DNA of 64,000 nt from Desulfovibrio sp. GTDB lineage: Bacteria; Desulfobacterota; Desulfovibrionia; Desulfovibrionales; Desulfovibrionaceae. The stretch covers positions 124,001 through 188,000 of the forward strand of contig JAITSV010000076.1 in assembly GCA_031287575.1 (NCBI GenBank), written 5' to 3'. The notes beneath the pieces were generated by a model that made no database searches, was not told the origin of the DNA, and saw nothing but the letters and a program-made list of their open reading frames with translations. Position numbers and translations under genes: made by a program. Positions 1-64,000 of this stretch are shown here, one piece after another (within the stretch, counting starts at the first letter, position 1; the number at the start of each line of letters is the position of its first letter).

Positions 1-625
1 GGTGCACCTCGCACAGGTACAGCACCCGGACCAGGTCGGAATCCGCCAGCAGGGCCGCCGGTGATGCCTTCTGCACCTCGGCCAGCCGCGCGCGGGCAAT
101 GGCCAGCATCTCGTCACGGTCGCCGAAGTGCATGGTGTACGTGGGGCAGGTCTTGACGCAGGCGGGCAGCATGCCCGCACGCACCCTGTCGATGCACATG
201 TTGCACTTGGTCAGCAGGCCCGTGGATTCCTCCTTGCGGGGGATGTCGTAGGGGCAGGCCTCGCGGATGGTCTGGTAGTCCAGTTCCTTCGTCTTTTCCG
301 TGTAGATCACCGCGCCGGTGACCTCGTCCTGGATGATGGCGCCGGGGATGAAGGCGTCCGCCATCATCTTGCACGGCGGTTCCAGACAATGGCGGCACTG
401 CTCGGGAAAGAACACCCACTTCAGCTTGCCGTCCACCTCCACCTCGTTGAAGCGCACCAGCTTGAAGGTGTGCCCGTTGAGGTCCGGCGGGTTCTGGTAG
501 CTGCCGGTGTTCACGGTTTCATCGGCGGCCAGCTTCTTCCACTGCTTGCACGCGGCCTGGCAGCCCCGGCAGGCGGTGCAGCGGGTCTGGTCGATGAAGA
601 AGGTCTTGCCCTTGTTCTCGCTCAT
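1..625 (-). CDS. fdhB: Formate dehydrogenase beta (iron-sulfur) subunit, 3' end beyond window
   Basis: Electron-transfer subunit of a periplasmic formate dehydrogenase: it takes electrons from the catalytic subunit through [4Fe-4S] clusters and passes them to cytochromes such as c3. The start at 625 follows the fdhA stop by 7 nt, with GGTAGGTG as ribosome site. About 208 codons are visible. Ferredoxin-type cysteine groups are clear: CTACRGCQAACKQW near the N-terminus, then CRHCLEPPC, CPYDIPR, and CNMCIDRV with a following CVKTCP. There is no signal peptide, as expected for a subunit exported with the Tat-targeted alpha partner. The gene runs off the left edge, so its length and any further operon members cannot be judged. 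Confidence 0.93.
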   Translation of the reverse strand, partial: MSENKGKTFFIDQTRCTACRGCQAACKQWKKLAADETVNTGSYQNPPDLNGHTFKLVRFNEVEVDGKLKWVFFPEQCRHCLEPPCKMMADAFIPGAIIQDEVTGAVIYTEKTKELDYQTIREACPYDIPRKEESTGLLTKCNMCIDRVRAGMLPACVKTCPTYTMHFGDRDEMLAIARARLAEVQKASPAALLADSDLVRVLYLCEVH

Positions 626-632
626 GACTCAC

Positions 633-3600
633 CTACCCTTGCTTCCCGGACGGGGCTTTACGGACGTTGACCATGAACACCTTGGTCTCCGGAATGCCCG
701 TGTTCGGGTCGCCCACAGAAGGCGACAGCAGGTTGGCCGAATCGAACGTGGCGTTCTTCTTCTGGCCCCAGCCGAACTGCCAGGGAATGCCCACCTGGTG
801 CACGGTTTCGCCCATGACGGTGAACGGCTTCAGGCGCGGGGTGACGATGGCCACCACCTGCACCTTGCCGCGCACCGATTCCAGCACCACCTGGTCGCCG
901 TTCCGCACGCCCAGTTGCGCCGCCAACTCGCGGCTCATCTCGCAGAAGCCGTCGGGCTGCATTTCCTTCAGCCACGCGGTCTTGCGGGTCATGGTGCCGG
1001 ACTGCCACTGCTCGGTCACCCGGTAGGTGGTGCACACGTAGGGGAAGCGCGGGTCGCGCACGGCCTTTTCCTCGTGGGCGAAGTGCAGGGCCGTGGGGTT
1101 TACCCGTTGCGGCGACAGGGGGTTGCCCGCCAGCGGGCTTTCGAAGGGTTCGTAGTGTTCCGGCAGGGGGCCGTCCACGCGGCCAGGACCATACAACTGC
1201 CCGCGCCCTTCGCGCACCATGATGAACGGCAGCTTTTCGCCGGGCTTCCACCCGCCGTCGGGCACGTCGCCCACCCACTTTTCGCCGTTCCAGGCGATGA
1301 CCGCGCGCTTGGGGTCGAAGGGCTTGCCCGCCTGGTCCACCCCGGCGCGGTTGTACAGGATGCGCCGGTTGGCGGGCCAGGCATACGACCAGTTGGGGAA
1401 CAGGCCGATGGCCGCCTGCTCCGGGGTCTGGGTGCGGTCGTGCCGGGCCATCATGTTGCCCTGCTCGGTGTAACTGCCGGAGAATATCCAGCAGCCGCAC
1501 GCGGTGGAACCGTCGGCCTGCAACGCGGCGAATCCGGGCACCTGCTGGCCTGCCTTCCACTGCTTGTCGGCGATGGTCACGTCCTTCAGGAAGGTGCCGT
1601 TGAGGCGCCTTGCCAACGCGCTGGCGTCGTACGCGCCGTCCTTCAGGTAGGCGGTGTCCAGGTTCAGGATGGGTTCCGGATGCTTGCCGCCCTCCGCCTT
1701 GTACAGCTTGCGCACTTCCTCGAACAGCCGGATGACGATGTCGCCGTCGCTCATGGAATCGCCCATGAACCTGGCGCTCTTTTCGCGCCATTGCAGCCAG
1801 CGGCCGGAGTTGGCCACCGAGCCGTCCTTTTCCACGCTCATGCACGCGGGCAGGAAGAACACCTCGGTCTTGACGTCCTTGGGGTTCACGCCGGGGCCTT
1901 TCCAGAACAGCGAGGTCTCGTTCTCGAACAGGTTGACCACCACCGTCCAGTCCAGCGTGGCCATGGCCTTGCGGTTCTTGCCCGCGTTGGCCCCGCCCGC
2001 GCAGGGGTTCTGCCCCCACACGAACGCGCCCTTGAAGCCGCCGTTGTACATGCGCTCGAACAGCGACAGCCAGGAGTATTCCACCACCTTGGTGTCGTCG
2101 ATCTTGGGCAGCCAGGTGTACGCTTCCTTGTGGTCCGCCGTGGGGTACATGGCCTTCAGCAGGGAGGCCGCGTACTTGTCCAGGTTGGACCACCAGTTGG
2201 CGCTTTGCGGATCGTTGGTGACCGGAGTGCCCGCCTTCACGTAGGCGTCGTAGTCGGCCCAGGTGGCCCGGGGAATGGGCAGGTAGCCGGGCAGGTTGTC
2301 GCACAACAGGGCGATGTCCGTGGTGCCCTGCACGTTGGATTCGCCCCGCAGCGCGTTCACCCCGCCGCCCGCGATGCCGATGTTGCCCAGCAGCATCTGG
2401 ATCATGGACAGGGCGCGGATGTTCTGCACGCCCACGGTGTGCTGGCACTGGCCCATGGCGTACAGGATGGTGCCCGCCTTGTCGGGCCTGCCCGTGGACG
2501 CGAAGGAGTTCCACACCGCCAGCACCTTGTCTTCCGGCATGCCGGTGACATTCACCACGGTCTTCAGGTCATAGCGGGCGTAGTGGCGGCGCATCACCTG
2601 CAGGACACAGCGCGGATCCTTCAGGGAGGGGTCCTTCAGGGTCACGCCCTTGTCGTCGGTGACGAAGTTCCACTTCTTGCGGTCGTAGCTGGCCGTTTGC
2701 GGGTTGAAGCCGGAGAACAGGCCGTCCTTGAAGTCGTAGTCCGGCCCCACGAGGTACGAGGCGTTGGTGTAGTCCACCACGTACTGCTTGAAATACAGCT
2801 CGTTATCCAGGATGTGCCGGATCAGCCCGCCAAAGAACACGATGTCCGTGCCCGAACGGATGGGCGCGTACAGGTCGGCCTTGGCCGAGGTGCGCGTGAA
2901 GCGCGGGTCCACGTGGATCAGCGTGGCGCCGCGCTGCTGGGCGCGGGTGACCCACTTGAACGAGATGGGGTGGTTTTCCGCCGCGTTGCTGCCCATGATC
3001 AGCAACACGTCGCTGTTCTTGAGGTCGATCCAGTGATTCGTCATCGCGCCGCGTCCGTAGGACTCTGCCAGAGCCCCCACAGTGGAACTGTGTCAGATGC
3101 GGGCGTGGCTCTCCAGGTACACCAGGCCGAGGGAGCGGTGCATGGCCTGCAACAGCCAGCCCTCCTCGTTGTCGATGGCGGCGGAGCCGACGGAGGCCAT
3201 GGCGCGGGTACGGTTGACCGGCTGGCCCTTGTCGTTGACGGCCTCGAACGAGGCGTCGCGGGTGTCCTTGATCTTGCGGGCGATGCGCGGCAGCGCCCAG
3301 TCCCACGACTTTTCCTCCCACTTGTCGCCGCGGGGGGCGCGGTACAGCACCTTGGTGATGCGCTGGCTCTGCTCCGTGGTCTGCCAGATGGACGAACCCT
3401 TGGGGCACAGGGTGCCTTCGTTGGTGGGGTGGTCCGGGTTGCCCTCGATGTTGATGGTGCGTCCGGTCGCGGGGTCGGTCCAGACCAGCAGGCCGCAGCC
3501 CACGGCACAGTAGCAGCATACGGAGGTGGTCAGGGTGGCCTTGTCGATGGCCAACCCTTCGGCATGGACCGCGACCGGGGCAAGGCTGATGCCCAGCCCC

Positions 3601-3665
3601 CCGAACGCGGTGGCCACTGCACCCGTGGCAGCGAGCTTGATGAAGCCCCGCCGGTTCATTTTCAT
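633..3665 (-). CDS. fdhA: Formate dehydrogenase alpha subunit, selenocysteine-containing, Tat-exported
   Basis: Catalytic molybdopterin (Mo or W) subunit oxidising formate to CO2 in the periplasm. Conceptual translation gives 1010 residues with UGA at 3095-3093 read as Sec191; the frame is open on both sides (ARI-U-HSS) and a hairpin region follows the UGA. The start at 3665 is chosen because GGAGG precedes it and the N-terminus MKMNRRGFIKL is a twin-arginine signal. A [4Fe-4S] motif (CCYCAVGC...LCPKG) follows the signal. Related D. vulgaris enzymes carry Sec at essentially this position. An annotation pipeline that reads UGA as stop would split this gene into 3093-3665 and 633-3080. It is transcribed with fdhB. 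An upstream palindrome at 3833-3845 could be an operator. Confidence 0.95.
3050..3095 (-). promoter_or_regulatory. SECIS element following the fdhA UGA codon
   Basis: Directly after the UGA (3095-3093) the mRNA can form a 6-bp hairpin CACAGU-UCC-ACUGUG (3092-3078). A second stem follows, GGGGCUCU paired with AGAGUCCU around a GGC loop. The loop starts about 23 nt from the UGA and has G in first position, which fits what I recall of bacterial SECIS rules. SelB, encoded at 46540-48492, would bind it. The fold was made by eye. Confidence 0.7.
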
Positions 3666-3832
3666 GATGTGCCTCCTGACGAAGGATGCGGGTTGCGCGC
3701 GAAAGGTGCGCGCCGGGCGCGGGCGGAAAAGGACATGCCGCCCCGCGAAAGCTGTCGCCCAGCATGTCCTGCATACCACACCACACGAATATGTGAAGCC
3801 ACTTTCTTCCACGTTATCAGCTATATATGTCT

Positions 3833-3845
3833 ATTCTGACAGAAT
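3833..3845. promoter_or_regulatory. 13-bp palindrome in the gap upstream of fdhA
   Basis: ATTCTG-A-CAGAAT is a perfect 6-1-6 inverted repeat. It lies in the 337-nt space between fdhA (start 3665) and the divergent A+T-rich gene (start 4003), next to the A+T-rich stretch ctatatatg, which could hold a -10 element for fdhA. It is a candidate operator; no regulator is identified. Nothing else was recognised in the gap apart from the promoter given for the plus-strand gene. Confidence 0.35.
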
Positions 3846-3896
3846 GACGCGGAAAATACCCCGAAACGACCGGGGCGCGCGGCCATCAAAATAGCC

Positions 3897-3926
3897 TTGC
3901 TGAACAATTCTCCATCTTGATAAAAT
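3897..3926 (+). promoter_or_regulatory. Possible sigma-70 promoter for the A+T-rich orphan gene
   Basis: TTGCTG (3897-3902) and TAAAAT (3921-3926) are separated by 18 nt, and the gene starts about 75 nt downstream with AAAGGAG before its ATG. The match is fair. A+T-rich DNA produces such matches by chance, so this is tentative. Confidence 0.35.
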
Positions 3927-4002
3927 GCCGCATATCACTCACCACCTCGCCCCCAGCCGAGTAAGCGCGTTGCTAATGCCCCAACATTTAAAAGGAGCTT
4001 TT

Positions 4003-4890
4003 ATGGGTCTTCTCTCTTCGCTTTGGGATGGTGTGAAAAACATAGGACGTGTTGTAAAAAACGTCGTCAAGAAAGTTTACGAGGTCATTAGCGATGAAAA
4101 ATTTTCTGACGTATACAACAATGTAAACTCACTATTCGAAGACAATAAAGACAAAACCCAAGAACCCACTTCAAATGCTCCAGATTTTTTTACTGCTTCA
4201 TTAACACACAAGCTTGAGAAAAAACTCTTTGAACAAACAAAAAACATTGAGAAACATGGTATTGACTTGCAAAATGCAAAGCTAATATCTGCCGTTCAAA
4301 ATGAATTTTCTAGACTTCGCATATCTGCAGAGCTAATTGACAGATCAATGGCAAACATAAAACTACACGCTTCTGGACTCAATGTTCATTATCATAATAT
4401 GAGAAACATAAAAGGCCTACTCGATGATGTAAATTCTTTACGGCATGGGCTTAAATATGTAATAAAAACTATAAATCACAACTGCAACATCGCACAAAGC
4501 AACAACATACAATTCAAAAAGATCGAAGGAGTAGACATAGATAAAAAAGACGGCGCCATATCAATTGTATCTGCATATGATGCGTTTGATAGAACGCGAG
4601 AATTTCTCACTTCAGAAATACTCGAACTTCAGCGTCTTGCAAACATCCACCTACAAGAAGTTTACACTGTAAAAATGCAAGCATCGCAATTATCACCTGA
4701 ACTTTCATCTCAAATTAATAACTTCATAGACAGCGATGTAATTCCATCTATCAAAAAAGCAGAAAGCATAGGAACAGTACTCGCTACAGAAGTAAAAAAA
4801 CTTCCTGCGGCATGCAGGACACCTGAAGGACAGCTTGAATTCAATGAAGAAGGAGGGCTCGTTTTTGAAATAACGAGCCCCACTGACTAG
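4003..4890 (+). CDS. A+T-rich orphan protein, helical, probably horizontally acquired
   Basis: 295 residues, not recognised. The start at 4003 has a strong AAAGGAG site 7 nt upstream; the longer frame from 3925 has none. By eye the gene is only about one third G+C, against about two thirds on both sides, and it uses A/T-ending codons, which points to recent transfer. The first 30 residues (MGLLSSLWDGVKNIGRVVKN...) form a basic amphipathic helix, a style seen in some phage virion or injected proteins. The rest is hydrophilic and mostly helical, with likely coiled-coil stretches and no clear membrane segment or signal peptide. It sits alone between the fdh operon and the multihaem cytochrome, with no integrase, tRNA or phage gene nearby. 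No function is proposed. Confidence 0.8.
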   Translation: MGLLSSLWDGVKNIGRVVKNVVKKVYEVISDEKFSDVYNNVNSLFEDNKDKTQEPTSNAPDFFTASLTHKLEKKLFEQTKNIEKHGIDLQNAKLISAVQNEFSRLRISAELIDRSMANIKLHASGLNVHYHNMRNIKGLLDDVNSLRHGLKYVIKTINHNCNIAQSNNIQFKKIEGVDIDKKDGAISIVSAYDAFDRTREFLTSEILELQRLANIHLQEVYTVKMQASQLSPELSSQINNFIDSDVIPSIKKAESIGTVLATEVKKLPAACRTPEGQLEFNEEGGLVFEITSPTD

Positions 4891-4925
4891 CACACGAGAT
4901 TAGCACTCTAACACAGCATGACAGT

Positions 4926-6866
4926 TTACAATTTATTGTGGCAGTCCCGGCACTCCACAGGCCCCGCCGCCTTGCCCGCCGCCAGCAGTCTGGCGTGGCA
5001 GGCATTGCAGCTGGGCCCTTCGCCGTGGAAGGCGTTGCGGAAGTAGCGCGGGTTCTCCCGATCCTTGGGGGTGCCGGTTTCGGCGTCCACCACCACGTCG
5101 TGGCAGTCCTTGCTGGCGCACTTCATGGGGCCGCCGTCCACGTAGCCCTTGTGGTGGCAGGTGCCGCAATCCACGGTGGGGGTATGCGCCTCGTGCGGGA
5201 AGGGCACGCGCGGCTTGGCCAGCTTGGCGCCCTGCGGCACGGTGACGGTGACCGCCTTGCGCTCCACCAGGGGGTGGTGCACCGAGAATTCCGGCGTCTC
5301 GCCATGGCAGACGAAGCAGTTGCCGGAAGCGCCCATGGCGCGGGCATGCTGCTGGTACTGCATGGGGGGAATGTTGTCGCGGTCCCGCCCCAGCGGGTTG
5401 CGCGCCGGGTACACCGCGTGCGGCGCGCCGTGGCAGGCCGGGCAGCGCAGCATGGTGGTGTCGTCGGTGCGTTCGGCATACAGCCCGGCGGCATCGGCGG
5501 TCCACTTGTTGAAGGCGCTGGCCGTGGCCGACCTGGGCTTTTCGGCAAAGTCGTGGCAGCCCGCGCAATCGGGCAGGTTCACCCACGGGGTGCGCGGGGC
5601 GATGTCCTTGGCGTCCTTGACCGCCACGGGGGTGATGGCCGCCATCAGCCTTTCGGCGGCGGGGTTGCCCGCCTCCTGCTCCTTGCGCAGCAGGGACAGG
5701 GCATGGTCTTCCATGGCCCCGTGGCAGCGGGTGCAGTCCAGCCCCTTGGTCACGTGGTAGTCGCGCCAGAAACGGGTGGCCCCGTCGGGCGCGGAGGGAT
5801 GGCAGGAATTGCAGGCTTCGGCGCCGCGCCCGCCCATGTAGGCGGCGTGCCAGCCGTGGATGGCGGCGGACATGGCGGGGGGCACGGGCTTGCCGGAAGG
5901 CGCCGAGCCCGCCTTGCCCGCGTCGGCCTTGGCTGCGTCGGCCTTGGCTGGCGGTTCATGACAACCGCGACAGACCACGGTGGTGCCGGACTTGGCCCGT
6001 TTGGCCAGGTCCGTGCCGTTGATGCGGTCGTGCACCTCCAGCACGTCGGCGGCGGTGGCCGGGGAAATGCCCGCCACGCCACCCACCTTCCATTCGCCGC
6101 CGTGACAGTTGCGGCAGCCCATCTCGGTGGACACCGGCAGCACGCAGCGGGTGGTGGCCAGCAACGCGCCGGAGGCGTCGCGCGCCTCCACGGTCACCGT
6201 GGGGTACGGGTTGAACCCGTCCTTTCCACCATCGGAGCCACCAGTTCCGACATACGGCAGCACGGGAATGCCCGTGGCCTCGTACAGGGTGGTGCCTTCC
6301 ACCAGCTTCAGTTCGCCGGAAAGCCGCGGGGTTTTGCCCTGCGCGGCGGCATCGCCGGGTTTCGCGGCGGGCGTGGTGGCGACCTGCCCGGCGGGTGTGA
6401 GCGAGGAATCGGCCACGGCGGCGGGCAACGCGGCGGCGGGGTTTGCCTCGCCGTCCAGCCGCCAGGTCAGGGTCGCGCCCTCGGTCACCGCCTGCGGACC
6501 GGGGCCGCGATGCACCAGTTGCGCCCGCAGGGTGGATCCGGGAGGCAGCAGGGTCCACGCGGGTTCCGCGTCGGTAACGTGCTGCATGCCCTGCCTGCTC
6601 CACGCCACCAGCACGTGCCCGTCCTTGCCGGGATCGAACGGGGGCACGTCGGTGACCAGTTGCCCATAGCCGGTGCCGGCCCCAGTACCTGCCACGGTCC
6701 CGGCCTGTGGAGCCGTGGCGGTCTGGCCCGTCACCGCCGGTCTGGCGGCGGGCCGCATGGACGGCGCGAACAGCTGCGCGCCCAGAAAGCCCACCGCGAA
6801 CACGGCCACCACGATCAGCCACGCGCGGAACAGGTTCTCGGTCATGCGGGTATCGTTCTTGCTCAT
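4926..6866 (-). CDS. Undecahaem c-type cytochrome, membrane-anchored and periplasmic
   Basis: 646 residues. An N-terminal uncleaved signal or anchor (about residues 13-33, LIVVAVFAVGFLGAQLF) is followed by a Pro/Ala/Thr-rich linker, a domain of about 200 residues without haem motifs, then ten CxxCH motifs and one CxxxxCH (CASKDCH). In order they are CRNCH, CRGCH, CNSCH, CTRCH, CAGCH, CPACH, CFVCH, CGTCH, CASKDCH, CNACH and CRDCH, giving a predicted eleven haems. The CxxCH/CxxxxCH mix near the C-terminus recalls the cytochrome c3 family. The start at 6866 has GGGAG upstream. Two CydA-like membrane proteins precede it on the same strand, so it probably exchanges electrons with them in the periplasm. 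A 241-bp palindromic element separates it from them. Confidence 0.9.
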   Translation of the reverse strand: MSKNDTRMTENLFRAWLIVVAVFAVGFLGAQLFAPSMRPAARPAVTGQTATAPQAGTVAGTGAGTGYGQLVTDVPPFDPGKDGHVLVAWSRQGMQHVTDAEPAWTLLPPGSTLRAQLVHRGPGPQAVTEGATLTWRLDGEANPAAALPAAVADSSLTPAGQVATTPAAKPGDAAAQGKTPRLSGELKLVEGTTLYEATGIPVLPYVGTGGSDGGKDGFNPYPTVTVEARDASGALLATTRCVLPVSTEMGCRNCHGGEWKVGGVAGISPATAADVLEVHDRINGTDLAKRAKSGTTVVCRGCHEPPAKADAAKADAGKAGSAPSGKPVPPAMSAAIHGWHAAYMGGRGAEACNSCHPSAPDGATRFWRDYHVTKGLDCTRCHGAMEDHALSLLRKEQEAGNPAAERLMAAITPVAVKDAKDIAPRTPWVNLPDCAGCHDFAEKPRSATASAFNKWTADAAGLYAERTDDTTMLRCPACHGAPHAVYPARNPLGRDRDNIPPMQYQQHARAMGASGNCFVCHGETPEFSVHHPLVERKAVTVTVPQGAKLAKPRVPFPHEAHTPTVDCGTCHHKGYVDGGPMKCASKDCHDVVVDAETGTPKDRENPRYFRNAFHGEGPSCNACHARLLAAGKAAGPVECRDCHNKL

Positions 6867-6932
6867 CGTCGCATCTCCCTGCGTCGTTGCTGCCGAAAAA
6901 TCACAAATACATATCCTGGGGGTCTAGGGGCT

Positions 6933-7173
6933 GTTTCCAAATGAGGATTTTCGTTCGTTGGCAAGGAAAACGAGTCTGCCATGAGGGAGTGCCTCAGCCG
7001 TTGGGTGAGCGAAGCGAACCTTACGGATGAGGACCGCAACGCGTACTCTTATCGTATTCGACCGAGCCTTAGCCGTTAGGTGAGCGCGCAGCGCGAATCT
7101 TACGGATAAGGACAGCAAAGCCATGGCAGACGAAGTTTGACGCAGCCAACGGGCGAAAGGACTATTTGGAAAC
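6933..7173 (-). repeat. Long imperfect palindrome abutting the stop codon of the CydA-like gene
   Basis: Ends in GTTTCCAAAT (6933-6942) and ATTTGGAAAC (7164-7173), the latter overlapping the stop codon of the gene ending at 7162. Read in the direction of that gene it holds the family features: GCTGCGTCAAAC near the 5' side, a small central hairpin with the GTCGA/GTAC-type core, and TTTTCCTTGCCAACG near the 3' side. This copy carries an internal duplication of a unit of about 50 nt (agCCGTTGGGTGAGCG... and agCCGTTAGGTGAGCG...). Other members lie at 21694, 23162, 23439, 25400, 26535 and 33895. Confidence 0.75.
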
Positions 7174-8469
7174 GCGTCGGGCCACCTCATGGGCGATATA
7201 CACGGCCAGCGCGTTGCGTTCCGCCGGGGTGCCGCAGAAGGGCGGCATGTAGGGCAGCAGTTTGCCCTGCCCGGCCAGTTGCGCCTCCAGCCCGGCCACG
7301 CCGCGTTTGGCCGCGCGCGGCACCATGTCCAGCATGGGGTTGCCCATGCCGTGGCAACTGGAGCACTGTTGCGCCCACAGGAACCGGCCCACGTCCAGGC
7401 GGTTGTCGTCGGTCACCTGGCGCGTGCCCGCCCAGGCGGTCAGCGACAGCGCGCCGTCGCGCTGCATGCGCTCCACGTCCGCCGCGCGGATGCCGTTGGA
7501 ATACATGTACCCGTGGATGACCCACGGGCGGCGCCCCGTCTCGCGCACCCACTCGAAGGCCCCCACCTGGGCAAGGCCCAGCAGCAGCACCACGCCCGCC
7601 AGCACGGCCCGCGCCCTGCCGCTGGCCTTGACGAAAAAGGCCAGCCCGCCCAGGAACAGCAGCGGGGTGACCACCGGCCAGGCCAGGACGAAGGGGCGGA
7701 TGTCGTCCGTGCGACGCAGGATCATGGCCTGCTGGGCCGGGGGCAGCGCCGCGAAGTACCACGCCGCGCCCAGCAGCAGCCCGATGAACGGCAGGCACAC
7801 CCATTTGGCCGACCAGCGCACCATGGCCTCGCGCGTTGCCGGGCCGGGTATGCGCAGGGCCGTGATCATGGCGAACAGCCCCGCCAGCAGCAGGCACAGG
7901 GCAAAACGGAACACCAGCGCGGGCCAGAAGGTGGGGTTGAAGAACCCGTCCCAGAAGTTGCCGGTGCGCGGCCATTCGCCGGGGGTGAGCATGAACCCGA
8001 TGATGCCGTTGATCATGAACAGCGACAGAAAGGCGAACAGCGCGTACAGCCAGCCCGCCGCCATGTGGTCCTTCTTGCTCATGCGGCCCGAAATGCAGCG
8101 CTGGAAGGTGTAGTAGTACACCAGCAGCGCCGCGATCTCGCCCAGGAAGAATACCCACTCCGTGGCCCAGCCGTACAGGAACAGGTGCACCAACTGCGAA
8201 GTGGCCGCCGGACTGACCAGCGAGATGATCAGCCAGATGCCCACCCCGGTCACACCGCCGAAAACCATTGTCAGCAGCACGAAGAACCGGCTGTGCCGCT
8301 TCACCCACTGCAATATCTCGTTGCTGCCTTCCGCGTGGCCCTTGCGCTCGGCCATGACCAGAAAGAACCCGCCCCCCACGGCGAACTGGGCCACGAACAC
8401 GTGGATGACGGAAATCAGCGCGATGAGCAGGCCGCCGTTCACCGGCAGTTGCCAGACCGGGTACTGCAT
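7162..8469 (-). CDS. CydA-like multi-pass membrane protein with C-terminal cytochrome c domain
   Basis: 435 residues with about eight transmembrane helices, then a periplasmic class I-type cytochrome c domain at the C-terminus (CSSCH, with PYMPP as likely axial methionine). The first helix, VIHVFVAQFAVGGG followed by a charged loop, resembles the CydA helix that carries a haem-ligand histidine, and the next helices also follow the CydA plan. I infer a bd-oxidase-like quinol module rather than a proven oxidase, because no CydB was seen nearby. It starts 3 nt after the upstream membrane gene (8473-9618), so the two are surely co-transcribed. The eleven-haem cytochrome downstream is a plausible partner. 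Exact family not assigned. Confidence 0.75.
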   Translation of the reverse strand: MQYPVWQLPVNGGLLIALISVIHVFVAQFAVGGGFFLVMAERKGHAEGSNEILQWVKRHSRFFVLLTMVFGGVTGVGIWLIISLVSPAATSQLVHLFLYGWATEWVFFLGEIAALLVYYYTFQRCISGRMSKKDHMAAGWLYALFAFLSLFMINGIIGFMLTPGEWPRTGNFWDGFFNPTFWPALVFRFALCLLLAGLFAMITALRIPGPATREAMVRWSAKWVCLPFIGLLLGAAWYFAALPPAQQAMILRRTDDIRPFVLAWPVVTPLLFLGGLAFFVKASGRARAVLAGVVLLLGLAQVGAFEWVRETGRRPWVIHGYMYSNGIRAADVERMQRDGALSLTAWAGTRQVTDDNRLDVGRFLWAQQCSSCHGMGNPMLDMVPRAAKRGVAGLEAQLAGQGKLLPYMPPFCGTPAERNALAVYIAHEVARRVSK

Positions 8470-8472
8470 GGC

Positions 8473-9618
8473 CTACGCCTCCTTCCCGCTGCGGCGGGCG
8501 ATGACCACCAGCCACCACACGGCGGCGATGCCCGCCACCAGCGACACCACGAACAGCGCGGCCGCGCCGTCCTGTCCGGCCATGGGAGGAACAACCGGCA
8601 CGGACGCCGCCTTTGCCATGGTCGCGTCCAGATGCGGGGACAGCCAGGCGTCGCGCAGCACGGCGCGCATGGCCGCCATCAGGAATATGACGCCCACCGT
8701 GGCCCCGGCGGCCAGCCATACCCGGCGCTGCCGGGCGGCCACGAGGGCCAGCACCGTGCCCGCCAGCCCCAGCGCGAAGGCGCCGGTGGCCAGCCCGTGC
8801 CCGCCCATGAACAGGCGCGTCATGGGTCCCGGCAGGCTGAGCAAAAACCACGTGCCCAGCACGAACTGGGCGTAGGTGGCGTGCGAAAACCATTTGAGGC
8901 CTTCGGTGATGCGCAGGTTCCAGTCCTGCGGCCCCTGCGGGCCGGAGGCCACGGGGCCGCCCGCCTTCAGCAGCAGTTGGGCGCGCCCGGCCACGAACAG
9001 TCCGCCCACGGCCACCGCGCCCGCCACCATGTGCAGGTAGCGCGGCACGAGCGAAGGTTCGCCCCAGTTCAGCAGGGTGCCGCCCGGCGAGGCGGCGTAC
9101 CCGGTCCAGCGGGCCGGGTCCAGCATGAGGGTGGCGTTGTTGGTGAGCACGAAGGCGTTGACCAGCAGCAGCGCCACGCTGATGCCCGCCACCAGGGTGC
9201 GGCGCGGGCCGAGCACGGCGTGCCCCAGGCCGTACAGGTAGAAGCCGTAGTAGGCCATCATCACGAAGCCCACGATCCCCAGCCACCACGTGGCCATCAG
9301 GATGGAGCTGGGGTAGATGAACTGCCCGTACAGCACCTGCAGGAACAGCAGCGGCGGCACCCCGAAGTTCACGGCCAGGGCCATGGCGCGCGGCACCCAG
9401 GCCGCCGTCTCGCGGATGTCCACGTTGATCTGGTCGCCCGGCGCGAACGGCGTGCGCAGCGAGCGGAACAGGGTGATCACCGCCGTGCCCAGCACCACGT
9501 TCATGAACAGCAGGTGCACCACGAAGGTGAGCAGCAGAAGCGCCTGGAACCATCCCCACGGCCCCGGTATGGGGTCGGGCACGGGCACCAGAGCGGCGGG
9601 CGGCAAAGCCGGGGTCAT
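8473..9618 (-). CDS. CydA-like multi-pass membrane protein, first gene of the cytochrome module
   Basis: 381 residues from the ATG at 9618, which has CAGGAGGAAA upstream; the longer frame to 9774 has no such site. About eight transmembrane helices. The first one (LLLTFVVHLLFMNVVLG) carries a histidine in the same place as the first helix of the next gene, so the pair look like divergent paralogues of a cytochrome bd subunit I-like fold. It probably binds haem b and quinol in the membrane and delivers electrons to, or takes them from, the c-type cytochromes encoded downstream. The leader holds a 20-nt hairpin and a perfect 28-bp palindrome. Function is inferred from fold and neighbours only. 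Confidence 0.65.
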   Translation of the reverse strand: MTPALPPAALVPVPDPIPGPWGWFQALLLLTFVVHLLFMNVVLGTAVITLFRSLRTPFAPGDQINVDIRETAAWVPRAMALAVNFGVPPLLFLQVLYGQFIYPSSILMATWWLGIVGFVMMAYYGFYLYGLGHAVLGPRRTLVAGISVALLLVNAFVLTNNATLMLDPARWTGYAASPGGTLLNWGEPSLVPRYLHMVAGAVAVGGLFVAGRAQLLLKAGGPVASGPQGPQDWNLRITEGLKWFSHATYAQFVLGTWFLLSLPGPMTRLFMGGHGLATGAFALGLAGTVLALVAARQRRVWLAAGATVGVIFLMAAMRAVLRDAWLSPHLDATMAKAASVPVVPPMAGQDGAAALFVVSLVAGIAAVWWLVVIARRSGKEA

Positions 9619-9686
9619 GCCGGTTTCCTCCTGGGTTCGCCAACCGTGGCCCCGCGCCTTCCTTCCGCCAGTGCCGGGCGGGTGGA

Positions 9687-9740
9687 GGCGGAACGGTCCT
9701 TCCGCCGGGGCAGGGCACGCGTTGCGCGCAACGCGTGCCC
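9687..9740. promoter_or_regulatory. Hairpin plus perfect 28-bp palindrome in the leader of the cytochrome module
   Basis: GGCGGAA-CGGTCC-TTCCGCC (9687-9706) is followed after 6 nt by an uninterrupted 28-bp palindrome (9713-9740) whose half-site begins GGGCACGCGTTGCG. Both lie 70-120 nt upstream of the start at 9618 in the 351-nt space before the mscS-type gene. They could be a repressor operator or an RNA structure. There is no U-run, so a terminator is less likely. Nothing else was recognised in this gap. Confidence 0.5.
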
Positions 9741-9969
9741 AAGGAGGGGCCATGCTTGACGTGAATACTTGCATTCTTGCCCAATTTTCCTAACCGGGCA
9801 AGCGCTTCCGGCGAAAAATCCGGACACGCGGCGGCGCCCCCCATCCGAACGTTGAACAACATGCCGTGGCGGCGTATAGGGTGAAGTCCGGTCCACGTCC
9901 GGCACATGCCGGCTCGTGCCCGGTGCGGATATGGCCCGCGCCGGACACCGCGAACAGCAACACCACAGG

Positions 9970-12609
9970 ATGCAGACCACCATGCTTCATGCCCCCATAC
10001 GCCTTCCGTTCCGTTCCCCCCGCCGCCTGACCATGGCGCTGGCCCTGCTGGGCATGGCCCTGCTTGCCGGGTTGGCCCCCGCATGGTGCGGCCTGCCCGC
10101 CCCGCGCACCGCGCTGGCGGCCCAGGCAACGCCCCAGTCCGCCGACAGCGCCCCCTCCCTGCCGGGGGATACGCCCCAAGCCTTACCGGACGGGCAGCAG
10201 GCCATGGACCTCATCTGGCAGACGCGCGACCAGGAACTGATCGCCCTGGTGGAGGAAACCGACCGGCTGCGCAAGTCGCTGCCGGACATGGTGAAGACTC
10301 TGGACAGCCAGGTGTCCGCCGTGCAGCGCGACTACCAGCGCCTGTTCGCCCTGTACCAGCTGAGCCGCAACCACCCCAGCGAAATGGCCGCCATCCGCCG
10401 CCAGTTGGCGGGTGTGCAGCGCACCCTGCAAGGGCGGCTGGCCCCCATGGAGGCCACCGATGCCGCCGTGCGCCAGCGCCTGGACGACTTCAACGCACTG
10501 GACAAGGAATTGTCCGAACACCTGGCCACGGAACGGTCCAGCGATCTTTCCAAGGACCTCTCCGAATATCTGGCCAAGCTCACCGAAGGCCGCAAGAACC
10601 TGACGACCCTGCGCACCCGCCTTGCCCGCGCCCTGGACCCCGGCCACGCCGTGGCCGCCAAGCTGGCCCAGGCGCTGGAGCAGATCGACGCGCAACTGCC
10701 CGCGCTGTGGCGCTCCTACTATCTGGTGGCCTCCAGTTCGCTGATGGACCTTGGCGTGTGGCAGTCGCTGCCCGCCAACCTGGCCGCATGGTCGGACACG
10801 ACGGAGGTGCGCCTGGCCACCGAATTTCCGCAGTCTACCCGCGACTGGGGTGCGCTGTTGCTGCGCTTTGCCTTTCTGGCGACAGCCCTGTTCCTGCTGG
10901 GCAGGCTGGCCCTGCGGCGCGGCTGCCAGCTGCCCGGCGGCTGGGGCGACAGCTGCCGCAACGTGGCCGCCCGCAGCTGGCCGTGGATCGCCGTAGGCAT
11001 CGCCCTGCACTTCGCCTCGTGGACCCGCGGCGGCGAGGTGTACCGGGCCGTGGTGGTGCCCGCGCACCTCTTGCTGCTGTGGGGCGAGCTGACCCTGGTC
11101 TGGAGCCTGCGCGCCGCCGGCCTTGCCGGCGTGCCGCGGCGTTCGCCCCTGTCGCTGCTGTTCGCCCCGGCGGCCATCGGCGTGCTGCTGCTGTTCCTGA
11201 ATCCGCCCGCCGTGCTGCTGGCCCCGGCCTGGGCGCTGTGCATGGTGGCGGTGCTGGGCGTGCGCGCCCGGCGCGGCAGACCCCATGTGCTGCCCCTGCT
11301 GGAAAAGGTGTTGCTGGCCTGCGTGCCCGCGCTGTGCATCGTCTCGCTGCTGGCGGCGGTGTTCGGCTGGGCGCGGCTGGCCATCCCGTTCTTCCTGGTG
11401 GGGCTGGCCGTGGCGGTGGCCCTGCAACTGGGCGCCGTGCTGGTGGCCCTGGTGACCCTGCTGGCGGAACGCCTGCCGGAAAAGGGCATGCGCGCCCTGC
11501 TGCGCGGCCTGGTGCTGGGCCTTGGCGCCCCCGCCATGTGGGTGGTGGCCGCCGCCACCCTGCTGCCGTGGATGTCCGCCTTCCCCGGCGGACCGTACAT
11601 GATGCGCCAGGCGCTGGAACTGAACGTCAACGTGGGTTCCGTGTCGTTCAACTCGCTGCGGGTGCTGGGGCTGGTGCTGCTGTTCTACCTTACCCGCTCG
11701 GCCATCGCCGTGGGCACCTCGTTCCTCGACAACCTGCCCGCGCGACTGCCCCGCGTGGAGCGCGGCGTGATCCCGCCGTTGCAGACCGGGCTGACCTATG
11801 CCCTGTGGGCGCTGTTCGGCCTGGTGGTGCTGAACGCCCTGGGGGTAAGCCTGACCAGCCTCACGGTCATCGCCGGTGGCCTCAGCGTGGGTCTGGGCTT
11901 CGGGTTGCAGACCATCTTCAACAACTTCTTCAGCGGGCTGATCCTTATCTTTGGCCGCTCGCTGCTGGAGGGCGACATCATCCAGATCGGCGAGACATGG
12001 GGCACGGTGCGCAAGATCAGCATCCGCTCCACCACCGTCGAAACCTTCGACAACGCCGTGATCTTCGTGCCCAACTCCGAATTCGTGTCCAACCGGCTCA
12101 CCAACTGGACCCGCAACAGCATGCGCATGCGCCGCGACATCGCCATCGGCGTGGCCTACGGCTCGGACATCGACAAGGTGACCGAACTGCTGAAGCAGGC
12201 AGCGGACGACCACCCCCGGGTGATGCACGACCCCGCGCCCAACGTGCTGTTCCAGGACTTCGGCCCCAGCAGCCTCGACTTCGTGCTGCGGGTGTGGGTG
12301 GACGACCTGAACTACGGAGCCTCCACGGCGTCCGACCTGCGCCGGGCCATCGACCGCCTGTTCCGCGAGAACGCCATCGAGATATCCTTCCCGCAGATGG
12401 ACGTGCACGTGCGTGCCATCGAGGGGCTGCCCCCGCTGGCGGCGTCGTCGGCACCCGCTGCCCCCGTGCCCCCCACTGCCCCTGCCGCGCGGACCGGCGA
12501 GGGCGAGGCGGAGCGCCAGGACATGGCGGAAAACCGGGGCGCGCCGCGCGCCAGGGCCGGAAACCCCGGCCCCGGCGGTGACGACGACGCATCCCGCTTC
12601 GAAGGCTGA
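9970..12609 (+). CDS. Large MscS-family mechanosensitive channel
   Basis: 879 residues from the ATG at 9970 (a weak CACAGG site lies just before it; 9916 and 9982 are alternatives). A signal peptide of about 45 residues ends near ALA-AQA. A periplasmic region of about 220 residues with coiled-coil character follows, then around ten membrane helices and the MscS core from about residue 630: VIAGGLSVGLGFGLQ is the pore-lining helix and the beta domain has GRSLLEGDIIQIGE. The layout matches the long MscK/MscM-type channels that release solutes during hypo-osmotic shock. The C-terminal 40 residues are Ala/Pro-rich. A tandem repeat and an intrinsic terminator follow. It appears monocistronic. Confidence 0.9.
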   Translation: MQTTMLHAPIRLPFRSPRRLTMALALLGMALLAGLAPAWCGLPAPRTALAAQATPQSADSAPSLPGDTPQALPDGQQAMDLIWQTRDQELIALVEETDRLRKSLPDMVKTLDSQVSAVQRDYQRLFALYQLSRNHPSEMAAIRRQLAGVQRTLQGRLAPMEATDAAVRQRLDDFNALDKELSEHLATERSSDLSKDLSEYLAKLTEGRKNLTTLRTRLARALDPGHAVAAKLAQALEQIDAQLPALWRSYYLVASSSLMDLGVWQSLPANLAAWSDTTEVRLATEFPQSTRDWGALLLRFAFLATALFLLGRLALRRGCQLPGGWGDSCRNVAARSWPWIAVGIALHFASWTRGGEVYRAVVVPAHLLLLWGELTLVWSLRAAGLAGVPRRSPLSLLFAPAAIGVLLLFLNPPAVLLAPAWALCMVAVLGVRARRGRPHVLPLLEKVLLACVPALCIVSLLAAVFGWARLAIPFFLVGLAVAVALQLGAVLVALVTLLAERLPEKGMRALLRGLVLGLGAPAMWVVAAATLLPWMSAFPGGPYMMRQALELNVNVGSVSFNSLRVLGLVLLFYLTRSAIAVGTSFLDNLPARLPRVERGVIPPLQTGLTYALWALFGLVVLNALGVSLTSLTVIAGGLSVGLGFGLQTIFNNFFSGLILIFGRSLLEGDIIQIGETWGTVRKISIRSTTVETFDNAVIFVPNSEFVSNRLTNWTRNSMRMRRDIAIGVAYGSDIDKVTELLKQAADDHPRVMHDPAPNVLFQDFGPSSLDFVLRVWVDDLNYGASTASDLRRAIDRLFRENAIEISFPQMDVHVRAIEGLPPLAASSAPAAPVPPTAPAARTGEGEAERQDMAENRGAPRARAGNPGPGGDDDASRFEG

Positions 12610-12627
12610 CCCCCGGCGTTTTTCCCC

Positions 12628-12811
12628 ACGACGACGCCTGCGGCGACGGCAGCACGACGACGCCTGCGGCGACGGCACCATGGCGACGCCTGCGGCGACC
12701 GGCACCACGACGACGCCTGCGGCGTCTGGCAGCACGACGACGCCTGCGGCGACGGCAGCATGGCGACGCCTGCGGCGACCGGCACCACGACGACGCCTGC
12801 GGCGTCTGGGC
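12628..12811. repeat. Seven tandem copies of a 26/27-nt G+C-rich unit
   Basis: The unit is close to acgacgacgcctgcggcgac plus ggcagc/ggcacc. Copies are 26 or 27 nt, with ACGACG/ATGGCG alternating at the start and GACGGC/GACCGG/GTCTGG near the end. The array lies between the mscS-type stop (12609) and its terminator (12845). Each unit contains CGCCTGCGGCG, itself an inverted repeat, so the RNA would fold into serial small hairpins. There are no spacers, so it is not CRISPR. Confidence 0.9.
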
Positions 12812-12844
12812 CTCGGGCCGACAATGCCGCGTGCCGTGTAACGG

Positions 12845-12897
12845 AGCGCCGAAAATACAACTTTTTCAAAAATGGCATTTTCGGCGCTTGTTTTTTT
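12845..12897 (+). terminator. Intrinsic terminator after the mscS-type gene
   Basis: AGCGCCGAAAAT (12845-12856) pairs perfectly with ATTTTCGGCGCT (12877-12888), and seven T follow at 12891-12897. A classic rho-independent structure on the plus strand. Confidence 0.85.
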
Positions 12898-12988
12898 CGT
12901 TAATTGTTAAAACAAATTCCGACGCAATTCGTACAGTCCCCTGTCCCCTTCACGCAACGATCTGAAATCGTTTTCTGATTTCCTGCAC

Positions 12989-14797
12989 ATGGCCGCCCCG
13001 TCAATGCGGAACCATCCTTGCAACACACCCGGCATGCCGTGCACGTTGCAAAGCCTGAAACTCAAGGCCCTCTACGCCATCAGCCAGGTCTTCGACCGGG
13101 CCCTGGACCTCGAACAGGCCCTTGAAGAGGTCCTGCGCGTGCTTTCGGAAACCCTTTCCATGAAGCGCGCCACCATCACCCTGCCCGACCGCGAGACGGG
13201 ACAACTGGTCATCGCCGCCTCGCACGGGCTTACCCCCGAGGAACGCGGACGGGGCGTGTACCGGCTGGACGAGGGGGTGACGGGCACCATCTTCCAGACC
13301 GCCCGCCCCTACATCGTGCGCGACGTGCGCACCGACCCGCTGTTTCTCGACCGCACCGGCGCGCGCAAGGTGGAAAAGGGCAAGATATCCTTCCTCGGCG
13401 TGCCCATCCTGAAGCAGGGCACGCCCATCGGCGTGCTGAACGTGGACCGCCTGTTCAGCGACGACGTGTCCACTTCGGAGGACGTGGAATTCCTGGGCAT
13501 CGTGGCCACCCTGGTGGCCCAGTTCCTGAGCCTGAACGAACAGCTCAACGAGCGGGTGGCCACCCTGCGCCGCGAAAACGTCAAGCTGCGTACCCAGGTG
13601 CTGGACGAGCGGGGCGACTACATCGTGGGGCGCAGCGCGGTCATGCTGGACGTGCAGCGCCAGATAGAACGGGTGGCCCCCACCAAGGCCACGGTGCTGC
13701 TGCTGGGCGAATCGGGCGTGGGCAAGACGCTCATCGCACGCCTGCTGCACAACCTTTCCGACCGCATGGTCCACCCCTTCGTGAAGGTGAACTGTGCCTC
13801 CATCCCGGAAACGCTGCTGGAGGCGGAACTGTTCGGCCACGAGAAGGGCGCGTTCACGGGTGCCGCCGCCGTGCGGGCGGGCCGTTTCGAGGAAGCCCAC
13901 CGGGGCACCATCTTTCTGGACGAAATCGGCGAACTGCCGTCCGGCATCCAGGCCAAGCTGCTGCGGGTCATCCAGGACCGCGAGTTCGAACGCCTGGGCA
14001 GCAACCAGACCCACCGCGTGGACGTGCGCATCGTGGCCGCCACCAACCGCGACCTGGCCCTGCTTTCCGAACAGGGGCGCTTTCGCCAGGACCTGTACTA
14101 CCGGCTGTGCGTGTTCCCCATCCGGGTGCCCGCCCTGCGCGAACGGCCCGACGACGTGGAGCGCCTGCTCAACCACTTTCTGGCCAAGGCCGCCCGCGAC
14201 TACCGCCGGGTGATCACCCTGGCCCCGGACGCACTGGCCCTGCTGCGCCGCCACGAATGGCCCGGCAACGTGCGCGAGATGGAAAACCTCATCGAGCGCC
14301 TGGCCATCCTGTCCGAATCGGGCCAGATCGACCGGCGCTTCCTGGAGCCGCTGCTGGAGCATTCCGCCACGGAGAATGCCCTGCCCGACGGGCCCTACCC
14401 GGCCCATCCCGCGCATACGGCGCACCCGGTTCCACATGCGCCCCAGTCTGGCGGAATGTTCGGAGGGACGACGGGGGGAATGACGGGGGGCACGGCCCAC
14501 GGTCCCGCGGACACGGGCCACGGTGCCCCGCACGGAGGCCCGGCGGCCCGCGATGCGCCTGCCGGCCACGCCAGCCCGGGCTTTCATGGAGGCGCGGACT
14601 TCCACGGCGATGCGCACCCCACCACCCTGCGCGACATCGAACGCAACGAGATCATCGCCGCCCTGCGCCGCAACGGTTGGGTGCAGCACCGTGCCGCCGC
14701 CGCGCTGGGCATCACCCCGCGCCAGATGGGCTACCGCATCCGCAAGATGGGGCTTTCCGGTCTGGTGGCCGGGGAACGCGCCCGCCGGGGCGACTGA
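12989..14797 (+). CDS. nifA: NifA-like sigma-54-dependent activator (GAF-AAA+-Fis)
   Basis: 602 residues from the first ATG; 13007 or 13034 could be the true start, and none has a clear ribosome site. A GAF domain lies at about residues 30-190. The AAA+ domain has Walker A GESGVGKT, the GAFTGA loop intact ([10 protein letters not shown]) and the sensor DEIGELP. A Gly/His/Pro-rich linker of about 90 residues leads to a Fis-type helix-turn-helix with [15 protein letters not shown], which is very typical of NifA. The linker has no cysteines, so the C-x4-C oxygen-sensing motif of the alpha-proteobacterial type is absent. No nif structural genes are in the window. Terminator at 14901. Confidence 0.82.
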
Positions 14798-14900
14798 CAC
14801 GCCCGCCATTCTCCACCGGCACGCGGGAATTCGGGAGCCTGCCGTGCCAATTGTGTTTGTCGTGCCTGTTCCGTGTGTCGTGTTTTGTCGTCACCATGCG

Positions 14901-14930
14901 AAAGGGCGGCCCCTGATGGGGCCGCCCTTT
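14901..14930. terminator. Bidirectional terminator between nifA-like gene and fliW
   Basis: AAAGGGCGGCCCC-TGAT-GGGGCCGCCCTTT forms a 13-bp perfect stem with A/T ends on both sides, between convergent genes. It can stop transcription from either direction. Confidence 0.8.
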
Positions 14931-14971
14931 CACGTGCATGATTTCCGTCCGAAGGTCCGGACCTGCCGGGC

Positions 14972-15523
14972 CTACGCCCCGCCGTCCGCCGCACCGCCGG
15001 GTTCCGGCTCTTCGCCGTTCACGGTCCCGGCTCCCGCCACATCCCCGTCCCCGTTCTGCGCGCGTTCCGCCGGGCAGTTGCCCTGCTCGTGCAGGTAGTA
15101 CTGCGAGGGAAAACGCGCGTCGGTCTGGGGCACTTGCAGGCCCAGCCGGGCCTCGTGGTTGATCAGGATGGGGCCGGTAAGGTTCAGCGCCGTCTTTTCG
15201 GGGCGCCCCGGCGGAATGGACACGGTGACCAGCACGGCCACCTGCCGGATGGTGCGCAGCCGCAACAGCTTCTGTTCCGCATCGCCGATGCGGATGGGGT
15301 AGTCCTCGATGAAGCTGTACGGGTCGCCCACCAGCAGGCCCAGACGCGGGTCGTCCATGCTTTGCAGGATCAGGAAGGGCGCGCCCTCGCGCAGTTGCAG
15401 CAGCGTGAACTCGTGCTTGTCCTCGAAGCCCATGAGGCCCCGGGGAAAATACAGCACCTTGTCCAGCGCCACCTTCTGGCGGCCAAGCCGGGTCTGGATC
15501 ACTCTTTCGTTTTGTCGTGCCAT
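14972..15523 (-). CDS. fliW: Flagellar assembly factor FliW
   Basis: 183 residues. FliW binds flagellin and also CsrA, relieving CsrA repression of flagellin translation when flagellin is being exported. Family hallmarks are visible: an N-terminal strand region with [16 protein letters not shown], then [17 protein letters not shown] and the C-terminal [19 protein letters not shown]. The start lies 25 nt inside csrA, so the pair are translationally coupled. The last 30 residues are a Glu/Gly/Ala-rich tail. It is the last gene of the flagellar run. Confidence 0.95.
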
Positions 15524-15738
15524 ATCTGTGTCGCCGCGAGCAGGTCAGCGTTGCTGGTTTCGAGCGCCATGCGGTTTTCCTCCATGACGCGCCGGTAGAC
15601 TTCCTCTCGGTACACGACCATGTCGCCGGGTACGTCGAGCCCGATCTTGACCTGCTTTCCCTGCATGCCAAGGATGGTAATGCGAATGTTGTCGCCAAGG
15701 TACAGGCTTTCGCCCGGCCGGCGTGTGAGTATGAGCAT
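15499..15738 (-). CDS. csrA: Carbon storage regulator CsrA
   Basis: 79 residues, starting [18 protein letters not shown], the canonical CsrA N-terminus. An RNA-binding dimer that blocks ribosome sites, here most likely of flagellin mRNA, and is antagonised by FliW encoded in the overlapping next gene. The C-terminal tail after VYRRVMEEN is about 20 residues longer than in enteric CsrA. It starts 13 nt after the flgL stop and so belongs to the flagellar operon. Confidence 0.96.
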
Positions 15739-15750
15739 GTGGCCCGGCCC

Positions 15751-17274
15751 TTACAGGAAGTTCGTGAGATTCATCTGCATGATCATGGAGGACGACTTGA
15801 GCACGCTGTTGTAGGTCAGTTGCTGCTGCGCGAGCTGCGTCATCAGCTTGGCCACGTCCACGTCCTCTATGCTGCTCATGCGCGCGGTCTGGTCGTCTTC
15901 CTGCGACTCCAGGATGCCCTGCACCACGTCGAGCCGGTTTTCCTTGCCGCCCACGCGCGCCGCCGCCGTCAGGATGACCTTGGACGCGGTGCCCAACTCG
16001 TCCAGCGCCTGCTGGATGCCGGTCTGGCTGTTGGTTTCGGTGAAGGCGATCAGCCTGCCCACCACCTCGAACATGTTGCGCCCGTCGCCATCGTACACCG
16101 CCGTGGCGCCGGACTGCCCCGGCGCCTGGTACAGGCCGCCGAAGATGTCCTTGCCCACGTTGTTCACCGACATGTACTCGCCGGGCGAAATCTCGTATTC
16201 CAGCGCGGCGCGGTGGGGTTTTATGACGAACTGGTCGCCCGCCGCCAGCGCGTTGCCCCCGTTGGATGCCAGCGTCAGGAAGCCGCCGGGCACCAGCAGC
16301 GACACCGGGCCGCCCGTGCCGGAAGCGGTGGCCGGCACCCAGCTTGAGCCGCCGTCCATGCTGTACGAATAGCTGATGGACCCGGACAGCGTGCCCGACT
16401 GGTCGATGCGCACCATGACGTCGCGCGAGAACGAACCATCGGCCGTGGCCGCGATGTTGGCGGCCCCGTATCGCTCTGCCGTGAGGCCCGTCGAGTTGGA
16501 ATCGTCGCCCTTGTAGATGGCCGTGGGCCGAATGTACAGCCAGGTGCCGTTGTCCGTCTCGTGTTCGTTGCCGGTATCCACGGCGGTCACCGTGGCCCCC
16601 GGCGACATGGTCAGTCGCGCCCCGCCCAGCATCACCGGCGCTGCGTTGGAGGCCAGGGTGCCGGTCTTCCAGGTGGTGCCGCCGTCCTCGGAGTAGCGGT
16701 AGTCCAGCGCGTCGGTGCCGATGGTGCCGCTTTCCAGGAACTGGAACACGATGGTGTTGCTGGCCCCGCCCTCCACCGTGAACGAGGTGTTCGACAATGC
16801 CGGGTCGTTGGCGGTGACGGCAAGTCCCGCAACGTAGGCGGCGTCCTCGATCTTGTGCCCGGCGAAGATGTGGCGGCCTTCGTTTTCCGTGTTGGCCAGG
16901 TTGATGAGCTGCCCGTACAGCTCGCGCATTTCGTAGCTGATTTCCTTGCGGTTCTCCGGGCTTACCGAACCCGTGGCGGCCTGTTCCGCCAGGGCCTTGA
17001 TGCGGGTGAGCACCGTGCTGACCTGGGTCAGCGTCTTGTCCGCAAGGCTCAGCCAGCTTTCGGCCTGGCCCACGTTCTTCTGGTACTGTTCATTGGTGGC
17101 CAGCGAGGCGCGGTAGTTCAGGATGCGGGCCATGCCCACGGGATCGTCCGACGGGCGGTTGACCTGCTTCTGGCTGGCCGCCTGCATGTTCGATTCCATG
17201 AGGTTGGACAGCGCATAGTTCATGTTCGAGATGTAATTGTCGAACATGGTCCGCTGCGAAACGCGTCCTGCCAT
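15751..17274 (-). CDS. flgL: Flagellar hook-associated protein 3 (hook-filament junction)
   Basis: 507 residues. The N-terminal flagellin-like helix region (RVSQRTMFDNYISNMNYALSNL, then QVNRPSDDPVGMARIL) and the C-terminal coiled coil (VDVAKLMTQLAQQQLTYNS) are typical of FlgL, which joins hook and filament outside the cell. The middle is about 200 residues longer than in enteric FlgL and Gly/Ser/Thr-rich, forming extra surface domains. It is exported by the flagellar type III system with FlgN as probable chaperone. It lies 18 nt downstream of flgK. Confidence 0.94.
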   Translation of the reverse strand: MAGRVSQRTMFDNYISNMNYALSNLMESNMQAASQKQVNRPSDDPVGMARILNYRASLATNEQYQKNVGQAESWLSLADKTLTQVSTVLTRIKALAEQAATGSVSPENRKEISYEMRELYGQLINLANTENEGRHIFAGHKIEDAAYVAGLAVTANDPALSNTSFTVEGGASNTIVFQFLESGTIGTDALDYRYSEDGGTTWKTGTLASNAAPVMLGGARLTMSPGATVTAVDTGNEHETDNGTWLYIRPTAIYKGDDSNSTGLTAERYGAANIAATADGSFSRDVMVRIDQSGTLSGSISYSYSMDGGSSWVPATASGTGGPVSLLVPGGFLTLASNGGNALAAGDQFVIKPHRAALEYEISPGEYMSVNNVGKDIFGGLYQAPGQSGATAVYDGDGRNMFEVVGRLIAFTETNSQTGIQQALDELGTASKVILTAAARVGGKENRLDVVQGILESQEDDQTARMSSIEDVDVAKLMTQLAQQQLTYNSVLKSSSMIMQMNLTNFL

Positions 17275-17292
17275 GGGAGACTCCTTACGGCG

Positions 17293-19401
17293 CTACTGCT
17301 TGAGGCCCAGCAGCGTCTGCATCATCTGGTCCGCCGTGGTTACCAGCTTGGCCGCCGCCTTGTAGGCGTGCTGGAACTTGACGAGACTGGCCATCTCTTC
17401 GTCCAGGTTCACCCCGGCCGATGCGCTCTGGCGCTCGTCCAGGTCCTTGGCCAGGGTTGCGGTGTAGGCCGCGTTGAACTTGGTGGACGCGGTATCCGCG
17501 CCCACGGTGGCCACGATGGCGCTGTAGTATTCCGACAGGGTCTGCGAGCTGGCCCGCTCGAAGGTGGTCGAGATGGTCACTTCCTTGGTGGCCAGCCCGG
17601 CGATGGCCGTGGCGGTGTCGTTGTCGCCCGCGTTGGCCTCGTTGCCACCGTTGATCTTGCCGGCATTGATGAAATTTGTGTCGCTGCGCACGTCCGGTCG
17701 CACGGCGATGGTGGAGGCATCCGACCCCTGGAAGTAGGTGTTCAGCCCAAGGCCCGCCAGCAGGCCGGCGGAGTCCGACCCCACGCCGAACTTGTAGCCG
17801 TCGTTGCTGCGCACGACGAGCTTGTTGTCCACGATGTCGGCGGTGACGTAGGTGCCGAAGGTGTTGTTCAGCGCGTCGCGCACGTCGTTCAGCGAATGCA
17901 CCGTGGGGTCGAAGTTCTGGATGCCCGGGGTGGCGGTGTCGAAGTCCAGCGGGCCGGAGGCATTGGAAAGGTAGGTGCCGCTGGCGGCATCGTAGACGTA
18001 CATGCTGAAGTTGCCCGACTCCAGCTTGTCCAGCCAGGCAAGACCGGAACTGTCGGACCCCAGGGCGATGGACGGATCGGACACGCCGTAGGTGCCGCTC
18101 ATGACCGACATGTGGTCGAGCCCCGCGCCCTGGCTGTGCAGGCGGTTCACTTCCCAGATCAGCGATTCCGACAGGGCGTTCACGCGGTCCACGTAGCGGC
18201 CCACCTGCGTATCGCGGAAAACCATGTACCCGCCGATGGTCCCGCCGGTGATGCGCCGGGGGTTGTCGGTGCCGTCGGCCATGGTCTGGGGCGAAATGTT
18301 CAGGGGCGAGGTGGTGGGCGTCACCCAGTACACGCCGCTCTTGGGCGTGACGGTGAAGCGGTCGCCCGCCTCCAGGTCCTGGGTGGCCCCGCTGAAATAG
18401 ATGTCCAGCCCCTGCACCTTGACCTTCTGGTCCTCAGGACGAGCAGCAAATAACCGGTCGTTGCCGTTCTCGTCCTTCAGCCAGGTCTTGCCGCCGTCCA
18501 GCGAGACGCGGAACATGGCCGCGCCCGCGCCGCTGGTCACCGCGCCGGACTGCACCACGTCAAGGGTGTATTCGTACTCGTCCGAACCGTCGAAGTGGAT
18601 CTCGCCGTCGAAGTCCGAACCGGGCACCAGCGACTGCTGCGACTGCGGCCCCTGGTAGTCCAGCGAGAAGGCGTTCACCCCGTCCACCAGGGTGTGACCG
18701 GCCTTGGTGACCACCGTGAACCTGCCGCTGCCGTTGTCCACCACGTCGACGTCGAGCTTCTGCGACAGTTCGCGCACCAGCAGGTTGCGGTTGTCGATGA
18801 GGGTGTTGGCGTTGTTCTTGCCCGGCTCGTCGTGCATTTCGATCTGCCGGTTCAACTCCGCGATCTGCTTGATCAGGCTGTTGGCCTCGTCAACCTCCTG
18901 CTTCAGGTACTGGTCCATCTGCTGCTGCATGACGCGCAGGTTGGACTCGGCATTCTGGAGCAGCTTGACCATGTTGTCGGAATGCGAAAGCAGCGCGTCG
19001 CGGCTGGCCTTGTCGTCGGGCCGCTGCGAAAGGGCCTGCCAATCGGCGAAGAACTGCGACATGGCGGCGTTGATGCCGGGGGTTGACGATTCGTTGAACA
19101 GGCTTTCCACGCTTTGCAGCATTTCGTACTGCGCATCCCAGCGCGACTGCTGCGAGGACTTATCCAGATACGACTTTTCCACGAACCCGTTGAAATAGCG
19201 GTACACCTCCGCCGCGTAGGCACCATTGCCGATCTGACCCGGAAAGCCGTCGAGGGCGGGATACTCCTCGAAGCGCACCGCCTGGCGCGAATACCCCACG
19301 GTATTCACGTTGGCGATGTTGTTGCCCGTGGTCTGGATGGCGGTCTGGTTCGCCAGCAGCGAAAGCTGCCCCATGTTGAGCAGCGAGGTGATACCGGCCA
19401 T
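17293..19401 (-). CDS. flgK: Flagellar hook-associated protein 1
   Basis: 702 residues. N-terminal rod/hook motif with NNIANVNTVGYSRQ, long coiled-coil segments at about residues 130-200, and a C-terminal SASAGVNLDEEMASLVKFQ helix, as in FlgK. It forms the first hook-filament junction ring. It is longer than the enteric protein (about 550), with extra beta-rich surface sequence in the middle. The stop directly abuts the preceding flgN frame (19402), and flgL follows. Confidence 0.95.
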   Translation of the reverse strand: MAGITSLLNMGQLSLLANQTAIQTTGNNIANVNTVGYSRQAVRFEEYPALDGFPGQIGNGAYAAEVYRYFNGFVEKSYLDKSSQQSRWDAQYEMLQSVESLFNESSTPGINAAMSQFFADWQALSQRPDDKASRDALLSHSDNMVKLLQNAESNLRVMQQQMDQYLKQEVDEANSLIKQIAELNRQIEMHDEPGKNNANTLIDNRNLLVRELSQKLDVDVVDNGSGRFTVVTKAGHTLVDGVNAFSLDYQGPQSQQSLVPGSDFDGEIHFDGSDEYEYTLDVVQSGAVTSGAGAAMFRVSLDGGKTWLKDENGNDRLFAARPEDQKVKVQGLDIYFSGATQDLEAGDRFTVTPKSGVYWVTPTTSPLNISPQTMADGTDNPRRITGGTIGGYMVFRDTQVGRYVDRVNALSESLIWEVNRLHSQGAGLDHMSVMSGTYGVSDPSIALGSDSSGLAWLDKLESGNFSMYVYDAASGTYLSNASGPLDFDTATPGIQNFDPTVHSLNDVRDALNNTFGTYVTADIVDNKLVVRSNDGYKFGVGSDSAGLLAGLGLNTYFQGSDASTIAVRPDVRSDTNFINAGKINGGNEANAGDNDTATAIAGLATKEVTISTTFERASSQTLSEYYSAIVATVGADTASTKFNAAYTATLAKDLDERQSASAGVNLDEEMASLVKFQHAYKAAAKLVTTADQMMQTLLGLKQ

Positions 19402-19866
19402 TTACAGCCTCCCGCGGATGAGCGCCGCCTCGGCACGCGAGGTGGTCATGCCGCCCTTGCGTCCGTAGGTTTCCTGCTTGGGGGGGACCAGGCGGCGATG
19501 CAGGTAGTCCAGCAGTTCCTGGCTCTGGTCCAGCAAGGCCAGGGCCAGGTCCGCGTTCAGCGAGGCCTGGCGGGCGCAGTGCTGTTCCTGGGCGTCGATG
19601 CGCGCGATGAGGGCGCGCACTTCCTCGCCCTGTTCCTCCGGCAGCATGGCCGCGTATTCCGAAAGCCGGGTGCGCTGCATGACCGCCTTCAGGTCCACGC
19701 GTTCGCAGGCCAGTTGGCGCATCAGTTCGTGGATGGAGAATTCCACGGCGCTCACGGCGTCGGGCGAGCGCCCGCGCAGGTGGGCAAACTCTTCCTCGAG
19801 CAGCAGCGCCAGAACCTCCAGCCCCTTGGTCTGCCGGACAAGATTGCCGCGTATCTGGTCGTACAT
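19402..19866 (-). CDS. flgN: FlgN-like flagellar export chaperone
   Basis: 154 residues from the ATG at 19866, which has CGGAGG 9 nt upstream; the frame extends further to 19905 without a better site. All-helical, charged, FlgN-like (LLEEEFAHLRGRSPDAV, then RIDAQEQHCARQASLNADLALALLDQ). It would bind the C-termini of FlgK and FlgL, encoded next, before export. It starts 4 nt after the flgJ stop. No flgM was found between flgJ and flgN, its common place in other bacteria. Identification rests on position and helical pattern as much as sequence. Confidence 0.8.
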   Translation of the reverse strand: MYDQIRGNLVRQTKGLEVLALLLEEEFAHLRGRSPDAVSAVEFSIHELMRQLACERVDLKAVMQRTRLSEYAAMLPEEQGEEVRALIARIDAQEQHCARQASLNADLALALLDQSQELLDYLHRRLVPPKQETYGRKGGMTTSRAEAALIRGRL

Positions 19867-19870
19867 CTGG

Positions 19871-21619
19871 TTATCCTCCGGTGCGGGTCCGTTGTGCCGC
19901 GACACCCCCGGAAGCGAGGCTGCGCGCCGCGTATTCCGGGTTCACCGCCAGTTCGCCCTGGCGCACCTCGAAGTGAAGATGCGGCCCGGCAACGCGGCCC
20001 GTCCCCCCTGCCTTGGCAATTTCCGTGCCCGCCCGGACCACGTCGCCCTCGCGCACGTCCAGGCTGCCGTTGTGGCCGTAGAAACTGCGCCAGCCGCCGG
20101 GGTGCTCCAGCACCACCAGCCTGCCGTAGTCGGCCCGTTCTCCGGCAAAGACCACCTTGCCGTCCCACGCCGCGCGCACCGGATCGCCCTCGGTCACGGC
20201 AATGTCCACGCCCGGATGCCAGGCCCGTTCGCCGGTGAGGGGGTCGTTGCGCCAGCCGAAGCCGGAGGCGATGCGCCCTTCATGCGGCCAGGTCATGGAA
20301 CCCGGCGTGCCCGAAGCCACTGCGGGACCGCCCGTGGGCGATGCCTTGGAAACCGGGGTGGCGGGTGTGACGGGTGCGGCGGACGACGCGGCGGCCGGAG
20401 CTGTCGCGCCCAATGCAGGGGAGGCCGCGCCGGACGCCGATGACGTTGTACCGGACGCCGTGGAGGCCCCGCTGCCGGCCCCGTCGCCGACTGCGGCAGC
20501 CTGTACGCCCTGCGCGGCCTGGCCGGCGGGGCTGGCCTGCAGTTCGGCCGCCGAGGGCGCACCCGTGGGCACGGCAAGCGTGCGCGTGGACGAAGGCGAG
20601 GAAGTCCGCTTCATGGCCCCGGTGCGGTGCACGATGGGCGGGCCCAACTGGGCGTCGCGCATGGGGCTGCGCACCTTGCGCAGACTCTCGCCCGCCACGG
20701 ACGCGGCGGGCAGGCCGCGCGCGCCACGGCGCTGGGCCCTGGAGGTGGCGGCAGTTGCCTGCCCGGCTTCGGCGGCGGCAGCCGGTGCCGTGGCGGACTG
20801 ACCCGCAACGGCGCCAGCGGCGGCAGCGTCACCAGCAACGGCGGTTGCGCCAGCGGAGCCAGCGGTGGCAGCCACCGCCGATGCGACCTGCACGGTTGCC
20901 ACCACCCGGCTGGCCTCGCCAGCAGGGGGCGCGGCGGCCACCTGACGCTCCAGTTCGGCCAGATGCTGCTGTACGATGGTGTGTCCGGCCTGATTTGCTG
21001 ATTGGGCCTGACTTGCTGATTCGGCCTGACTTGCGGGCCCGACTTTCGCGTCCGTCCCTGTCGCGCCCGATACCTGGGCGTCACCCGCCACGGGTGCCTC
21101 CGGGCTGGCGGGCTCGTACATGGATGAAGCGGCACCGGACCTGACCCCGCCTGTCCCGCCTGTCCCGCCTGTCCCGCTCGCCCCCTCGGACGCGGGGGTG
21201 ATCATGCGCGGCACCAGTGACACCGGCTTCACCGGCACCGGCTCGCGCACCGAACTGGGCGCGGTGGTGCGGCTGGCGTCGGTAAGCTTGGTCGAAAGCT
21301 GCTCGTAGATCATGTCGGCCAGCCCGATGCCCCCGGCGGAGGTCATCTTTTTGGCAAGCTCCTGATCGAACATGGACTGCCAGAATTCTTCTTCCTTGCT
21401 GTGCAGGTAGCCTTCCTTGGGCAGGGTGGCGCGCATCTGCTCCCACATCTTCTGCACGAAGATGGATTCGAACCCTTCGCACGCCTCGCGCAGCTTCTGT
21501 TCCTTGGACGGATCGGTGCGCAGGCGCTTGCGCAGGGCATCCATCTCGAGCTTGCGCTGGGTAAGCTCGTGCTGGGCCGAGGCGGCGGTGGCGAGTTTCG
21601 GATCGACGGGAGCGGTCAT
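19871..21619 (-). CDS. flgJ: FlgJ rod-binding domain fused to an M23 (LytM-type) peptidase
   Basis: 582 residues in three parts. Residues about 25-115 are a FlgJ rod-binding domain (CEGFESIFVQKMWEQMR; GGIGLADMIYEQL). A linker of about 320 residues is Ala/Thr/Pro/Val-rich low complexity. The last 140 residues are an M23 endopeptidase with WHPGVDIA and HLHFE, the usual zinc ligands. FlgJ opens the murein layer for the growing rod; enteric FlgJ uses a glucosaminidase, here replaced by a probable peptide-cleaving domain. GC-rich codon runs in the linker may vary in length between strains. Downstream of flgI, separated by a palindromic element. Confidence 0.92.
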   Translation of the reverse strand: MTAPVDPKLATAASAQHELTQRKLEMDALRKRLRTDPSKEQKLREACEGFESIFVQKMWEQMRATLPKEGYLHSKEEEFWQSMFDQELAKKMTSAGGIGLADMIYEQLSTKLTDASRTTAPSSVREPVPVKPVSLVPRMITPASEGASGTGGTGGTGGVRSGAASSMYEPASPEAPVAGDAQVSGATGTDAKVGPASQAESASQAQSANQAGHTIVQQHLAELERQVAAAPPAGEASRVVATVQVASAVAATAGSAGATAVAGDAAAAGAVAGQSATAPAAAAEAGQATAATSRAQRRGARGLPAASVAGESLRKVRSPMRDAQLGPPIVHRTGAMKRTSSPSSTRTLAVPTGAPSAAELQASPAGQAAQGVQAAAVGDGAGSGASTASGTTSSASGAASPALGATAPAAASSAAPVTPATPVSKASPTGGPAVASGTPGSMTWPHEGRIASGFGWRNDPLTGERAWHPGVDIAVTEGDPVRAAWDGKVVFAGERADYGRLVVLEHPGGWRSFYGHNGSLDVREGDVVRAGTEIAKAGGTGRVAGPHLHFEVRQGELAVNPEYAARSLASGGVAAQRTRTGG

Positions 21620-21693
21620 GGTTGCTGTCCTTCCGGCTGGGCTGGGACTTCATGCCCCTGCAAACGGGCAATCCGGCTGGCGGCGCGAGGCCC

Positions 21694-21823
21694 CGGCACA
21701 AGAGGAGTTTTTGTCTCTGCCGAGGAAGAACGCTCTTTTTGTGGAGGGAGCGTACTTTTGCGGTACTCGACCGGAGCAAAAAAGCGTTCTGACGACGGCA
21801 GAGGCAAAAAGACCCTTGTGCCG
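21694..21823 (-). repeat. Long palindrome 3 nt after the flgI stop codon
   Basis: CGGCACAAG (21694-21702) and CTTGTGCCG (21815-21823) bound an almost continuous stem. Inner arms include GTTTTTGTCTCTGCCG against CGGCAGAGGCAAAAAG, and GAACGCTCTTTTT against AAAAAAGCGTTC. The centre, read with flgI, is GGTCGAGTACCGCAAAAGTACGC, the same core as in the other members. It could terminate transcription, protect mRNA ends, or be processed. It fills most of the 207-nt gap between flgI and flgJ. Confidence 0.8.
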
Positions 21824-21826
21824 CAG

Positions 21827-22951
21827 CTAAATAACTTCGAGATCCGCGTGCAACGCCCCCGCCGTCTTCATGGCTCGAAGGATCGAGACAAGATCGCGCG
21901 GGGTGGCCCCGATGGCGTTCAGGCCATCCACCAGTTCCTGCAGGGTGGCCCCTTCCATGAGCATCAGGCGGCGGTTTTCTTCACGCACGTTGATGTCGGT
22001 GCGCGGCGTGGCCACCGTCTGCCCCTGGCTGAACGGGCCGGGCTGCGAGACGTCCATGCCTTCCTGCACGGTGACCTGCAAACTGCCGTGGGCCACGGCC
22101 ACGCGAGAGATGCGCACGTCGCGCCCCAGCACCACGGTGCCGGTCTTTTCGTCCACCACCACCTTGGCGGGGCCATCGGGGGTGACTTCGATGTTTTCGA
22201 TGGAGGCCATCAGCGGCACCAGGTTGCCCCGGTAGGCGGGCGGCACGTCCAGAGCCACGGTGGTGGCGTCCTGGGCCTTGGCGTAGCTGCCGCCCATGAC
22301 CCGGTTCAGTCGCTCCACCACCTGCATGGTGGTGGAAAAGTCGGCGCTGGACATGTGCAGGGTCAGCGTATCCTGACTGTTGAACTGGAAGGGAATGCCC
22401 CGCTCCACGATGGCCCCGCCGGGGATGGTGCCCACGGTGGTGACGTTCTTCTGGGCGCGGGCGGCCTGCCCTTCCACGGCAAAGCCGCCCAGGGCCAGCG
22501 GCCCTTGCGCCAGACTGTACACCTTGCCGTCCACGCCCTTCAGCGGGGTGATCAGCAGCACGCCGCCTTGCAGGCTGGTGGCGTCGCCCATGGACGATAC
22601 GGTGACGTCCAGCCGGGTGCCGGGCTTGGCGGAAACGGGCATGCGGGTGGTGACCATGACGGCGGCCACGTTCTTGGGCTTCAACTTGGCCTGGTCCACG
22701 GCCACGCCCATGCGTTCCAGCAGGTTGACCATGGAACTCATGGTGAAGGTGGAATCCTTCTTGTCGCCCGTGCCGCCCAGGCCCACTACCAGGCCGTAGC
22801 CCACGAGCTGGTTGTCGCGCACGCCGCCGAAGCTGGCGATGTCCTTGATGCGCACGGCCCCGGCGCCGCCCGGCAGGGCCAGCAGCCACAGGGCCGCAAG
22901 CAGCGGGACGACGAGAAGGCGGGCGGTGAGGGAACGAAGGCTGGGCGACAT
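21827..22951 (-). CDS. flgI: Flagellar P-ring protein
   Basis: 374 residues from the ATG at 22951 (CGGAGAA upstream). Cleavable signal peptide of about 32 residues ([21 protein letters not shown]), then the conserved [31 protein letters not shown] and the C-terminal [27 protein letters not shown]. It polymerises in the periplasm around the rod at the murein layer. The long upstream frame to 23380 is not coding; it reads through the repeats before flgI. Confidence 0.96.
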
Positions 22952-23161
22952 GGCATTTCTCCGAAAATACGGCTGCGCGGGGCAGCCCGTTACGCGGCGC
23001 CCCCCCCGAATGTGCGCCGGACGTGGGCCGGGCGTGCGCGAAGGGATGGGGCGCGCGGATTGCTGACGGTCAAGAAATAAGCATTCCGCAGGGCGCGGCA
23101 CCGACGGGTATCCGACGGTATTCCGGCGCTGCCTACGGCTATTGCCAACACCGTGCCAGCC

Positions 23162-23288
23162 GTGAACGTGGCGATTCCGCCCGCATGCATCGTCAAACGG
23201 GATGTTCGCTCCGGTCACGTACGTCCTTGTACGCTCCCGTCGCGAACATCCCGTTTTCCTTGCCTGCGAACGGACTTGCCACGTTCGC
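23162..23288 (+). repeat. Inverted copy of the palindromic element, between flgH and flgI
   Basis: Bounded by GTGAACGTGGC (23162-23172) and GCCACGTTCGC (23278-23288). Contains GCATGCATCGTCAAAC, a central GGTCACGTACGTCCTTGTACG and CCGTTTTCCTTGCC. Its orientation is opposite to the flg genes and to the copy at 23439-23569, with which it shares a run of about 25 nt, so the two form a larger inverted pair. A degenerate third copy lies between them (about 23300-23436). Confidence 0.7.
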
Positions 23289-23438
23289 GCCACACTGTAT
23301 CGGTAGAGGGGAAAACGTTTTTCCCTCTTCTCCCGAGCTTGGCAACGCACAGGAAATGCGCCCGGCTGGCCCGTAGGCAAGGAAAGCGGGGCCGACGACG
23401 AGGGGATGTGTTTCTTCTCCCCTCACCCACATCGCGCG

Positions 23439-23569
23439 GTGCGAACGCGGCAAGTCCGTCCGAAGGCAAGGAAAACGAAGCCGCCGCCGGGGGAGTGTAC
23501 TCTTTGGTACTCGACCCCGACGGCGGCGATGTTTGACGATGCATGCGGGCGGAATCGCCGCGTTCGCAC
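23439..23569 (-). repeat. Long palindrome abutting the flgH stop codon
   Basis: GTGCGAACGCGGC (23439-23451) pairs with GCCGCGTTCGCAC (23557-23569), and the last base is shared with the flgH stop codon (23571-23569). Read with flgH: CATCGTCAAACATCGCC, then GTCGAGTACCAAAGAGTAC in the centre, then TTCGTTTTCCTTGCC. With the copies at 23162 and about 23300 it occupies most of the 617-nt flgH-flgI gap. The rest of that gap, about 22952-23160, shows nothing recognisable. Confidence 0.8.
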
Positions 23570-24285
23570 TAGAAGGGCCAGACGTTGTCCATCAGACGGG
23601 TAAACCACCCCGGCTTCTGCTTGTCCGCCAGGGTGCCCTTTCCGTAGTACTCGATGCGGGCATTGGCCATCTGCGACGAGGTCACGGAGTTGTCCGAGGC
23701 CACGTCGCGGGCGCGCACAAGGCCGCTGACCACGATGTACTGGGTCTCGTCGTTGACGCGGGTTTCGCGGGCGCCTTCCACTTCCATCAGTCCGCCGGGC
23801 AGCACGCGCAGCACGCGGGCGGCGATGGTGGTGGTGACGGTGCTTTCACGCTTGGTTTCACCGGTGGCGGAATGCTTGGAGGTGGAGCTGGTGCCCAGGA
23901 CGGGGTTGGTACCCACCGCGCCGCCAAAGGCCCCAGCGGGATTCATGGGGTTGATGGACGCACTGGACTGCCCGAAGAAGGCGCTGACACCCAGTTCGTT
24001 GGTGCTGGTCTTGTCGGCGGTGGTGTCGGCCTTGTTCTTGGCCTTGTCTGTTTCCACCACCTTGACCAGCACGATGTCGCCCACCCGGCGGGCGCGATTG
24101 TCGGAGAACAGGAACTCCGAGTCCGATTCGCTGTACAGCGAACCGGGGTTGGCTGCCGCGTCTTCCGGTTCGGAATAGGCCTGCGGCTGCGTGACAGGCG
24201 GCACCGGCGAAGGCTGCTGGCGGGCGGCATTGCACCCGGAAAGCAGCAGCATGGCGCACCCGGCGGCGAGCAGTCTGCGTTTCAT
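23569..24285 (-). CDS. flgH: Flagellar L-ring lipoprotein
   Basis: 238 residues. Signal peptide with lipobox LLSGC (Cys18), so the mature protein is lipid-anchored in the outer membrane. Family features follow: SLYSESDSEFLFSDNRARRVGDIVLVKVVE, and the C-terminal GLVRARDVASDNSVTSSQMANARIEYYGKG. It forms the outer-membrane bushing of the flagellar rod together with the FlgI ring. flgA precedes it by 54 nt. Confidence 0.96.
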   Translation of the reverse strand: MKRRLLAAGCAMLLLSGCNAARQQPSPVPPVTQPQAYSEPEDAAANPGSLYSESDSEFLFSDNRARRVGDIVLVKVVETDKAKNKADTTADKTSTNELGVSAFFGQSSASINPMNPAGAFGGAVGTNPVLGTSSTSKHSATGETKRESTVTTTIAARVLRVLPGGLMEVEGARETRVNDETQYIVVSGLVRARDVASDNSVTSSQMANARIEYYGKGTLADKQKPGWFTRLMDNVWPF

Positions 24286-24339
24286 GACGGTTCTCCTTGA
24301 AATTGCGGAGGGAGCGAACTTCTACCCTTAAGGGGGGGC

Positions 24340-25380
24340 CTACCGGGCCACCACCGTCCCCCCATCCTTCACCGCGGCATAGATCTGCCGCTTGCTTTGC
24401 ATGTTGCGCACGGGAATGGTCTCGCCAGGGCCGCCGTCGGCCATGGCCTCGCCCTGCACCTGCAGGCGCACCGAGCCGGATTCGTACAACACCATCACCA
24501 CGCTGCCGCGCCGCACGGTGGGCACGCCGGAAAGATCGCTCTGGTAGATCACCTGGTCGGCGCCCACGGGGCGGGTCAGGCGCCACGGACCGCCCAGGCC
24601 GTCCCACGCGGGTTCGCGCAGGTAGGCCAGATTCTTGCGCGCCCGGGTGATCCTGTCGGGGGTCAGCACGTCGTCCTTGTTCACGGGCTGGACGGCGCAG
24701 GGCACGTCGGCCCACACGTCCACGAAGGCCGACCCGGTGAACTTGCGCACGATGCTGCCGTCCACCTCGCGCACGGCAAAGCGCAGGGTGTTGCGGCCGG
24801 GGGCGGCCAGGGTGTTTTCCACCACCACCTGCTGCTGCGGATGGGCCAGAAAGACGTAGGGCGGCAGGCGATAATCCTGCATGGATGCTTCGCCGGGCAT
24901 GGCGGACAGCGCGGGTGTCAGAGCTCTGACGGCCAGGGCGCGCAGGTCGCCTTCGCGCAGCACCGCGCCGCCGCGCTGGAGCACCAGCGTGCCGGGGTAC
25001 AGACACAGCGACTCGGTATCGCGCAGGGCCTCGCGCAGGGCCTGTTGCAGGCGCGGGCGGTTGACGCTCATGGGGCGGCCCGGCTCGGTAGGGGACGGCC
25101 ACAAGGGGGTGGCGGCCAGTTCGCGCCAGGCCTGCGGAGAAATGGGGCCCACCGGCTCCGCGATCTCGCCCAGGGTCACCGTGGCACCGGACACCACGGC
25201 GGCGTCCAGCAGCCGGATTCGCCAGCCCGCGTCGGCGGTGCCGGCCCGCGCCGGGGCAAGGCCGAAGGCCAGCAGCCCGACGGCAAGGGCCAGCGCGGCC
25301 AGCCAGGCCATGGGACCGGCGAACGCGGACACCATGACGGCGGAATGACGGGTGGGTGCGGAACGGTGGTGGCGGATCAT
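24340..25380 (-). CDS. flgA: Flagellar P-ring assembly chaperone FlgA
   Basis: 346 residues from the ATG at 25380 (CAGGGAG upstream). N-terminal hydrophobic signal (about residues 15-48). The C-terminal SAF/ChapFlgA region is clear: NKDDVLTPDRITRARKNLAYL, RLTRPVGADQVIYQSDLSGVPTVRRGSVVMVLYESGSVRLQVQGEAMADGG and ETIPVRNMQS. FlgA helps FlgI polymerise into the P ring in the periplasm. The protein is longer than enteric FlgA (219) because of an extra N-terminal domain of about 130 residues. It lies between flgG and flgH. Confidence 0.92.
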   Translation of the reverse strand: MIRHHRSAPTRHSAVMVSAFAGPMAWLAALALAVGLLAFGLAPARAGTADAGWRIRLLDAAVVSGATVTLGEIAEPVGPISPQAWRELAATPLWPSPTEPGRPMSVNRPRLQQALREALRDTESLCLYPGTLVLQRGGAVLREGDLRALAVRALTPALSAMPGEASMQDYRLPPYVFLAHPQQQVVVENTLAAPGRNTLRFAVREVDGSIVRKFTGSAFVDVWADVPCAVQPVNKDDVLTPDRITRARKNLAYLREPAWDGLGGPWRLTRPVGADQVIYQSDLSGVPTVRRGSVVMVLYESGSVRLQVQGEAMADGGPGETIPVRNMQSKRQIYAAVKDGGTVVAR

Positions 25381-25399
25381 GCGGTGTCTCCCTGTCTTT

Positions 25400-25599
25400 A
25401 AAGGGCGAATCATGCTGCAAGGATATTCATTTCCTGCCAAGGAGGACGGACGACTCGCAACGGGAGTGCGCGGCAGCCGTCAGGCGAACTTGCGAGCCTT
25501 ACGGATGGCGACCGCAACGCGCTCTTGCCGTGCTCGACCGGAGCGCAGAGCCCTTCCGACGCTGGCAGGGGATGAAAAGCCCGCAGCAGGGACGCCCTT
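25400..25599 (-). repeat. Long palindrome abutting the flgG stop codon
   Basis: AAAGGGCG (25400) pairs with CGCCCTT (25593-25599), and GCTGC with GCAGC inside these; the right end overlaps the flgG stop. The centre read with flgG is GGTCGAGCACGGCAAGAGCGCG, matching the family core with substitutions. Like the copy at 6933, it carries the secondary unit agCCGTcaGGCGAACTTGCGAGCCTTACGGAT. Confidence 0.7.
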
Positions 25600-26380
25600 A
25601 ACGCTTCAGCTGGACAGCAGTCTGCAACATGGTGTCCGACGTCTGGATGGCCTTGGAGTTCATTTCGTAGGCGCGCTGGCCCACGATCATGTTCACCATC
25701 TCGTCCACCACCTCGACGTTGGACATTTCCAGAAAGCCCTGGGCAATGGTGCCCACGTTGTCTTCGCCGGGCACGCCTTCCACCGCCTCGCCAGAGGCTT
25801 CGGACGGCGTGTACAGGTTGCGTCCGCGCGCTTCGAGGCCCGCCGGGTTGATGAAGGTGTAGAGGGGGATGTCGGCCTCGGCCAGCGCCGTGCCGTTGGT
25901 GTCCAGGGCGGAGATGTGCCCGTTTTCCGTCACCGTGATGCTCTTGGTTTCGGCGGGCACGGTGAATTCCGGTTGCAGGGTGTAGCCGTTGGCGGTCACC
26001 ACAACCCCGTCCTGGTTCAGCTTGAACGCGCCCGCGCGGGTGTAGGCGTCTTCGCCGTTCACCTGCACCAGGAAGAAGCCGTCGCCTTCGATGGCAAGAT
26101 CCAGCGAGTTGCCGGTGTTGGAATAGTCCCCCTGGGTGAAGAACTTGTGCACCGTGGTGGGCCGCACGCCCATGCCCACCTGGATGCCGGTGGGAATGCG
26201 GTTGTCGCCTTCGGTGGCGGAACCGGCGATGCGCATGTTCTGGTACATGAGGTCCTCGAACTCCGCGCGGCTCTTCTTGAAGCTCGTGGTGTTCACGTTG
26301 GCGAGGTTGTTGGAAATCACGTCGATGTTGAGCTGCTGGGCCACCATGCCGGTGGCGGCCGTCCAGAGTGAACGCATCAT
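25598..26380 (-). CDS. flgG: Flagellar distal rod protein
   Basis: 260 residues, the usual length. MMRSLWTAATGMVAQQLNIDVISNNLANVNTTSFKK at the start, and VDEMVNMIVGQRAYEMNSKAIQTSDTMLQTAVQL at the end, are the rod/hook family signatures. It builds the distal rod crossing the P and L rings. Encoded after flgF, separated by 296 nt that hold a palindromic element. Confidence 0.97.
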   Translation of the reverse strand: MMRSLWTAATGMVAQQLNIDVISNNLANVNTTSFKKSRAEFEDLMYQNMRIAGSATEGDNRIPTGIQVGMGVRPTTVHKFFTQGDYSNTGNSLDLAIEGDGFFLVQVNGEDAYTRAGAFKLNQDGVVVTANGYTLQPEFTVPAETKSITVTENGHISALDTNGTALAEADIPLYTFINPAGLEARGRNLYTPSEASGEAVEGVPGEDNVGTIAQGFLEMSNVEVVDEMVNMIVGQRAYEMNSKAIQTSDTMLQTAVQLKR

Positions 26381-26534
26381 GGTCGTTGTCTCCTTGCGAG
26401 GAGTTTGGTTCCGTCAGTTGTCCGGCGGTAGTTGCCCGCCAGCCAGGTGTTTGCAAACCGGATGCCGGATGCACTGGGCACGCATGCCCGCGCTGCGGCG
26501 GTTGTCAGAAACCTTGAGGGCGGCTGGAACGCAA

Positions 26535-26677
26535 GGGCGTGTTTGCAAGCAGGTTTTTTGTTCGCTGGCGAGGAAAACAAGCCTGTCATGAAGGAATATA
26601 CTCTTCGGTATTTGACTGAAATGGCAGGCGAAGTTTGACGAAGCCAGCGGGCAAAAGGACCGTTTGCAAACACGCCC
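26535..26677 (-). repeat. Long palindrome abutting the flgF stop codon
   Basis: GGGCGTGTTTGCAA (26535-26548) pairs with TTTGCAAACACGCCC (26663-26677), and the last base is the first of the flgF stop codon on the plus-strand numbering. Read with flgF: GCCCGCTGGCTTCGTCAAAC, centre AGTCAAATACCGAAGAGTAT, then TTGTTTTCCTCGCCAGCGAAC. This is the clearest copy for seeing that the outer arms also pair (CGCTGG with CCAGCG). Confidence 0.85.
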
Positions 26678-27456
26678 TAGACTTTCTTGCCAACCTTCTG
26701 CGTAGCCTCCCGATCTATGGAATCGGTGGTCTGCATCACCTTCTGATAGGCTTCGAACTGCCGCTGGGCTTCGATCATGTTCACCATTTCGGAGACCACC
26801 TCGACGTTGGACGCCTCCAGGTAGCCCTGGGCCACGTAGGCACCTTCGGCGGGCACCTCGCCCGCGTTGGATCCGGGCCGCAGCCGGTACATGTTGCCGC
26901 CCAGCTTTTCCAGGGCGGTCAGGTCGTTCACGGTGACCATGTTCAACTGGCCCACCTGGGCACCGTCCGCGAAGATCTGCCCGTCGTCGGAAATCTGCAC
27001 TTCCTCGCCGGGGGGCAGGGCAATGTCGCCGCCGTCGCCCTGCACCGCGTGGCCCATGGCGGTCACCAACTGGCCGTCGGCGGTCTGGATGAAGTTGCCG
27101 TTGCGGGTGTAGAATTCGCCCTCGGGGGTACGCACCTTGAAAAAGGCGTTGCCGGAGATGGCCACGTCCAGCGGGTTGCCGGTGTAGCGCATGCTGCCCT
27201 GCTCGAAATCGGTGTGGGCCACGGCTATGCGGGGCCGGGCCACGTGCATGGGCTCCGGAAAGAGCTTTTTCGAGCGCACGTTGGCAATGGGCTCCATGAT
27301 CTGGTCATGGGCGTACAGTTGCATGGTATCCTTGAAGGATATGACGTCGCGCTTGTAGCCCGTGGTATTCACGTTCGCGAGATTGTTCGAGATGTTGTTC
27401 ATGCGGTGCTCGTTGGTGAGCGCGCCGAACAGGCTCGACAACATGCCTTCCTGCAT
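26677..27456 (-). CDS. flgF: Flagellar proximal rod protein FlgF
   Basis: 259 residues from the ATG at 27456, preceded by GCAAGGAGG; the longer frame to 27513 would overlap the promoter. Begins MQEGMLSSLFGALTNEHRM followed by NNISNNLANVNTTGYKR, and ends with EMVNMIEAQRQFEAYQKVMQTTDSI, the rod protein pattern. First gene of the flagellar run, 30 nt downstream of a predicted sigma-54 start site. Confidence 0.95.
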   Translation of the reverse strand: MQEGMLSSLFGALTNEHRMNNISNNLANVNTTGYKRDVISFKDTMQLYAHDQIMEPIANVRSKKLFPEPMHVARPRIAVAHTDFEQGSMRYTGNPLDVAISGNAFFKVRTPEGEFYTRNGNFIQTADGQLVTAMGHAVQGDGGDIALPPGEEVQISDDGQIFADGAQVGQLNMVTVNDLTALEKLGGNMYRLRPGSNAGEVPAEGAYVAQGYLEASNVEVVSEMVNMIEAQRQFEAYQKVMQTTDSIDREATQKVGKKV

Positions 27457-27496
27457 GCGTGCCTCCTTGCGGGCATGCTGCCCGCGCCAGTGGCTG

Positions 27497-27512
27497 TGCA
27501 AGGCGTGGGCCA
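27497..27512 (-). promoter_or_regulatory. Sigma-54 promoter for the flagellar genes
   Basis: On the minus strand: TGGCCCACGCCTTGCA. GG and GC are separated by exactly 10 nt, and the -12 part (TTGCA) is perfect. The predicted start is near 27486, with GGAGG of flgF about 15-20 nt further on. Sigma-54 control of rod/hook genes is common. Which activator acts here is not shown by the sequence. Confidence 0.75.
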
Positions 27513-27682
27513 CACCGGTAAACCTGCATCATTCCAGCGCTTGGCAACGCGTGCACCCTGTCCCGCACGCAGCATCCACGGGCCGGACCGACGGAACAAC
27601 GACGGTCATCCGCCCTGCCCCGCGCGCTGGCCTCCGGCCTCGGCCCCGGACGAAACCCGCGCCCTTCCCGCGCCATCTCCTG

Positions 27683-27711
27683 TTGACAGACCTCTGGCCC
27701 CATACTATATA
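27683..27711 (+). promoter_or_regulatory. Strong sigma-70 promoter of the rimP-nusA-infB operon
   Basis: TTGACA (27683-27688), a 17-nt spacer, then TATATA (27706-27711): close to full consensus. It lies in the 445-nt space between divergent flgF and rimP. The predicted start is near 27718, giving a leader of about 180 nt before rimP. Confidence 0.85.
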
Positions 27712-27830
27712 TTCGCGTCTTGACAGAAGCGGCTGCCGATATTCCTCTGGAATCGCTTCACGGAGCGCCACGCCTTACCGCTCCACGGCAACGCCGCTTC
27801 GACATCCTGAGGGCCGTACGCGGCCATTCC

Positions 27831-27858
27831 GGGTGGCCTTTCGGCCCCCTTTTTTTTT
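27831..27858 (+). terminator. Terminator-like hairpin in the rimP leader (possible attenuator)
   Basis: GGGtGGCC-TTTC-GGCCcCC followed by nine T lies about 115 nt after the predicted start and 45 nt before rimP, on the coding strand of a major operon. An upstream alternative pairing is possible through gggccgtacgcggcc (27811-27825). A terminator inside a leader suggests transcription attenuation or read-through control of nusA expression. Confidence 0.65.
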
Positions 27859-27901
27859 GCTGCGGCTCCGCCGCCCACGACAACGGACGTTACCCCGCAT
27901 C

Positions 27902-28573
27902 ATGAGCACGCATCCCCTCCGCGACGCCGTCGCCGCCATCGCCACGCCCCTGGCCGACGCCCTGGGCATTGCCCTGTGGGGCATCGAAATCCTTGACGGG
28001 GGGCGCATGGTGCTGCGCGTGTACGTGGACGCCAGGCCCGGCATGCCCGCGCCCGCCGAGGGCGATGCGCCCGAAGCCGCCGAAGGCGTCATCCCCTCGG
28101 ATGTCACATCCGAAGGCGTCACAATAGACCAGTGCGCCCGCCTTTCGCGCCAGCTTGGCCTTGCCCTGGACGTGGAAGACGTGATCCGCGACGCCTACGT
28201 ACTCGAAGTGTCCTCTCCGGGGCTGGAACGCCCCTTCTTCGAGATCGCCCAGGTGGCCCCCTACGCGGGCCGCACCATCGAACTCACCCTTGCGGTGCCC
28301 CACCCGGAATGGCCGGGCCGCCGCAAGTTCCGGGCGGACATCGTGCGGGTGGAAGGCGACACCCTCACCTTTCTGCCCGACACCGCGCCCCGCCCCGACG
28401 AAGACCCCGCCCCCCTCAGCGTGGCGTGGGACGACGTGAAGAAGGCGCACCTCGTCCACGTTTTTCCCGACACGACCCGGCCCCAGCCCGGCGGCAAGAC
28501 CGGCCAGCGCAAGAAGGCGCAGCCCAAGAAGCCCGCACGCGGCGGCGCGCCGCACGACGACACCACGGACTAG
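27902..28573 (+). CDS. rimP: Ribosome maturation factor RimP
   Basis: 223 residues. RimP helps assemble the 30S subunit. Visible features: LRDAVAAIATPLADALGIALWGIEIL at the start, GVTIDQCARLSRQLGLALDVEDVIRDAYVLEVSSPGLERPF in the middle, and a C-terminal SH3-like region followed by a basic Lys/Pro/Gly tail. A 25-residue Ala/Glu/Pro insert sits before GVTIDQ. Ribosome site weak. nusA follows after 23 nt, the standard gene order. Confidence 0.94.
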   Translation: MSTHPLRDAVAAIATPLADALGIALWGIEILDGGRMVLRVYVDARPGMPAPAEGDAPEAAEGVIPSDVTSEGVTIDQCARLSRQLGLALDVEDVIRDAYVLEVSSPGLERPFFEIAQVAPYAGRTIELTLAVPHPEWPGRRKFRADIVRVEGDTLTFLPDTAPRPDEDPAPLSVAWDDVKKAHLVHVFPDTTRPQPGGKTGQRKKAQPKKPARGGAPHDDTTD

Positions 28574-28596
28574 GCCACCGATCCGGAGGAGTACCC

Positions 28597-29928
28597 ATGA
28601 GCCTGGAACTCAAGAAGGCCATCGACCAGATCAGCAAGGACAAGGGTCTTGACCGCGACATGCTGATCGACACCTTGGAGGAAGCCGTCCGCACCTCCGT
28701 GGCCCGCAAGTTCGGCGACGAAATGGACGCCGAAGTCAGCTACAACGACGAGACCGGCGAAATCGACGTCTATCAGTTCAAGATCGTCGTGAAGCAGGTC
28801 GAGAACCCCAACAGCGAAATTTCGCTCGAGGACGCGCGCGCCCACGACCCCAGCGTACAGCTGGACGACGAAATGGGCTTCCGCGTGAAGATCGAGGACC
28901 TTGGCCGCATCGCCGCCCAGTCGGCCAAGCAGGTGATCATCCAGCGCATGCGCGACGCGGAGCAGGAGATCATCTACGAGGAATACAAGGACCGCCGGGG
29001 CGAAATCGTCAGCGGCATCATCCAGCGCCGCGACAAGGCCGGGTGGATCATCAACCTTGGCCGCACCGAAGCGCTGCTGCCCAAGGAAGAACAGATCCCG
29101 CGCGAACACTACAAGCGCGGCGACCGGGTGCAGGCCATCCTCATCGACGTGCGCAAGGAAGGGCGCGGCCCGCAGGTCATCGTGTCCCGCGCGCACCGCG
29201 ACTACATGGCGGCCCTGTTCCGCCGCGAAGTGCCCGAAGTGGACGACGGCACCGTGCAGATCATGGGCGTCTCGCGCGACCCCGGCAGCCGCGCCAAGGC
29301 CGCCGTCATGTCGCGCGACCGCGACGTGGATCCGGTGGGCGCCTGCGTGGGCATTCGCGGTTCGCGCATCCAGAACATCGTGCAGGAAATGCGCGGCGAG
29401 CGCATCGACATCGTGGTCTGGAGCCCGGACATCGCCACATACGCCCGCAACGCCCTTTCCCCGGCGGTGATCTCGCGCATCGTGGTGGACGAGGAAGAGA
29501 ACCTGCTCGAAGTCATCGTGCCCGACGACCAGCTGACCAACGCCATCGGGCGCAAGGGCCAGAACGTGAAGCTGGCCGCGAAGCTGCTGGGCTGGAAGAT
29601 AGATATCTACACCGAAACCCGCTACAACGAGGCCAACGCCATCGGACGCGGGCTCGAGCAGATCGCCAGCGTCGCCGAAATCTCCATCGAACAGTTCATC
29701 GCGGCAGGGTTCCAGTCCATCGAACGCCTGCGTGAAGCCGACGACGAGGAACTTTCCTCGGCGCTGGGCCTTGCGCCGGGCAAGATCGCCGACCTGCGCG
29801 CGGCCATCAACTTCCTTGCGCCCCAGGCGCAGGACGATGCCGACGCGACTGCCGAACCGGATGCGGAGCCCGCTCCGGAGGCCGCCGAAGGCGCGGGCGA
29901 AGGAACCGAAGCCGAAGCGAAGGAATAG
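28597..29928 (+). CDS. nusA: Transcription termination/antitermination factor NusA
   Basis: 443 residues with GGAGGAG before the ATG. NusA N-terminal domain (MSLELKKAIDQISKDKGLDRDMLIDTLEEAV), S1 domain (RRGEIVSGIIQRRDKAGWIINLG), two KH domains (GACVGIRGSRIQNIVQE; NAIGRKGQNVKLAAKLLGWKIDI) and one C-terminal helix-hairpin repeat (ADDEELSSALGLAPGKIADLR), then an acidic Ala/Glu tail. It binds RNA polymerase and RNA and acts in pausing and termination. Confidence 0.97.
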   Translation: MSLELKKAIDQISKDKGLDRDMLIDTLEEAVRTSVARKFGDEMDAEVSYNDETGEIDVYQFKIVVKQVENPNSEISLEDARAHDPSVQLDDEMGFRVKIEDLGRIAAQSAKQVIIQRMRDAEQEIIYEEYKDRRGEIVSGIIQRRDKAGWIINLGRTEALLPKEEQIPREHYKRGDRVQAILIDVRKEGRGPQVIVSRAHRDYMAALFRREVPEVDDGTVQIMGVSRDPGSRAKAAVMSRDRDVDPVGACVGIRGSRIQNIVQEMRGERIDIVVWSPDIATYARNALSPAVISRIVVDEEENLLEVIVPDDQLTNAIGRKGQNVKLAAKLLGWKIDIYTETRYNEANAIGRGLEQIASVAEISIEQFIAAGFQSIERLREADDEELSSALGLAPGKIADLRAAINFLAPQAQDDADATAEPDAEPAPEAAEGAGEGTEAEAKE

Positions 29929-29935
29929 TACGCGG

Positions 29936-30187
29936 ATGGATGACGCCATCCGCGGGAAGCACATACCATTACGCACCTGCGTCATATGCAGGCGCCGCTT
30001 TGCAAAGCGCGAGCTTCTGCGGTACGTCCCCCCGACGGACGCCGCCGGGGCGGGGGCCGACCCCGTTCCGGACGAAAGGCAGGTACTGCCTGGACGCGGG
30101 TTCTACGTATGCGAAAGCCCCGAATGCCGGGAGCGATTCCGGAAGTTTGGCGGCTGGCGAAGGAAGCGCAAGGGGGTTCAGGAATGA
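29936..30187 (+). CDS. ylxR: YlxR-family (DUF448) nucleic-acid-binding protein
   Basis: 83 residues from the ATG at 29936, 7 nt after nusA. The family pattern is clear: [21 protein letters not shown], then [28 protein letters not shown] small basic protein almost always found between nusA and infB; proposed to bind RNA and influence RNase P or gene expression, though its role is uncertain. Its stop overlaps the infB start (ATGA). Confidence 0.93.
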
Positions 30188-33100
30188 CCGACGACAAGAC
30201 CAGGGTGAAGGACCTGTCCACGGAGCTGGGCGTGTCCACCAAAGATCTGCTCCACACGCTGCGCGATCTCGACATCCCGGCCAAGAGCGTGATGACCACG
30301 CTTACCGCCGACGAGGTCAGCCGCGTGCGCGAACGCCATCAGGGCCAGACCGCCGAAGCGGGCGTTGACCGCAAGGTGGTGCAGCCCGGCGTCATCGTGC
30401 GCCGCCGCCGCCGCGACGGCGAAGAGGGCGAAGCCCCCGTGCGTCGTCGTGCCGAAGAGCGCGAAGCTGCCTCGGGCACCGCCGAGGCTGCCGACGCTGG
30501 TGCGTCCGCCGCCAAGGCCGAAGCGCCCGTGCCACCCGCAGCTGACGAACGGCCCGCCCGTGCCGCCCGCGCCGAAGCCCCCGCGGCGCCCGAGGCACGT
30601 GCCGCCGCGCCCGCCGCGCGCATCATCCGCCGCCACGACGAGCCCGCACCGGTCGCAGCAACACCGGCAGAGCCCGCGCAGGCCACCCCCGTGGCCCCGG
30701 CAGCCCCTGCGGCGCCTGTGCCCACCGGTGCGGACAAGCCCGCCGCAGTGCAGGCGGAAGCCGCCCCCTCCGAGGCCCCTGCGCCCGCTACGGCTGACAA
30801 GGCCACCGAGCCCAAGGCCGAAAAGCCCGCCACGCCCACCGCGCGCATCATCCGCCCGGCCCGGCCCGACGCTTCGGCCATGCCCGACGCCACCCCCCAG
30901 CCGTCCATCCTGCCCCCCGTGGCCGCCGACGCCGCCCCGCGCGGTGAAGGCGTGGACGGCAACGAGGACGACGCCGACGGCAACCGCCGCAGGAAAAAGA
31001 AGCGCACGCCCGACGTGCCCGGACCGCAGGTCCGCGTCATTTCCCGTCCCGATCCTTCCGCCCCGGCTCCGCGCCCCTACCCGCGCGAAGGCGGGCAGGG
31101 CGACCGCCCCGCCTATGGCGACCGTCCCGCATACGGCGACCGGCAGGGCTACCAGCCCCGCTCCGGCGGCCCCGGCGGCGACCGCCCCGGCTACGGTGGC
31201 GACCGGCAGGGCTATGCGCCCCGTCCCGGTGGCCCCGGCGGCGACCGCCCCGGCGGTGACCGTCCCGGTTACGCGCCCCGCCCCGGTGGCCCTGGCGGCG
31301 ATCGGCCCGGCTACGCCCCCCGTCCTGGTGGCCCCGGCGGCGACCGTCCCGGCTACGGCCCCCGTCCCGGTGGTCCTGGTGGTCCCGGCGGCCCCGGTGG
31401 TGATCGCCCCGGCGGTTACCGTCCCGGCGGTCCCGGTGGTCCCCGTCCCGGTGGTCCCGGCGGTCCCGGCTACGGTCCCCGTCCTGGTGGTCCCGGCGGC
31501 CCTGGTGGTCCCGGCATGGGCCAGCCCCCGGCCGGCGGCGACGAAGGCCAGAGCAAGAAGAAACGCCTGAAGGGCCGCCGCACGGTGGACTTCCAGGCCG
31601 GTGCCGACCGCGCCCCGCGTGGCCGCGAGGACGACGATTTCCCGCGTGGCGGTTCCCGCCGCGGCAAGGGGCGCAAGGGCCGCGACATGAAGCCCGCCAC
31701 CGCCACCCAGCCGCTGAAGGCCGCCAAGCGCAAGATCAAGGTCGAGGAAGCCATCCGCGTGGCCGACATGGCCCACCAGATGGGCCTGAAGTCCACCGAA
31801 ATCATCAAGGTGCTGTTCGGTCTCGGCGTCATGGCGACCATCAACCAGTCGCTGGACATCGAAACCGCCACCCTGGTGGCCTCGGAATTCGGCTACGAAG
31901 TGGAAAAGGTGGGCTTCTCGGAAGACGACTACCTGATCCCCAAGGAAGAAGACGCGCCCGAAACCTTGCAGCATCGTCCGCCCGTGGTCACCATCATGGG
32001 CCACGTCGACCACGGCAAGACCTCGCTGCTCGACGCCATCCGCAAGACCAACGTTACCATGGGCGAAGCGGGCGGCATCACCCAGCACATCGGCGCGTAC
32101 CACGTGACCACCAAGAAGGGTGAGATCGTGTTCCTTGACACGCCCGGCCACGAAGCGTTCACCGCCATGCGTGCCCGTGGCGCGCAGGTGACCGACATCG
32201 TCGTGCTCGTGGTGGCCGCCGACGACGGCGTCATGGAGCAGACCCGCGAAGCGGTGAACCACTCCAAGGCCGCTGGCGTGCCCATCATGGTCGCCGTCAA
32301 CAAGATGGACAAGGAAGGCGCCAACCCCGACCGCGTGCAGCGCGAACTGTCGGAGCTGGGCCTGGTGTCCGAAGCCTGGGGCGGCGATACCGTGTTCAGC
32401 CATGTGTCGGCCAAGACCCGCCAGGGCCTTGACGAACTGCTGGAACTGCTGGCCTTGCAGGCCGAAATCCTTGAGCTGAAGGCCAACCCCGACAAGCCCG
32501 CCCGTGGCCACATCGTGGAAGCCAAGCTGGACAAGGGCCGTGGCCCCGTGGCCACCGTACTGATCCAGGAAGGCACCCTGCGCCAGGGCGACACCTTCGT
32601 GTGCGGCGTGTTCAGCGGCCGCGTGCGCGCCATGTTCAACGACCAGGGCAAGAAGGTGAAGGAAGCCGGCCCCGCCATGCCGGTGGAAGTGCAGGGCTTC
32701 GAGGGCGTGCCCGAAGCGGGCGAGGAATTCGTGTGCGTGACGGACGAAAAGCTCGCCCGCCGCATCGCGGAAACCCGCGCCGTGAAGCAGCGCGAAAAGG
32801 AACTGGCCCGCGAATCCAAGGTTACCCTGGAAACGTTCCTGTCCCGCCGCGTCGACGACCAGGAAGCCCTGGTGCTCAACCTTGTCGTCAAGGCCGACGT
32901 GCAGGGCTCGCTGGAAGCCATTTCCGAAGCGCTGCGCAAGCTCAGCACCGAAAAGGTACGCATCAACATCATCCATGGCGGTGCCGGGGCCATCTCCGAA
33001 TCCGACATCCTGCTGGCATCGGCCTCCGACGCCATCATCATCGGCTTCAACGTCCGTCCGACCGCCAAGGTCAAGGACATCGCCGAGCAGGAGAACGTGG

Positions 33101-33480
33101 ACATCCGCTTCTACGACATCATCTACAAGCTTGTGGATGAAGTGAAGAATGCCATGGAAGGCATGCTCGCCCCGGTGCAGCGCGAAGTGTACCTGGGTCA
33201 GGTGGAAGTGCGGCAGACCTTCAGCGTGCCCAAGGTGGGCACCATCGCGGGCTGCCATGTTGCCGACGGCAAGATCACCCGCAACGCAGGGGTTCGCCTG
33301 CTGCGCGACGGCGTGGTGGTCTACACCGGCAAGATCACGTCCCTCAAGCGCTTCAAGGACGACATGAAGGAAGTCATGAAGGGCTACGAATGCGGTGTTG
33401 GCCTTGAAAACTTCAACGACATCAAGATAGGCGACATCATCGAAGCCTTCGAGATGGTCGAAGAAGCCGCCACGCTGTAA
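30184..33480 (+). CDS. infB: Translation initiation factor IF-2
   Basis: 1098 residues, long for IF-2. An N-terminal IF2_N motif ([21 protein letters not shown]) is followed by an Ala/Pro region, then a stretch at about residues 300-450 of repeats of the type [14 protein letters not shown], a Lys/Arg-rich patch and a second IF2_N motif ([19 protein letters not shown]). The GTPase domain starts about residue 605 with [17 protein letters not shown] and NKMDK, followed by the initiator-tRNA-binding C-terminal domains. It brings fMet-tRNA to the 30S subunit. The start overlaps ylxR by 4 nt. Confidence 0.97.
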
Positions 33481-33603
33481 GGATAGACAGACCACGAATG
33501 CCTTCGGCGGGCAGGGGGCGCAAGCCTCCTGCCCTGCCGATTTACCGGCGCGGGATTTGCCCGCGGGATTTGTCAACGATGCGCCACGCGGCGCGGCACC
33601 CCC

Positions 33604-33894
33604 ATGATCATCGGCGTGCTCACGGTGGAATTCGAGTTGCACGGCAACGATTCCCTGAAGGGGAAGCGGCGCATCGCCAGCAGCCTGAAGACGAAGGTCC
33701 GCAACACCTTCAACGTGTCCATCGCCGAGGTGCGCAACCAGGATTCCCTGACCCGGCTGTCGCTGGCCGTGGTTTCGGTAAGCAACAGCGAGCGGCACCT
33801 GCAAAGTCGGCTCGACAAGTGCCTGGCCATGATGGAAGCGGTGTGCCCCGAAGAGATGGTGTACAGCGACATAGAATTTTTCGCCGCCGAATAG
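33604..33894 (+). CDS. ylxP: YlxP-family (DUF503) protein
   Basis: 96 residues. MIIGVLTVEFELHGNDSLKGKRR and NVSIAEVRNQDSLTRLSLAVVSVS match the DUF503 pattern, as in Bacillus YlxP. Usually encoded between infB and rbfA; here rbfA does not follow. Function is not established and a ribosome-related role is inferred from position. The stop is directly abutted by a palindromic element at 33895. Confidence 0.9.
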   Translation: MIIGVLTVEFELHGNDSLKGKRRIASSLKTKVRNTFNVSIAEVRNQDSLTRLSLAVVSVSNSERHLQSRLDKCLAMMEAVCPEEMVYSDIEFFAAE

Positions 33895-34019
33895 GCGCGA
33901 CGGGCCCTTCGCCTGCTGGCTGCGTCAAACGTCGCCACCCGGATCGGTCACGTACCAAAGAGTACGTTCCCTCCCGGCTGTCTTGTTTTCCTTGCCAGCA
34001 AACGAAAATCCCGCCGCGC
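33895..34019 (+). repeat. Long palindrome abutting the ylxP stop codon
   Basis: GCGCGACGGG (33895-33904) pairs with CCCGCCGCGC (34010-34019). Read with ylxP: CTGCTGGCTGCGTCAAAC, centre GGTCACGTACCAAAGAGTACG, then TTGTTTTCCTTGCCAGCAAACG. This is the only plus-strand member directly after a gene, and it keeps the same orientation relative to that gene as the minus-strand members. Confidence 0.82.
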
Positions 34020-34051
34020 TAAAGACAGGTGCCCCCGCTGGGGCAACGTCG

Positions 34052-34182
34052 CCCCCCCTTTGAAAAGTTTGGGGGGGAGGGGGCCGGGGAGGGAGACCCT
34101 TTCACGCTCTGCGGACGCCCTCCGTAATGTTCGCGCAAGCGCTTACATGACGGCTGCCGCAAAAGGTCCCCTCCCCGGCTCT
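34052..34182. repeat. C7/G7 hairpin and a 20-bp inverted repeat upstream of nrnA
   Basis: Seven C and seven G (34052-34058, 34071-34077) flank TTTGAAAAGTTT. Just after, GGGCCGGGGAGGGAGACCC (34081 on) forms an imperfect inverted repeat with GGTCCCCTCCCCGGCTC (34165-34181). Similar G-rich intergenic sequence is, from memory, common in Desulfovibrio genomes. No coding sequence is visible here; it fills the rest of the 322-nt ylxP-nrnA gap. Confidence 0.55.
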
Positions 34183-34216
34183 TCCCCTGAAAACGCCCCC
34201 CCGCAGGAACCCCACC

Positions 34217-35209
34217 ATGACAGATACCGCAGCCAGCATCGCAGCCATCCTCCGTGCAGAGGACGACATCCTTGTGGCCAGCCACGCCAACCCGGACGGC
34301 GACGCCGTGGGGTCCATGGCGGCGGTGGCGCACATGTTGCGCGCGCTTGGCAAGCGGTTCCGGCTGTACAACACCAGCGGGGTGCCGCAGCAGTACGGCT
34401 GGGTGGACATGGGCGGCCAGGTTGCCCGCACTTGGGCGGAGCTGGAAGGCTTCACCCCGCGCCTGGCGGTGATTCTGGACTGCGGCGACGCGCACCGCGT
34501 GGGCGGCGACCTGCAGGGAAAGTTGCCGGAGCTGCGCAGCGTGAACATCGACCATCACCTCGGCAATCCCATGTTCGGCACGGTGGGCAACTGGGTGGAG
34601 CCGCACCTGGCGGCCACCTGCCAGATGGCGGGCATGCTGGCGCGCGAACTGGGCGTGCCGCTTTCCGGCCCGTTGGGCGAGGCGGTGTACCTTGGCATCT
34701 GCACGGACACCGGCAACTTCTGCTACGGCAGCACCAGCGGCGAACTGCTGGAACTGGCGGCGGAGATCGTGCGGCTGGGGCTTGCGCCCGGCCTGTTCCA
34801 CGACCGGCTGGAAAACAACTGGTCCATCGGCCGCATGCGGCTGTGGGGCGCGTTGATGCAGGGCATAGAACTGCACTGCGGCGGCGCGGTGGCGGTGTCG
34901 GTGATCACCGACGACATGTTCGCACTGCACGGGGCGGACAAGGACGATCTGGAAGGCTACGCCTCTCAGTTGCGGCGCCTTGCCGGGGTGCGGGTATCGC
35001 TGATGGTGCGCGGCGACGGCGCGGGTCGCAGCAAGATCAGCCTGCGCTCCAGTGGCACCGATGATGTGCGCGTGGTGGCGGCGTCCTTCGGCGGCGGCGG
35101 CCACCGCAATGCCGCCGGGGCGGAACTGGACATGCAGCCGCACGAGGCCGCGCGGGCCGTGCTGGCGGCCATTCCCGCGCAGCTTGCACCCTGCGGCAAA
35201 GAGGCATAA
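34217..35209 (+). CDS. nrnA: DHH-family phosphoesterase, NrnA-type nanoRNase/pAp phosphatase
   Basis: 330 residues. DHH motifs: SHANPDGDAVGSM (metal ligands), LDCGDAHR, NIDHHLGN and TDTGNFCYG. The C-terminal DHHA1 domain has GRSKISLRSSG and FGGGGHRNAAGAEL. NrnA enzymes degrade 2-5 nt RNAs and convert 3'-phosphoadenosine 5'-phosphate to AMP. The latter would also matter in a sulfate reducer, though these organisms reduce APS directly. truB follows 5 nt after the stop, the standard order. Confidence 0.92.
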   Translation: MTDTAASIAAILRAEDDILVASHANPDGDAVGSMAAVAHMLRALGKRFRLYNTSGVPQQYGWVDMGGQVARTWAELEGFTPRLAVILDCGDAHRVGGDLQGKLPELRSVNIDHHLGNPMFGTVGNWVEPHLAATCQMAGMLARELGVPLSGPLGEAVYLGICTDTGNFCYGSTSGELLELAAEIVRLGLAPGLFHDRLENNWSIGRMRLWGALMQGIELHCGGAVAVSVITDDMFALHGADKDDLEGYASQLRRLAGVRVSLMVRGDGAGRSKISLRSSGTDDVRVVAASFGGGGHRNAAGAELDMQPHEAARAVLAAIPAQLAPCGKEA

Positions 35210-35214
35210 AGTAT

Positions 35215-36141
35215 ATGGCTGTCCTGCCAGCGCAGCAGCATGGCCTTCTGGTGCTGAACAAGCCCCAGGGCCCCACCTCGGCCCAGTGCATCGCCAGGGT
35301 GAAGCGGCTTGGCCAGAAAAAGATCGGACACGCGGGCACCCTCGACCCCATGGCGAGGGGGGTGCTCCTTGTGCTGTTGGGGCACGCCACAAAGATTTCC
35401 GGCCACCTGATGGCCGACGGCGAAAAGGTGTACCTTGGCACCCTTCGCCTTGGTACCACCACCGACACGTGGGACGCGGAAGGCAGCGTGACGGCCACCG
35501 CCCCGTACGACCACGTGACCCCGGACGACATCCGGCGCGAGGTGGAAAACTGGCTGGGCAGCACCGAACAGGAAGTGCCGCCCTACTCCGCCGCCAAGCA
35601 CCAGGGGCAGCCCCTTTACAAGCTGTCCCGTGCCGGGCGCGAGACGCCGGTAAAGACGAAGACCGTCGAAATTTCGCGGGCACAGGTCGTATCGTGCGAC
35701 CTGCCGTCCGCGACCTTCCGGGTAACGTGCAGTTCCGGCACCTACATACGGTCCCTGGCCCACAGCTTGGGGATGCGTTTAGGGTGCGGCGCCATGCTTA
35801 CGGAACTGACCCGGGAGTACAGTCACCCGTTCGGTATTGACGAGGCGCACGAGCTTGATGCCGTGCTCGCCGAGCCCGAGCGGTTGCCGGAGCGGGTCAT
35901 ACCCGTCACGCGTGCCCTGCCCCACTGGCCCAAGCTGCGCATCAGCGCTGTGCAGGAAGCCGGGGTGCGCAACGGAATGACCGTGCCGTACATTCCCGAA
36001 GCCATGGCGGAGCTGCCATTCGCGGAAGGATTGAAGGCCATCATGCTCGCTCCGGACGACACGCCCGTGGCCCTGGCCGAGACGCGCATCGTGAACGCGC
36101 AGCCGGTCTGGACCGTGCTTCGGGGACTGTGGAGCCAGTAA
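35215..36141 (+). CDS. truB: tRNA pseudouridine-55 synthase
   Basis: 308 residues. [15 protein letters not shown], the catalytic aspartate motif [19 protein letters not shown], and [27 protein letters not shown] are diagnostic of TruB, which makes pseudouridine 55 in the T loop of tRNA. The C-terminal 60 residues form the PUA-like part. Next to nrnA and rpsO, as in most bacteria. Confidence 0.97.
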
Positions 36142-36163
36142 CATCCACCTGGAGGATACAGCT

Positions 36164-36433
36164 GTGGTCATGGACGTCGATCAGAAGAAGAGCATCATTG
36201 ATGTGCACGCCAAGCACGAAGGCGACACCGGTTCGCCCGAAGTGCAGGTTGCGCTGCTCACCGCCCGCATCGAACAGCTCACCGGGCACTTCAAGGCTCA
36301 CAAGAAGGACTTTCACTCGCGCACCGGCCTGCTGAAGATGGTCGGCCAGCGTCGCAAGCTCCTCAAGTACCTGAAGGCCAAGGACGTTCAGCGCTACCGT
36401 GCGCTGATCGAAAAGCTGGGCCTCAGAAAGTAA
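36164..36433 (+). CDS. rpsO: 30S ribosomal protein S15
   Basis: 89 residues, the normal size. The GTG at 36164 is chosen because GGAGG lies 8 nt upstream; the ATG at 36170 would be too far from it. [36 protein letters not shown] and the C-terminal [21 protein letters not shown] are S15 hallmarks. It binds 16S rRNA helix 22 and bridges to the 50S subunit. Confidence 0.97.
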
Positions 36434-36443
36434 TCCGCCATCG

Positions 36444-36478
36444 GCGGGGCTCGCCGTCGCGTGACGGCGGGCCCCGCG
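36444..36478 (+). terminator. Strong hairpin between rpsO and pnp
   Basis: GCGGGGCtCGCCGTC-GCGT-GACGGCGgGCCCCGC: about 14 paired bases with one mismatch, 11 nt after the rpsO stop, and without a U-run. By analogy with other rpsO-pnp pairs it could be a weak terminator or an RNase III processing site used in pnp autoregulation. Confidence 0.5.
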
Positions 36479-36673
36479 CGATGCGCATGGGCGCCGAGTC
36501 GCCCCCAACACGCAGCGTGAAGGGGGGTCCGGGAAGAGTGCCATGCGGCAGCCGATACGCTGGCGCCGGACAAGCCATGACGGCAATCCGTCACGCCAGG
36601 TCCGCACGTCAAGTCCGCACGCCATGGTCTTCTCCCCGGAATCCCCTTCGCTGAACCGAAGAGGAATGCAACA

Positions 36674-38944
36674 ATGCAGAGCGTTTTCAACGCTACCCGC
36701 GTCTCCGCCATGGTCGGCGGAAAAGAAATCATCCTTGAGACCGGCCGTCTCGCCAATCAGGCGCACGGCGCGGTCTGGGTGCAGTGCGGCGGCACCGTGG
36801 TGCTGGTCACCGCGTGCACCCAGCCCATGGAACGCGACATGGGCTTTTTCCCGCTGACCGTGGACTATTCCGAAAAGATGTACGCCGCTGGCCGCATCCC
36901 CGGCAGCTTCTTCCGCCGCGAAATCGGCCGCCCCAGCGAACGCGAAACCCTGGTCTCGCGCCTCATCGACCGCCCGGTGCGCCCGCTGTTCACCAAGGGC
37001 TTCCGCGATGAAGTGCAGATTCTCGCCAACGTCATCTCCGCCGACCAGGAAAACGACAGCGACGTGCTGGCCCTTACCGGTGCCTCCGCCGCGCTGTCCA
37101 TTTCGCCCATTCCCTTCGAAGGCCCGGTGGCGGGCGCGCGCATCGGCCGTGTCAACGGCGAGTTCGTGCTGAACCCCACCCTGAAGGAAATGGAAGGCAG
37201 CGATCTCGCCATCGTCATCGCCGCCTCGCGCGACTCCGTGGTGATGGTGGAAGGCGAAGCCCAGTTCGTGCCCGAAGACGTCATCGTGGCCGCCCTGGAA
37301 TGGGCCCACAAGGAAATCCAGCCCCTCATCGACGCCCAGCTCAAGCTGGTGGAACTGGTGGGCAAGGCCAAGATGGCCGTGACGCCCCCGGTGGAAAACA
37401 CCGAGCTGAAGGCCCGCGTGGACGAACTGGCCACCACCGAACTGGACGCCGCCCTGCGCATCCCCGAAAAGATGGCCCGCAAGGACGCCCGCAAGGCCGT
37501 GAAGCAAAAAGTGCTCGAAGCCCTGCTGGCCGATCCGGCCCTGGCCGAGAACGCCAACCTTGGCCGCGAAGTGGGCGACATGCTGAGCGCCCTGGAAAAG
37601 GTGCTGGTGCGCCGCCGCATCCTGAAGGAAGGCACCCGCATCGACGGTCGCGACACCAAGACCGTGCGCCCCATCCTCATCGAAGCGGGCCTCCTGCCCC
37701 GCGCCCACGGTTCCGCCCTGTTCGCGCGCGGCGAAACCAAGTCGCTGGTGGTGGCCACCCTTGGCAGCTCCACCGACAGCCAGCGCATGGATTCGCTGGT
37801 GGGCGACGTGACCAAGAAATTCATGCTGCACTACAACTTCCCCGCCTACTCGGTGGGCGAAGTGAAGATGTCGCGCGTGTCCCGCCGCGAAATCGGCCAC
37901 GGCGCCCTTGCCGAAAAGGCGCTGAAGCCGGTGCTGCCCCAGGACGATTCCTTCCCCTTCACCCTGCGCGTGGTGGCGGAAACCATGGAATCCAACGGTT
38001 CCTCGTCCATGGCCGCCGTGTGCGGCGGCAGCCTTTCGCTGATGGACGCGGGCGTGCCCGTCACCGCCCCGGTGGCCGGCGTGGCCATGGGCCTGATCAA
38101 GGAAGAGGGCGAGTACCTGGTGCTCACCGACATCCTTGGCGATGAAGACGCCCTCGGCGACATGGACTTCAAGATCGCGGGCACCGCCGAAGGCATCACC
38201 GCCGTCCAGATGGACATCAAGATCACCGGCCTGCCCACCGACGTCATGGCCCGCGCCATGGCCCAGGCCCGCGAGGCCCGCCTGCACATCCTGGCCGAAA
38301 TGGCCAAGGTGCTGGAAGCTCCCCGCACCGAACTGTCCAAGTACGCGCCGCAGCATGCCGAGGTGTTCGTCAACCCCGACGTCATCCGCATCATCATCGG
38401 CCCCGGCGGCAAGAACATCAAGGCCATCACCGCCGCCACCGGCGCGTCCATCGACATCGAGGACAGCGGCAAGGTCTCCATCTTCGCGCCCACCTTCGAG
38501 GCCATGGAAATGGCCCGCGAAATGGTGCAGTACTACGACCAGCGCGCGGAACTGGGCAAGAACTACGTGGGCAAGGTGCGCAAGGTGCTGGAAATCGGCG
38601 CCATCGTCGAAATCCTGCCCAATCTCGAAGCCCTGGTGCACATCTCGCAGCTGGACACCAACCGCGTGGAACAGGCCGGCGACGTGGCGCGCCTTGGCGA
38701 AGACATGACCGTGAAGGTCATCGAGATCAACGGCGACCGCATCCGCGCCAGCCGCAAGGCCGTGCTGCTGGAAGAACAAGGCATCGAATGGAACCCCGAA
38801 GACACCGCCCGTCCTTCCGGCCCGCCGCGTGATCGTGGCGACCGTGGCGATCGCGGTGGCCGTGGCGACCGCGGAGGCGACCGCCGTGGCGGCGATCGCG
38901 GTGGCCGTGGCGGCGACCGTGGCCGTGGCGGCGACCGCCGCTAG
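36674..38944 (+). CDS. pnp: Polynucleotide phosphorylase with an Arg/Gly/Asp-rich tail
   Basis: 756 residues. Two RNase PH-like domains (first: GRIPGSFFRREIGRPSERE; second, active: GRDTKTVRPI, ARGETKSL, CGGSLSLMDAGVP), then KH (IIIGPGGKNIKAITAATGAS) and S1 (GKVRKVLEIGAIVEILPNLE) domains. It degrades RNA 3'-5' by phosphorolysis. The last 35 residues are a repeat of the type DRGDRGGRGGDRRGG, an RGG-like tail absent from enteric PNPase and possibly an extra RNA- or RNase E-contact element. Terminator at 38976. Confidence 0.97.
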   Translation: MQSVFNATRVSAMVGGKEIILETGRLANQAHGAVWVQCGGTVVLVTACTQPMERDMGFFPLTVDYSEKMYAAGRIPGSFFRREIGRPSERETLVSRLIDRPVRPLFTKGFRDEVQILANVISADQENDSDVLALTGASAALSISPIPFEGPVAGARIGRVNGEFVLNPTLKEMEGSDLAIVIAASRDSVVMVEGEAQFVPEDVIVAALEWAHKEIQPLIDAQLKLVELVGKAKMAVTPPVENTELKARVDELATTELDAALRIPEKMARKDARKAVKQKVLEALLADPALAENANLGREVGDMLSALEKVLVRRRILKEGTRIDGRDTKTVRPILIEAGLLPRAHGSALFARGETKSLVVATLGSSTDSQRMDSLVGDVTKKFMLHYNFPAYSVGEVKMSRVSRREIGHGALAEKALKPVLPQDDSFPFTLRVVAETMESNGSSSMAAVCGGSLSLMDAGVPVTAPVAGVAMGLIKEEGEYLVLTDILGDEDALGDMDFKIAGTAEGITAVQMDIKITGLPTDVMARAMAQAREARLHILAEMAKVLEAPRTELSKYAPQHAEVFVNPDVIRIIIGPGGKNIKAITAATGASIDIEDSGKVSIFAPTFEAMEMAREMVQYYDQRAELGKNYVGKVRKVLEIGAIVEILPNLEALVHISQLDTNRVEQAGDVARLGEDMTVKVIEINGDRIRASRKAVLLEEQGIEWNPEDTARPSGPPRDRGDRGDRGGRGDRGGDRRGGDRGGRGGDRGRGGDRR

Positions 38945-38975
38945 ACGCACCGCATCACAGCAAAGCGCAATACAG

Positions 38976-39007
38976 ACGGGCGCGGGGATATCCCCGCGCC
39001 CGTTTTT
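38976..39007 (+). terminator. Intrinsic terminator after pnp
   Basis: A perfect 24-nt palindrome (38978-39001, half-site GGGCGCGGGGAT) followed by GTTTTTA, 32 nt after the pnp stop. Confidence 0.88.
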
Positions 39008-39064
39008 AGTGCCGCGCCGCCCGCCCTGGCGGGGGGAACGCCCGCAGGGCCCGGCGGTTCGACA

Positions 39065-40480
39065 TCAATGGTCGCAGGTATTCGCGCCAAGCTCCAGCCT
39101 GTTGCCGAACCACGCCGCCACAAGGTCTGCCGGATCGGCGGCGGCAGCGCCCACCAGCACCTGCACGCCTCGCTCCTCCAGCAACTGGCGGGCTCGGGCG
39201 CCCATGCCCCCGGCGATGACCAGCCGGGCTCCCGTGTCCGCGATCCATGCGGGCAGCACGCCCGGCTCGTGCGGCGGGGGCGTCAGCAACTCCTGCCCCT
39301 TCACGGTGCCGTCGGCCGGGTCCACGGTCAGCACGGCAAACTGCTCGCAATGGCCGAAGTGCTGGCACAGCCTGCCCGCCGCCAGCGGTATGGCGATCTT
39401 CATGTCCGATGCTCCTTGCGGCGCAGGGCCGCCATTGTCATTGGCCGGAGTTTCCGGCGCGCAACGGTCTCGCGTTCCCGAATCACCGGGGGGGCACACC
39501 GCCCCGGCGGCACCCACCACCGGCCGGAAGGCCCGGATCACCGGATGCACCGGCTGCTGCCCTGCGGACAGGTCCGCCTCCAACAGGCTGCGCCCGGTGT
39601 CACCGGCACTGGTCAGGTCCGGGTGCAGGGGAATGCTGCCCAGAAACGGCACGCCGGTCTCGCGCGCCAGTTGCTGGCCGCCCCCGGCGGGAAACAGCGG
39701 GGTCAGCTCGCCGCACTTGGGGCACACGTAGCCGCCCATGTTCTCGACAATGCCCAGGATGGGGTTGCCGAGCTGGCGGCAGAACCCCACGGACCGGCGC
39801 ACGTCGTCCACGGCCACGCCCTGCGGCGTGGTGACGATGACCGCGTGCGCGTCCTCCCCCAGCAGTTGCAGCACCGAAAGCGGCTCGTCCCCGGTGCCGG
39901 GGGGGCAGTCCACCACCAGCACGTCCAGGTCGCCCCAACGCACGTCCACCAGAAACTGGCGCACCATGCCCATCTTCACCGGGCCGCGCCAGATCACCGG
40001 CACCTCCGGATCGGGCAGAAAGAACCCCAGCGACATCACCCGCAGGTTCGGCCCCGCGCTTACCGGGGCCATCCAGCCATCGCCCGCCACGGGCCTGGCC
40101 CGGCCAAGCCCCAGCATGCGCGGCACGCTGGGGCCGTGCACGTCCACGTCCAGCAGGCCCACCGTGCGCCCGGTGCGGGCAAGCCCCACGGCCAGGTTCA
40201 CGGCCACGGTGCTCTTGCCCACGCCGCCCTTGCCGCTCAGCACCACCAGCTTGGCGCCCACCCGCCCGGCCATGCGCACCGGGGTTTCCGTGCCGTCGCT
40301 CGTGCCATGGCCCGATCCGGCGGCTTCATGCCCGGCATGCCCGTCGTAATGGTCATGATCGCCGTGCCCGCCGCAGCCAGCTCCGGTGCAGCCCCCGGTG
40401 GCCTCCACATGCTGTTCGCCGCCGCAACCGGCCCCGCCGCACCCGCAACGGTGCTCCTGTTCCTGCGTGTCCGTACCCAT
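39065..40480 (-). CDS. MrpORP: Mrp/NBP35-type ATPase fused to an ORP (NifX-like) domain
   Basis: 471 residues from the ATG at 40480. The N-terminal 60 residues are Cys/His/Gly-rich (CGCGGAGCGG; GDHDHYDGHAGHE), a likely metal-binding segment. The deviant Walker ATPase (SGKGGVGKSTVAVNLA; DVDVHGPSVPRMLG; DCPPGTGDEPL) follows, with CPKCG of the Fe-S carrier type. After a linker, the last 110 residues (MKIAIPLAAGRLCQHFGHCEQFAV) are an NifX/NafY-like domain, as in the orange protein. In D. vulgaris and D. alaskensis, MrpORP belongs to the ORP complex, binds a Mo-Cu sulfide cluster and is linked to cell division (established knowledge). Last gene of the leftward operon, 2 nt after orp. Confidence 0.9.
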   Translation of the reverse strand: MGTDTQEQEHRCGCGGAGCGGEQHVEATGGCTGAGCGGHGDHDHYDGHAGHEAAGSGHGTSDGTETPVRMAGRVGAKLVVLSGKGGVGKSTVAVNLAVGLARTGRTVGLLDVDVHGPSVPRMLGLGRARPVAGDGWMAPVSAGPNLRVMSLGFFLPDPEVPVIWRGPVKMGMVRQFLVDVRWGDLDVLVVDCPPGTGDEPLSVLQLLGEDAHAVIVTTPQGVAVDDVRRSVGFCRQLGNPILGIVENMGGYVCPKCGELTPLFPAGGGQQLARETGVPFLGSIPLHPDLTSAGDTGRSLLEADLSAGQQPVHPVIRAFRPVVGAAGAVCPPGDSGTRDRCAPETPANDNGGPAPQGASDMKIAIPLAAGRLCQHFGHCEQFAVLTVDPADGTVKGQELLTPPPHEPGVLPAWIADTGARLVIAGGMGARARQLLEERGVQVLVGAAAADPADLVAAWFGNRLELGANTCDH

Positions 40481-40482
40481 GG

Positions 40483-40881
40483 CTACCAGTGTCCCTCCCG
40501 GTCCGGCTCCGCCGCCGGAGCCAGATTGCCGTCCGCCAGCGCCCGCAGGGCCTGGCGCGCGGTGGCGTGCGTTGAAAGGTAGATGGCGATGCCGCCCCGG
40601 CGCAACGCGCTGAAGGCCTTGGGCCCCACGTGCCCGGTGATCACGGCCTCCGCCCCGGCGTCGGCGGCGGCCTGCGCGGCCTGAATGCCCGCGCCCTGGG
40701 CCAGCGACATGTTGGAGGCCGCATCCAGCCTGCGCACCGCCCCCGTGGCCGTGTCGCACAGCAGATAGCCCTGCGCGCGTCCGAAGCGCGGGTCCAGGCG
40801 GACATCGAGAAGGGCGTCGCCCCCCGCCGGGCCGGGCGGGGTGCCCGGCGCTGCGTCCTGCACGGTGATGAGAACCTGCAT
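40483..40881 (-). CDS. orp: Orange protein (ORP), Mo-Cu cluster-binding NifX-like protein
   Basis: 132 residues from the ATG at 40881 (GCAGGAG upstream; the frame extends further but without support). A dinitrogenase cofactor-like fold: DPRFGRAQGYLLCD, AAQAAADAGAEAVITGHVGPKAFSALRRGGIAIYL. The D. gigas orange protein binds an S2MoS2CuS2MoS2 cluster, and orthologues in D. vulgaris are part of a complex with MinD-type ATPases. Lies between the small Cys-containing gene and mrpORP in a tight operon. Confidence 0.88.
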   Translation of the reverse strand: MQVLITVQDAAPGTPPGPAGGDALLDVRLDPRFGRAQGYLLCDTATGAVRRLDAASNMSLAQGAGIQAAQAAADAGAEAVITGHVGPKAFSALRRGGIAIYLSTHATARQALRALADGNLAPAAEPDREGHW

Positions 40882-40885
40882 CCGA

Positions 40886-41317
40886 TCATTCTCCTGCGTT
40901 GCGACGCCGCCGCCGAAAGCAGACCGCGTCCGTTGTGGTGCATTGACCGCCGCGCCGTGGTCCGCCGCCCCTGCCCGGAAGCGGTCGGCATCCAGGCATG
41001 GCAAGTGCGTCCGGCCTGCCCAGGACAAGGGCGGACAGCACGTCGGCCTCGCTGCCCGAAAGCCACGGCAGGACGGCTATCCCGGCCATCTCCACGGCGC
41101 TCCGCCAGCATGGGCGAATGCCCCCGCACACCAACAGGGAAACCCCATGGCGCGACAGAACGTCGATGAGCGGCGCGGAACCGCCATCCGGCACGGGGAG
41201 GACGGTCCGTTCCGCCAGAACGCCGCCGGTCATGCGCACGCAGCGCAGTTCGGCGGCCGTTTCCAGCAGCGTGGCAAGGCGGTCCTCGAAACAGGCAAGG
41301 CAGACATGGGCATTCAT
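40886..41317 (-). CDS. Small NifX-like protein, first gene of the leftward ORP operon
   Basis: 143 residues. It begins MNAHVCLACFEDRLATLLETAAEL, with a CxxC pair, followed by an NifX/NifB-associated-type alpha/beta region (LIDVLSRHGVSLLVCGGIRPCWRSAVEMAGIAVLPWLSG). The basic, Cys-containing C-terminus is unlike the rest. By position it corresponds to the D. vulgaris ORP operon gene before orp (DVU2107 as I recall). A predicted sigma-54 promoter lies 37 nt upstream. Role in the complex unknown. Confidence 0.78.
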   Translation of the reverse strand: MNAHVCLACFEDRLATLLETAAELRCVRMTGGVLAERTVLPVPDGGSAPLIDVLSRHGVSLLVCGGIRPCWRSAVEMAGIAVLPWLSGSEADVLSALVLGRPDALAMPGCRPLPGRGGGPRRGGQCTTTDAVCFRRRRRNAGE

Positions 41318-41353
41318 GGTGTCCCCACGGCGCGGCGGCCGTACCCGCCATCA

Positions 41354-41369
41354 AGCATGCAGGATGCCA
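41354..41369 (-). promoter_or_regulatory. Sigma-54 promoter of the leftward ORP operon
   Basis: Minus strand: TGGCATCCTGCATGCT, with GG and GC 10 nt apart and TGGCA perfect. It lies 37 nt upstream of the first gene (start 41317) and 75-120 nt from two palindromic enhancer candidates. Confidence 0.78.
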
Positions 41370-41444
41370 TCCGTAAATACGATGCAATTTCACCATGTTG
41401 CGAGAATATCTGCCCATCGGCGCCCCGTGCAGGCCCCATGACAC

Positions 41445-41461
41445 GGGCGTGAAATGCGCCC
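41445..41461. promoter_or_regulatory. Enhancer palindrome 1 of the leftward ORP operon
   Basis: GGGCGT-GAAAT-GCGCCC: 17-nt inverted repeat with a 5-nt A/T-rich centre. Same design as 41474-41490 and 43088-43104, so it is probably a binding site of the sigma-54 regulator encoded between the two operons. Confidence 0.65.
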
Positions 41462-41473
41462 GAAACGAAAAAC

Positions 41474-41490
41474 GGACGCATTTTGCGCCC
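41474..41490. promoter_or_regulatory. Enhancer palindrome 2 of the leftward ORP operon
   Basis: GGACGC-ATTTT-GCGCCC: 17 nt, 29 nt centre to centre from the first site (close to three helical turns), fitting cooperative binding by an enhancer-binding protein. Confidence 0.65.
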
Positions 41491-41604
41491 GCTCTCCGTT
41501 TGGCGGTGGCAGCACGGCAGCCCGCATCCACCCGCCACCACCCCAAAACAATTCCGAATGCTCTGAAAAATTCCCTGAACCTGCGCCCTTCGCGTGCCCC
41601 AGCC

Positions 41605-42996
41605 TCAGTCCGCCCCGCCGCCCTTCAGGATACGCCGCAGGGTATCCTTGGAAATGTCCAGTTCGCGGCAGGCGGCCATCACCCGTCCGCCGTGCCGCCG
41701 CAGGGCCTCGCGCGCGGCGTCCTGCTTGGCGACGGCCATGGTGCGCGGACTGCCAGGCGCGAATCGGGCTGGCGCGGGCTGGGCTGGCGCGTTCGCGCCT
41801 TCCGCCGTCACCTTCGGCAGGGGGCCGGTTGCAGGCACCTGCGCGCCCAGCAGGTATTCCGGCAGATGTTCCAACTGGATGAACCCGCGCTGGCACAGGA
41901 TGAACGCGTACTCGACGATGTTCTCCATCTCGCGCACGTTGCCGGGGAAGGGATAGCGCAGCAGCAGGTGCAGCACGTCCTCGGACACGCCCTCGATCTC
42001 CTTGCCGCTCAGCAGGTTGCGCTGCGCCACGAAGTGATCGAGCAGCAGGGGGATGTCCTCCGGCCGTTCGCGCAGGGCGGGCAGGCGCAACATGACCACG
42101 TTGAGCCGGTAGTACAGGTCGCTGCGGAATCCCCCCTCGCCCGCAAGGCGTTCCAGGTCGCGGTTGGTGGCGGCGATGACCCGCGCGGGCGCGGTCTGGG
42201 GCCGCACCCCGCCCAGCGGCTCGTACACCTTTTCCTGCAACACCCGCAGCAGCTTCACCTGCAAGGGCAGCGGCATGTCGCCGATCTCGTCGAGAAAGAT
42301 GGTGCCGTCGTCCGCCAGGGCAAAGCGGCCCGGCTTGTCCCGCCGCGCGTCGGTGAACGCCCCGGCCTTGTAGCCGAACAGCTCCGATTCCAGCAGGTGT
42401 TCCGGCAGGGCTCCGCAGTTCACCCCCACGAAGGGCCTGCCCCGCCGGGGGCTGAGGTTGTGGAGGGCCCGCGCGAACAGTTCCTTGCCGGTGCCCGATT
42501 CGCCCAGCACCAGCACCGGCGCGTCGCTGGCCGCCACCTGCGGCAGGATGCCCAGCAGGCGGATCATGGCCGCGCTGCGGGTGACGATGTCCTCCACCGT
42601 GTGCTGCCCGTCCAACTGCTTGCGCATCAGGTGCAGGGCGGACAGGTCGCGGAAGGTCTCCACCCCGCCCATCAGCCTGCCGCGCCGGTCGCGCAGGGGC
42701 GCCCCGCTGATGCTCACCGGCACCTTGCGCCCGTCCGGACGCAGGATGAACACCGACCGGTTGCCCAGCGGCATGCCCTGCTCGATGCACGCCCGCAGCA
42801 CGCAGGCCCCGTCGCAGATGCTGGAATGGAACACGTCGCGGCAGCGCCTGCCCAGGGCCTCGTGCGCGGGCACCCCGGTGATCTCCGCCGCCGCGCGGTT
42901 GAACGAGGTGATGCGCCAGTCGAGATCCACGGTGAACACGCCGTCGGCCACGCTTTCCATGATGGTTTCGCAGGATATGTCACGCGGCAGGGCCAT
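41605..42996 (-). CDS. PAS-containing sigma-54-dependent regulator of the ORP operons
   Basis: 463 residues from the ATG at 42996, with AAAAGGAG upstream. N-terminal PAS domain ([26 protein letters not shown]), whose following region holds [12 protein letters not shown] cysteines and could be a redox sensor. AAA+ domain with [17 protein letters not shown] and [14 protein letters not shown]; the sigma-54 contact loop reads GAFTDA instead of GAFTGA. The C-terminal Fis-type HTH is [18 protein letters not shown]. It sits between the two divergent ORP operons, as does the D. vulgaris regulator (DVU2106 as I recall) that activates both. Probably autonomous from a promoter upstream of 43000. Confidence 0.9.
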
Positions 42997-43087
42997 GGTC
43001 CGCTCCTTTTCCCGACTGGGCGGCAATCTGGGAGGACAACGCCGGAATGGCGGCTCCACGGAGTATGCAAGCACTCACGTATCACAT

Positions 43088-43104
43088 GGGCGCGTTTTGC
43101 GCCC
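43088..43104. promoter_or_regulatory. Enhancer palindrome of the rightward ORP operon
   Basis: GGGCGC-GTTTT-GCGCCC: perfect 6-bp arms, 5-nt centre, 62 nt upstream of the sigma-54 promoter at 43166. It is also about 90 nt upstream of the regulator gene start at 42996, so it could mediate autoregulation as well. Confidence 0.68.
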
Positions 43105-43165
43105 GCATTTTCTCCGAGCCATTCCGACCCTGCCTAATTACCCGACATCGTTGGCGGGTACAGGC

Positions 43166-43181
43166 TGGAACGGTTCGTGCT
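43166..43181 (+). promoter_or_regulatory. Sigma-54 promoter of the rightward ORP operon
   Basis: TGGAACGGTTCGTGCT, GG and GC 10 nt apart, one mismatch in the -24 block. The predicted start is near 43192, with AGGAGG of the first gene about 35 nt downstream. Confidence 0.72.
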
Positions 43182-43235
43182 CACCGGCGGACGTGGCCGC
43201 GTGGTCACGGTTTCATCTGCAACCAGGAGGCGCAT

Positions 43236-43595
43236 ATGCCCGGCATGAACGGAACAGGCCCCATGGGGCACGGCCCCGGTACCGGACGCGGCATGGGCCG
43301 CTGTGGCGCGGCACGGACGCAACGCGGGCGGACAGGGCTGCCCATGGCCGACGCTGCCGACGCCGAAGCTTCCGCCCTGGACGAACTGGCCGCCAACCTC
43401 GGCAACGTGCTGGACACGGCGCGGGACGTCCTCGACGCCCTGCGTCCGGGTAACGGTGCGGGCAACGGCAGGGGCTTCGGCGGGGGAGCCGGTCGGGGGC
43501 AAGGCCAGGGGCGCGGAGCCGGATTCGGACCCGGATTCGGACGCGGACGCGGGCGCGGCCCCGCCATTCCCCCCGCCACTGGCAACGACCAATGA
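43236..43595 (+). CDS. Gly/Arg-rich small protein of the ORP operon (DUF5320-like)
   Basis: 119 residues with AGGAGG before the ATG. It starts [23 protein letters not shown], the Gly/Met/Pro pattern of a small family often beside NifX/Mrp genes. The middle is a short helix ([23 protein letters not shown]) and the C-terminal 45 residues are nearly all Gly/Arg/Pro/Ala. Position matches the D. vulgaris ORP complex member before the two ATPases (DVU2105 as I recall). No catalytic motif is visible; a scaffold or metal-binding role is inferred. Confidence 0.82.
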
Positions 43596-43677
43596 CGCCA
43601 TGCCACAATCGGACAGGCCGCCCGGGAAACGCCGTCCCCGGCGGCCTGCATGCCCTCGCCACGGCGACGGAGACCGC

Positions 43678-44868
43678 ATGAAACTGGCCATTGCCAGCGG
43701 CAAGGGGGGCACGGGCAAGACCACCGTGGCCGTGAACCTTGCCGCGCTGCTTGCCGCGCGGGGACACCACGTGGCGCTTGCCGACTGCGACGTGGAGGAA
43801 CCCAACGCGCACCTGTTCCTGCCCGTGGAATGGAAGACGCGCGAACAGTGCACCCTGCCCGTGCCCAGGGTGAACGAAGCCCTGTGCCTTGGCGCGGCGT
43901 GCCGCCGCTGCGTGGACGCCTGCCGCTTCAAGGCGCTGGCCTTCATGGGCGATGCGGTGCTGGACTTTCCGGACCTGTGCCACGGCTGCGGGCTGTGCGC
44001 GCTGGTCTGCCCCACGGGTGCCCTGACCTATGCCACGCGCCTGGTTGGCGAAGTGCGCGGCGGCATCGCCCGCATCCGCCCGGCCATGGGCACCAATGCC
44101 GACAGGCCGGACACGGCGGAGAGGGACCTCGTCCATACCGAAGCCGCACCCGTCCTGCGCTTTCGCGACGGGGTGCTGCGCATCGGCGAGGCCATGGCCA
44201 CCCCCCTGATCAAGGCGGTGAAGGACGTGCCGCCCCCTACCATGCCCCAACCCGGGCCCGTGGCACAGGGGGAAGGCGTGCAGGGGCCGTGCGCCTTCGT
44301 CATCCGCGACTGCCCGCCGGGCGTTGCCTGCGCCGCCATCAACGCCGTGCATGACGCCGACCTGCTGTTGCTGGTGGCCGAGCCGTCCCCCTTCGGCCTG
44401 CACGACCTGCGTCTGGCCGTGGGCCTTGCGCGGCACCTGCGCCTGCCCCATGCCGTGGTGTTGAATCGGGCCGGAATGGGGGTTGGCATGGGGTCCGGGT
44501 TGGGGTGTTCCGGTGCAACGCCGTCGGCAACGGCTGCTGGAGGCACCCCGGCGGGTGACCCCGTACGTGCATGGACAGAGCGCGAAGGCGTGCCCCTGCT
44601 GGGGGTCATTCCCTTCAGCCGGGCCGCGGCGGAATGCGGGGCCACGGGCAGCCTGGTGCACGACGCCGCGCCGGAGGTGCGCGCCGCCTATGCCGCACTG
44701 GCGGATGCGCTGGAGAAGATGGCCGGAAACGCCGCCGGGCCGCGCCGCCCCTGGGACGGCATGGGGCTAAGCGGACTGGCTGGACTGGCGACACCGGGCA
44801 CAGCGCCCAGAGTGGCGGATGAGTCCGGCGCCACCACGGGCGGCAAGGAGCGGACATGCGCCAGATAG
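43678..44868 (+). CDS. MinD/ParA-type ATPase with inserted 2[4Fe-4S] ferredoxin domain (ORP complex)
   Basis: 396 residues. Deviant Walker A SGKGGTGKTTVAVNLAAL, then DCDVEEPNAHLFL. A ferredoxin-like insert with CRRCVDACRFKAL and CHGCGLCALVCPTGAL follows at about residues 78-120, then DCPPGVACAAINAVHDADLLLLVAEPS. This architecture (MinD ATPase with ferredoxin insert) occurs in pairs in anaerobes and in the D. vulgaris ORP complex. An Ala/Gly/Pro insert near residues 265-290 and a Gly-rich tail are extra. It overlaps the next gene by 13 nt. Confidence 0.9.
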   Translation: MKLAIASGKGGTGKTTVAVNLAALLAARGHHVALADCDVEEPNAHLFLPVEWKTREQCTLPVPRVNEALCLGAACRRCVDACRFKALAFMGDAVLDFPDLCHGCGLCALVCPTGALTYATRLVGEVRGGIARIRPAMGTNADRPDTAERDLVHTEAAPVLRFRDGVLRIGEAMATPLIKAVKDVPPPTMPQPGPVAQGEGVQGPCAFVIRDCPPGVACAAINAVHDADLLLLVAEPSPFGLHDLRLAVGLARHLRLPHAVVLNRAGMGVGMGSGLGCSGATPSATAAGGTPAGDPVRAWTEREGVPLLGVIPFSRAAAECGATGSLVHDAAPEVRAAYAALADALEKMAGNAAGPRRPWDGMGLSGLAGLATPGTAPRVADESGATTGGKERTCAR

Positions 44869-45782
44869 TGGTCATCAGCGGCAAGGGGGGCACGGGCAAG
44901 ACCAGCGTCACGGCGGCGCTGGCGGCGGTGGCCCGCGAAAGCGCGGCCCCGGCGGGTGGAGCACGGGCAGGCGGGACGCACCCGCCCGCGCTGGTACTGG
45001 CCGACTGCGACGTGGACGCATCGGACCTGCACCTGCTGCTGGCGCCCGTGGTGCGCGAGCGGCACGACTTTCACAGCGGCGTGCTGGCCCGCATCGACGC
45101 CGCCCTCTGCACCCGTTGCGGCTCCTGCACCGCCGCCTGCCGCTACGGCGCCCTGGACGCGCCGCCGCGCGTGGCGCGCGAAATGTGCGAAGGCTGCGGC
45201 GCCTGTGCCCACCTCTGCCCCGAAGGGGCCGTGGCGCTGGACGAACGCCACTGCGGCGAGTGGTACGTTTCCGACACCCGCTTCGGCCCCATGGTGCACG
45301 CGGCGCTCGGCATCGGCGAGGAAAATTCCGGCAAGCTGGTCAGCACCGTACGCACCCTCGCCCGCGAAATCGCGGAAGCACTGGGCGCGGACACCGTGCT
45401 CGTCGACGGCTCGCCGGGGGTGGGCTGCCCGGTCATCGCCTCGCTGGCCGGGGCCGACACGGCCCTGCTGGTGACGGAACCCACGGTCTCGGCCCTGCAC
45501 GACCTGGAACGGGTGCACGCCCTGACCCTTCATTTCGGCGTGCGCGCGGCCGTGCTGCTGAACAAGGCGGACATCCACGTGGGCATGGCCCGCCGCATCG
45601 AGGCATTCTGCGCCGAACATGCGCTGCCGCTGCTCGGCAGCCTGCCCCATTCACCGGTGTTCATGGGCGCGCAGTTCGCAGGGCTTTCCGTGCCGGAATT
45701 CGCGCCCCACGCCGAAGGCGCCCTGTTCCGCGAGGTGTGGAACAGCTTGCGGGCCATGACGCCCACGGCAACCGGGGACTGA
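44856..45782 (+). CDS. Second MinD/ParA-type ATPase with ferredoxin insert (ORP complex)
   Basis: 308 residues, the paralogous partner of the preceding gene. SGKGGTGKTSVTAALAAV, DCDVDASDLHLLL, ferredoxin insert CTRCGSCTAACRYGAL and CEGCGACAHLCPEGAV, then DGSPGVGCPVIASLAGADTALLVTEP. Likely forms a heterodimer with the upstream protein and uses ATP hydrolysis to transfer or mature a metal-sulfur cluster. The start overlaps the upstream gene, implying coupled translation. Terminator at 45925. Confidence 0.9.
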   Translation: MRQIVVISGKGGTGKTSVTAALAAVARESAAPAGGARAGGTHPPALVLADCDVDASDLHLLLAPVVRERHDFHSGVLARIDAALCTRCGSCTAACRYGALDAPPRVAREMCEGCGACAHLCPEGAVALDERHCGEWYVSDTRFGPMVHAALGIGEENSGKLVSTVRTLAREIAEALGADTVLVDGSPGVGCPVIASLAGADTALLVTEPTVSALHDLERVHALTLHFGVRAAVLLNKADIHVGMARRIEAFCAEHALPLLGSLPHSPVFMGAQFAGLSVPEFAPHAEGALFREVWNSLRAMTPTATGD

Positions 45783-45924
45783 CGGCAATCGCGCACATCC
45801 CCGGCGGAACGCGCACCACAATCGCCACCCTGCCTGCCCGTCACCGTGCGAAATGGCACACTGGGGACAGCGTCCCCCTTCACCGCCAAAACCGTGTATT
45901 GCCGAATCCCGGCGACATGACATG

Positions 45925-45960
45925 AAAACCTGCGGTCCGTCAGCCGAACCGCAGGTTTTT
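45925..45960 (+). terminator. Intrinsic terminator of the rightward ORP operon
   Basis: AAAACCTGCGGT and ACCGCAGGTTTTT form a 12-bp stem with T-run, 143 nt after the last ORP gene. Confidence 0.88.
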
Positions 45961-45983
45961 CCTTACCCGCCCATCTCGTGCGA

Positions 45984-46013
45984 TTGACAGAAAATGCGTG
46001 GGAGCGCTATATT
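45984..46013 (+). promoter_or_regulatory. Sigma-70 promoter of the small gene at 46124
   Basis: TTGACA (45984-45989), 18-nt spacer, TATATT (46008-46013): near consensus. The predicted start is near 46020, so the GTG at 45998 cannot be the translation start, and the leader is about 100 nt. Confidence 0.82.
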
Positions 46014-46123
46014 CCGCGCAACAATTTTCTAAAGATATTCGCGACCTGCGTACAGGAAGAATGACCCAGAACGTCATTGCCGGGGGGGCCTGCAAGCGGG
46101 ATCCGGCCACAGCGAGGTTCGTG

Positions 46124-46387
46124 ATGCATGACAATGTTGAACATCTGCTGAAACGGCACCAGGACGCCATGGAGCGCCACGAACGCACCATGCGCGAGGC
46201 CGAACGCAAACGCCGCAGCGAAGAGGAGCGCCTGGACCAGGCTTACGTGGCCCTGCGCCAGCGTCTTTCCGCCCAGCCCGACCCCGACGCCGGGGACGTG
46301 GTGCTGCCGCCTCCACCCGGCATGGCCGGTCCGTCGCAAGGCACCCTTGGCGGCCTGCTGGGCAGCCTGCGCGCGCTGCTGTTCTGA
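46124..46387 (+). CDS. Small charged coiled-coil protein, unknown
   Basis: 87 residues from the ATG at 46124 (GCGAGG upstream), MHDNVEHLLKRHQDAMERHERT; 46061 is an alternative. A long charged helix (about residues 5-50, rich in E/R/K) is probably a coiled coil; a Pro-rich hinge and a short Gly/Leu C-terminus (GLLGSLRALLF) follow. There are no cysteines and no signal peptide. It is a free-standing unit with a strong promoter and a strong terminator, which suggests real and perhaps high expression. I do not recognise the family. Confidence 0.7.
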   Translation: MHDNVEHLLKRHQDAMERHERTMREAERKRRSEEERLDQAYVALRQRLSAQPDPDAGDVVLPPPPGMAGPSQGTLGGLLGSLRALLF

Positions 46388-46408
46388 TTTTTCGCCCTCA
46401 AAGTGGCA

Positions 46409-46447
46409 AAGCGCCGCCACCGGAACCGTCCGGTGGCGGCGCTTTTT
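46409..46447 (+). terminator. Intrinsic terminator after the small gene
   Basis: GCGCCGCCACCGG and CCGGTGGCGGCGC form a 13-bp stem followed by TTTTT, starting 23 nt after the stop. Confidence 0.9.
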
Positions 46448-46539
46448 CATGCCGCGAAAATGACTGTGTCCGTATGCCCGCCATGCTGCACCACGGAACA
46501 GCCTGCGTTCTTCAACACATGCACCAGAAACGTTGCGGG

Positions 46540-48492
46540 CTACCGCCCCCGCAACTGCCGTTTGTCCCCCACGCGAATGGTCACGCGCTCCTTGTCGAAG
46601 TATTCCAGCAGCGGAATCACGTACTTGCGCGAAAGGCCGCCCGAAAGCTCCTTGAATCCCGCCGGATCCAGGTCGTCGTGGGTGTCGAACCACGCGGTCA
46701 CGCGGGCCTTCAGGTCCGCCATCACCGGGCCGGGAAAGTACAGCCCGTCCTTGACCTTCACCAGTTCCCCGGCGTCCTGCAGCAACTTGAACACCGCCGC
46801 CGCCTCCTTGAATTCCAGCCCCAGCGGCTCCAGCACGTCCTTGGCGTTGGGCGGGCTGCTGCCCCCTTCCGCGTAGGCGGCGCGAATCCTGGCGCGCAGG
46901 CCCTCCTGGTCCGATGCCAGCGACACCTTGTGCCCCGGCAGGCGCAGCACGTCGCCCTCGGCCACCAGTTCGCCCGCCTTCAGCAGCCGTTCCACGATGA
47001 AATGCACCAGCTTGGGATGCAGCCCCCGGCCCCACCCGGCGGACAGCGCGCCACGCGCCATGCCCGGCTTCAGCGGTTCGCGGGCGTGGTATTCCGCCGC
47101 GCGGGCCAGGCACCCCGCCCCCAGGCGGCGCACCGTCTCCGCGTCCACGCAGGCGCGTTCGTCCCGGTCGAAACAGAACACCTGCCCCTTGGCGCCCAAG
47201 GCTTGCAGGGCCTTGTCCAACCGCTTGGATTCCAGGTTGGTCAGCACCGAAAGCTGGGCAAACCGCGCCCCAGCGGAACCGGCCAGCCGCAGCAGGGACT
47301 GGGTGGCCGCCTCCTGCGTGGCGGCGTCGCCCACCTCGTGAACGTCGGGCAGGCCCTCCAGCAGGGCCAGCTTGTCGGAAAATTCCGCGTCCTTGCGGCG
47401 CAGGTCCAGCCCCAGCGGATGCAGCACCGCGCCCCCGGCCACCGTACGCAGCGGCGAGAACGAACGCACCACGCAGCGGTCCCCCGCCACGCCCACCATG
47501 GGCTCGGTAAAGCGCACCTCGCACAGGGCGGTTTCGCCGGGGGCCAGCTTGTCCCGGTCGGGGAAGTACAACCGCGCCAGCACCTCGCGCGCGCCGTGGT
47601 GAAAGTGCACCTCGGTGCGGTTCTTCAGCGGCGTGGGCGCGGACGACAGGCAGGTCAGCCGGACCACCCAGCGCAGGGAGGGAAACAACGTGCCGGGGTG
47701 GGCCAGCACGTCGCCGCGCTGCACGTCCTCCACGTCCAGCCCCTGCACGTTGACGGCGGTGCGCCGCCCGGCAGGGGCCACGTCCACCGGGCCGCCATGG
47801 CTTTGCAGGCTGCGCACCTTCGTTTGCGCGCCGCCGGGGTACAGCAGCACCTCGTCGCCCACCTTCACGCTGCCGGACACCATGGTGCCGGTGACCACCG
47901 TGCCGTGCCCCTTCATGGTGAACACGCGGTCCACGGGCAGGCGGAACAGGTCGCTGCGGCGCACCGGGCGCAGTTCGCGCTCCAGCATCGCCAGGTGTTC
48001 GCGCAGTGCGTCCAGCCCCTGCCCGGTGGTTGACGACACCGGAAAGATGGGCGCGCCCTCAAGGAACGTCCCGGCCAGGAACCCGGCCACGTCCTCCTGC
48101 GCAAGGTCCAGCCATTCCGGGTCCACCATGTCCACCTTGGTCAGGGCCACCAACCCGTGGCGGATGCCCAGCAGCGAGCAGATTTCCAGGTGTTCGCGGG
48201 TCTGGGGCATCACCCCTTCGTCCGCCGCGATGACCAGCATGACGAAGTCGATGCCCGATGCCCCGGCCACCATGTTCTTGACGAAGCGCTCGTGCCCCGG
48301 CACGTCCACGATGCCCAGACGACCGACTCCGGCCCCGGCGCCCGGCAGGTCGCAGAACGCGAAGCCGAGCTCGATGGTGATGCCCCGGCGCTTTTCCTCT
48401 TCCAGCCGGTCGCAGTCGATGCCGGTCAGCGCGCGGACCAGCGAGGTCTTGCCGTGGTCGATATGTCCTGCGGTGCCCATGACGACAGGCAT
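46540..48492 (-). CDS. selB: Selenocysteine-specific elongation factor SelB
   Basis: 650 residues from the ATG at 48492 (GCAGGAG upstream). EF-Tu-like GTPase: [45 protein letters not shown]. Domains II and III follow ([19 protein letters not shown]), then four C-terminal winged helices that read the SECIS hairpin. Brings Sec-tRNA to in-frame UGA codons. Its substrates in this window are fdhA and possibly the small gene at 61193. No selA, selC or selD is seen nearby. The longer frame to 48714 is not supported. Confidence 0.97.
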
Positions 48493-48851
48493 GCGTGTAC
48501 TCCTGCGGTCGCGCACGGGCGCGGCCTGTTCTGGTATGTGCCGGACGGAGAATCCCGTCTTTGCGCCGACGGCCGGAAGCTTTTTTGCTCGCCTCCGGCG
48601 GGCAGGGGACGATGTCCCCTGCACCCCTTCCCTATTTCTGGCCGGGGGCAGGAGTTGGCGGTACGGCGGATGCCCGGCGAACGAAACGCAACTGCTGGCA
48701 GCCGCGCACTCCACTTGCCTCGCATCGTCATGTGGTTGTAGGCAAAAAGCAACACGGACTCAAGATGGCCGGGCGGAAAACACACCCGCAACACGCTGTG
48801 CGCACTGACGAAACAGCGAAAACGCGCCCAGAGCCCCACAAAGGAGTACCC
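48493..48851. other. Divergent selB-yjbQ intergenic region
   Basis: About 360 nt without a gene. It holds gcctccggcgggcaggggac and GGGGAC-GAT-GTCCCC (about 48592-48621), a small hairpin of a type that recurs near 51230 (cctccggcgggtgggg). No clear promoter was recognised. Confidence 0.4.
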
Positions 48852-49247
48852 ATGGAAACGCTGTCCCTGCGCACCACCGCGCGCGAACAATTGCTGGACG
48901 TGACCGAAGAACTTCAGGAACTGGTGGCCCGCAAGGGGTGGACCGACGGCGCGCTGGTGCTGTTCTGCCCGCATACCACCGGCGCGGTGACCGTGAACGA
49001 GGCCGCCGACCCCGACGTTGCCCGCGACATCGCCGTGAACATGGGCACCCTCGTCCCCCGGCGTGGCGACTACCGCCACGCCGAAGGCAACAGCGACGCG
49101 CACATCAAGACCAGCCTGTTCGGGCCGTCCATGCTGCTCATCGTGGATGGCGGGCGGCTGCGCCTTGGCACATGGCAGGGGGTGTACTTCTGCGAATTCG
49201 ACGGCCCGCGCGAGCGCAAGCTGTGGGCGCAGTGGCTGCCGGGGTAG
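48852..49247 (+). CDS. yjbQ: YjbQ family (UPF0047) protein
   Basis: 131 residues with AAAGGAG before the ATG. CPHTTGAVTVNEAADPDVARDI, GDYRHAEGNSDAHIKTSLFGPSML and LGTWQGVYFCEFDGPRERK are the conserved blocks of this family. Members form trimers with a metal-ligand histidine cluster and have weak thiamin-phosphate synthase activity in E. coli, but the physiological role is unclear. Monocistronic, convergent with gpsA 45 nt away. Confidence 0.92.
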   Translation: METLSLRTTAREQLLDVTEELQELVARKGWTDGALVLFCPHTTGAVTVNEAADPDVARDIAVNMGTLVPRRGDYRHAEGNSDAHIKTSLFGPSMLLIVDGGRLRLGTWQGVYFCEFDGPRERKLWAQWLPG

Positions 49248-49292
49248 CCAAGGTTGCCGCGACAGCCAGAACTGTCGGAAAAGCCTAGCGGG

Positions 49293-50300
49293 CTACTCTT
49301 CCTTAAGCTCCCGCGTCATCAGCTCGCGCACCGCGTCGTGCGGGTTGGCGCCGTCGTGCAGCACGCTGTACATGGCGTCGGTGATGGGCATGGCCACGCC
49401 CATGGCGGCGGCAAGGTCGTGCACGGCCTCTGTGGTCTTCACCCCTTCGGCCACCATGCGCATCTCGGCCACGATGTCGGCCAGCGCGCGCCCCTCGGCC
49501 AGGCGCAGCCCCACCTGCCGGTTGCGCGAAAGGTCGCCGGTGCAGGTCAGCACCAGGTCGCCCAGGCCGGAAAGCCCCATGAAGGTGGACGCCCGCGCGC
49601 CCAGCGCCTCGCCCAGGCGGGACATTTCCGCCAGCCCGCGCGTGATCAGCCCGGCCCGCGCGTTGTTGCCGAAACCGAGGCCGTCGGACAGCCCGGCGGC
49701 AATGGCGATGACGTTCTTCACCGCGCCGCCCAGTTCCACCCCGCGCACGTCCGTGCTGGAATAGGTGCGGAAGCCGGGGGTGGAAAACACCTCGCGCAGC
49801 CGCGCGCCAAGGTCCGCGTCCGCGCAGCCCAGCACCACGGCGGTGGGCAGGTTGCGCACCACCTCCGCCGCGAAGGACGGCCCGGAAAGCACCGCGTAGC
49901 GCGGGTCCAGCCCTTCCAGTTCCTCCGCCACCATCTCGGCGATGGTGCGCATGTTGCCCGTCTCCACGCCCTTGCTGGCGCTGACGAACACCACCTCGCG
50001 CGGCAGCAGGGGCCGCAGCCCGCGCAGCACGCCGCGCACCTGCTGGCAGGGCACCACGGAAAGCACCACGTCCGCGCCTTCCAGCGCCTCGGCGGCGGCC
50101 ACGTGCGCGCGCACGCCGGGATGCAGGGCCAGCCCCGCAAGATAGCGCGGGTTTTCGTGCCGGGTGTTGATGGCCTGCGCCACATCGGCGTCGCGCAGCA
50201 GCAGGCGCGCATCGTAGCCCTTGCCCGCCAGCAGGTGGGCCAGGGCCGTGCCCCAGCTGCCGCCCCCGATGACGGCGATGCGCATGGCGTCGCTGGTCAT
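49293..50300 (-). CDS. gpsA: NAD(P)+ glycerol-3-phosphate dehydrogenase
   Basis: 335 residues from the ATG at 50300 (CGGAG upstream); MRI at 50285 is an alternative. Rossmann motif IAVIGGGSWGTALAHLLAGKG, SVVPCQQVRGVL, VSASKGVE, LSGPSFAAEV, the catalytic-lysine region GGAVKNVIAIAAGLSDGLGFGNNARA and LGDLVLTCTGDLSRNRQVG. Makes sn-glycerol-3-phosphate for phospholipids. Confidence 0.97.
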   Translation of the reverse strand: MTSDAMRIAVIGGGSWGTALAHLLAGKGYDARLLLRDADVAQAINTRHENPRYLAGLALHPGVRAHVAAAEALEGADVVLSVVPCQQVRGVLRGLRPLLPREVVFVSASKGVETGNMRTIAEMVAEELEGLDPRYAVLSGPSFAAEVVRNLPTAVVLGCADADLGARLREVFSTPGFRTYSSTDVRGVELGGAVKNVIAIAAGLSDGLGFGNNARAGLITRGLAEMSRLGEALGARASTFMGLSGLGDLVLTCTGDLSRNRQVGLRLAEGRALADIVAEMRMVAEGVKTTEAVHDLAAAMGVAMPITDAMYSVLHDGANPHDAVRELMTRELKEE

Positions 50301-50707
50301 GTCGTGTACTCCGTGGCCGCAAGCGGCGCGTGGTGTGTCTGGTGTGCCTAGTGTGCCAAGTATGTCAGGCGCGCCAAGTGCATCAATGGTGCGAAAGGAT
50401 ATGGCAAAGCGCCCCCCGCCACAAGGCAGGCGCGCCGCGCCCTCGATACGGCAAACCCGTGACGGATGGGTGACGGCCACCCCGCGCGAGAGACACCCGT
50501 TCCGGTGGCGCAATGGCCGTGCCGTCCGGTCAAGGGATGCCTCGTCCAGGTAACGCGCAGGCCCGGAGGCCCTTGTGCCCCGTCCCCTGCCCGTGCGCAT
50601 CCCCCGCCCCATCGCCCTGCGGGTCGCGTCGGCGAGTCGGCGGGTTGCGTCGTCCGATGGGACGGGGTATCAGCGTGTGTCGAACCGCAACCGAACGAGG
50701 ACCCCGC
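50301..50707. other. Intergenic region between gpsA and the siroheme decarboxylase gene
   Basis: About 400 nt between divergent genes. A few short direct repeats of the type tgtgcc/gtgtgcc appear near 50335-50360. No gene, consensus promoter or terminator was recognised. The open frames here are ordinary for such high G+C content. Confidence 0.4.
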
Positions 50708-51208
50708 ATGAGCCGTCCCGACGACACCGCGCCCCGATTCACCGAAACCGAGCGCCGCATCCTGGCCATCGTGCAGAAGAACCTGCCCGACAGCGCCACC
50801 CCGTACGCCGACATCGCCGCCGCCGTGGGCACCGACGAAGCCACCGTGCTCGACCTGCTGCGCCGCATGAAGGAAGACGGTTCCATCCGCCGCTTCGGCG
50901 CCAGCATCAAGCACCAGCGCGCCGGGTGGACCCACAACGCCATGGTGGCCTGGCGCGTCACCGAACAGCAGGCCGAAGAGGCGGGCAAGCAGGCCGCCGA
51001 ACACCCGCTGATCTCGCACGCCTACTACCGCCCCTCGTCCGCGCCCGACTGGCCGTACGAACTGTACACCATGATCCATGGCCGCCACGAGACGGAACAC
51101 CTGGAAGTCATCGAGCAGCTGCGCCGAGAAACCGTGCTTGACGACTACGCCGTGCTCGAATCGCTGCGCGAGTTGAAAAAGACCTCCATGGTCTATTTTC
51201 CGGAGTAG
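50708..51208 (+). CDS. Siroheme decarboxylase subunit (AhbA or AhbB), Lrp/AsnC-like
   Basis: 166 residues. N-terminal winged helix ([56 protein letters not shown]), then an AsnC-type ligand domain with [12 protein letters not shown] and [22 protein letters not shown], as in NirD/AhbA/AhbB. In sulfate reducers AhbA and AhbB together convert siroheme to didecarboxysiroheme in the alternative haem pathway (established knowledge). Location directly before hemL supports a haem role over a transcription factor. I cannot decide between A and B; the partner gene is not in the window. Confidence 0.87.
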
Positions 51209-51439
51209 GCGAAGCGCCGCCGTTTTTTCCACGCCTCCGGCGGGTGGGGGGCGCACCCCTCCCCCCGCGACATGGCGCTCTTTGTTGCCCGAACCGCACG
51301 GCGGCCTTCCGCCGCAGGTGACCGGGCAGCGCTCTACACGCAGGCCGCAACCACGCAGTTCCAGACCCGCCCAAGCCGAAACATACCCGCCCCGCGCGGG
51401 TTTCCGCCGGAACCTCACGCACGCCACGGAGAACGCAGC

Positions 51440-52717
<1,278 letters not shown>

Positions 52718-52910
52718 CCCGACGCGCCGGAACTGCTGTTCCGGACCATTGCGACGACCACGGGGGCGGATGCCGCAACACGGCCCCGCCCCCGCTTGCG
52801 TTGCGGCGTTGCACCCAAGGCGCCCCGACGCTCACCGATGTATCCGGAGTGTCGGGAGTGCCCAGGCGTCTCTAGGCGACTCCAGACGACAGGGGCGCCC
52901 CGAACGCACC

Positions 52911-52953
52911 CAGACGAATCCAGACGAATCCGGATGAATCCGGACGAATCCGG
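52911..52953. repeat. Four tandem 10-nt units upstream of cbiG
   Basis: cagacgaatc, cagacgaatc, cggatgaatc, cggacgaatc, then cgg. A short tandem array in the 280-nt hemL-cbiG gap, ending 45 nt before the cbiG start. No cobalamin riboswitch box was recognised here. Confidence 0.8.
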
Positions 52954-52997
52954 AAAACGCAGCCTCGCGCACCACCCTCAACCTTGTCATCACCGCC

Positions 52998-54293
52998 ATG
53001 CCCCACACCCCAGCCCCCCCTTCCACGCGGCCCATGGCCGTGTACGCGCTGACCCCCGGCGGGGCCGCGCTGGCGCGGCGCATTGCCGGGGCGTTGGACG
53101 GGATGCTGTACCTGCCGGAACGGCTGTGCGCGGCGTCCACGGATGGGGCTGCTTCCGACATGCCGGGCACGGCGGAAATACCGGCCGCCCAGCCGTTCGC
53201 CTCGCTGGCGGACCTTGTGGCGCGCACCTTCCGCCTGCACTCCGGCCACGTCTTCGTGGCGGCCACGGGCATCGTGGTGCGCTGCATCGCCCCGCACATC
53301 ACCACCAAGGTGCAGGACCCCTGCGTGGTGGTCTGCGACCAGCGCGGGGCCTTCGCCATCAGCCTGCTGTCCGGGCACCTGGGCGGCGGCAACGAGTTGG
53401 CCCGTCAGGTGGCCGCCGTCACCGGCGGCACGCCGGTCATCACCACCGCCACGGACACCGAGGGCCTGCCCTCGTTCGACCTGCTGGCCGCGCGGGCCGG
53501 GCTGGCCATGGCCGACATCGCCATGGTCCGCCACGTCAACGGCGCGCTGCTGGCCGGTGAGCCGGTGTGGATATGCGACCCCGGCGACCGGCTGGGGCTG
53601 CGCTTCAACGGAACCATGCCTGACGAAGCAGGGGTGGAGCACACCGGGGCGCACCACGCTCCGGAGGCTTCCGGCGACAGGGCTGGCGTACCGCCCCACC
53701 CCGCCCCCCTTTTCCGCTTCGTCGCTGCCCCCGCCGACCTGCCGCCCGATGCGCCCTCGGTGCTGATCACCCCGCACGATCACCTGGACGCGCCGCGCCG
53801 CCTCATCCTGCATCCGCGCGTGCTGCACGTGGGCACGGGCTGCAAGCGCGGGGTGGACGGTGCAATCATCGAAGCCCGCATCCGCGACGTGCTGGCCGCC
53901 GCCCACCTTGCCCCGGCCTCCGTGGCCGCGCTGGCATCCGTGGACATCAAGGCCGACGAGCCGGGCCTGCATCACGCAGCCGCCGCGCTGGGCGCGGACC
54001 TGCACTTTTTCGACGCTGCCAGCCTGGCCGCCGTGCCCGTGCCGCATCCATCACCGAAAGCAGCCGAGGTGCTGGGCGTACCACACGTGGGCGTGGCCGA
54101 GGCAGCCGCCCTGCTCTCCGCCCGGCAGGCATGCGATGCTTCCGTCCTGCTGGTGCCCAAGTCCGCCGCGCAGGGCGTTACCGTGGCCGTGGCCATCGCC
54201 CCGGCCGCCGCCGCTCCGGACGGCGGTTTCTGTGCACTTGCGGCATGTCCTCCAACCGCCCCAACCGTTCCGACTGGCGAGACCACACCATGA
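52998..54293 (+). CDS. cbiG: Cobalt-precorrin-5A hydrolase
   Basis: 431 residues; the start may instead be 53034 (MAVYALTPGG), since neither has a good ribosome site. CbiG motifs: FVAATGIVVRCIAPHITTKVQDPCVVVCDQRGAFAISLLSGHLGGGNELAR in the central domain and HVGTGCKRGVDGAIIEARIRDVL at the start of the C-terminal domain. It opens the delta-lactone ring and releases acetaldehyde in anaerobic cobalamin synthesis. It overlaps cobJ by 4 nt. Confidence 0.93.
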   Translation: MPHTPAPPSTRPMAVYALTPGGAALARRIAGALDGMLYLPERLCAASTDGAASDMPGTAEIPAAQPFASLADLVARTFRLHSGHVFVAATGIVVRCIAPHITTKVQDPCVVVCDQRGAFAISLLSGHLGGGNELARQVAAVTGGTPVITTATDTEGLPSFDLLAARAGLAMADIAMVRHVNGALLAGEPVWICDPGDRLGLRFNGTMPDEAGVEHTGAHHAPEASGDRAGVPPHPAPLFRFVAAPADLPPDAPSVLITPHDHLDAPRRLILHPRVLHVGTGCKRGVDGAIIEARIRDVLAAAHLAPASVAALASVDIKADEPGLHHAAAALGADLHFFDAASLAAVPVPHPSPKAAEVLGVPHVGVAEAAALLSARQACDASVLLVPKSAAQGVTVAVAIAPAAAAPDGGFCALAACPPTAPTVPTGETTP

Positions 54294-55078
54294 CCATCGC
54301 CCCCTTGCGCGTCATCGGGCTTGGCCCCGGCGACGCCGCCCTGCTCACCCCGCAGGCCCGCGCCGCCATTGCCGCGTCCCACTGCATCGTCGGCTACACC
54401 CTGTACGTGGAACTGGTGCCGCAGGAACTGCGCCATGGCCGCGAGGTGCTGGCCACCGGCATGATGGCCGAGATGGAACGCTGCAACGCCGCCATCGATA
54501 CTGCCCTGGCGGGCCGCGCCACCTGCGTGGTCTGCTCCGGCGACCCCGGCGTGTACGCCATGGCCGGGCTGGTCTTCGAACTGCTGGACCAGCGCGGCCT
54601 TGCCCACCTGGCCCACGCGGTGGAGGTGGTGCCCGGCGTGCCCGCCCTGTGCGGGGCCGCCGCCCTGCTGGGCGCGCCGCTGATGCACGACTTCGCCTCG
54701 GTGAGCCTGAGCGACCTGCTGACCCCGTGGCCGGTCATCGAACGTCGCCTGGACGCGGCCCTTGGCGCCGACTTCGTGGTGGTCATCTACAACCCCCGCT
54801 CGCGCCGCCGGGCAGACCATCTGGAAAAGGCCCTGGCCATCGCCGCCCGCCACCGGGGGTCGGACACCCCCATCGGCCTGGTGCGCCAGGCCTATCGGCC
54901 CGACCAGCAGGTATCGGTCACGCCCCTTTCCGCCTTCGATCCGGCCACCGTGGACATGCTGTCCATCGTCATCATCGGCAACGGGGCCACCACCATGGTG
55001 GGCGGGCGCATGGTCACCCCGCGCGGCTACATGGACAAGTACGCCCCCGACGGCACCCGCAGGAAGGACGGCGAATAA
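54290..55078 (+). CDS. cobJ: Cobalt-precorrin-3B C17-methyltransferase (CobJ/CbiH)
   Basis: 262 residues. VIGLGPGDAALLTPQARAAIAAS, CIVGYTLYVELV, CSGDPGVYAMAGLVFE and VVIYNPRSRRRADHLEKA are SAM-dependent tetrapyrrole methylase motifs in the CobJ/CbiH arrangement. It performs the ring contraction step with C17 methylation just before CbiG acts, and the overlapping start (ATGA) shows coupling with cbiG. Confidence 0.94.
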   Translation: MTIAPLRVIGLGPGDAALLTPQARAAIAASHCIVGYTLYVELVPQELRHGREVLATGMMAEMERCNAAIDTALAGRATCVVCSGDPGVYAMAGLVFELLDQRGLAHLAHAVEVVPGVPALCGAAALLGAPLMHDFASVSLSDLLTPWPVIERRLDAALGADFVVVIYNPRSRRRADHLEKALAIAARHRGSDTPIGLVRQAYRPDQQVSVTPLSAFDPATVDMLSIVIIGNGATTMVGGRMVTPRGYMDKYAPDGTRRKDGE

Positions 55079-55282
55079 TCACCCGGCACCGCCGCCCGAC
55101 CGAATGCCGCCAAACATGCCGGAATCCGGCACAACTGACAGCGCCGCGCCACCTTTGCCGCCAGCGCGGGTTCTAATGGACATCCGCGCCACCTTGTGCC
55201 GCACGACACACACGGCACCTTCGGAGTGGGGCAACGTTTACCCCTAACCCACCAGAGTTCGCCGCATTTTCCCGGCCCGTCT

Positions 55283-55311
55283 TGACACCGCGAACGCTAC
55301 CTACTACCATG
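55283..55311 (+). promoter_or_regulatory. Sigma-70 promoter of the cytochrome c3 gene
   Basis: TTGACA (55283-55288), 17-nt spacer, TACCAT (55306-55311). The -35 element is perfect. The predicted start is near 55318 and AAGGAGG lies about 10 nt before the ATG, as expected for an abundant protein. Confidence 0.75.
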
Positions 55312-55358
55312 GCGCTTGGGAAATCCTTAACATGCCTTGTGAAGGAGGTATTTCTGCG

Positions 55359-55751
55359 ATGAAGAAGATGTTCCTCACCGGTGTGCTCGCGCTGGCCGTT
55401 GCCATCGCCATGCCCGCCCTTGCCGCCGCTCCGAAGGCCCCCGCCGACGGTCTGAAGATGGACAAGACCAAGCAGCCCGTGGTCTTCAACCACTCGGCCC
55501 ACAAGGCCCTGAAGTGTGGCGAATGTCACCACCCGGTCAACGGGAAGGAAGACTACCAGAAGTGCGCCACCGCCGGTTGCCACGACAGCATGGACAAGAA
55601 GGACAAGTCCAACAAGGGCTACTACCACGCCATGCATGACAAGGGCACCAAGTTCAAGACCTGCGTGGGCTGCCACCTTGAAACCGCCGGCGCCGACGCC
55701 GCCAAGAAAAAGGAACTGACGGGCTGCAAGGGCTCGAAGTGCCATAGCTAG
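55359..55751 (+). CDS. cycA: Tetrahaem cytochrome c3 (type I)
   Basis: 130-residue precursor; a 23-residue signal ends at LAA and the mature 107 residues begin [17 protein letters not shown], almost as in D. vulgaris c3. Four haem sites: CGECH, CATAGCH (CxxxxCH), CVGCH and CKGSKCH (CxxxxCH), with the extra axial histidines ([17 protein letters not shown]) present. It is the main periplasmic electron carrier between hydrogenases or formate dehydrogenase and transmembrane complexes. AAGGAGG ribosome site, its own promoter and its own terminator indicate a monocistronic, highly expressed gene. Confidence 0.98.
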
Positions 55752-55778
55752 GCACCGCCGTCATTCTTCCGGCTTCGC

Positions 55779-55806
55779 GGGCCGTCCCTTCGGGGGCGGC
55801 CCTTTG
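55779..55806 (+). terminator. Terminator after the cytochrome c3 gene
   Basis: GGGCCGTCCC-TTC-GGGGGCGGCCC followed by TTTGCGTTT, 28 nt after the stop; a UUCG-type loop inside a strong G+C stem. Confidence 0.75.
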
Positions 55807-56017
55807 CGTTTCCGGACCGCACGGGCAGGAGCGCACTTCGGGGGGAGTGAGGGGGCGCCGCCATGTGGCATGCCGCACGCGCTTGCGCCATGCCCGCTCC
55901 TGTGTGTAGTATTGCTGCCTTGAAACACGCAAAGCGCCCGCCGCTCCAAAGCGGCACTTTGCCGGACAGGTGCGCGAGCGCCGCAACCGTTACCGAAGGT
56001 TTGCCCAAGGGTCTGTC

Positions 56018-57496
56018 ATGTCTCCCACCGACGATGCCCACCTGACGGCCGACGAGGACATCATCGAGCTTACCGACATCATCGAGAAGGGCAACACGCC
56101 GCAAGCGCAGCCCGGCTCCGATGCCGCAAGCTTCGAGAAGGAACTCGAAGACCTGTTCTCCGACGGCGGCGGCCTGGAATCGCTGACGGGGTTCGATACC
56201 CTTGACGCCGACATCGCGCCCCCGTCCCCTGCCGCTTCCATGACACCGGACGACGGCGGAAGCGACGACGCCAGTCTGGGCGTCACACCCGACGCCGATA
56301 TGGACGCCGACATCGATGCCCTGCTGAACAGCATCGGCGATCTGCCGGATACCCCGGAGCCCGCACCGGCCCAGGCGTCCGCCGCCCGCAAGGCCCCCGC
56401 CGCCCACCACGACGCAGAGGAGGCTCCCTCCATGGCCGCCAAGCCCGTCTCGTCCACGCCTTCGGCCATCACCGGCCGTCCCGTCGATCCGGACGAGAAA
56501 CTGTCCATGCCCGACATGACCGACGTGGACGCCCTGCTCGGCGACCTGGGCGCGCCCAGCGCCGCCGACCTGACGTCGGGCGGTTCCGGCTCGTCCATGG
56601 GCGACGACGACATCGACGACCTCATTTCCGGGCTGGACGCCAAGGCGCCGCCCGTGGCAGCGCCCGCACCGCAGAAGCCCGCCGACCTCGTGGACGTGGC
56701 GGACCTGGACGCCCTGCTGGAAGACATGCTGGGTTCCGGCGGCAAGGCTGCCGCGCCCGAACCGGAACCGGAACCGGCCTCGATGCAGGCAGACGAAACG
56801 GATCCCTTCGAGGCCGCCCTGGCCGCCAGCGCGGCGCAGCTCTCCGTGGCCCCGTCCGACGAGCCCCCGGCCGACGGCGACCCCTTCGAGGCCGCCCTGG
56901 CCGCTGCCGCCACGGCTGCCGCCATGGCCGAGCCGACGCCGCCCCGCCCCGCGCCCAAGCCCGCCCCCGCGCGGCCGGAAATTTCCCCGGAAATCTCCCC
57001 GGCTGTCTCGGAGGTTGGCGACAGCCCCGCCGGGTACGCCGCGCGCATCGAGGCGCTGGAAGCCTCCCTGGCCAGCCTGGCCGAACAGCGCGATGAAGAG
57101 CGCGCCGCCCGCGAGGCGCTGGAAACGCGCCTGACGGCCATGGAATCACTGGCCGACACCGCGCCCGCACTTTCCGAAGACACGCTGGCCGAGTTGCTGG
57201 AACCCCTGCTGGCGCGTGAGGACGGTCCGTTCGCCCCGCTGGTGGACCGCGTGCGCGCCACCCTGGCCGAAGACCTGGACGCCCGCATCGAGGAGCGTCT
57301 GGCCCCCCTGCGCGAGCGCCTCGAAGGTGCTGGCACGGCGGATGCGATGGGGGCGGAAGGCATCACCCAGGCCGATCTGGACATGCTGGCCGCGGACCTG
57401 CGCGCCACGTTGCAGGCCGAGACGGACAAGGCCGCCGCTGCCGCCGCCGCGCGGATCATCCGCGAGGAAATCGCCGCCCTGGCCGAAGCCCTGTAG
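56018..57496 (+). CDS. Acidic repeat protein with C-terminal coiled coil, unknown
   Basis: 492 residues with AAGGG before the ATG. The N-terminal 260 residues are very acidic and repeat a short motif of Asp-hydrophobic pairs followed by Leu-Leu: DADIDALLNSIGDLP, DVDALLGDLG, DIDDLISGLD, DVADLDALLEDMLG. Two copies of DPFEAALAA follow, then an Ala/Pro linker and a coiled coil of about 150 residues (RIEALEASLASLAEQRDEERAAREALE and onward). No signal peptide or membrane segment. The repeats look like docking peptides for a partner protein. Not recognised as a known family; terminator at 57549. Confidence 0.8.
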   Translation: MSPTDDAHLTADEDIIELTDIIEKGNTPQAQPGSDAASFEKELEDLFSDGGGLESLTGFDTLDADIAPPSPAASMTPDDGGSDDASLGVTPDADMDADIDALLNSIGDLPDTPEPAPAQASAARKAPAAHHDAEEAPSMAAKPVSSTPSAITGRPVDPDEKLSMPDMTDVDALLGDLGAPSAADLTSGGSGSSMGDDDIDDLISGLDAKAPPVAAPAPQKPADLVDVADLDALLEDMLGSGGKAAAPEPEPEPASMQADETDPFEAALAASAAQLSVAPSDEPPADGDPFEAALAAAATAAAMAEPTPPRPAPKPAPARPEISPEISPAVSEVGDSPAGYAARIEALEASLASLAEQRDEERAAREALETRLTAMESLADTAPALSEDTLAELLEPLLAREDGPFAPLVDRVRATLAEDLDARIEERLAPLRERLEGAGTADAMGAEGITQADLDMLAADLRATLQAETDKAAAAAAARIIREEIAALAEAL

Positions 57497-57548
57497 GAAT
57501 CACCCTCTGGTGGGTTCAGGCAGCCCGCGCGAATAGCACGACTGTTTC

Positions 57549-57582
57549 AAGGGCGGGCCCGGGGCATCCGGTTCCGCCCTTT
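57549..57582 (+). terminator. Terminator-like hairpin after the acidic repeat protein
   Basis: AAGGGCGG and CCGCCCTTT pair around an internal G+C-rich loop, 53 nt after the stop. Confidence 0.6.
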
Positions 57583-58045
57583 CGCGTGCCGCGCCATTCT
57601 CAAGCCCCCGGAAAATACGCCGCCCGACGTGGGGCCCCCCGCCGGAAAGCCTGCCCCGACGGGCCTCGACGGGCGCGGGCCGCAATGCTATAGACGCCTG
57701 AAAAAAGAGGGATGGCTCGCCGGTTATTCCTCTTTCACCCGTCCGGTCTTCGTCCGCTGTGGTCGAGACCATTCCCCCACGGGCGGGTTTTCTCTTTTTT
57801 CACGGCTGCGCGGCTGCCCGCTTGCCAACCGGATGCCCCCGGCCGGTTCCGCTGGCACGCTGGCCAATGCCTCAGCCCGCGCACGGGCAACCGTCCGGCC
57901 ACCGGAAACGGCCCGAGGCGAGAAGTCGCGGCCCGTAGCGGAACGTCGCGGCCCGTAGCGGAAAGTCACGGCGTCGTCACGGAGCGGCCCGGTGGACCGC
58001 AGCCAGAGAAACGCGCCCAATGGCCCTCACCCAAAAGGACCGCAC
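57583..58045. repeat. Intergenic region with an inverted repeat and a 20-nt tandem repeat
   Basis: TGAAAAAAGAG (57699-57709) pairs with CTCTTTTTTCA (57792-57802), with a central gtggtcgagacc that recalls the core of the palindrome family; it may be a decayed member. At 57921-57972 a 20-nt unit (gaacgtcgcggcccgtagcg) occurs two and a half times. No gene was recognised; the open frames here are shadows. Confidence 0.55.
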
Positions 58046-58252
58046 ATGGACAAGATTCGCAAGGAAGCCCTGCAGGTGACCAAGGAAATCGTGGTCAAGT
58101 TCATCGAAACCCAGCGGGTTTCCCCGGCGAGCCTGGGCGAGGTGTTCCCCTCCATCTACCGCGTGGTGCTGGAATCCATCGCCACCGACGGCGCGCGCGA
58201 CGGCCAGCCCCCCGTGGTGTCGGCGGCCTCCACCGGCACCGAGCGGGAGTAG
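58046..58252 (+). CDS. Small conserved-looking protein upstream of menG
   Basis: 68 residues, MDKIRKEALQVTKEIVVKFIETQRVSP then SLGEVFPSIYRVVLESI and a short polar tail. AAAAGGA lies 7 nt before the ATG. It is a compact helical protein with the codon use of a real gene, ending 6 nt before the methyltransferase start, so the two are co-transcribed. From memory, small helical proteins of this kind occur widely in delta-proteobacteria, but I do not know a function. Confidence 0.78.
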   Translation: MDKIRKEALQVTKEIVVKFIETQRVSPASLGEVFPSIYRVVLESIATDGARDGQPPVVSAASTGTERE

Positions 58253-58258
58253 GCGCGC

Positions 58259-59317
58259 ATGGACCGTTCCGCCACCTCCTGCCAGAATGCCGCCACGGCG
58301 CCCACGGACGGCAACCGCCAGCCCGACCCGTGCGGGCACGCCCGCAGCGTTTCCGGCATGTTCGGGCGCATCGCCGACTGGTACGACCTGCTGAACCGCG
58401 TGCTCAGCGGCGGGCTGGACAAGTACTGGCGCCACCGCCTGGTGCGCCACGTGGTGCCCGGCCCCACGGGCCGCGTGCTGGACCTGGCGGCGGGCACCCT
58501 GGACGTTTCGCTGGAAATCGTGCGCCAGCACCCCGGCACCCGCGTGCCCGCCCTGGACTTTTGCCGCCCCATGCTGCAACGCGGGCGGGGCAAGCTGTTC
58601 GGCGAAACGGCGCGCGCCATCTGGCCCGTCACCGCCGACGGACGCCGCCTGCCCCTGGCCGACGCCAGCGTGGACTGCGTGACCATCGCCTTCGGCATCC
58701 GCAATATCCTGCCCCGGTCGGAAGCCTTTGCCGAAATCCTGCGGGTGCTGGTGCCCGGCGGGCGGCTGTGCGTGCTGGAATTCGGCACCGGCAAGACCCC
58801 GGTGTGGCGCGGGCTGTACAATTTCTATCTCAACCGGGTGCTGCCCATGGTGGGCAAGGCCGTTTCCGGCGATTCCGGCGCCTACCGCTACCTGGCGGAC
58901 ACCATCATGGCCTTTCCCACCGCCGACGAACTGGCCGGGGAAATGGCGGCGGCAGGCTTTGGCCGGGTGTTCCACCTGCCGCTGACCTCGGGTATCGTGC
59001 GCTTGCACGTGGCCGAAAAGCCCCTGGCCCCGGCGACCGGGGCGCAGCAGACGGCAACGGCCACGCAGCAACGGCCCGCCCCCAGGGCGCGCGAGGCCGC
59101 GCCCGCTGCATCCGCCCCGTCCGCCGAATCCGCCGAATCCGCCATCGCGGAAACGCCAGTCCAGGACATGGCAGTTCAGGCCAACAGCCCGGCAAAGGGT
59201 GACAAAACGGCAAAGGCCGGTACGGTGCAGGCCACCCTGCCCGGCGCGGCCACGCAGGGAGCGGAAAAAAAGAAACGCGCCGCCAGCGGCGCCAGGGCGG
59301 GGAAGAAGACGCGCTAG
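58259..59317 (+). CDS. ubiE: Demethylmenaquinone methyltransferase (UbiE/MenG) with C-terminal extension
   Basis: 352 residues. The methyltransferase part (to about residue 255) has MFGRIADWYDLLNRVLSGGLDKYWRH, VLDLAAGTLDVSLEIVRQHPG, DCVTIAFGIRNI, PGGRLCVLEFGTGKTPV and YRYLADTIMAFPTADEL. It makes the last methylation of menaquinone. In place of the usual GTGD glycine motif it has AAGTLD. About 95 further residues are Ala/Thr/Gln-rich and end KKKRAASGARAGKKTR, a basic low-complexity tail not found in enteric UbiE. With mqnB and the prenyl synthase downstream it forms part of a menaquinone set. Confidence 0.9.
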   Translation: MDRSATSCQNAATAPTDGNRQPDPCGHARSVSGMFGRIADWYDLLNRVLSGGLDKYWRHRLVRHVVPGPTGRVLDLAAGTLDVSLEIVRQHPGTRVPALDFCRPMLQRGRGKLFGETARAIWPVTADGRRLPLADASVDCVTIAFGIRNILPRSEAFAEILRVLVPGGRLCVLEFGTGKTPVWRGLYNFYLNRVLPMVGKAVSGDSGAYRYLADTIMAFPTADELAGEMAAAGFGRVFHLPLTSGIVRLHVAEKPLAPATGAQQTATATQQRPAPRAREAAPAASAPSAESAESAIAETPVQDMAVQANSPAKGDKTAKAGTVQATLPGAATQGAEKKKRAASGARAGKKTR

Positions 59318-59362
59318 CCGCAGGCGGCAACGCGATGGGCGGAGACTGGAGGCGGAGCCGCC

Positions 59363-59437
59363 GGGCCAATCTGCGCCGGGCCAATCTGCGCCAGACCAAT
59401 CTGCGTCAGACCAATCTGCGTCAGACCAGCATGCGCC
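59363..59437. repeat. Five tandem 15-nt units at the 3' end of the DUF2065 gene
   Basis: Units of the type gggccaatctgcgcc/agaccaatctgcgtc (59363, 59378, 59393, 59408, 59423). The last units overlap the 3' end of the minus-strand gene ending at 59421. In one plus-strand frame the repeat reads RANLRRANLRQTNLR, resembling pentapeptide repeats by chance. Confidence 0.88.
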
Positions 59438-59627
59438 GGGCCAGCCAGACCACCAGCACGCCCACGCACATGGCCGCGATGCCCATGCCCCGCAGCATGG
59501 CCGGGGGCTGGTCGGACAGCGACCGCAACACGGGGCGCATCCGCTCGGCAAACAGGACGTACGGAATGCTTTCGATGACGAAGGCAAGGCCCAGGGCGCA
59601 GAGCAGGGTATTCCAGTCGATATGCAT
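59421..59627 (-). CDS. Small two-helix membrane protein (DUF2065-like)
   Basis: 68 residues from the ATG at 59627 (GAAGG upstream): MHIDWNTLLCALGLAFVIESIPYVLF, a short loop with AERMRPVLRSLSDQPPAMLR, then GMGIAAMCVGVLVVWLARR. Two membrane helices with the length and pattern of DUF2065 inner-membrane proteins, whose function is unknown (often near hflC in other bacteria). It is convergent with menG. The stop lies inside a tandem repeat, so the C-terminus may vary between strains. Confidence 0.82.
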   Translation of the reverse strand: MHIDWNTLLCALGLAFVIESIPYVLFAERMRPVLRSLSDQPPAMLRGMGIAAMCVGVLVVWLARRMLV

Positions 59628-59829
59628 GGAAGCCTTCTCACACGGGGGCACCGCCCGTGGCAACCCCCGCCGCCAACGCAGCTTTCCGCCGACAGACACG
59701 TCGGCATGCCCGGTCCGGGCAGGCTTCCGCATCAGGACCCACCCGGTCACATCCGGAAAGCGACCGGCCTCGATCGACAGCAATCGGCAGTAATCGGCCC
59801 GCAGGGCCGGACACAGGATAGCCAACAGA

Positions 59830-61155
<1,326 letters not shown>

Positions 61156-61192
61156 CGGGGTCCGCGCACCGGCCCCAAAGGACTGGAACGCC

Positions 61193-61426
61193 ATGCTCGC
61201 CAGCCAACGACGCAAACGCCTGCCTCCCGCCCCCGACGACGCCACGTTGCGCGCGGCCCTGCGCCGCACGGCGGAAAGGGAACAGGCCGACGACAGCCGG
61301 GGCACGGCGGACGACTCGCGCACCGGCCCCGCCTGCGCGTTGATGCCGGGCATTCCGCGCGGCACCCTGCTGTGCGAACTGCCCCCGCGCGACGTGCCGG
61401 TGGTGCTGTGCTGGGACGACTGCTGA
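61193..61426 (+). CDS. Small protein of unknown function ending at an in-frame UGA
   Basis: 77 residues to the UGA at 61424-61426, AAGGA 10 nt before the ATG. MLASQRRKRLPPAPDDATLRAALRRTAEREQ, a polar middle, then GIPRGTLLCELPPRDVPVVLCWDDC just before the UGA. The same frame stays open for another 61 codons to a TAG at 61612, with coding-like third positions and a plausible sequence. So this is one of three things: a true 77-residue protein, a 139-residue selenoprotein with Sec after CWDDC, or a gene broken by a TGG-to-TGA change. The family was not recognised. It sits 37 nt after the UDP-sugar dehydrogenase. Confidence 0.6.
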   Translation: MLASQRRKRLPPAPDDATLRAALRRTAEREQADDSRGTADDSRTGPACALMPGIPRGTLLCELPPRDVPVVLCWDDC

Positions 61427-61612
61427 CGGGGCTTGCAGGAAGCGAGTTCGCTTCTGCGGTCCATGCCTGCGGGCGGACAACTGCTGCTGGACATAGCGCC
61501 CAACCAGATGGGCAGCGCGCGGCACATCGCCCGCGTCCGGCAGGCCGATGTGGTGGGCATGCCCTGCGCCACCGCCGAAGGACATTTGCGGTTGCTGCTG
61601 AGAAAACGTTAG
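61424..61612 (+). other. Open-frame continuation past the UGA, with SECIS-like hairpin
   Basis: After the UGA the frame reads RGLQEASSLLRSMPAGGQLL..., continuing to DVVGMPCATAEGHLRLLLRKR and TAG. The RNA just downstream folds as GCA-g-GAAGCG-AGUU-CGCUUC-UGC (about 61433-61455). The loop begins 18 nt after the UGA and has G as its second base, which fits the bacterial SECIS rules as I recall them (G in the first two loop positions, 16-37 nt from UGA). Most third positions are G or C, in line with translated sequence of this genome. Confidence 0.45.
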
Positions 61613-61707
61613 GGCCCCAAGATATTTTTTTACCGTAAGCACTGCCCGTCGGAAACCGGAACAACGACACACCGGCGCTCCGCGCCGTTCATGGACAGCC
61701 TTCACGC

Positions 61708-62427
61708 ATGAGCCTCGTCATCGCCACCGCCACCACCCGTGAAATGAAAGCCGTGCTCACCGGCTTCAACGGGCGGGGCCGCGTGGGCTGCGCCCTGCCC
61801 GGACCGGGCGAGGTCTGCCCTTCGCCCGTCAACGGGCGCAACTGTCTGCTGCTGGTCACCGGCGTGGGGCCGATCAACGCGGCCCTGTCGCTGGGCCGGG
61901 TACTGGGCGCGCACCGCAGCGTGCGCGGCGTGCTCAACCTGGGCGTCGCGGGCACCTTCGACGTGCTGCGCGCCCCGCTGGGCAGCGCCGTGCTGGCATC
62001 CGCCGAAGTCTGGCCCGAATACGGCCTGGCGGGCGACGACGGCGTGGACCCGCAAGGCATCGCCTTTCCCCAGGCAGAAGGCCCGGACGGTCCGGTGTGG
62101 GACCGCATCGACCTTGCGCCCGGGGTATTGTTCGAACAATGGCACCTTGCCATGCCCACGGCAGCCCGCAGCGGCGTTGCGCTGACCGTGGCCGGGGTTT
62201 CCGGCACCCCGGCGCGGGCACGGGCCATGTGCCGCCGTCACGCCCCGCTGATGGAGAACATGGAGGGCTTTTCGCTGGCCCTGGCCTGCCTGCGCCACGG
62301 CCTGCCCTTTGCCGAGGCGCGCACCATGTCCAACATCGTGGGGTCGCGCGCGGCGGAGGACTGGGCGCTGGAGGGGGCTCTGGACGCCCTGGGCGCGCTG
62401 GCCCGCGAACTTTTCCTGACCGACTGA
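61708..62427 (+). CDS. mqnB: Futalosine hydrolase
   Basis: 239 residues. Nucleosidase fold: VIATATTREMKAVL, LLLVTGVGPINAALSLGRVL, GVLNLGVAGTFD and the active-site region MENMEGFSLALACLRHGLPFAEARTMSNIVGSR. Members of this family remove hypoxanthine from futalosine in the alternative menaquinone pathway. The presence of menG upstream and a polyprenyl synthase immediately downstream supports that reading over a general purine nucleosidase. Confidence 0.92.
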   Translation: MSLVIATATTREMKAVLTGFNGRGRVGCALPGPGEVCPSPVNGRNCLLLVTGVGPINAALSLGRVLGAHRSVRGVLNLGVAGTFDVLRAPLGSAVLASAEVWPEYGLAGDDGVDPQGIAFPQAEGPDGPVWDRIDLAPGVLFEQWHLAMPTAARSGVALTVAGVSGTPARARAMCRRHAPLMENMEGFSLALACLRHGLPFAEARTMSNIVGSRAAEDWALEGALDALGALARELFLTD

Positions 62428-62498
62428 CGAACCATTCCGGCGCGCGGACGCCCCGCCCCGCCCAGACACGCCCGACCGCAAGCCCTACGGACATTCCC

Positions 62499-63494
62499 AT
62501 GCTGAAGCTCAAAGCCTATCTGGCCACGGAACTGCCGCGCATCAACAAGACGCTCGACGCCGAGGTGGCCGTACTCCACCCGCTGGTGCGCCCCGTGGCC
62601 GAACACGTGCTGCGCGCGGGCGGCAAGCGGCTGCGCCCCCTGCTGACCCTGCTCACCGCACGGGCGCTCGGCGCGGAAGGCGGCGGGCTGTTCCGCAAGG
62701 CCTCCGGCCCGGATCTGTACCCGCTGGCCTGTTCCGTGGAACTGCTGCACTCGGCCACCCTGCTGCACGACGACATCCTGGACGGCGCCGACCTGCGGCG
62801 CGGCCTGCCCGCCGCGCACACCGTGTTCGGCCAGACGGAAACCGTGCTGGCCGGTGACGCCCTGCTGGCCCTGGCCAACCGCATCGTGGCCCGCTACGGC
62901 GACGCCCGGCTTACCGAAACCATCGCCGAGGCCATCGTGCAGACGGCCACCGGCGAAATCGTGGAAATCGCCCACCAGCGTTCCACCGAGCACGGCCACG
63001 ATACCTACATCGACATCATCACCGGCAAGACCGCGTGGATGCTGCGCGCCTCGTGCGAACTGGGCGCCCTTGCCGCGCAGGCTCCGGACGAAGCCGTGCG
63101 GGCCGCCGCCGGGTTCGGCCTGAACCTCGGCATCGCCTTCCAGATCGTGGACGACGCGCTGGACTTCGCCGCCTCGTCCAAGGACACCGGCAAGCCCGTG
63201 GGCGGCGACCTGCGCGAGGGAAAGCTGACCCCGCCGTTGATCTACTACCTTGAAACACTGGCGCCGCGGGAACGCGATGCATTCGTGACGCGCTTCCGGC
63301 AAGGCACCTTCGATGATGCCACTGTGGCCGAGGTGGCGGCAGACCTGCGGGCGCGCGGCTGCGACGCGAAGACGCGCGAACTGGCCGCCAGCTACCTGGA
63401 CAAGGCGTCATCCTGCCTTGATGCATTGCCCGATACGTCGGAACGTCGTATCCTGCGGCAAAGCATCGACTACGTCCTCAATCGCGGCACGTAG
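62499..63494 (+). CDS. ispB: Polyprenyl diphosphate synthase (menaquinone side chain)
   Basis: 331 residues. HVLRAGGKRLRPLLTLLTARAL, first Asp-rich motif LLHDDILDGADLRRGLPAAH, second QIVDDALDFAASSKDTGKPVGGDLREGKLTPPLIYYL. A trans-prenyltransferase of the octaprenyl/heptaprenyl synthase family; the real chain length cannot be read from sequence (desulfovibrios mostly have MK-6). It lies 71 nt after mqnB. Confidence 0.92.
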   Translation: MLKLKAYLATELPRINKTLDAEVAVLHPLVRPVAEHVLRAGGKRLRPLLTLLTARALGAEGGGLFRKASGPDLYPLACSVELLHSATLLHDDILDGADLRRGLPAAHTVFGQTETVLAGDALLALANRIVARYGDARLTETIAEAIVQTATGEIVEIAHQRSTEHGHDTYIDIITGKTAWMLRASCELGALAAQAPDEAVRAAAGFGLNLGIAFQIVDDALDFAASSKDTGKPVGGDLREGKLTPPLIYYLETLAPRERDAFVTRFRQGTFDDATVAEVAADLRARGCDAKTRELAASYLDKASSCLDALPDTSERRILRQSIDYVLNRGT

Positions 63495-63679
63495 CATCGG
63501 GACACGGTTCCGCCGCGTGCCGGGCCACGGATGGTGATGCAGCCCGGCATGCGTCCGGCAGACACTCTGGCGATGCCCCGAAGCGCACCGGAAAGCCCCC
63601 GAACGCACGCGGCCCCGCGGCGGCAGCCGGGCTTTCCGCAACGCCGTGCACCACGCAATCCCCCACACCGGAGGGGCGC

Positions 63680-64000
63680 ATGACTGTTCCGCAGGGTCGG
63701 CACATGGCCGACGAAGAAGCCATCAATCGCTGCCTGCAACTCACCTTCCCCCCGGTCATGGTGCAACTGGTGCAGGCACTGGTGGCGCCGTTTCCCGAAT
63801 TCTCCACCATCGCCCGCATCCTGGCCATGGACCCCATGCTGGCCGCCGCCGTGCTGAACCTGGTCAACTCGCCCTATTACGGGCTGGGGACCAAGGTTTC
63901 CGACCTGCAACGGGCCGCCACGGTGCTGGGCACCCGCGAAATCCTCAAGCTGGCCCTGTCGCTGTCGTTCCAGAAGCGGGTGAGCAACGAGCTGAAGCGC
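63680..64000 (+). CDS. HDOD-domain protein, 3' end beyond window
   Basis: 107 codons are visible, with GAGGGG before the ATG at 63680. INRCLQLTFPPVMVQLVQALVAPFPEFSTIARILAMDPMLAAAVLNLVNSPYYGLGTKVSDLQRAATVLGTREILKLALSLSF is the HDOD pattern (related to HD hydrolases; signalling role, often linked to motility or chemotaxis output). Any partner domain, such as GGDEF or EAL, would be past the right edge. Confidence 0.88.
   Translation, partial: MTVPQGRHMADEEAINRCLQLTFPPVMVQLVQALVAPFPEFSTIARILAMDPMLAAAVLNLVNSPYYGLGTKVSDLQRAATVLGTREILKLALSLSFQKRVSNELKR

Follow-up and report, generated by a model that had tools for sequence, protein, structure and literature searches.

A probable selenocysteine-only protein family with a TusA-type fold in Desulfobacterota

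TusA and SirA are sulfur carriers (PF01206; E. coli structures 1dcj and 3lvj) with a beta-alpha-beta-alpha-beta-beta fold of about 72 residues. Their catalytic Cys stands at the N-terminus of helix 1, and a CPxP motif is the hallmark of TusA. A related domain is found in YeeD (also TsuB) of the thiosulfate importer YeeE-YeeD (8k1r), which is Cys-based with a CPxP motif, unlike the family described below. YedF (TIGR03527) is a SirA-like selenium-metabolism protein whose TusA-type domain, with a Cys CPxP motif and no Sec, is followed by a C-terminal DsrE domain, and it has been linked to SelD (PMC5322559). Earlier work sought a selenium-linked subfamily of SirA-like proteins, but found none (PMC5322559, PMC2432076).

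A 2026 review lists 119 catalogued families of prokaryotic selenoproteins (PMC13188914); these include no TusA/SirA-type member and no motif matching that of our family. Several of them, namely SaoL, SaoC, HgcA, KCU-star and MbdU (PMC13188914, Table 1), share a vicinal Cys-Sec motif with the new family, but their NCBIfam models match none of the 50 members that we scanned. The deep-Sep families DG, DW and DF (PMC12013277) resemble it in being small hypothetical selenoproteins of Desulfobacterota. However, Cys homologues exist for them, their motifs differ (GUxG, GxU, none given), and their models (NF049953, NF041197 and NF049942) did not match the new family.

The gene studied here lies in a 64,000-nucleotide stretch of Desulfovibrio sp. 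DNA (contig JAITSV010000076.1), the whole of which we call the window (Table 1). We estimate a probability of about 0.9 that this locus represents a genuine, Sec-only selenoprotein family with a TusA fold. That its product is a selenoprotein is, by computational standards, close to certain. Conservation shows a UGA that is most probably decoded as Sec by SelB and tRNA-Sec, directed by a SECIS hairpin. The new proteins can be aligned with TusA/SirA along the pattern D-x-R-G-x-x-[C/U] and are predicted to share its fold and the position of the catalytic residue. By contrast, Sec takes the place of the catalytic Cys and is preceded by an additional Cys, U-x-[GA] stands where TusA has CPxP, and most of the new proteins fall below Pfam detection.

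Table 1. Features of the window that bear on the selenoprotein gene (window coordinates)
Feature	Position	Strand	Remarks
Selenoprotein gene	61193..61612	+	139 residues, Sec (U) at position 78; stop TAG 61610-61612
N-terminal extension, genus-specific	61193..61327	+	omega about 0.46, variable length, weak constraint
TusA-fold domain (predicted), conserved, 72 residues including Sec	61394..61609	+	AlphaFold model, structure matches, TusA profile match
UGA, probably read as selenocysteine	61424..61426	+	Cys precedes (DCU motif); aligned to the TusA catalytic Cys
Predicted bacterial SECIS hairpin	61435..61457	+	GCA 61435-61437, g, GAAGCG 61439-61444, loop AGUU 61445-61448, CGCUUC 61449-61454, UGC 61455-61457; conserved core stem 61439-61444 / 61449-61454
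Upstream neighbour: nucleotide-sugar (UDP-sugar) dehydrogenase	59830..61155	+	NCBIfam TIGR03026; synteny in other Desulfovibrionaceae
Downstream neighbour: futalosine hydrolase (menaquinone pathway)	61708..62427	+	NCBIfam TIGR03664; synteny
SelB, Sec-specific elongation factor	46549..48486	-	TIGR00475 match over cut-off; G000:C47:170549-172486 in the window genome
Formate dehydrogenase alpha subunit, in-frame UGA	near 3095	-	context ARI-U-HSSTVGAL...MTNHW

The reading frame that opens with the ATG at 61193, preceded by AAAGGA as a plausible ribosome-binding site, meets the UGA and then continues for 61 sense codons, as the first-pass annotation of the window had proposed. The ATG at 61343 is an alternative start. 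The same annotation had raised the possibility that the downstream frame is fortuitous, which does not agree with the selection acting on it. A comparison of seven Nitratidesulfovibrio genomes shows purifying selection on the frame 3′ of the UGA (omega 0.11); its variable sites are distributed 9/2/23 over the three codon positions, and omega exceeds 1 in the shifted frames. The 32 codons 5′ of the UGA are constrained even more strongly (omega 0.06). The first part of the reading frame has an omega of 0.46 and differs in length between these genomes, and we therefore regard the extra N-terminus as a feature of the genus.

We searched for homologues with profiles over the family, the order and the phylum of the window genome; counts of genera and families follow the labels of the search tool. 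When the read-through product was used as a query, homologues were found in 11 genera, each with a single TGA at the same codon, except for a fragment at a contig edge. Orthologues occur in seven further Nitratidesulfovibrio genomes, one of them truncated at a contig edge 5′ of the UGA. A first profile detected the gene in 53 of 288 Desulfovibrionaceae genomes, not counting a chance match of 19 residues with TAA, and in one more genome of the order. A wider profile detected it in 32 of 395 genomes sampled across the phylum, a count that leaves out G506, whose matching protein is instead a canonical TusA. A match in G613 was likewise rejected as chance. In total, homologues occur in 86 genomes, which span 37 genera and 15 families. 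At the site in question each of them has UGA, and Cys, Trp or other sense codons occur there in none. The first-pass annotation had suggested looking at homologues for Cys or UGA, as opposed to Trp, and the outcome supports its proposal of a new selenoprotein. Moreover, the family looks to be Sec-only as far as these sequences go, since Cys forms were not found in the searches of family, order and phylum. The usual argument from pairs of Sec and Cys homologues is therefore unavailable.

The core of the motif is D-C-U, in which C and U are invariant and D is present in at least 90% of members. Strong conservation extends to a Gly or Ala at position +2 and to a Leu in the first helix. The motif had originally been read as CWDDC-Sec; its C-U part holds throughout the family, but the first Cys is not general outside Desulfovibrionales, where the sequence is mostly DYRxDCU or DSRxDCU. 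The family members examined are single-domain proteins, mostly of 75-140 amino acids. In four members from one family (L189, L190, L196 and L197), we noticed by eye a lipobox or signal sequence directly 5′ of an IDSRKDCU-type domain. Such exported forms would imply a periplasmic selenocysteine.

The hairpin in the window is exactly as first described, with its loop 18 nt from the UGA and G at the second loop position. Its start is 12 nt 3′ of the UGA. It satisfies the published constraints on bacterial SECIS elements, which are a loop of 3-9 nt, a stem of 4-16 bp, G in the first two loop positions, a spacing of 16-37 nt and a minimum free energy (MFE) of at most -7.5 (PMC13188914). Its MFE is -19.3 over 47 nt. 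Taken alone, this folding energy stands out only slightly (z -1.74; 12 of 200 shuffles were equally good). The hairpin is convincing because it is conserved, not because of its energy.

A model with one fixed stem register gave just 79% pairing and scored equally well when slid by +2, which led us to two registers, one with a loop of 4 nt (AGUU, as in the window) and one with a loop of 6 nt (mostly AGUUCN). Counting both registers, a full 6-bp stem is present in 61 of 67 distinct members, and 37 of these 61 stems are entirely Watson-Crick. By comparison, random synonymous codons with the protein held fixed gave at most 10 full stems in 2000 trials, and permuting codons within alignment columns among sequences with the same residue gave at most 42. 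Pairing is retained through many different stems, such as GAAGCG/CGCTTC, GAGACG/CGTCTC, GAGGTG/CACCTC, GACGTA/TACGTC and GGCGTA/TACGCT, and 56 of the 67 members have AGT as the codon over the loop. Each of the 13 members found after the model had been fixed has six of six pairs in the 4-nt register. Hairpins are weak in three members. The MFE over 45 nt from the UGA is at most -7.5 in all 67. Rfam has no match in 61000-61800.

The machinery for Sec incorporation accompanies the gene. Of 38 carriers tested, 37 have SelA over the cut-off, among them every genome of 90% completeness or more; the exception is a 67% complete genome. A tRNA-Sec scores far above the cut-off in most carriers tested. 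The window genome has both, and, as had been noted at first sight, SelB and a Sec-containing formate dehydrogenase are encoded in the window itself, the latter being its second selenoprotein. Within the Desulfovibrionaceae sample, 49 of 53 carriers have SelB over the cut-off, as do 183 of 235 non-carriers (Fisher p 0.013), but this co-occurrence is only weakly informative because most of this bacterial family uses Sec. The four carriers without SelB over the cut-off are fragmented drafts, and three of them have SelA.

Other explanations of the UGA can be weighed against these data. The main alternative considered in the first-pass annotation was a Trp codon turned into a stop by mutation, to which a sequencing error can be added, given that TGG differs from TGA by one base and that Trp is present elsewhere in the motif. 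The uniform presence of UGA, with TGG in none of the 86 genomes, refutes this explanation and leaves it a negligible chance. The UGA might also be a true stop, with the downstream frame belonging to another gene or conserved by accident. Elsewhere in these genomes UGA does terminate translation, as at the end of 35 family genes, but none of these 35 terminal UGAs is followed by the hairpin, which thus occurs after the internal UGA only. In addition, the frame across the internal UGA is always in phase, often just 10-16 codons separate it from the likely start, and the predicted domain spans it, with strand 1 ahead of it. We consider a true stop very unlikely. Similarly small is the chance that the UGA is recoded as a residue other than Sec, for example as Trp or through a general suppressor. 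Read-through by itself does not name the residue, but the SECIS is of the published bacterial form, SelA is found in every adequately complete carrier tested, UGA serves as a stop within the same genes, and both the preceding Cys and the alignment to the TusA Cys fit Sec.

The two AlphaFold models, one for the window protein (pLDDT 93.7) and one for a distant member (90.9), share the beta-alpha-beta-alpha-beta-beta arrangement. For both models, the top seven matches among solved structures are all of the TusA/SirA/YeeD type, with Z of 8.6-10.9 over 69-71 residues, and they mostly stand at least 1 Z unit above the unrelated structures beneath them. YeeD is the closest, with Z of 10.9 and 10.8. 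The top Foldseek match is E. coli TusA (YhhP), at an E-value of only 0.01. Aligned profile to profile with TusA proteins of the same genomes, the family gave E-values of 5.6e-6 (probability 85.5) and 1.4e-5 (80.2), and in this alignment the Sec falls on the catalytic Cys of TusA. The relationship is visible in distant members, whose I-D-Y-R-G-D-C-U compares with L-D-x-R-G-L-x-C in TusA. The Pfam TusA model gives weak matches in six of 50 members, with E-values up to 1 and 1.9e-6 at best, and does not match the window member. Conversely, the family profile matches the canonical TusA of G506 at 2.9e-4.

This comparative evidence, read on a predicted fold, shows the Sec at what would be the N-terminus of helix 1, the place of the persulfide-forming Cys of TusA. 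A thioredoxin-like fold was not found in the models of two distant members or by structure comparison, and a profile search of PDB sequences returned a chance zinc-finger match alone. The first-pass annotation had seen a thiol/selenol redox-type motif; beyond this, the predicted fold is of TusA/SirA type rather than thioredoxin type and places the Sec at the persulfide site. Because CPxP is absent from the members examined, with D-C-U-x-[GA] in its place, we file the family as a TusA-fold relative and not as TusA. TIGR03527 (YedF) matches none of the 50 members, and a DsrE-like fusion is absent in those examined.

In most Desulfovibrionaceae examined, the gene is part of a menaquinone gene cluster, where it is flanked by the genes for the nucleotide-sugar dehydrogenase and for futalosine hydrolase, and this placement recurs in another family of the order. 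In five genomes of another genus (L145, L147, L156, L162 and L163), a TauE/SafE-like permease gene, named by eye and without an NCBIfam match, is directly 3′ of the selenoprotein gene. The pairing recalls YeeE-YeeD, although the permease is of another family. In two other bacterial families, a LysR gene ends 25-44 nt ahead of the UGA in seven genomes and 182 nt ahead of it in an eighth. The one LysR tested is over the cut-off of NF040786 (LysR_Sec_metab, selenium metabolism-associated LysR); the remaining upstream LysR genes were recognised by cluster or motif alone. One genome (G630) encodes SelD and YedF 2.3-3.3 kb downstream of the gene (L135 / L198, G630:C2). At this locus, there is also a LysR gene just upstream, and a gene for a MoeA-like molybdopterin-binding protein lies between the new gene and SelD/YedF. 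Given that the context varies by lineage (menaquinone genes, TauE-like permease, polyamine genes, molybdopterin enzyme), it does not pin down the function.

Two functional readings, which are not fully exclusive, deserve consideration. One is that the protein is a redox enzyme, in which the vicinal Cys and Sec would switch between the selenol/thiol and selenenylsulfide states and so reduce a disulfide, a peroxide or a metalloid, the TusA fold being no more than a scaffold. Most selenoproteins are redox proteins and several catalogued families have vicinal C-U motifs (PMC13188914). The loss of CPxP and the export of some members also favour this reading, whereas the absence of a thioredoxin-like fold speaks against it and the neighbouring selenium-metabolism regulator, SelD and YedF point to trafficking instead. 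We give an enzymatic role slightly less than an even chance. The other reading is that the protein carries chalcogens in the manner of TusA, an assignment by analogy that we hold tentatively and at rather less than even odds. A carrier's selenolate would take sulfane sulfur or selenium from a donor. The vicinal Cys could then resolve the loaded Sec, forming a Cys-Sec selenenylsulfide, and HS- or HSe- would be released or passed to an acceptor. Formation of the same bond might alternatively serve substrate reduction rather than a relay of S0 or Se0.

The selenium-type LysR and the SelD/YedF context point to trafficking or homeostasis of selenium or sulfur tied to the selenium status of the cell. 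A more specific proposal is that this Sec-obligate TusA-type protein is a dedicated carrier of perselenide or persulfide that feeds SelD or buffers selenium in sulfide-rich cells, under control of the selenium-type LysR. We regard this proposal as unlikely. If true, the dedicated carrier would be at once a chaperone for selenium and a selenoprotein. The 2026 review (PMC13188914) poses as an open question what donor supplies SelD with selenium in vivo, and the new family is a concrete candidate for that role.

The family, which occurs in many bacteria of the sulfate-reducing type, is apparently uncatalogued. NCBIfam 20.0 and Pfam contain no model for it; the NCBIfam scans of 50 members, which included models for the families of Haft and Tolstoy 2025, gave no relevant match, and single-member queries against both databases gave chance matches alone. 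Our full-text literature searches, with subscription papers outside their scope, found no prior report of a TusA selenoprotein or of Sec on a TusA scaffold. Most published searches for selenoproteins rely on Cys homologues (PMC13188914, PMC12013277), and would therefore miss a Sec-only family. A selenoprotein family present in at least 15 bacterial families has been overlooked by both annotation and discovery pipelines.

We noticed some further TusA-type proteins. The canonical CPxP TusA of G506 (L195, G506:C65, about 2700-2915) is encoded just 3′ of an apparent membrane transporter gene. Weak TusA-type matches below the Pfam cut-off occur in tandem, about 0.6-0.8 kb apart, in two genera (G016:C23:144305-145257 and G030:C22:8014-8794). 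Finally, a TusA-like protein in G651 (L117, 1501-1707) has Arg replacing the catalytic Cys (NARPICLL).
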